23,684 bases of DNA from Periconia sp. R9002 (taxonomy: Eukaryota > Ascomycota > Dothideomycetes > Pleosporales > Periconiaceae), in NCBI GenBank assembly GCA_023627715.1, contig JAMAHW010000180.1:1-23684 (forward strand). The letters run 5' to 3'. The notes below the pieces were generated by a model that was not told where the DNA came from, made no database searches, and saw only the letters and a list, made by a program, of their open reading frames with translations. Positions 1-23,684 of this stretch are shown one piece after another. The translations under genes were made by a program, and so were the position numbers. The first letter of the stretch is position 1. The number at the start of each line of letters is the position of its first letter.

Positions 1-28
1 AGATGTGGGGGGGATATGTATGTAAAAC

Positions 29-40
29 CGTGACGTCACG
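29..40. promoter_or_regulatory. 12-bp perfect palindrome containing a CRE (TGACGTCA)
   Basis: CGTGACGTCACG is its own reverse complement and contains the full ATF/CREB octamer at 31-38, the site bound by fungal bZIP factors of the Atf1/AtfA type. It lies downstream of the stress-protein gene (which ends at 367 on the minus strand), so if functional it more likely serves a gene left of the window. Binding is inferred from the motif alone. Confidence 0.4.
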
Positions 41-90
41 ACGGATTAACATACACACCAAATCGAAATTTGCGAAAAAAAAAATTCAAA

Positions 91-235
91 AGAATAAAGA
101 GAGAGAGAAGATGGGGTGGAAGGAAGGAAAGAAGGGAGAGGGAGAGAGTGAAGAGAGAGGGAGGGGGAGGGGGGAAGGGAAAGGGGTGTGAGAGAGAAAA
201 AAGGGAAAAAAAAAAAGAGGTAAAAATATATCATG
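91..235. repeat. Polypurine (GA-rich) low-complexity tract
   Basis: This is a long run of purines on the plus strand; positions 118-186 have only one pyrimidine. It lies about 130 bases past the stop codon of the minus-strand gene ending at 367, so in that transcript it would be a C/U-rich 3' UTR or a termination region. Mirror-symmetric GA runs can form triplex DNA, but no function is shown. Confidence 0.6.
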
Positions 236-366
236 AGAGAAAAAAAAAATTGGTTTGAGTGTCATATTCGCCCATCATCACCCATCTAAACACTGTTCAT
301 TTTAATGCTATACTATTGCAAAAACGGCCGTCACATATTCATATCCCGCATCCGCCTTCTTCTACC

Positions 367-2260
367 CTACCCGTCCGCAGCCGCAACGACAGGCTCAGCA
401 GCCTTGGTGGATGGAGAAGATGGTGTACCTTCTCCCGAGGGAGCAACCTCAGCAGTCGACGCTGCACCCGTGTTCGCTTCATCCGTCTCCGTCGACGGCA
501 CCGTAGTCGAAGATGCAGACGCAGCAGGAGGAGGGGAAGCAGCACCCTTCGCTTCACTCTCAGGTTCCGCGCTCCCCGCAACATTGCCTTCCAGAATGTG
601 CTCGGTAATGTCGTGTCGTCTCCTCGAAGGCGACCTGCTAGGCCGCCGGCCGGGAGATTTGCTGGGCCGTCGCGCGGGGGAATTGCTCTTACCGCGGGAC
701 CGGTTGAGGATGGCGCCGAGGGCCGTGTCCATGACGTTGGTAGCCACGCCGGGCTGCTGCGGCGAGAGTGGACCGCTGCCGGCGTCGGCCGTGTCCGAGG
801 GCGTTTCGGTTGTAGGGACGCCGCCCTCGTCGTCCTCGTCGCTGCTGCTGCTTTCTTCCGAGAGTTCGGGGCTGTCGAGGTTTTGCAGTTCGGGGCTCTT
901 CATGAGCTTGCCTGGGCTCTTGAGGTCGTCTAGGTCTGAGGAAGCGGAGAAGGTTTGCACCAGCGGGCTGAGTGCTTTGACTGATCCCCTCTTCTTTCTT
1001 CTGGGTCTGTAGCCAATTGCTGCTGCCACGGCGGCCGCTTCGTCTTCAGAGGCCTGCAGAGAACTATCTGCATCGAAGGGAACGCTCTCGGCGTCGGGCA
1101 TTGGTCCACTCTTCTCTAGCAAATCCTTGTACGAATGTCTGTTGGGATCCAACGCCCGCTTGTTCCTCGCCTTGTCCCGTTTTGATGAGGGCCGCACAAC
1201 AATGACAGGTACGGGCGAATGCTGGAGGCAATACTTGGACACGGATCCAGGGAGCAAACCTTGGAAGCCGCCCAAACTTCTACCCCGAGTCCCAACCACC
1301 AGAATGGCGGGTTCGTAGAGATTTATCTGCCACACGTCAATACAGTTTAATTTGAGCATTGCAAAAAAAAATCTTACCATTTCATCAATGACCTTGTTCA
1401 CTTTGCCCAGCGCAAACTCCAAAACCAGGTTTATCGCCTTGTTTTCGCGATTCTTCTTCTGGATCATCTTCATGAGATCTTCCGCCTCCTGCCTATACCG
1501 GCCCTTCTCCACGCTGCGCTCTGCCGCAATGGTATCGTCCTTTTCCACAACCCTCAAGCACACGACCTCGTCGCCGTCGTCCACCAATTCGTCAATCAGC
1601 CATTGCAATGCATACTCGGAGTAATCGTTATCGTCGCAGCCGCAGAGAAACGTCCTCGATCGCTTCGTGTACTCATAGTCCTTGTGCTTGGTGACGAGGG
1701 TGAAAGAATTCTCTTCGATGAAATCGGCCGGCTTGTCAAACGTATCGAACGAGACGCGGGGTTGGAACACACTGAGGCACAATTAGTCTGGTTTATACAC
1801 AAGCCATTGGAGGGACGCAAGAGACGGCTCAGGTCTCGTGCTTCGCTCTGAAGAGCTGCCCCGCAGTCGTGTGAGGCATACTCGGACATGACAAAAGTCG
1901 GTGGGAAGAGAATCGAGCGCGCGCGAATGACATGCCGTAGCAGAGGAACGTGTCCCTATATGCTGTTTCGCGTGCTTGCTTACAGCATGCTGCATACAAA
2001 GAAAAGACCATGACTTACGGCGGCGGGGGAGGTGACGATATGCGCCTCCTGGGGCGATGGGCTCTTGGGCTCCCGCGAGGCAGAGAAGGATTCTTATGGG
2101 CGGCGAATTGGATGGAGGGACGACGTTCTTCCTGCTCTCCTTGAGGCGCGGAGGCGAGCAGTGGGTTGGGAGCAACAATAGGCGTCCTGGTGGGCGAGGA
2201 ATAGTGGGTCGCTGGAGAACGACTCCGGTGCGGGCTAGACGGCGTGGGGGAGCGGCTCAT
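367..2260 (-). CDS. Universal stress protein (UspA) domain protein, 3 exons, 531 aa
   Basis: Exons are 2260-2019, 1771-1378 and 1326-367; introns of 247 and 51 nt have GTAAG donors and CAG acceptors, and phases agree throughout. The N-terminal 80 residues are S/P/R-rich (starts MSRSPTPSSPHRSRSP). The USP fold follows at about residues 117-256: strand 1 TFLCGCDDND, then the ATP-type signature GTRGRSLGG..LLPGS at about 224-240 and final strand VPVIVVRP. The rest (about 275 residues) is predicted disordered, acidic, then rich in SP and RS dipeptides (about 440-470). The start is the only ATG in the open first exon and gives a typical fungal N-terminus. Bacterial and plant USPs bind ATP or AMP; the fungal long forms are poorly studied, so a role in stress or nutrient signalling is inference. 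Removing the 51-nt intron restores the continuous INLYEPAILVVGTRG strand. Confidence 0.9.
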
Positions 2261-3436
2261 CCTGGTATACAGCGATGGGGGTGTTGATTAAAGGCACGAG
2301 AGCGTCCACGTAGGCGGATACAGCAGGAGGATATTGTGGTTTTGCCCGAGAGATCCTAGTTCACGAGGTGCGTTGGGCGCTGGCGCGGGCGAGTGACGTT
2401 GCTATATGCGCTTCGTCTGGTGCGTGTTGTGCTGCTTGGGATGCTTGGCGCGGGGTGACGTCTGAGCGAGCAGATGGGCACACCCGAGGCACAACAGGAA
2501 TGAAAGATGGGGTATGGAATATAGAATAGAAGAAACTAAAAGTAAGTGGATAGCGAGTTGTGGTGTTAAGAGGGTAAGTTGAGTGGAACGAAGGCGGGAG
2601 CGGGAGCGGGAGGAGGTGGAGGGATATCTGTCTAGGGTCCGTGGATCAAATCAACGACCAGGGTAGGTAGTTATAATGCACAAGAGAGAAAGAGCAAACC
2701 GTGAATGTCGTTAGTTGGCGGGCGCGTTTGCCCTAGTCATGGAACATCTTGGCTCCTCACATCATGATGGGAGTTGGGAAACTCCAAGGTTAAATACATA
2801 TACACTATACTAAGTGGATAATATCTAATTTATATCCAACTCATCAATATCTAACCTCCTAAAACACCCTCCCCTGCATAGTCAAATTTGTATATACATC
2901 TCCCTCCCTGCTATCCAATCCCTCCCACCGTAGGCCACACACCGAAATCAATCTTCTACATCTCCACAAGATTATATACATAGCAAGATAGGTACATACA
3001 TATGTAGGTAGTATATCGTTTCGTACATACTAATAGTGAAAACATTGAGAAAAACAAAACAGCGATAAACAAAATAACCAGTGAATCATAATGACAAAAA
3101 ATGCAATAAAAAGAAAACACCATGCCCTCCCAAACACCATTCCTTGATTCCCCAGAGGAAAAGAAAGTAATTCAAACTCCTAGCTGCTCACTTGCATGCT
3201 TTGCTCTACTGCAGTGTATGTTGTGTGTATGGATGAGTATGGGATTCGTAAAAACGTCTCATTTCATCTTTGCATCCTCGTCTCTTTCTCTCTTCGATTG
3301 CCCCTCCTATGCCAACCCACCCACCCGTCCCTCCTAGTCCCAACCCAGCTCAACCCAATGTATGCGTGCATCGTTGTACTCGTAACAACCACCATCCTGA
3401 CCCTAGCTAATCAATAGAAATGCCCCCAATTACCCA
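2261..3436. other. Intergenic: stress-protein promoter and kinase 3' UTR
   Basis: Between two minus-strand genes. The left half (2261-2700) is GC-richer and must hold the promoter and 5' UTR of the stress-protein gene. The right half, about 2790-3120, is AT-rich with TATATACAT-like stretches and A-runs and probably contains the kinase 3' UTR and poly(A) signals. No convincing coding region, RNA gene or repeat was seen on either strand. Confidence 0.5.
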
Positions 3437-5558
<2,122 letters not shown>

Positions 5559-6876
5559 GTCGACCTTCTTGCCCGCCGCGAGCGCGGGTTGTGTAGTGGG
5601 CAGAGGGGCGCAACGCAAAGAGGATCACGACGCAGACACAGCAGCGCGGGAGGGGCTTGCCGGAGTGATGACAATGCGGTCTGGCGGGTCGGTCAGGCGC
5701 TTCAGCGCGAGGGGTTCATGGGGCGGCAGCGGCAGGATCGTTCTGTGTCGGTTTCTTATTTGGAGAAGGAGATGGATTGTAGGCGGGAAAAGAGACTGAA
5801 GATATGACGGAAGCGAGGGGAGGTGTGGCAGGGTCGGGCAAGCAAGGTGGATGGCAAAGCAAAGCAAGATGAAGAAAAGCAAGCGGGCGTGTCGCAGTGC
5901 ATGCAATGGGGCTATCCTGGCAGCCAGTTGGCGGGGTGCGAGCGAGACGACGGGCGCTCAGATCAGAGGGTGGCAGCGAACAGCCGTCCAACGCCACACG
6001 GAGAGATGAGGGGAGTGCAACGGGGATGGATTGATGCAAAGAACGAAGAGGGTATAAACAATGTGGTGATGCAAAGTCAGACGTGCAACGCGTGGGGGGA
6101 GACAGGACAGAAACGGAGAGTTGGGAGAGGAGTGAGTGGATTGGGTTGATATTGGTCGCTGCTGCCGTGTGTACCTGTTCTGCGGGTTGACTGGCTGGCT
6201 GGCCTGGTTCACTTTAGTCTTAGTAAACCACCGTCTCTCTCTACCAACTATGATGCAACCGCCCTGCCAGCTTTTTTACTCTCTCTGTTTTCCTTCTGGT
6301 TTTCCTTCTGACGCCAGACTAACCTCAGTCCATCTATATAGCTCCAAACATAGATATCCGAGTACAACGGCAGCATCTGCCTTGCCGCATGTCAATCTTT
6401 AATTACGACATGTCGCTGCCCCGGACCACGGCTGTGGTAAGGCCATGAAGCGACGGACGCGGGTTGCCAAGACGGGAAGGTCAGCCATCCATTACAACCG
6501 CCGTTGCTACATACTCAAAACCATCCTTCTACCTATTTGTTACAGCAACTATGTATGCATCTTTGCATGCTCCTAGCTTCCACTTTGCAGTTCCAGGGCT
6601 GAACTTTTTATTCCGTTTTTATTGCATGATTGGCAAACAATGCACCTAAGACGCATACATAGAGACCCTATCGAATGGACGTCATACTTGGTACACTATC
6701 ATGACAAACAACACTGACAAAAGAGTCAATATCAACGTCACAAAACCAAAGAGACACATGTAATTTCGAGCACGGCAAGTCTCGTTTTCATTCATTCGGG
6801 CCTCATTATGTAGCCTGATCCATCATTCATCGTTAAATATACATGTGTCCATTCTATCCCTTGCTCCCCCTCTAAG
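5559..6876. other. Intergenic: kinase promoter and small-gene 3' region
   Basis: About 1.3 kb with no supported gene. Next to the kinase the DNA is GC-rich; at 6220-6330 the plus strand is pyrimidine-rich and contains a tandem 12-mer, TTTTCCTTCTGG followed by TTTTCCTTCTGA (6288-6311). The open frames here are short and have no recognisable protein or intron signals. The last few hundred bases before 6877 would be the 3' UTR of the minus-strand small gene. Confidence 0.5.
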
Positions 6877-7089
6877 TTACTGCTTGCTCGTCTTCTCCTC
6901 GGCGTACTTCTCCAGAGGATGCGTGGGGTTTGAGCTCAATCCGCTCTTCTGCTCGTCCGATGCCTCCTTGGCGTGCTCCTGCGAGGGTGCACCGCCTTGC
7001 TGGTTGATGTTGGTCGTGGTAGCTCCGGACTGGTTCTCGTTCTGGTCCGAGGGCTTGGGGGACTGGCGGCCGGCGTTGGGAGCAGACAT
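6877..7089 (-). CDS. Small hydrophilic protein, conserved fungal type, 70 aa
   Basis: Single exon, 70 codons, starting MSAPNAGRQSPKPSDQ and ending KYAEEKTSKQ. It is rich in Q, S, N, E and K, has no hydrophobic segment and no cysteine, so it is probably a disordered soluble protein. Proteins of this size with the same opening (SAPNxGRQSP) and an ending of the form SSNPxHxLxKxAEEK are, from memory, widespread among filamentous ascomycetes and unnamed; a database search was not possible. The function is unknown. It sits alone between the kinase promoter and the Golgi pH regulator 3' end, with its own upstream region of over 700 bases. The start is the first ATG, in a favourable context. Confidence 0.75.
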   Translation of the reverse strand: MSAPNAGRQSPKPSDQNENQSGATTTNINQQGGAPSQEHAKEASDEQKSGLSSNPTHPLEKYAEEKTSKQ

Positions 7090-7318
7090 GTTGATGTTGG
7101 TTGGGGTTGGGTTGGAGAGTGACTGCGGGATTATAGGTTAGGTTGGTGATTGATTTAGAGCGGATGGATGAGATGTGGGAGGTGAATGGAAATGCAGAGT
7201 AGGGAAAAGAGGCGGTGGATGTTGAGGGATGGAGGGTGGATGTGCTGCTGCAAAGCAGACGTACGTTTATGTGCTTGTGGTGTAGAGGTGGGACCTGTGA
7301 AAGGAGTGTTAGTGACGA

Positions 7319-7338
7319 GGATTACTTTACCGTAATCC
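7319..7338. promoter_or_regulatory. Inverted repeat GGATTAC-N6-GTAATCC
   Basis: Perfect 7-bp arms (7319-7325 and 7332-7338) lie 230 bases upstream of the minus-strand 70-aa gene. It could be a dyad protein-binding site in that promoter or a hairpin in the 5' UTR. GGATTA is a homeodomain-like core; no binding partner is claimed. Confidence 0.3.
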
Positions 7339-7552
7339 ATTCTGCACCACCAGATGTTTTGCTCTTCCACTTACCTCGAATTGTTCAGACTGTTCAAGAT
7401 GGATGGGATTTGGATGTCGGTGTAGTGGAATTCGATTGCAAAGATGCGCGGACTCGTGCGGTTTTCATACCTACCCGCACCTGCCCCTGCCCCACGTAAC
7501 GACGTCATGCTAAATACCCGCTTGGCGTCAACCACCTCCGAAACCCACCTCC

Positions 7553-7775
7553 ATGTCCCTCTTGAACCACACATGCCCACAAGTGGTTACCCGCATCATT
7601 GCCTATGCTGACACATGTTGGGTCACGTCCATCCTTCAAGGTAATGCAGTGCAGATTGCGTGCTTGGTGCCCGATGCAATCAATCTCAGATGCACGAATT
7701 TACATGTTCGAGGGACACGACATCATGCACGACGGCGCCATCTTGTTCCTGATGAAGAAAGAGGAAGCATTGTGA
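7553..7775 (+). CDS. Possible small two-exon gene, 57 aa, unknown function
   Basis: Exon 1 (7553-7640) and exon 2 (7690-7775) are joined across a 49-nt GTAATG...CTCAG segment. The join shifts frame exactly so that exon 1 (MSLLNHTCPQVV...SILQ) runs into exon 2 (DARIYMFEGHDIMHDGAI...KKEEAL, then TGA). The segment has the size of other introns here, and codon choice in both pieces looks coding (many C-ending codons). Against it: no strong CTRAY branch site, no recognised family, and a very short product. It could instead be a chance pair of frames in the shared 3'/5' flanks, or the 3' end of a longer gene with further upstream exons. Confidence 0.3.
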
Positions 7776-7854
7776 ATGCATATTGGGTAATGCATGTCTA
7801 CTCTAATGATACTATACAGGTCACTGTTCAATGCTGAATAAAACATGTTCAACG

Positions 7855-9521
7855 TCAATTCAACTTGCCCATTTCTACATCCCCGTCATCTAATTCATCG
7901 TCGTCCCAGCTCTGTCCCTTGAGCCTCTTTCCAGCCCACAGGCCTACCGTCGTGAGGGCACTTGCCAGCAAGAACCAGCATTCAAACCATCTCTCTGTAA
8001 ACGCCGGCTCCAGCGGCGCCCCAAGAGCGTCCGAGATGGCACTTTTCATTTCCACCGGCAAATTACTCCGTAGTAGGAGTGCCGTGCTGATGACGTAGGT
8101 TGCAGCAATCTGCGATATGATAAGCGCAAAATTAGCGCGTGCATGGTGGAGCAGGCCCGGAAGCACGCGTGCAAAGAGAAAAGATGTCTGCACGACGCTG
8201 TTGAAAGATGCGAACAGCATGATGCCCGAGAGCAGGAAGGAGATGGTACGGCTCCATGCCACGCGATCTATCGTAGGATCCCAGTGTTTTGCGAGAAGCG
8301 CTAGGAAGTTGTTGATGGGGTCCGTGTTGGAAAAACTCGTGTTGGGCGACGAGAAGCGTCGGAGGGTGGTGAATGTCGTCGCCGTGATACGGTACAAGCA
8401 ATAGACGGAGAATGCGAACGAGAACACGTGGAGCAGACGACCATAGGCCGTGTGTGCTCGTAGCTGGGTTTGTCTCCGGGATTGGAGCACTGTGAGAGAG
8501 TTCTGGAGCGTTGTTCGCATGGTCTGCAGACCCTGTATCTCCAGCTGAAGGGTATTGCGCTCCGCTGTATCTGGATTGCCTCGGAGGGTGCCAACCACAC
8601 GAGTCATGAACCCTTCTTGCGGAGTGTCTGATAGCTTCCGATTAATAGCACGCAGTCGACTTTCCTTTGTTAATAACATGTCGTTGGTAGCATCTATGCC
8701 TGCCTGCTTGCGAGCTATGTCCGACTCGGTGACCTAGAAAAAGATCAGCATCGGTGTGATTGTGTTGCCAATACGTGGGCGTTACTCACGGCGCGATATT
8801 TGACCCCAAAAGTCTGCCACAATGAGCTGACTGCGGCAAAGCCAGCAAGTGAGGCCATCAGGCTTATGCCAATGACACCTATCCTCTCCAAACATGCTTC
8901 ACTAAAAGTGTGATCATGCAGGTAAGATTCTTCGTGAAGGTATGATCCCAGAAGTCCTCTCCCCAGATACCAGAATGCAGCAAGCCAAAGTGCAAGACCG
9001 CCAACCTCCAGCAGCCAAGCGATCCTGCGATGCCCTTTCGTGGATCCTTGCAGATTCCAGCCGGCATTGGAAATGACGGAGTGTATAATCAAAGCCGGCG
9101 TCGCGATGATGATGAGGAATAGCAGCGATGGCAATGTGATCCTCAGCGCCAACGCGCGGGTTGCCGGGTTGATCGTATTCGAGATTTCGCATAGGATCAG
9201 CTCAACTAGGACAGCAGAGAGAGCAATATTGGTAGAAAATGTGATGCTGGCGAGCGCACGCGCTCCTATGGGCAGCTTTTTGAGAACAGTTGTCTTTTCG
9301 CGCCACGCGAACCCGCCCAGGTGCGCGCCATCGTGGTGGTTCTTTGTAGATGAAGAAGTCCCCGAGAGCAGCGGGAACAGTTTATGCGATACGGCCACAG
9401 CGACGATAAGGAAAGTGAGGACAAAAGGTAGGGCTGAAATCGCTATCGCAGCGGGTCTACGCTTAACGGCCCACTCCGGGGCGCAAGCATCGCAGTCGTC
9501 GTCTAAGGCAGAAGGAAGCAT
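7855..9521 (-). CDS. Golgi pH regulator / ABA-GPCR family membrane protein, 2 exons, 536 aa
   Basis: Exons are 9521-8790 and 8733-7855, split by a 56-nt GTGAGT...CTAG intron in phase 0 (KYRA | VTESDIARKQ). About nine hydrophobic segments are visible: five in the first 240 residues (first about 24-52, ISALPFVLTFLIVAVAVSHK), then a long charged, coiled-coil-like cytosolic loop (about 245-345, with SRLRAINRKLSDTP), then four more ending with a segment near WFECWFLLASAL and an acidic tail. This matches the GPHR_N plus ABA_GPCR arrangement of about 530 residues. Animal GPHR is a Golgi anion channel needed for acidification, and plant GTG1/2 are homologues; the substrate in fungi is inferred. The start is the first ATG and leaves a short acidic N-terminus with two cysteines (DDDCDACAPEW). 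Confidence 0.88.
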
Positions 9522-10085
9522 AGGTTCAGCTTAGTTGCGTAGTTGGAAGAGGCGTAGGAGCTTATGGAGTATCACTCGGATGAGTCGAGAATGTTGAACG
9601 CGCGGCCATGCATTTGTCGGCATGCGCTGGCTCAAATAACATGACAACAGCCGCAAAGGTGGAAACTAAATAGTGCTGAGGGTGAGATGGTTCACGTAAA
9701 GAGCATCAGCAGATGTTGGTGGGTGTTTCGGACCACGTTGCCAAGCTCCCACCCCACGCTTTCTCAAACGTCATTTCCCAGGGCAGCGTCGATCCGCACA
9801 AGGGTGCAGCTTCACGATGCTCAATTGACTCGGGCCAAAGCACTAGAAGAATCAACGACTAGAATTAGTACATAGATCTAGAGATAGTAGATTACCGGCG
9901 CGCTAGGTATGGAGAATAGATCCAATACGAAAATCACCGTCTGCCAAGATAAAATAAGCTTCACGCATTGTACAGAAGTATCAACCTCGTTGAGCATGGA
10001 TAATGCCAGCAGCCGGTAATGAGCCGTTGTATTATCTATCAATAGACTGACAAACAAATGAGGCGATACACTCCAGCCTCGCACT
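9522..10085. other. Intergenic: GPHR promoter and zuotin 3' UTR
   Basis: 564 bases between two minus-strand genes. It should contain the promoter of the membrane-protein gene and the 3' UTR of zuotin. I see no credible ORF, tRNA or repeat; the open frame at 9687-9875 has no coding features. Confidence 0.5.
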
Positions 10086-11472
10086 CTAAGAAAGGGATTT
10101 GAGTTCGCCCTCCTGGGCCTTTCCGGAAGCAACTAAGCTCTTCACTTCATCCTGGAAGACCTGCTTGATGCTGGCGGCATCCTTCTTGCCATTGAGTTTG
10201 GCAGTGAGCGCTGCAATCTGTTCGTTGTCGAGCTTCACAATGATGGCGTCGACATCGTTGAGGGCGGCATCAATCTGCGAGGGAGAGGCATCCCCGGAAA
10301 CGAAGTAGTTCCCGTCCTTGACAGCCGCACGAATGACTCGCTTGTTCTTCTTTGCAGCATTCTTTGCGGCTTCTTTGGCCTTTTTGCCTTCAGCTTTCTC
10401 AGCCTTCTCCGCGGCCTCCTTCTCCGCTTGCAGCCTTGCCTCCTCCTCTTTGGCCTTAGCAGCCTCCTCGGCGGCGCGCTTCAGCTCAGCCTCCTTTTCG
10501 AGACGGCGCTTGTTCTTCTGAGCATTCTCGGCTTGGCGGAATTTCTTGATGCGCTCGTCCAAAGCCAAGCAGTCATCAACTAGCTTCCTCAGGCGGGCGG
10601 TATCCTCGGTCTTCTTCTTGCGGCGTGCATTCTGGTTCTTGCGCTCGACGTGACGTTTCTGATCACGATTCTCGTTGTCATCGGGCACATCCTCATCCAG
10701 ATACTCGAATGTCCTCCAGCTGTCAAAGTTGTACCAGAAATTGTAGAAGTTCTCGACCTCCTCTTTGGTGCTCTTTTCGTTTCCGAGCTTCGGCACGGGC
10801 TGATTGTTGGAGAAGCGACCTTCCGACTCGAAAACTCTGCCCCACAGCTTGTAGAAGTTACCCTTTTGTGACTCCTTCTTGGAAGGTGGTTCGACGTCTG
10901 CAGCCTCATCGACGGAATCAAACTGGCGCCTCTTGACGGGGTCAAGTAGAACCTCGGTTGCCTTTTGGATGCACTTGAAGAACTGGTCATCTTCGGTTCC
11001 ACCCTTGGCAGCCTTCTTGTCGGGGTGATGCTTGAGCACCTTCTTGCGGTGCGCCTTCTTAATCTGATCCTCAGTTGCGCGCCAGCGGTACTTTGAAATG
11101 CCCAGAACAGCGTAGTGATCCTGACCCTTCCAGTCCTTGGCCTCACGCTGTAGCATCAGAGGGTCCTCAGGCTCACTGATCTCGCCATCATCCTCATCTT
11201 CGACCTTCTTGACATTGGCCTGGGCCTGGATACGATCGTCCTCGGAGAAAGTACGTTTATGGCGTTTCTGTGATACTGCAATTAGCAACTATGCTGTAGC
11301 GTGTAGAAACTATTGAACATACCCTGCGTGCATGTGCGAGGAAATGGTGCCCCACGGGCTCGATGTTGCGGTCATTGGCAGCGCTGAGGCTACCGATGGG
11401 CTTGAAGTCCTTTTCAGCAGTCCAGCCCTGAGGCAGGACAGGCAAAGGCAAAGAAATCTGTACGGTGGCCAT
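10086..11472 (-). CDS. zuo1: Zuotin, ribosome-associated J-protein (Hsp40), 2 exons, 443 aa
   Basis: Exons are 11472-11323 and 11267-10086 with a 55-nt GTATGT...CACAG intron (branch GCTAAT) in phase 0, giving HARRKRHKRTFSEDDR across the join. An earlier AG in the intron would break the frame. The J domain spans about 98-170 with the HPD triad in KHHPDKK (131-133), then the zuotin homology region (FYKLWGRVFESEGRFS, ENFYNFWYNFDSWRTFEYLDED), then a long K/E/A-rich charged helix (about 300-365) that contacts ribosomal RNA, then a C-terminal helical domain. Length is close to yeast Zuo1 (433). With the Hsp70-like Ssz1 it forms the RAC complex, which activates Ssb at the ribosome exit tunnel. It is divergently arranged with the golgin gene. 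Confidence 0.94.
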
Positions 11473-11729
11473 CGTTGCGTACGGTGGAATGCCGGGTGGT
11501 GAGGGGAAGAGAGCGATTGTGAGAAAAATAAATTCGGCAACCCGCCGCAAGGCTCAAACTGGCCCGAGCGTCCACTAAACCTAATCCTAACGATCCTCCT
11601 CCGACCCCAACGTCTCACCTCTGTGTAGTTCGTCAAAGAACAAGTAGACATTTTGGTGATGGCTGTTGCCATTTTATAGCTGTTTGGCTTTCTATTCATC
11701 AAGCTAGAAATAGATAATCTGCGGGCATC
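11473..11729. promoter_or_regulatory. 257-bp divergent promoter between zuotin and golgin genes
   Basis: The two start codons (11472 minus, 11730 plus) face away from each other, so both promoters must fit here unless there are unseen 5' exons. It contains AAACCTAATCCTAAC at 11577-11591, two near-copies of the telomere-like AACCCTAA box that Tbf1-type factors use in some fungi, each lacking one C. A CT-rich stretch (11595-11630) follows. Regulation is inference. Confidence 0.5.
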
Positions 11730-14700
11730 ATGTTTCAAGGCTTCCAGGTACAATCTCATTCCCTATTTCAAGATACCCTCCAGAGCTGACACCGCTGAAG
11801 CGCTTCAAAGGCGCAATCGATGCCAGGATAGCAGAAGAGCAAGCCAGGCAGCGTGCATCTACCCAATCCCCCGGATCGCGCTCAGGTTCTGTCCCTCGTC
11901 GATCGAATTCACGTACCGATTCTCCTTCAAAGCGATCCGGGAAATCCAAAGACACCGACGCCAAAGCCGCGCCTGCCGGAAAAGGTCCCGATCCCTCTGA
12001 ATTCGACCCAGAGTTTGTCATAGGAGAGGATGACGAGCAACCAAGTCGGACGGGGACTCCTCGCCCAAAGGAGAAAGTCGAATCAACGGAAACAGCTGCT
12101 AGTGGTGATAAGGCGCAGGAGGAGGATGGGAAACCCGTAGCAAGCGAGGAGAAGCCTGCTACTCCAGAAATTCCTCCAGAAGTGCAGACTCGGTTGCGGA
12201 AACTCGACAAACTAGAGCCAAAGTATACAGGTCAGTTTGTCTGTATGTGACGAAATACGCTGTCTAATATTGTCTACAGAGCTACTTCGTTCGTACCGCA
12301 TCGCCCACGCCCGTGTCAGCCTAATCGAGGCCTTTGAATCCTCCCTTCGCGAGAATACCCCGTTGACCTCTATTAGCGAACCCGCTTCGTTTGTGGAATA
12401 TCTTGGTCAACTGAATGTGAAGAGTGACATGCTTATGGAGGAGCTAAAACGAGTGTCAAAAGAGCGAGATGAAACAAACAAGAAACTCGAAGACGCTGAG
12501 AAGAAAGTTAAAGAAGTGTCAGAAGAAAATGAGAAACTCAAGTCGCAGGTAGCTGAACAAGAGTCATCCAAAGACGATTCCACCGCAACAGAGTCAGCAG
12601 CTCCTTCGTCACCCTCTAAAGAATCCAAGGATACCGCGCCTACGGAGGACGAGGAGTTCTTTTCGTATGACAATGAGTTGCCGAGGCTCCAGAAACAACT
12701 TCAAGAAAGCGAGGAAAAGGTGGAAAAGCTCGAAGAGGACAACAAAAATCTCAAGAGTGAATTGGAAGTTGCTCAGGAATCAGCCAAGTCCTATATGAAC
12801 AATCTAGAGATTGCCAAAAATGATATTTATTCAATGAAGGACAAGAACACGAAAGCGCAAAAGGAGGCTGCAGAACACGAAAAGGAGCTTAACGACACTG
12901 TCCAGGAACTAAAAGCAAAACTCGAAACAGCCGAGAAAGATCTTGTCAAAGAAAAAGAAGAAGTCAGTGAACAGAAGAAGACTGTAAAGGAGTTGCAGGA
13001 GAAGTTAGACTCGACTACGAAGGAATTGGAAGAGTTACACGCAACGAAGGGCGAGGAGATCATCAGTAACCACGGCCAAGAGGCACTCAAAGAACAGATT
13101 GGGAAGCTAGAAAAAGAACTTGGAGAAGCCCGCGATGCTCAGACCAAGGGCGACAAGCGCAATCAGACTTTGAATAGCCTCGTCACCAGTTTACGCGATC
13201 AAGTGAAAGAAGCCGAATCGAAACGCGACAAGGCACTAGCGGATGCGGACCAAGCAAAGAGTGATCTCGAAGCTGCCGATGCGAAGAAAATCAGTCAACC
13301 GGAAACATCATCTCCCCTTCCCACACCGACTGTTGAGAGCGCTCCCACGTCCAATAAGAAGAAGAACAGGAAAAAGAAGAAGGGTGGTAAAGGTGGTGAA
13401 GCTACCCCATCAGAGAAAGCCCCCAGTGAGGCTGGCGACTCAAATGGCCTGTTGAGTCCTGCTACTGCGGAGTTCTCGCCGTCACAATTAGAGGATGCGC
13501 AAAAGACGGTTGCACAACTCAAGTCAGACTTGGAAGCTAAGACCACGACGATTGAGCGCTTGCAGGGTGAAGTTGCCGAGAAGGCAGCATCCATTGATGC
13601 ACTCAACAAGAGGTTGAGGGATGAAGAGGGCATGAAGGAGGAGATTGAGACGTTGAGGCAAGACCTGTTAGATTTCGGCGCAGAACACACTGAGGCCAAG
13701 GACAAAGTCAAGGAGCTACAAGCAGAGAAATCTGCGCTCCAAGAGAAATTATCGTCTTTGGAGAAGGAGATTGCAGAGCTTCGAACCGGAAAAGCTGCAC
13801 AAGCAAGCTCCGAGGAAGAAAAGAAGGCTCTCACCGCGGAATTTGAGAAACTCAAAGCCAGGGCTGATACATTACAAACGGACCTGTCTGTCGCAGAGCA
13901 ACTCGCTGCATCACGTTTCAAGGACCTCACTGACATGCGGGAGATTCTGCAGAAAGCACAACCGGAACTCACCTCGCTTCGCAAAGAGGTTGCCGAGCTG
14001 AAGAGCACCAAGGAGGAACTGTCGTCGAAAACGTCCGAGCTGCGGCGTCTGGAGAGCCGTGAGAAGGATCTTAAAGCTGAAATCGCGACTTACCGCTCAC
14101 AAGTTTCTGACAAAGAAGGCGACATCAAGTCGCTGAATGAGAAACTCAAACAAGAGACCACACAAAGGCTTGCTTTGGAAGAAACGAACCGGAAGATCCA
14201 GAGAGACTTACAAAAGTCTGACAGCGACCGCGATGATGCAAATGAGGCACGCGAAAAGGTTTCAAAGGACCTTGCCAAAGTTCAGGATGAGCTGAAGACT
14301 TCACGTAACAAGATTCGCGACCTGGAGCAAGAAGTCGCAAAATTGGAGCGTGAGGCTTCCGATATGAGAGACGATATTCAACTGAAGTCGGCACAGTACG
14401 CAAGTGCACAGGATCTAATGAACAGCATGCAGGATCAAACTCAGGAGATTGGTACGCAGATGAAGGAGGTGAGAGCAAAGAGTGAAAGCTTGGAAGAAGA
14501 ACTAGCCGATGCTCATCGATTGTTGAGCGAACGAAGCCGCGAGGCAGAGACAATGCGAAGGCTATTGTCCGACGCTCAGGGACGGGCCGATGCTCGCGTT
14601 CGCGAGATGCAAGAGCGACTCGACATTGCCATAGAAGAACGGGAACGAGCGGAAGAACAAGCAAGCACCTTTGGCCGCCGTCGTGCCCGCGAACTAGAAG

Positions 14701-15361
14701 AGTTGAAGCAAAAAGTCCGCGATGCCGAGCGTGCCGCGACACGCGCACAAGAAGACAAGGACGACCTGGCTGCATCTGAGAAGGAGCTCCGTCGCCAAAA
14801 GGAAGACCTAGAACGACGGGCCGCTCAAGCCAACGAGGAGGCCGAAGAGGTTCGCACGGCCATGAGCCAACTCCGCGACGCCCTCGACGACAGCGAAAAG
14901 CAAGCGCGCGATCTAGAAAAAGAGAAGGCCGACTTACGCCGCGCATTCGACGAGACGCAGGGGCGACTCGAGAAGCTGCAGAAATCGAGCAAGACCATGG
15001 CCGAAGAGCTCCGTAGCTTGAAAACTCGCACCACCGATGTCGCCGCATCCACACAGCAATCGTCCAGATCTTCCCTCGAGTCCTCGCGCTCGCGAATTGC
15101 ATCACCAACACCGAAGAGTCAGGCGGGCTCTACGTCACAGCCTGGCGAGGCGATCGATTATGTGTATCTGAAAAACGTGCTGTTGCAATTCCTCGAACAA
15201 AAGGATAAGAAGTACCAGCAGCAACTCATCCCGGTACTGGGCATGCTGCTGCACTTTGATAAGTATGTACCTCCACCACACCGTCTATCCACAAACATAG
15301 CAGCTAACCCCCTCGCAGAAAAGACGAACAAAAATGGATGTCGGTCGTCTCTGCCAGATAA
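11730..15361 (+). CDS. GRIP-domain golgin, Imh1-like coiled-coil Golgi tether, 4 exons, 1157 aa
   Basis: Exons are 11730-11747, 11801-12230, 12280-15262 and 15319-15361; introns are 53, 49 and 56 nt with branch sites GCTGAC, TCTAAT and GCTAAC, and all phases agree. The six-codon first exon gives MFQGFQ, continuing RFKGAIDARIAEEQARQRAS, a typical opening for fungal members. Residues about 20-145 are disordered (SP/RS-rich, then the acidic EFDPEFVIGEDDEQPSR). Residues about 190-1070 are nearly continuous coiled coil, broken near 490-540 by a P/S-rich segment with a basic patch KKKNRKKKKGGKGG. The last 50 residues are a GRIP domain (YLKNVLLQFLEQKDKK, LIPVLGMLLHF, then KWMSVVSAR). GRIP domains bind GTP-loaded Arl1 at the trans-Golgi, the key Tyr being present. 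The final 13 codons depend on the last intron; reading through it would add an unrelated tail. Confidence 0.92.
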
Positions 15362-16108
15362 TCACTACCACTTTGGTCTCGTACTTGTACTATTAAATCA
15401 TGTCTCCATTTTTCTTATCGCCGGACGGATCATCACGCTTGGGCATTGTTCGCGCATTCCCCCAACTTGAGCAATGGCACGTCTACCTTCTCTCTTTTTT
15501 GTATGTCTCTCTTGCATAGCGATTGGTGCTGGAGTTTACCACCCGCGAAGAAAAAATCTCCAACGAATGGAACTGATGGTTTTTCCGAACGGCTGGAAGT
15601 ATGCTTTATTAGCTTCGCTCGAAAGCACATCACCGCACGATTGTTATTTTCATTGTACGTTTATCTCGTGGAGTGGGGCGTTTCTGTTTCCCCACGCCTG
15701 TCTTTTTGCGGAAAGGCTACTATATTTTTTTTCGGAGGTCTTGGGTAGTTATGTATTCTGTATGGGTTGAAGTGGTTGGGGTGAATGGACAGAAGTTTGG
15801 AAGCAGGATGTGGAGAATCTTTTATTTTTTGTTGTGAAGAAGTGAATTATTTGAAACGTCCATGTGCTGTTGTGTACGCTTGTTCAAATCGAAGAATACA
15901 GATGAGGATTTGTTTGTCGCATGCTAGAATAAGCGTAAGGCATTGTATATCGATTGCACTTGGGTTTGTAGGTTTGAGTAGATTTGTCTTGTTATGGGCT
16001 GAAATATAGGGGGCACCTAGGGATCGAAATAGCCAGCGCTCACAACACTTACTATTCCATATACAACGCTCGGTAGGCCTGTTTTTTCTGTTGGATATAA
16101 GTAGATCA

Positions 16109-16171
16109 CTAGGGAAGTGTTTCTATCTATACTTTTCGTATTTCGTTTTTATTCTGCTAGCACTTCCTTAG
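16109..16171. repeat. 11-bp inverted repeat, 41-nt spacing, one mismatch
   Basis: CTAGGGAAGTG (16109-16119) is the reverse complement of CACTTCCTTAG (16161-16171) except for one position, a C-to-T type difference. The spacer is T-rich. It may be a decayed miniature inverted-repeat element or a chance hairpin; no target-site duplication was found. Confidence 0.3.
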
Positions 16172-16340
16172 AATATCTTCGAAAAAACATACTACCTCAC
16201 AAAAAGTGTTTTTACTGAGTAATAAGCAACAAAGTGCGGGATATATCAACCCTCGCGTAAAGAGAAAAGAGGGGAGATAGTAGTAACATTTTTCTAACTA
16301 TTCTGTAGTTTTGCAATAGTGTAAAACAAATCCTAGTATT

Positions 16341-16370
16341 CTACCTCTACGAAAAGTACACGTAAGGTAG
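16341..16370. repeat. Hairpin with 10-bp stem and one bulged base
   Basis: CTACCT-c-TACG (16341-16351) pairs with CGTAAGGTAG (16361-16370) around a 9-nt loop, leaving one unpaired C. It lies in the AT-rich interval with no gene nearby that would need a terminator. Possibly a terminal remnant of a transposon. Confidence 0.35.
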
Positions 16371-16654
16371 GAGACAACAGGTATTCAGGTAGCTAATCAA
16401 ACAAATGAGTCGTATATAAAAAGATAAATGTCAAAATTGAGCTTGGTAGCAGAATGAACACTCAAAACACCTAATCACATCCCAATTTCGACGTCGCAAG
16501 AACGATTTCCATCCTTATCTCTATAGTTCCTGAGGTCTAAAGGTTGCTTAGGATCTCAACTATGGTTGACCTTTTTAAATATCCAAGAGTACGATTTGCT
16601 ATAATCTCTCTGCTGTATATTATATACATGATAACCCGTGCCATTTATTAAACA

Positions 16655-17870
16655 TCAATCCTCCATTCCATTGTACATCATATACAAGGCTGGAATGTGA
16701 AAAGGGTCCTTATTGCGCGTCGAAGCCCACTTGTTTTTTTCTTCCGGGGTAAGGGCGGTGTTATTTGTAGTGTTGCGAGAAATTTCGGTACGGATGGGGG
16801 AGGCCATGTTCGATCCGGCGTACTCAAATTCATCGTAAGACCAGGGGCAGAATTTGGCGTAATATTTTTGCTGCTTCTCCGCAGCACTATGCGTATACGA
16901 ACCGAACATTATCATGAAAATTTGCTCGGCAAAAACGTAAAGGGCGCGAGTGCGCGTGAGGTCTGAAACGGAAGTAGAGATCCAGTCCATATTCATAAGA
17001 ATATAGAAAATTGCGAAGCGGGATGTGTCGGTGAGAGTGTTGTAAAATGGTGAATACGGATGCTTCCCGTAATACATGTTAGTCAAGACTTAACAGGTAT
17101 TCTGTAATCGATCGCGGCGGGGATCCAAGATCCAACATAATCCAACACCATGAACATTTGACTCACACAAGCTCCTTTCGGCGGTATTCCGGATCGAGAT
17201 GCTGCGCGACTCTCTTGGTAAGGACCCATCCGACTCCAGTTGCGGAACCGGGGTAGCAAATGCTTGCTTTATAGGGGCTGGTATCTGACGGGTTGGAGAA
17301 ACCGAAATATACTCCAGGGGTGAAGAGGTCCTGGGGTACGACATCCAGGGATTCGATGTCTGCAATCGTGGGAGGGGTTCCATCTCCTCGGATAGGATTT
17401 CCTTGACCTTGGACATCGTGGGAGGGGACCCGTCATCCCTGGACAGGATCTCCTTGACTTCGGACATCGTGGTATCGTGGCACCTGATATGGCCTTGTAC
17501 CAGTAGTCTTCGGATTCGGAATCGAGGTCTTTTCGCCAACCGGGAGTCATATTCAGGGAGTCGGCATTATAGACAACGTGGAGTGTATCACGAAGACGAA
17601 TTTCGAACAGGGAGGAAGGCAGCCTTATTGGCTATGGAATAACAGGGTAGGATATGTAAGAGTACGTGATGAATGGTCGGTCAAGTGGGGGATCATGCTG
17701 GGTTTTGATGTCTGCGATAGTGCACGGCGTTCCATCATCCTTGGAAAATACTTTCTTGGGTTCGGGTATCGTGGCATCCGACAGGACCTCGTACGGTATT
17801 CTTCTGTTTCCTGGTCAAGATCTTCGCTCGATCAGGAGGCTGTATTGGCAAGTCTCCAATTGTGATACAA
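16655..17870 (-). pseudogene. Decayed, internally duplicated gene of unknown function
   Basis: Coding-like pieces follow each other on the minus strand but change frame. From upstream: DLDQETEEYR, EVLSDATIPEPKKVFSKDDG and TIADIKTQHDPPLDRPFITY (17860-17650, ending at a TAG); a second copy starting near 17630 with LRDTLHVVYNADSLNM, KDLDSESEDYWYKAISGATI; then EVKEILSRDDGSPPTMS, TIADIESLDVVPQDLF, GVYFGFSNPSDTSPYKASIC and GVGWVLTKRVAQHLDPEYRR. A final open piece (about 17062-16655) reads HPYSPFYNTLTDTSRFAIFY through FHIPALYMMYNGMED, then stop; an intron probably precedes it. The two copies align at DNA level, and comparing them shows a 1-nt loss in each copy and an 8-nt gain in the second. Not recognised; sequencing error is the main alternative to true decay. 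Confidence 0.6.
17363..17463 (-). repeat. Tandem 51/50-nt coding repeat inside the pseudogene
   Basis: Unit 1 (17463-17413) encodes SEVKEILSRDDGSPPTM; unit 2 (17412-17363) begins SKVKEILSEE but is one base shorter, which throws the reading out of frame before TIADIESLD resumes in another frame. A more distant third relative (KKVFSKDDGTPCTIAD) lies near 17700-17760. Period 51 is a multiple of three, as expected of a once-coding repeat. Confidence 0.6.
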
Positions 17871-19851
17871 TAGCATACACAATGCTACCAGGGCGTACCC
17901 CGCACGGGAAGGACTGCGTTTCAGATACTTTTGCAAGGACAGGATATACTGAACAATATACGCCAAAATTTACTTGTGTATCCGTCCTGGCCAAGGATGT
18001 GATTGTGATGCACCGAGTCGATACCGCGAGTAATCCAATACTTTGCAAAGATCAATTCATATCTTTGATATTTCGGATACTAAATAACAGTGTGCAGGTC
18101 GTTTTTCATCATGCTGAAGAGTAGAGATGACAAACAAGCAACGCGGGCCGAAGTAAGTTGATGTATAGAAGAATGAACGGCCGCATACTTTAGTTTTTTT
18201 TGTGAGGTTTGAAATGACATGCAACGGCTAGAGATTCCGAGTCCGAGTGGATGGAGGGGAGGGGTCTGGCGTGGAGATAGACTGCGGACTCTGGGGCCAC
18301 CACCGCAACCATTGCCACCCGCGTCGCCGAAATGTACGCCGTAAAAGAAGAAAGCGGAGCACATAAGTTAGATTGTAGGGCCTGCCATCTCTTGACTCTC
18401 GCCCGTAGCCGACCAATACGTTACTAAATTCAAACTGTGTTTGACGTCCGCGACACCGCGCCGGCGTTCGATCAGGTTCACGTCAAGCACCAACTCATCA
18501 ACAACCTCGACCACTTATGGAGAGTTACCGCCGGTCCTATCAGAGTAGCGATTGTAGAGGCATTGGACTCCCGCATAGAAAAAAAAAAGAGTACTGGAAG
18601 GAGCTGGTTTGGACAGACTGAACTGGGTCGAAGTGAGAGTTCGAGGATAAAGCAAAACTGCTTGTAGGTGATCGTCCATGTATCTTAGAAACTAAAAAGA
18701 GTGATGGAACCAGGACAGAAGTTGTGAAAGAAGGGCGCGTGCTATTTATTCGGGTAGTATCACTTGGATAGGTTTGAGTTTGTTCTAGTAGGATAGTCCG
18801 TCAGGGATGGTTTCGATCGTGGATGACTGAGGCTGATAAAGGTGGAGGTACTATTTTGATAGAGAAGTAAGAGTATTTGTCTCGAGAAGCCGGGTAGTGC
18901 GTTGTTCCGCTGTTCCGTTCCCATTTTACACCGATCGGCGATACGGGTAAAAGGTCGCGAAGTCAGCAACCAAGCTCGTAGTGTTTGTCATCGGGTCGGG
19001 TTTGCTGAACTAATGATGGAGCCTGAGACCGGTGAATGGTGTTGAACCGACTGATGGGAGGAGGGCGGCTTGAATTGGTGATCACATAGCGGCGCGCACA
19101 ATTTTAGTAGCCTTGCCAGGCTGATAGCGAGGCCTAGAAAGAGGAATAGCGTCGAAGAGCAATAAAGTAATAGCGTCAAAGAGATGAGGTAATAGAAGAG
19201 AGGGTTGTCATTGGTGTTGATGCGAAGGCAGAACAATGCCTATAAGTGAGAGTACGTAGTACTCCGGAGGGGTACGTTGAGAGTAAGGTGCTGAGTAGAC
19301 CACGAGATACGTAACAGGTACTTTGCGTACATCACGTATAATGAAGAGGAAGGAGAGAATGGTGGGCTGGGCAATCGGCAGATGTGCCAAAGTGAAATAA
19401 CTGTGTCGCTCCTGCCCCATACGCGGCATTGCCCGGTGTTGCAACTTTACAATTGGTGATCTATACATACCTGTATAGGATAAGCAGCTTCGCGGAGTTT
19501 CTCAAAGTCCTATATATCTTGTTACTACACATTGCTGTACAAATAACATGTACACACTTAATTGCACCCCCAACAGAAGAATAAATAAAGCCGAATACTC
19601 TTTTCCCATGCGTGTAGCGCTCGCTTAAACAATATACAACCGCCAGTCAGATATGTGCTAACTATGTACCACAGAAACGCTCCTCACAACAATGTCCATC
19701 ACGAATCCTTAAATTCCCCATATATTCATTCCAATAGCATATAAACATGGAATGCATAGTATAAAAACATTTGTTGAATGCATGAATCGTCGTTGGCGCA
19801 CGTGATATCCGCAAAAAAAATCTCCTGTCCCCACCCTTCAACACCCCCGAG
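17871..19851. other. Gene-poor interval with one coding-like fragment
   Basis: No complete gene was found in about 2 kb. At 17816-18048 the minus strand has a 77-codon frame that may be the worn 5' part of the neighbouring pseudogene. At 18437-18560 both strands look coding-like in composition: plus reads FDVRDTAPAFDQVHVKHQLI, minus reads VVEVVDELVLDVNLIERRRG with a TAA just before it. Neither leads to an intact protein. The rest, to the tRNA terminator, shows nothing recognisable. Confidence 0.4.
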
Positions 19852-19859
19852 AAAAAAAA
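19852..19859 (-). terminator. RNA polymerase III terminator (T8)
   Basis: Eight consecutive T residues on the minus strand begin 4 bases past the tRNA discriminator base. This is a strong Pol III termination signal. No run of four or more T occurs inside the tRNA gene or its two insertions. Confidence 0.85.
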
Positions 19860-19863
19860 GTTT

Positions 19864-20005
19864 TGGACGCTGTGGGAATTGAACCCACGACCACTCACAT
19901 TCTGCATTCGAATTATGCGAAGCGAGTATCATCTAGATAACTGTTAATTGCTGAACTTGTTGAACCCAAGATTGGTTTGTACTTACACCCCTAGACCAAG
20001 CGCCC
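19864..20005 (-). tRNA. tRNA-Ala(CGC) with a 16-nt canonical intron and a 54-nt D-loop insertion
   Basis: Read on the minus strand: acceptor GGGCGCT (20005-19999) pairs with AGCGTCC (19871-19865) using one G:U at 3:70, the alanine identity element, with discriminator A at 19864. TG, D-stem GTC and D-loop TAGGGGT follow; after a 54-nt insertion (19986-19933) the loop ends AT and the stem closes with GAT. Anticodon stem CTCGC/GTGAG encloses TTCGCA, a 16-nt intron after position 37, then T38. Anticodon CGC reads GCG (Ala). The variable loop is TGGTC; the T-arm is GTGGG-TTCAATT-CCCAC. A box TGGTCTAGGGG and B box GGTTCAATTCC are intact. An AT-rich TATA-like stretch lies at 20034-20050, just upstream. 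All standard stems form, so only the D-loop insertion argues against function. Confidence 0.85.
19933..19986 (-). other. 54-nt spliceosomal-intron-like insertion in the tRNA D-loop
   Basis: It begins GTAAGT, ends CTAG, and contains ATTAACA about 11-14 nt before its 3' end, resembling a branch site. Its length matches the 49-56 nt introns of the protein genes in this window. Removing it exactly restores a normal D-loop (TAGGGGTAT). It contains a small hairpin, CTTG...CAAG. TCTAG occurs both just left of the D-loop G-run and at the right end of the insertion, so a duplication of target bases is possible but the boundaries would then not restore G18-G19. Confidence 0.7.
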
Positions 20006-22123
20006 TTGGTTGAATTGATGAAAGCTGTGGTTACAAAAAAATATATAAAGGAATTAAATGTGCTAAGACGCTTAGAAGAGGGGCACAGTGGGATGATGGT
20101 TTGATTGGTTAGATGGATGGTTGGGTTTCTTTGAATTGAATTGTGGGCCAGTGATGGGTGAGCGGCGCCCAACTGACCCGGCGGCCATCGTGGCCTGTAA
20201 TTCGGCGAATCAGAATCAAAGCACAGCGCAAGAGGTTCTGGAGCATTATCCGCACATCTACGAATTGAAACCTTCAAAGGTAACCATGAAACAATCACCC
20301 AACCTCGTAACTGCGCCATGTATTCTATCACGCGTGGGTTGATATATCTATCCTACACTCCCAATACATCACCAGGGGCATTTTCTCGTATACCGTTATT
20401 TTCAGAGATATCAATTCTCAGTATTCATTTTTCCGCTATCGTGAAACCGCAAAACTATTAGAGCGACGTATGTACATGATCACATTTTTCTGTTTGCTTG
20501 ATGCCTCGAGTCCATAACATGCATGAATTCTTTAGGCGCGCATATGTTTAATTCTACCCGTTCAAGATCCGTTTCTCATTCATCCATCATTGTCTCCGCC
20601 CTCAATGGTCATCATCCCATCTCATCCCCACGCGGCGGCGCAGTGCATAGAACCAGACCAGAACACAACCGACAAGCGAACACGGGGCGCGCCATTAGTA
20701 ACACAGACTAAGCTTCTTCCACAATAGCGAATGATATGACATGACACGATGTCACAAGTCGTTAAAGGAAGTCCGCTGGGCGCTCGGACCGGTATCTCGT
20801 ACCGAGTCTGGATGCGGTTATGCTTAAGTTAATGTGGCGGGCATTGCAGAAGGGCGCGTTCTTGATGGCATCAGCTAACTATTTTTACAAGCTTGAAGTT
20901 GTGAGACCGATAATTAATCAGACAGAACAACCTAAGTCAGTGAGTGGAGAGACGTGTGGTATCACGAGCGTGTCGCATATATTGCTTTGTTGAAGTTGTG
21001 CACCTCTCGCAATCATAAACCTCGCGGAAACTAGCCCTGGCCCCTCGATAGCGGAGTTGGACCTGAGCGGGCGCCGGAGACACGAAGGCACAAAGTTTCA
21101 GGGGCTGATGAGCTGATGGATTCGAGGACTTTTAGCGCCGCGCCGCAAAGTCAGCCCTGGATCTTCTCCAAGGGGCACAAGCGAATCATTTGCAAGCAGG
21201 GGGACCCGATTGGCAGGCCTGCGTTTCCCTTTTTCCAACGTCTGCGTGATTTTGCTGGGGGTGCGGTTTATTTATATGGATGGGGGGTTCTCCCGTTGTT
21301 TTGGGTCGGTTCTCGATCTTTCTTTCGCTTTGGTTTTGTTTCTTTCGGTTTTTGTTGCGTTGAGACTTCGAAGACGCAGTCGCTCACCTTTGCATCGCCA
21401 TTTTGGACGTCTAGTGACGAAGAAAAAGACAAAAAAAGAGAGGAATACCTATTGAAAATATCCAGCTATCCGCGCACGAATACGGCGACATTTGGACGCA
21501 TTTTTTCTGGCCTTGTTTGCTTGGTATTCTGGGGTTCGACCGCACTGGTTCTCCGCCCTGCTCCCGAATTGTGGAGTCCTTCATCTCCGTGTTACGCCCT
21601 GTTACCTATATCCTCGAAGAGCGAAGAAAACAGCAGCCTAAACCATAAGGCGAAAATCCCGACATCTCGGAGGATCGAGTAATCGCATGACACAGCAGTG
21701 CTTGCCAATAAGAACGAGCAACGCAATTCATAATAATTTTATGTTGAAATAACAAGTGGGCTCAAGGAACAAAGGCGCAAGACAGAAAGGAGCAGCAGAA
21801 CCTAATCTAGGGGTTTGTCTCTTGTGCGAGTGAGGCTTGATCACTGGGAGTGACTGCCGTATCGGATCGTGGTAACGGAGTGACACAATACGGACACAGT
21901 CATCACAAGCTACATTGAGTAAAACACGGGTATAAAGAACATCACAAGAGACGAAACAATCGGCTAGGAAACAACAAGTGAGGGAAAGAAAGTGACCAAG
22001 AATACTGGAGCCTTCCCTATAAACGGGGCCGACAGCACACAACACGATTCCTCGATCGTACGACCTTTATCTTCCAGTCCACACCAACCACCCGACCCAA
22101 CAAAAACTCTACCCCCTACGAAG
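20006..22123. other. Intergenic interval between tRNA and secreted-protein gene
   Basis: Mostly nothing recognisable. A 188-codon plus-strand frame at 21116-21682 is the longest, but has mixed codon choice, a T-rich low-complexity middle and no family resemblance, so it is not called as a gene. A small dyad CGGTA-TCTCG-TACCG lies near 20790. The last 200 bases form the promoter of the secreted-protein gene. Confidence 0.45.
21931..21937 (+). promoter_or_regulatory. TATA box (TATAAAG)
   Basis: GGGTATAAAGAAC lies 190 bases upstream of the ATG at 22124 and is the best TATA match there. It would imply a 5' UTR of about 160 nt. Confidence 0.4.
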
Positions 22124-22807
22124 ATGCATCCCCCAACCCTCCTCCTCCCCCTCTCCCTCTATCTCTTCCTGACCCTCGGCGTCTCCCCCTCCACCAGCCT
22201 CGCCATCGCCGCCCACGCAAACCACCACATCAAAGCACGAACCCCCGAGATCCCACCCTCCCCACACCAAGAAGCGCCTCCAGTCGGCATTTCCGAACCC
22301 CAGTCCCCCGGAACCGAGAACAACCCCGAGCTTGAGCGCACAGGAGATGAACCGACACTTGACTTCGACACCGCCGTCCCAGCTCCGCCCGAGCTAGCTG
22401 CAGAACACGAACGACCAGAAGAAATCAATCACCCACCGGCCCAACCCGAACCCGAACCCGAACGACACCAACCAGAGCAGCAACAAGAAGAAGAAGAACC
22501 ACCCCGTCCTCAAACACCGGACGATCCCAACCCACCACCATCAGAAACGCCAGAAATAAAAGAAGGCGAAGCGCAGCAGAAACCCATCGCGGAGAAGAAG
22601 AAGAAACCCAAGAAGTCATTGTATACCTGGCCCCTTTTGAAAACGGACGTTCTTGATTGCTGTCCCAAGTATGCGTATAACTGCGCGGATCGAAAGGCGG
22701 TTTGTGTGAGTTTTTCCTTTTTCTTTTTCTATTGTGTCTGTCTTTGATTGGATGGTTTGCTGATAGGTTGTTTGGAACAGCATGATGGGCAGAGAGCGGA
22801 AGTGTAG
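22124..22807 (+). CDS. Small secreted protein with Pro/Glu-rich linker and Cys tail, 2 exons, 202 aa
   Basis: Exon 1 is 22124-22705, exon 2 is 22781-22807. The start is the internal ATG that puts a signal peptide first: MHPPTLLLPLSLYLFLTLGV, with likely cleavage near SLAIAAHA (about 30-36); the upstream in-frame ATG at 21992 would bury it. About residues 40-180 are P/E/Q-rich and disordered (PEPEPERHQPEQQQEEEEPP), then lysine-rich EKKKKPKKS. A short folded-looking end has TDVLDCCPKYAYNCADRKAVC with four cysteines. The intron starts GTGAGT; the branch GCTGAT (A at 22763) lies 17 nt before AACAG at 22780, giving the ending HDGQRAEV. A nearer AG at 22766 would give a longer ending with two more cysteines, but is only 3 nt from the branch. 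Not a family I recognise; a cell-wall or effector-like role is speculation. Confidence 0.65.
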
Positions 22808-22913
22808 AGCTTGTTTTGAATTGTGAGAGGAAGGTACGGTTTTTACGTCTGACCTGGAAAATGGCGAGGGTGTAGAGGAACCAGCGATCGGTCAACCTCC
22901 GCGCACTCCCCTC

Positions 22914-22930
22914 TGCCGTTCGTAACGGCA
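22914..22930. repeat. Perfect hairpin TGCCGTT-CGT-AACGGCA
   Basis: Seven-bp arms around a 3-nt loop, about 110 bases past the stop of the secreted-protein gene. It could form in that gene's 3' UTR RNA. No function is known. Confidence 0.4.
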
Positions 22931-23519
22931 ACGGCTTAAACGAAGGACCATTAACACATACCCATAACTGCGTGGGAGAGCGGAATCCGTACTCGTCAGG
23001 ATAAGATCAACAGGGTGGATACACGACCCCAAGACATGGACGAGTGAACAATCACGGAGACTATACGTGCCACACACCCGTCGAACTATCCATCCCAACC
23101 GAACCCAGCTTACGCCTCTACCACCCGTATAAAATATGCGGACGACGCAAGCAGCGATGCCACAAATAAATCATCAGAATCTCAACGAGAGGTTAGCTGG
23201 GTGTAGTATGTCGTATACGTACCGGCGATGCCTCCGGTTTTTACATGGGTTTTAAGCGGTTTACAGAGACGGAGATGAAGATATCGGATACAAGGGTGAA
23301 GAAGAAAAAGAGAAGGAATTAGATTGTGTTCATGTCGGTGTTTAACACACGTGTGTAGGGTTGATAGAGGGTTCGAGGGAGGAAGAACATAGAAGTTAAG
23401 ATGAAGAAGCAAATCAAACAAAGAAACAAAAATCGTCCTAGCCAAATACCCATTCAAAACCTAGACACCCAGACAGACAGAAGGAAAAAAATCAACAAAC
23501 TCCAAAAGTTGATTTCACA
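22931..23519. other. Intergenic, no gene seen
   Basis: No supported ORF, tRNA or repeat on either strand. The frames at 22892-23098 and 23182-23457 (minus) show no coding composition or recognisable family. It includes the E-box palindrome listed separately. Confidence 0.45.
23345..23356. promoter_or_regulatory. 12-bp palindrome with E-box CACGTG
   Basis: ACACACGTGTGT is self-complementary and centred on CACGTG (23348-23353), the core site of bHLH factors. The gene it might serve lies outside the window to the right. Function is inferred from the motif only. Confidence 0.35.
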
Positions 23520-23522
23520 CTG

Positions 23523-23684
23523 TCAACTCCTTACTCAGTCTCTTCCTCCCCTTCTTCCTCCCCCTCTCTTTCTTCTTCACCCCCTTCCCCTTCCCCTTCC
23601 CCACCCTCCCACCACAACTCCCTCCCCCTCCTCTCCCTCTCCCTCAACTCCCTCCTTACATCAACCAACACCCTCCCCAACAAA
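23523..23684. repeat. Pyrimidine-rich low-complexity tract at the window edge
   Basis: The plus strand is almost entirely C and T (for example 23537-23610), with CCCTTCCCC- and CTCCCTC-like units. It resembles the CT-rich tracts near fungal transcription starts, so a plus-strand gene may begin beyond the window; on the other strand it would be a polypurine run. Confidence 0.5.

Follow-up and report, generated by a model that had tools for sequence, protein, structure and literature searches.

The introns of nuclear tRNAs are regarded as the task of the tRNA endonuclease, and the 18S rRNA gene is transcribed by Pol I. Introns of messenger type have been described in several RNA genes of fungi. 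The U6 snRNA gene of Schizosaccharomyces pombe has an mRNA-type intron in a Pol III transcript, which is removed by the spliceosome (PMC8917221). Our case would be similar in both respects, a Pol III transcript and a spliceosomal intron, but U6 is a snRNA and not a tRNA. The U3 genes of fungi have introns with GTRWGT, RCTRAY and YAG signals, a mean distance of 15 nt from branch to acceptor and an average length of 92 nt; intron-bearing and intronless paralogs may be found in one genome (PMC5832005). The tRNA inserts which we describe below have the same splice signals and also coexist with an uninterrupted paralog, whereas U3 is a snoRNA and its average intron is longer. According to the same source, no small structured RNAs other than U3 and U6 were known in 2017 to have introns often. 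A messenger RNA intron has also been reported in the nuclear 18S rDNA of deuteromycetes, in a title cited in PMC11782384: it is an mRNA-type intron in a structural RNA gene of a fungus, but in a rRNA gene rather than in a tRNA gene with its internal promoter.

Atypical introns of tRNA genes are found in algae. In Cyanidioschyzon merolae the D-, anticodon- and T-arms have introns with bulge-helix-bulge motifs (PMC9602550). As in our case, a tRNA gene may have several introns, at sites such as 53/54, but they have bulge-helix-bulge motifs, while here we find GT, branch and AG signals and, in a weak test, no such motif. The nucleomorph of Guillardia theta also has ectopic tRNA introns, many of them without a defined bulge-helix-bulge (PMC3978253); they are similar to ours in being away from the usual site and different in belonging to an algal nucleomorph. 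Searches of the open-licence PMC literature gave no paper which reports spliceosomal tRNA introns in its title or at the beginning of its abstract, and exact phrases for such introns gave none either; preprints and most subscription papers lie outside this scope, which is therefore no proof of absence.

The window, which is the whole stretch of DNA analysed, has 23,684 bases and corresponds to the entire contig C180 of Periconia sp. R9002, in an assembly of 42.9 Mb with 267 contigs. Its features are given in Table 1. Pfam left two of the seven stretches scanned in the window without any match.

Table 1. Position of the tRNA-Ala(CGC) gene, its parts and the protein genes in the window
Feature	Position	Strand	Basis
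tRNA-Ala(CGC) gene, unspliced precursor of 142 nt	19864..20005	(-)	sequence reading; sole copy found in assembly
Exon 1, nucleotides 1-20 (acceptor 5' strand, A box, G18G19)	19987..20005	(-)	sequence reading
A box TGGTCTAGGGG	19998-19988	(-)	in exon 1
54-nt spliceosomal-type intron at nucleotides 20/21, GTAAGT...TTAAC...CTAG; sequence GTAAGTACAAACCAATCTTGGGTTCAACAAGTTCAGCAATTAACAGTTATCTAG (19986-19933)	19933..19986	(-)	sequence reading and splice test
Branch-point-like motif TTAAC, 15 nt before the 3' end of the insert	19943..19947	(-)	motif scan
Exon 2, nucleotides 21-37, anticodon CGC	19916..19932	(-)	sequence reading
Second intron, about 16 nt, canonical 37/38 site	19900..19915, +-1 nt	(-)	ARAGORN i(38,16) after removal of the 54 nt
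Exon 3, nucleotides 38-73 (T arm, acceptor 3' strand, A73)	19864..19899	(-)	sequence reading
Exonic B box GGTTCAATTCC, intact	19875..19885	(-)	box scan
T8 run, Pol III terminator-like	19852..19859	(-)	sequence reading
Upstream TATATA, at -42	20042..20047	(-)	sequence reading
Usp domain protein gene	367-1782	(-)	Pfam
Protein kinase gene	4240-5247	(-)	Pfam
ABA_GPCR + GPHR_N protein gene (Golgi pH regulator type)	7855-9530	(-)	Pfam
Zuotin-like DnaJ protein gene with RAC head domain	10086-11288	(-)	Pfam

The tRNA-Ala(CGC) gene is interrupted twice, at 20/21 and at 37/38, and its two introns differ in kind. An initial annotation had described a tRNA-Ala on the minus strand with a 54-nt insert in its D-loop, and our reading of the sequence agrees with it. 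The boundaries are exact: they cannot slide, since exon 1 ends in T, the insert starts and ends with G and exon 2 starts with A. When the insert is removed the D arm is as long as in the genome's Ala(AGC) genes, and 20 of the 21 pairs of the cloverleaf are formed. The exception, T13-T22, does not pair in several more tRNAs of the genome either, including Val and Asp. The alanine identity elements G3:U70 and A73 are both present. The same annotation considered the tRNA complete once the 54 nt were taken out, but the second intron, which had been overlooked, has to be removed as well. The unspliced gene is missed by ARAGORN, and by Rfam at the gathering score. If ARAGORN is allowed introns of up to 200 nt it does call an Ala(cgc) tRNA, but with a single wrong intron of 51 nt.

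Five other tRNA genes have inserts of the same kind, so that the description of the Ala insert as spliceosomal in type and similar in size to the introns of protein genes has gained further examples. The Arg(CCT) gene (L055) is interrupted at 53/54 by 50 nt, GTAAGT...CTAAC...AAG. Two Lys(CTT) genes (L058, L059) have 59-nt inserts at 57/58; like the Arg insert they were found with ARAGORN and reading by eye. A search with the T-loop junction pattern GGTTCRGTANGT gave 28 matches; four of them are tRNA genes, all Lys, which adds L069 and L071. ARAGORN labels several of the interrupted Lys genes as Glu(ctc), while the anticodon stem read by eye gives Lys(CTT). Arg and Lys inserts can slide by one base, and we have chosen the register GT...AG. 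All six inserts start with GTRNGT (five GTAAGT and one GTACGT), have a YTRAY branch motif 14-15 nt before their 3' end and finish in AG, which is YAG in five cases and AAG in Arg. In Ala the branch motif reads TTAAC instead of CTAAC. Insert lengths are 50-59 nt, as compared with 49-56 nt in five introns of protein genes of the window, marked by eye. In four of these five introns splicing leaves the frame open, in one case with a revised boundary; the fifth one, near the end of a gene, did not pass a short frame check. The signature is not universal in this DNA, since strict GTRNGT starts only two of the five protein introns.

The combination of these signals is rare. Among 3,000,000 random genomic segments of 50-59 nt, GTRNGT, the branch motif and AG are found together in 65, a chance of 2.2e-5 per insert, uncorrected for the fact that the Ala site was picked by eye. 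For the three families the joint chance is about 4e-14, allowing two registers for Arg and Lys and uncorrected for how the families were found. In a splice test we removed every GTRNGT...YTRAY...AG segment of 45-70 nt and then applied ARAGORN. The DNA used amounts to 532,296 bases, on both strands, in overlapping loci from which three duplicates of the window had been left out. There were 211 candidates, and a tRNA spanning the junction was obtained 12 times, always at the six genes, some of them present in duplicate loci. Three shuffled sets, in steps of two bases, gave no tRNA in 241, 217 and 216 candidates. This DNA had been chosen for its matches to tRNAs or junctions, so the test shows specificity and not the number of such genes in the genome. 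An assembly error is unlikely, because the six genes are found on five contigs.

These observations lead us to consider it very probable that the 54-nt segment is a spliceosomal intron of the U2 type in a functional tRNA-Ala(CGC) gene transcribed by Pol III, which would be one of a small set of Ala, Arg and Lys genes. The inserts might instead be ectopic introns of the red algal or archaeal type, cut at a bulge-helix-bulge by the tRNA splicing endonuclease, with GT...AG ends due to chance. Such sites have precedents in C. merolae, where permuted-gene junctions are found at 20/21 (PMC3978253) and a tRNA-Ile has an intron at 53/54 (PMC9602550). However the splice signature is present in six out of six inserts, which is hard to reconcile with chance ends. 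The motif has a 4-bp helix between two bulges of 3 nt, and at the inserts this central helix has only 0-2 of its four positions paired, in a test which is weak: no more than 2 of 34 ordinary 37/38 introns used as controls reach four out of four. Furthermore the yeast endonuclease is described in a review as cutting 37/38 introns only (PMC4033280), while the inserts lie at 20/21, 53/54 and 57/58; it is the separate 37/38 introns of these genes which fit that description. We judge an origin of this type very unlikely.

The genome search with the Rfam tRNA family gave at least 61 matches; 14 of those listed are on contig C137, which carries mitochondrial-type tRNAs. By hand we count 68 nuclear genes: 46 listed by Rfam, the window gene, two Lys, four Asp, four Phe and 11 found with a D-arm pattern. 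From the 47 nuclear Rfam matches we have removed L056, since ARAGORN reads no tRNA in it. This locus (C19:499873-500143) scores 42.7 bits with Rfam, lies in AT-rich DNA and is perhaps a decayed tRNA copy. A Ser gene cut by the end of its contig (L057) is included in the count. Inserts of 50-59 nt with spliceosomal form outside the anticodon loop are found in 6 of the 68 genes; Tyr, Cys, Glu, elongator Met and others are missing from this set, which makes 68 a minimum, and the fraction is not a genome-wide rate. In the other 62 genes no insert of this kind was seen. This is the case, for example, for Asp (four genes), Phe (four), Pro (six), Val(CAC) (two), Arg(CCG), Trp and His. Two of the Phe genes (L101/L102, C35:11835-12242) are 389 bases apart and identical over the stretch compared, apparently a recent tandem duplication.

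Several patterns were used to look for additional genes. The D-arm pattern is found in 40 places; 16 were read and correspond to 11 tRNA genes and five places which are not tRNA genes, while seven were already known. ARAGORN reads two of the 11 as Gly and Ser, but by eye they are Arg(CCG) and Trp. Further D-loop introns were searched for as an A box with GTANGT: there are six matches, and at the four which were read, out of five outside the window, ARAGORN finds no tRNA. The pattern CTAAC...AGTTCGANTCC has seven matches; one is Arg(CCT), three belong to a Pol III-like RNA on contig C12 and one more, which was read, has no tRNA. GTANGT...GTTCGANTC has 33 matches; those which we could assign are the four Lys genes and a site on C137. 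Of ten tRNA sequences also used as queries, Asp alone gave a match, even though genes for Phe, Pro and Trp are present; imperfect DNA queries therefore miss genes.

The sequences on contig C12 (L107, L108 and L109, near 458,700, 488,300 and 553,200) are three copies of what is apparently a Pol III-type RNA gene. They have a TATA-like sequence upstream, a hairpin GGCCATAGGAG/CTCCTATGGCC, a B box GTTCGAATCC and a T run at their end. Immediately before the B box there is a sequence GCTAAC...ACAG, which resembles the 3' end of an intron. Rfam gives nothing for them up to E = 1, and ARAGORN reads no tRNA.

The Lys(CTT) family allows a comparison of interrupted and uninterrupted genes. A D-arm search with up to two mismatches gives five nuclear genes; four have the insert at 57/58 and the fifth one (L031) is a paralog with an empty site, exactly without the insert. 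All 73 mature nucleotides are identical in the five genes. The mean identity falls to 61% in the four T-loop introns, 39% in the 100 bases upstream and 42% in the 60 bases downstream. The interrupted genes in general have the features of Pol III tRNA genes: A box, B box, T run and a cloverleaf, which is obtained only when the insert is excised exactly. They look functional, because dead copies would not keep their exons and splice signals while the rest drifts. As a separate observation, the 37/38 introns of the Lys(CTT) genes (loci L031, L069, L071, L072 and L085) have a mean identity of 91% as compared with these flanks, an indication that this intron is under constraint.

The same data bear on the possibility that the insertions killed the genes, which would then be disrupted pseudogenes. 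Wobble reading may make both Ala(CGC) and Arg(CCT) dispensable, so that these two could be recent casualties. Such a fate is difficult to reconcile with the four interrupted Lys genes, where the mature sequence is unchanged while introns and flanks have diverged, with the splice signals and a B box preserved inside inserts, or with the intact cloverleaves, A boxes and T runs. An intact Ala(CGC) copy elsewhere, which the initial annotation had named, together with a lack of spliced RNA, as the result that would speak for a pseudogene, was looked for in the 42.9-Mb assembly with the mature sequence and was not found. Used as queries by themselves, the mature sequences of Ala(CGC) and Arg(CCT) find no genes other than the interrupted ones: an identical uninterrupted copy of either should have shown up, a diverged one perhaps not. 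We consider that pseudogenes are unlikely.

A third possibility is that a mobile family of introns has landed in tRNA genes. Dothideomycetes do harbour introner-like elements (PMC4457414), and this origin had been proposed for the Ala insert. Our results do not favour it: a 25-nt core of this insert, the one used as a query, is found just once in 42.9 Mb with up to three mismatches. When inserts of different families are compared, one pair out of nine (Ala and L069) reaches p 0.006, which is not significant after correction, and Ala and Arg are not significantly alike. Lys inserts do resemble each other, but all of them lie at one site of a single gene family. An introner has near-identical copies at many unrelated sites, and for the Ala insert we reject it; for the whole set we find it very unlikely. 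A single ancestor for the inserts of the three families was also considered and is not supported by these comparisons.

As regards the internal promoter, the exonic B box of the Lys genes (GGTTCG|ACCCC) is split by the insert. All four Lys introns have an invariant sequence of 9 nt, GTTCGAATC, and no longer invariant run is present within their alignment (permutation p 3e-5). The interrupted Lys precursors have no other match to the core of the B box (GTTCRANNC), and this one lies 109-112 nt from the A box. In the uninterrupted Lys gene the core is in the exon, and so it is in Ala(CGC), whose exonic box is left whole by the insert. The Arg(CCT) insert contributes its last G to a B box which spans the 3' junction (AGTTCGAGTCC). 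No full B-box core was found inside the Ala or Arg inserts. From these features we infer that the intronic GTTCGAATC most likely replaces the broken exonic B box of the Lys genes as a TFIIIC site; the intron would thus be a part of the promoter. An exact loss of the intron, which would give a gene like L031, would restore the exonic B box.

The expression of these genes may be envisaged as follows. Pol III would use the split internal promoter to make the precursor, the nuclear spliceosome would remove the extra insert, as it does in fission yeast U6 and fungal U3, and the Sen endonuclease would remove the separate 37/38 intron where it is present. The tRNA endonuclease is thought to recognise the folded body of the tRNA, so the spliceosome would probably act before it.

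It is likely that these genes represent a new class of tRNA introns, in which nuclear tRNA genes carry introns of the spliceosomal kind. In Lys(CTT) the intron would supply the B box which it interrupts, and the spliceosome would be needed for most of the tRNA which decodes AAG. Since the interrupted genes are missed or misread by the tRNA finders that we used, the fungi affected could seem to be without some tRNA genes. If our interpretation is correct, spliceosomal tRNA introns would tie the spliceosome directly to translation, two splicing machineries would act on one small precursor, and a promoter element would be carried within a removable intron.
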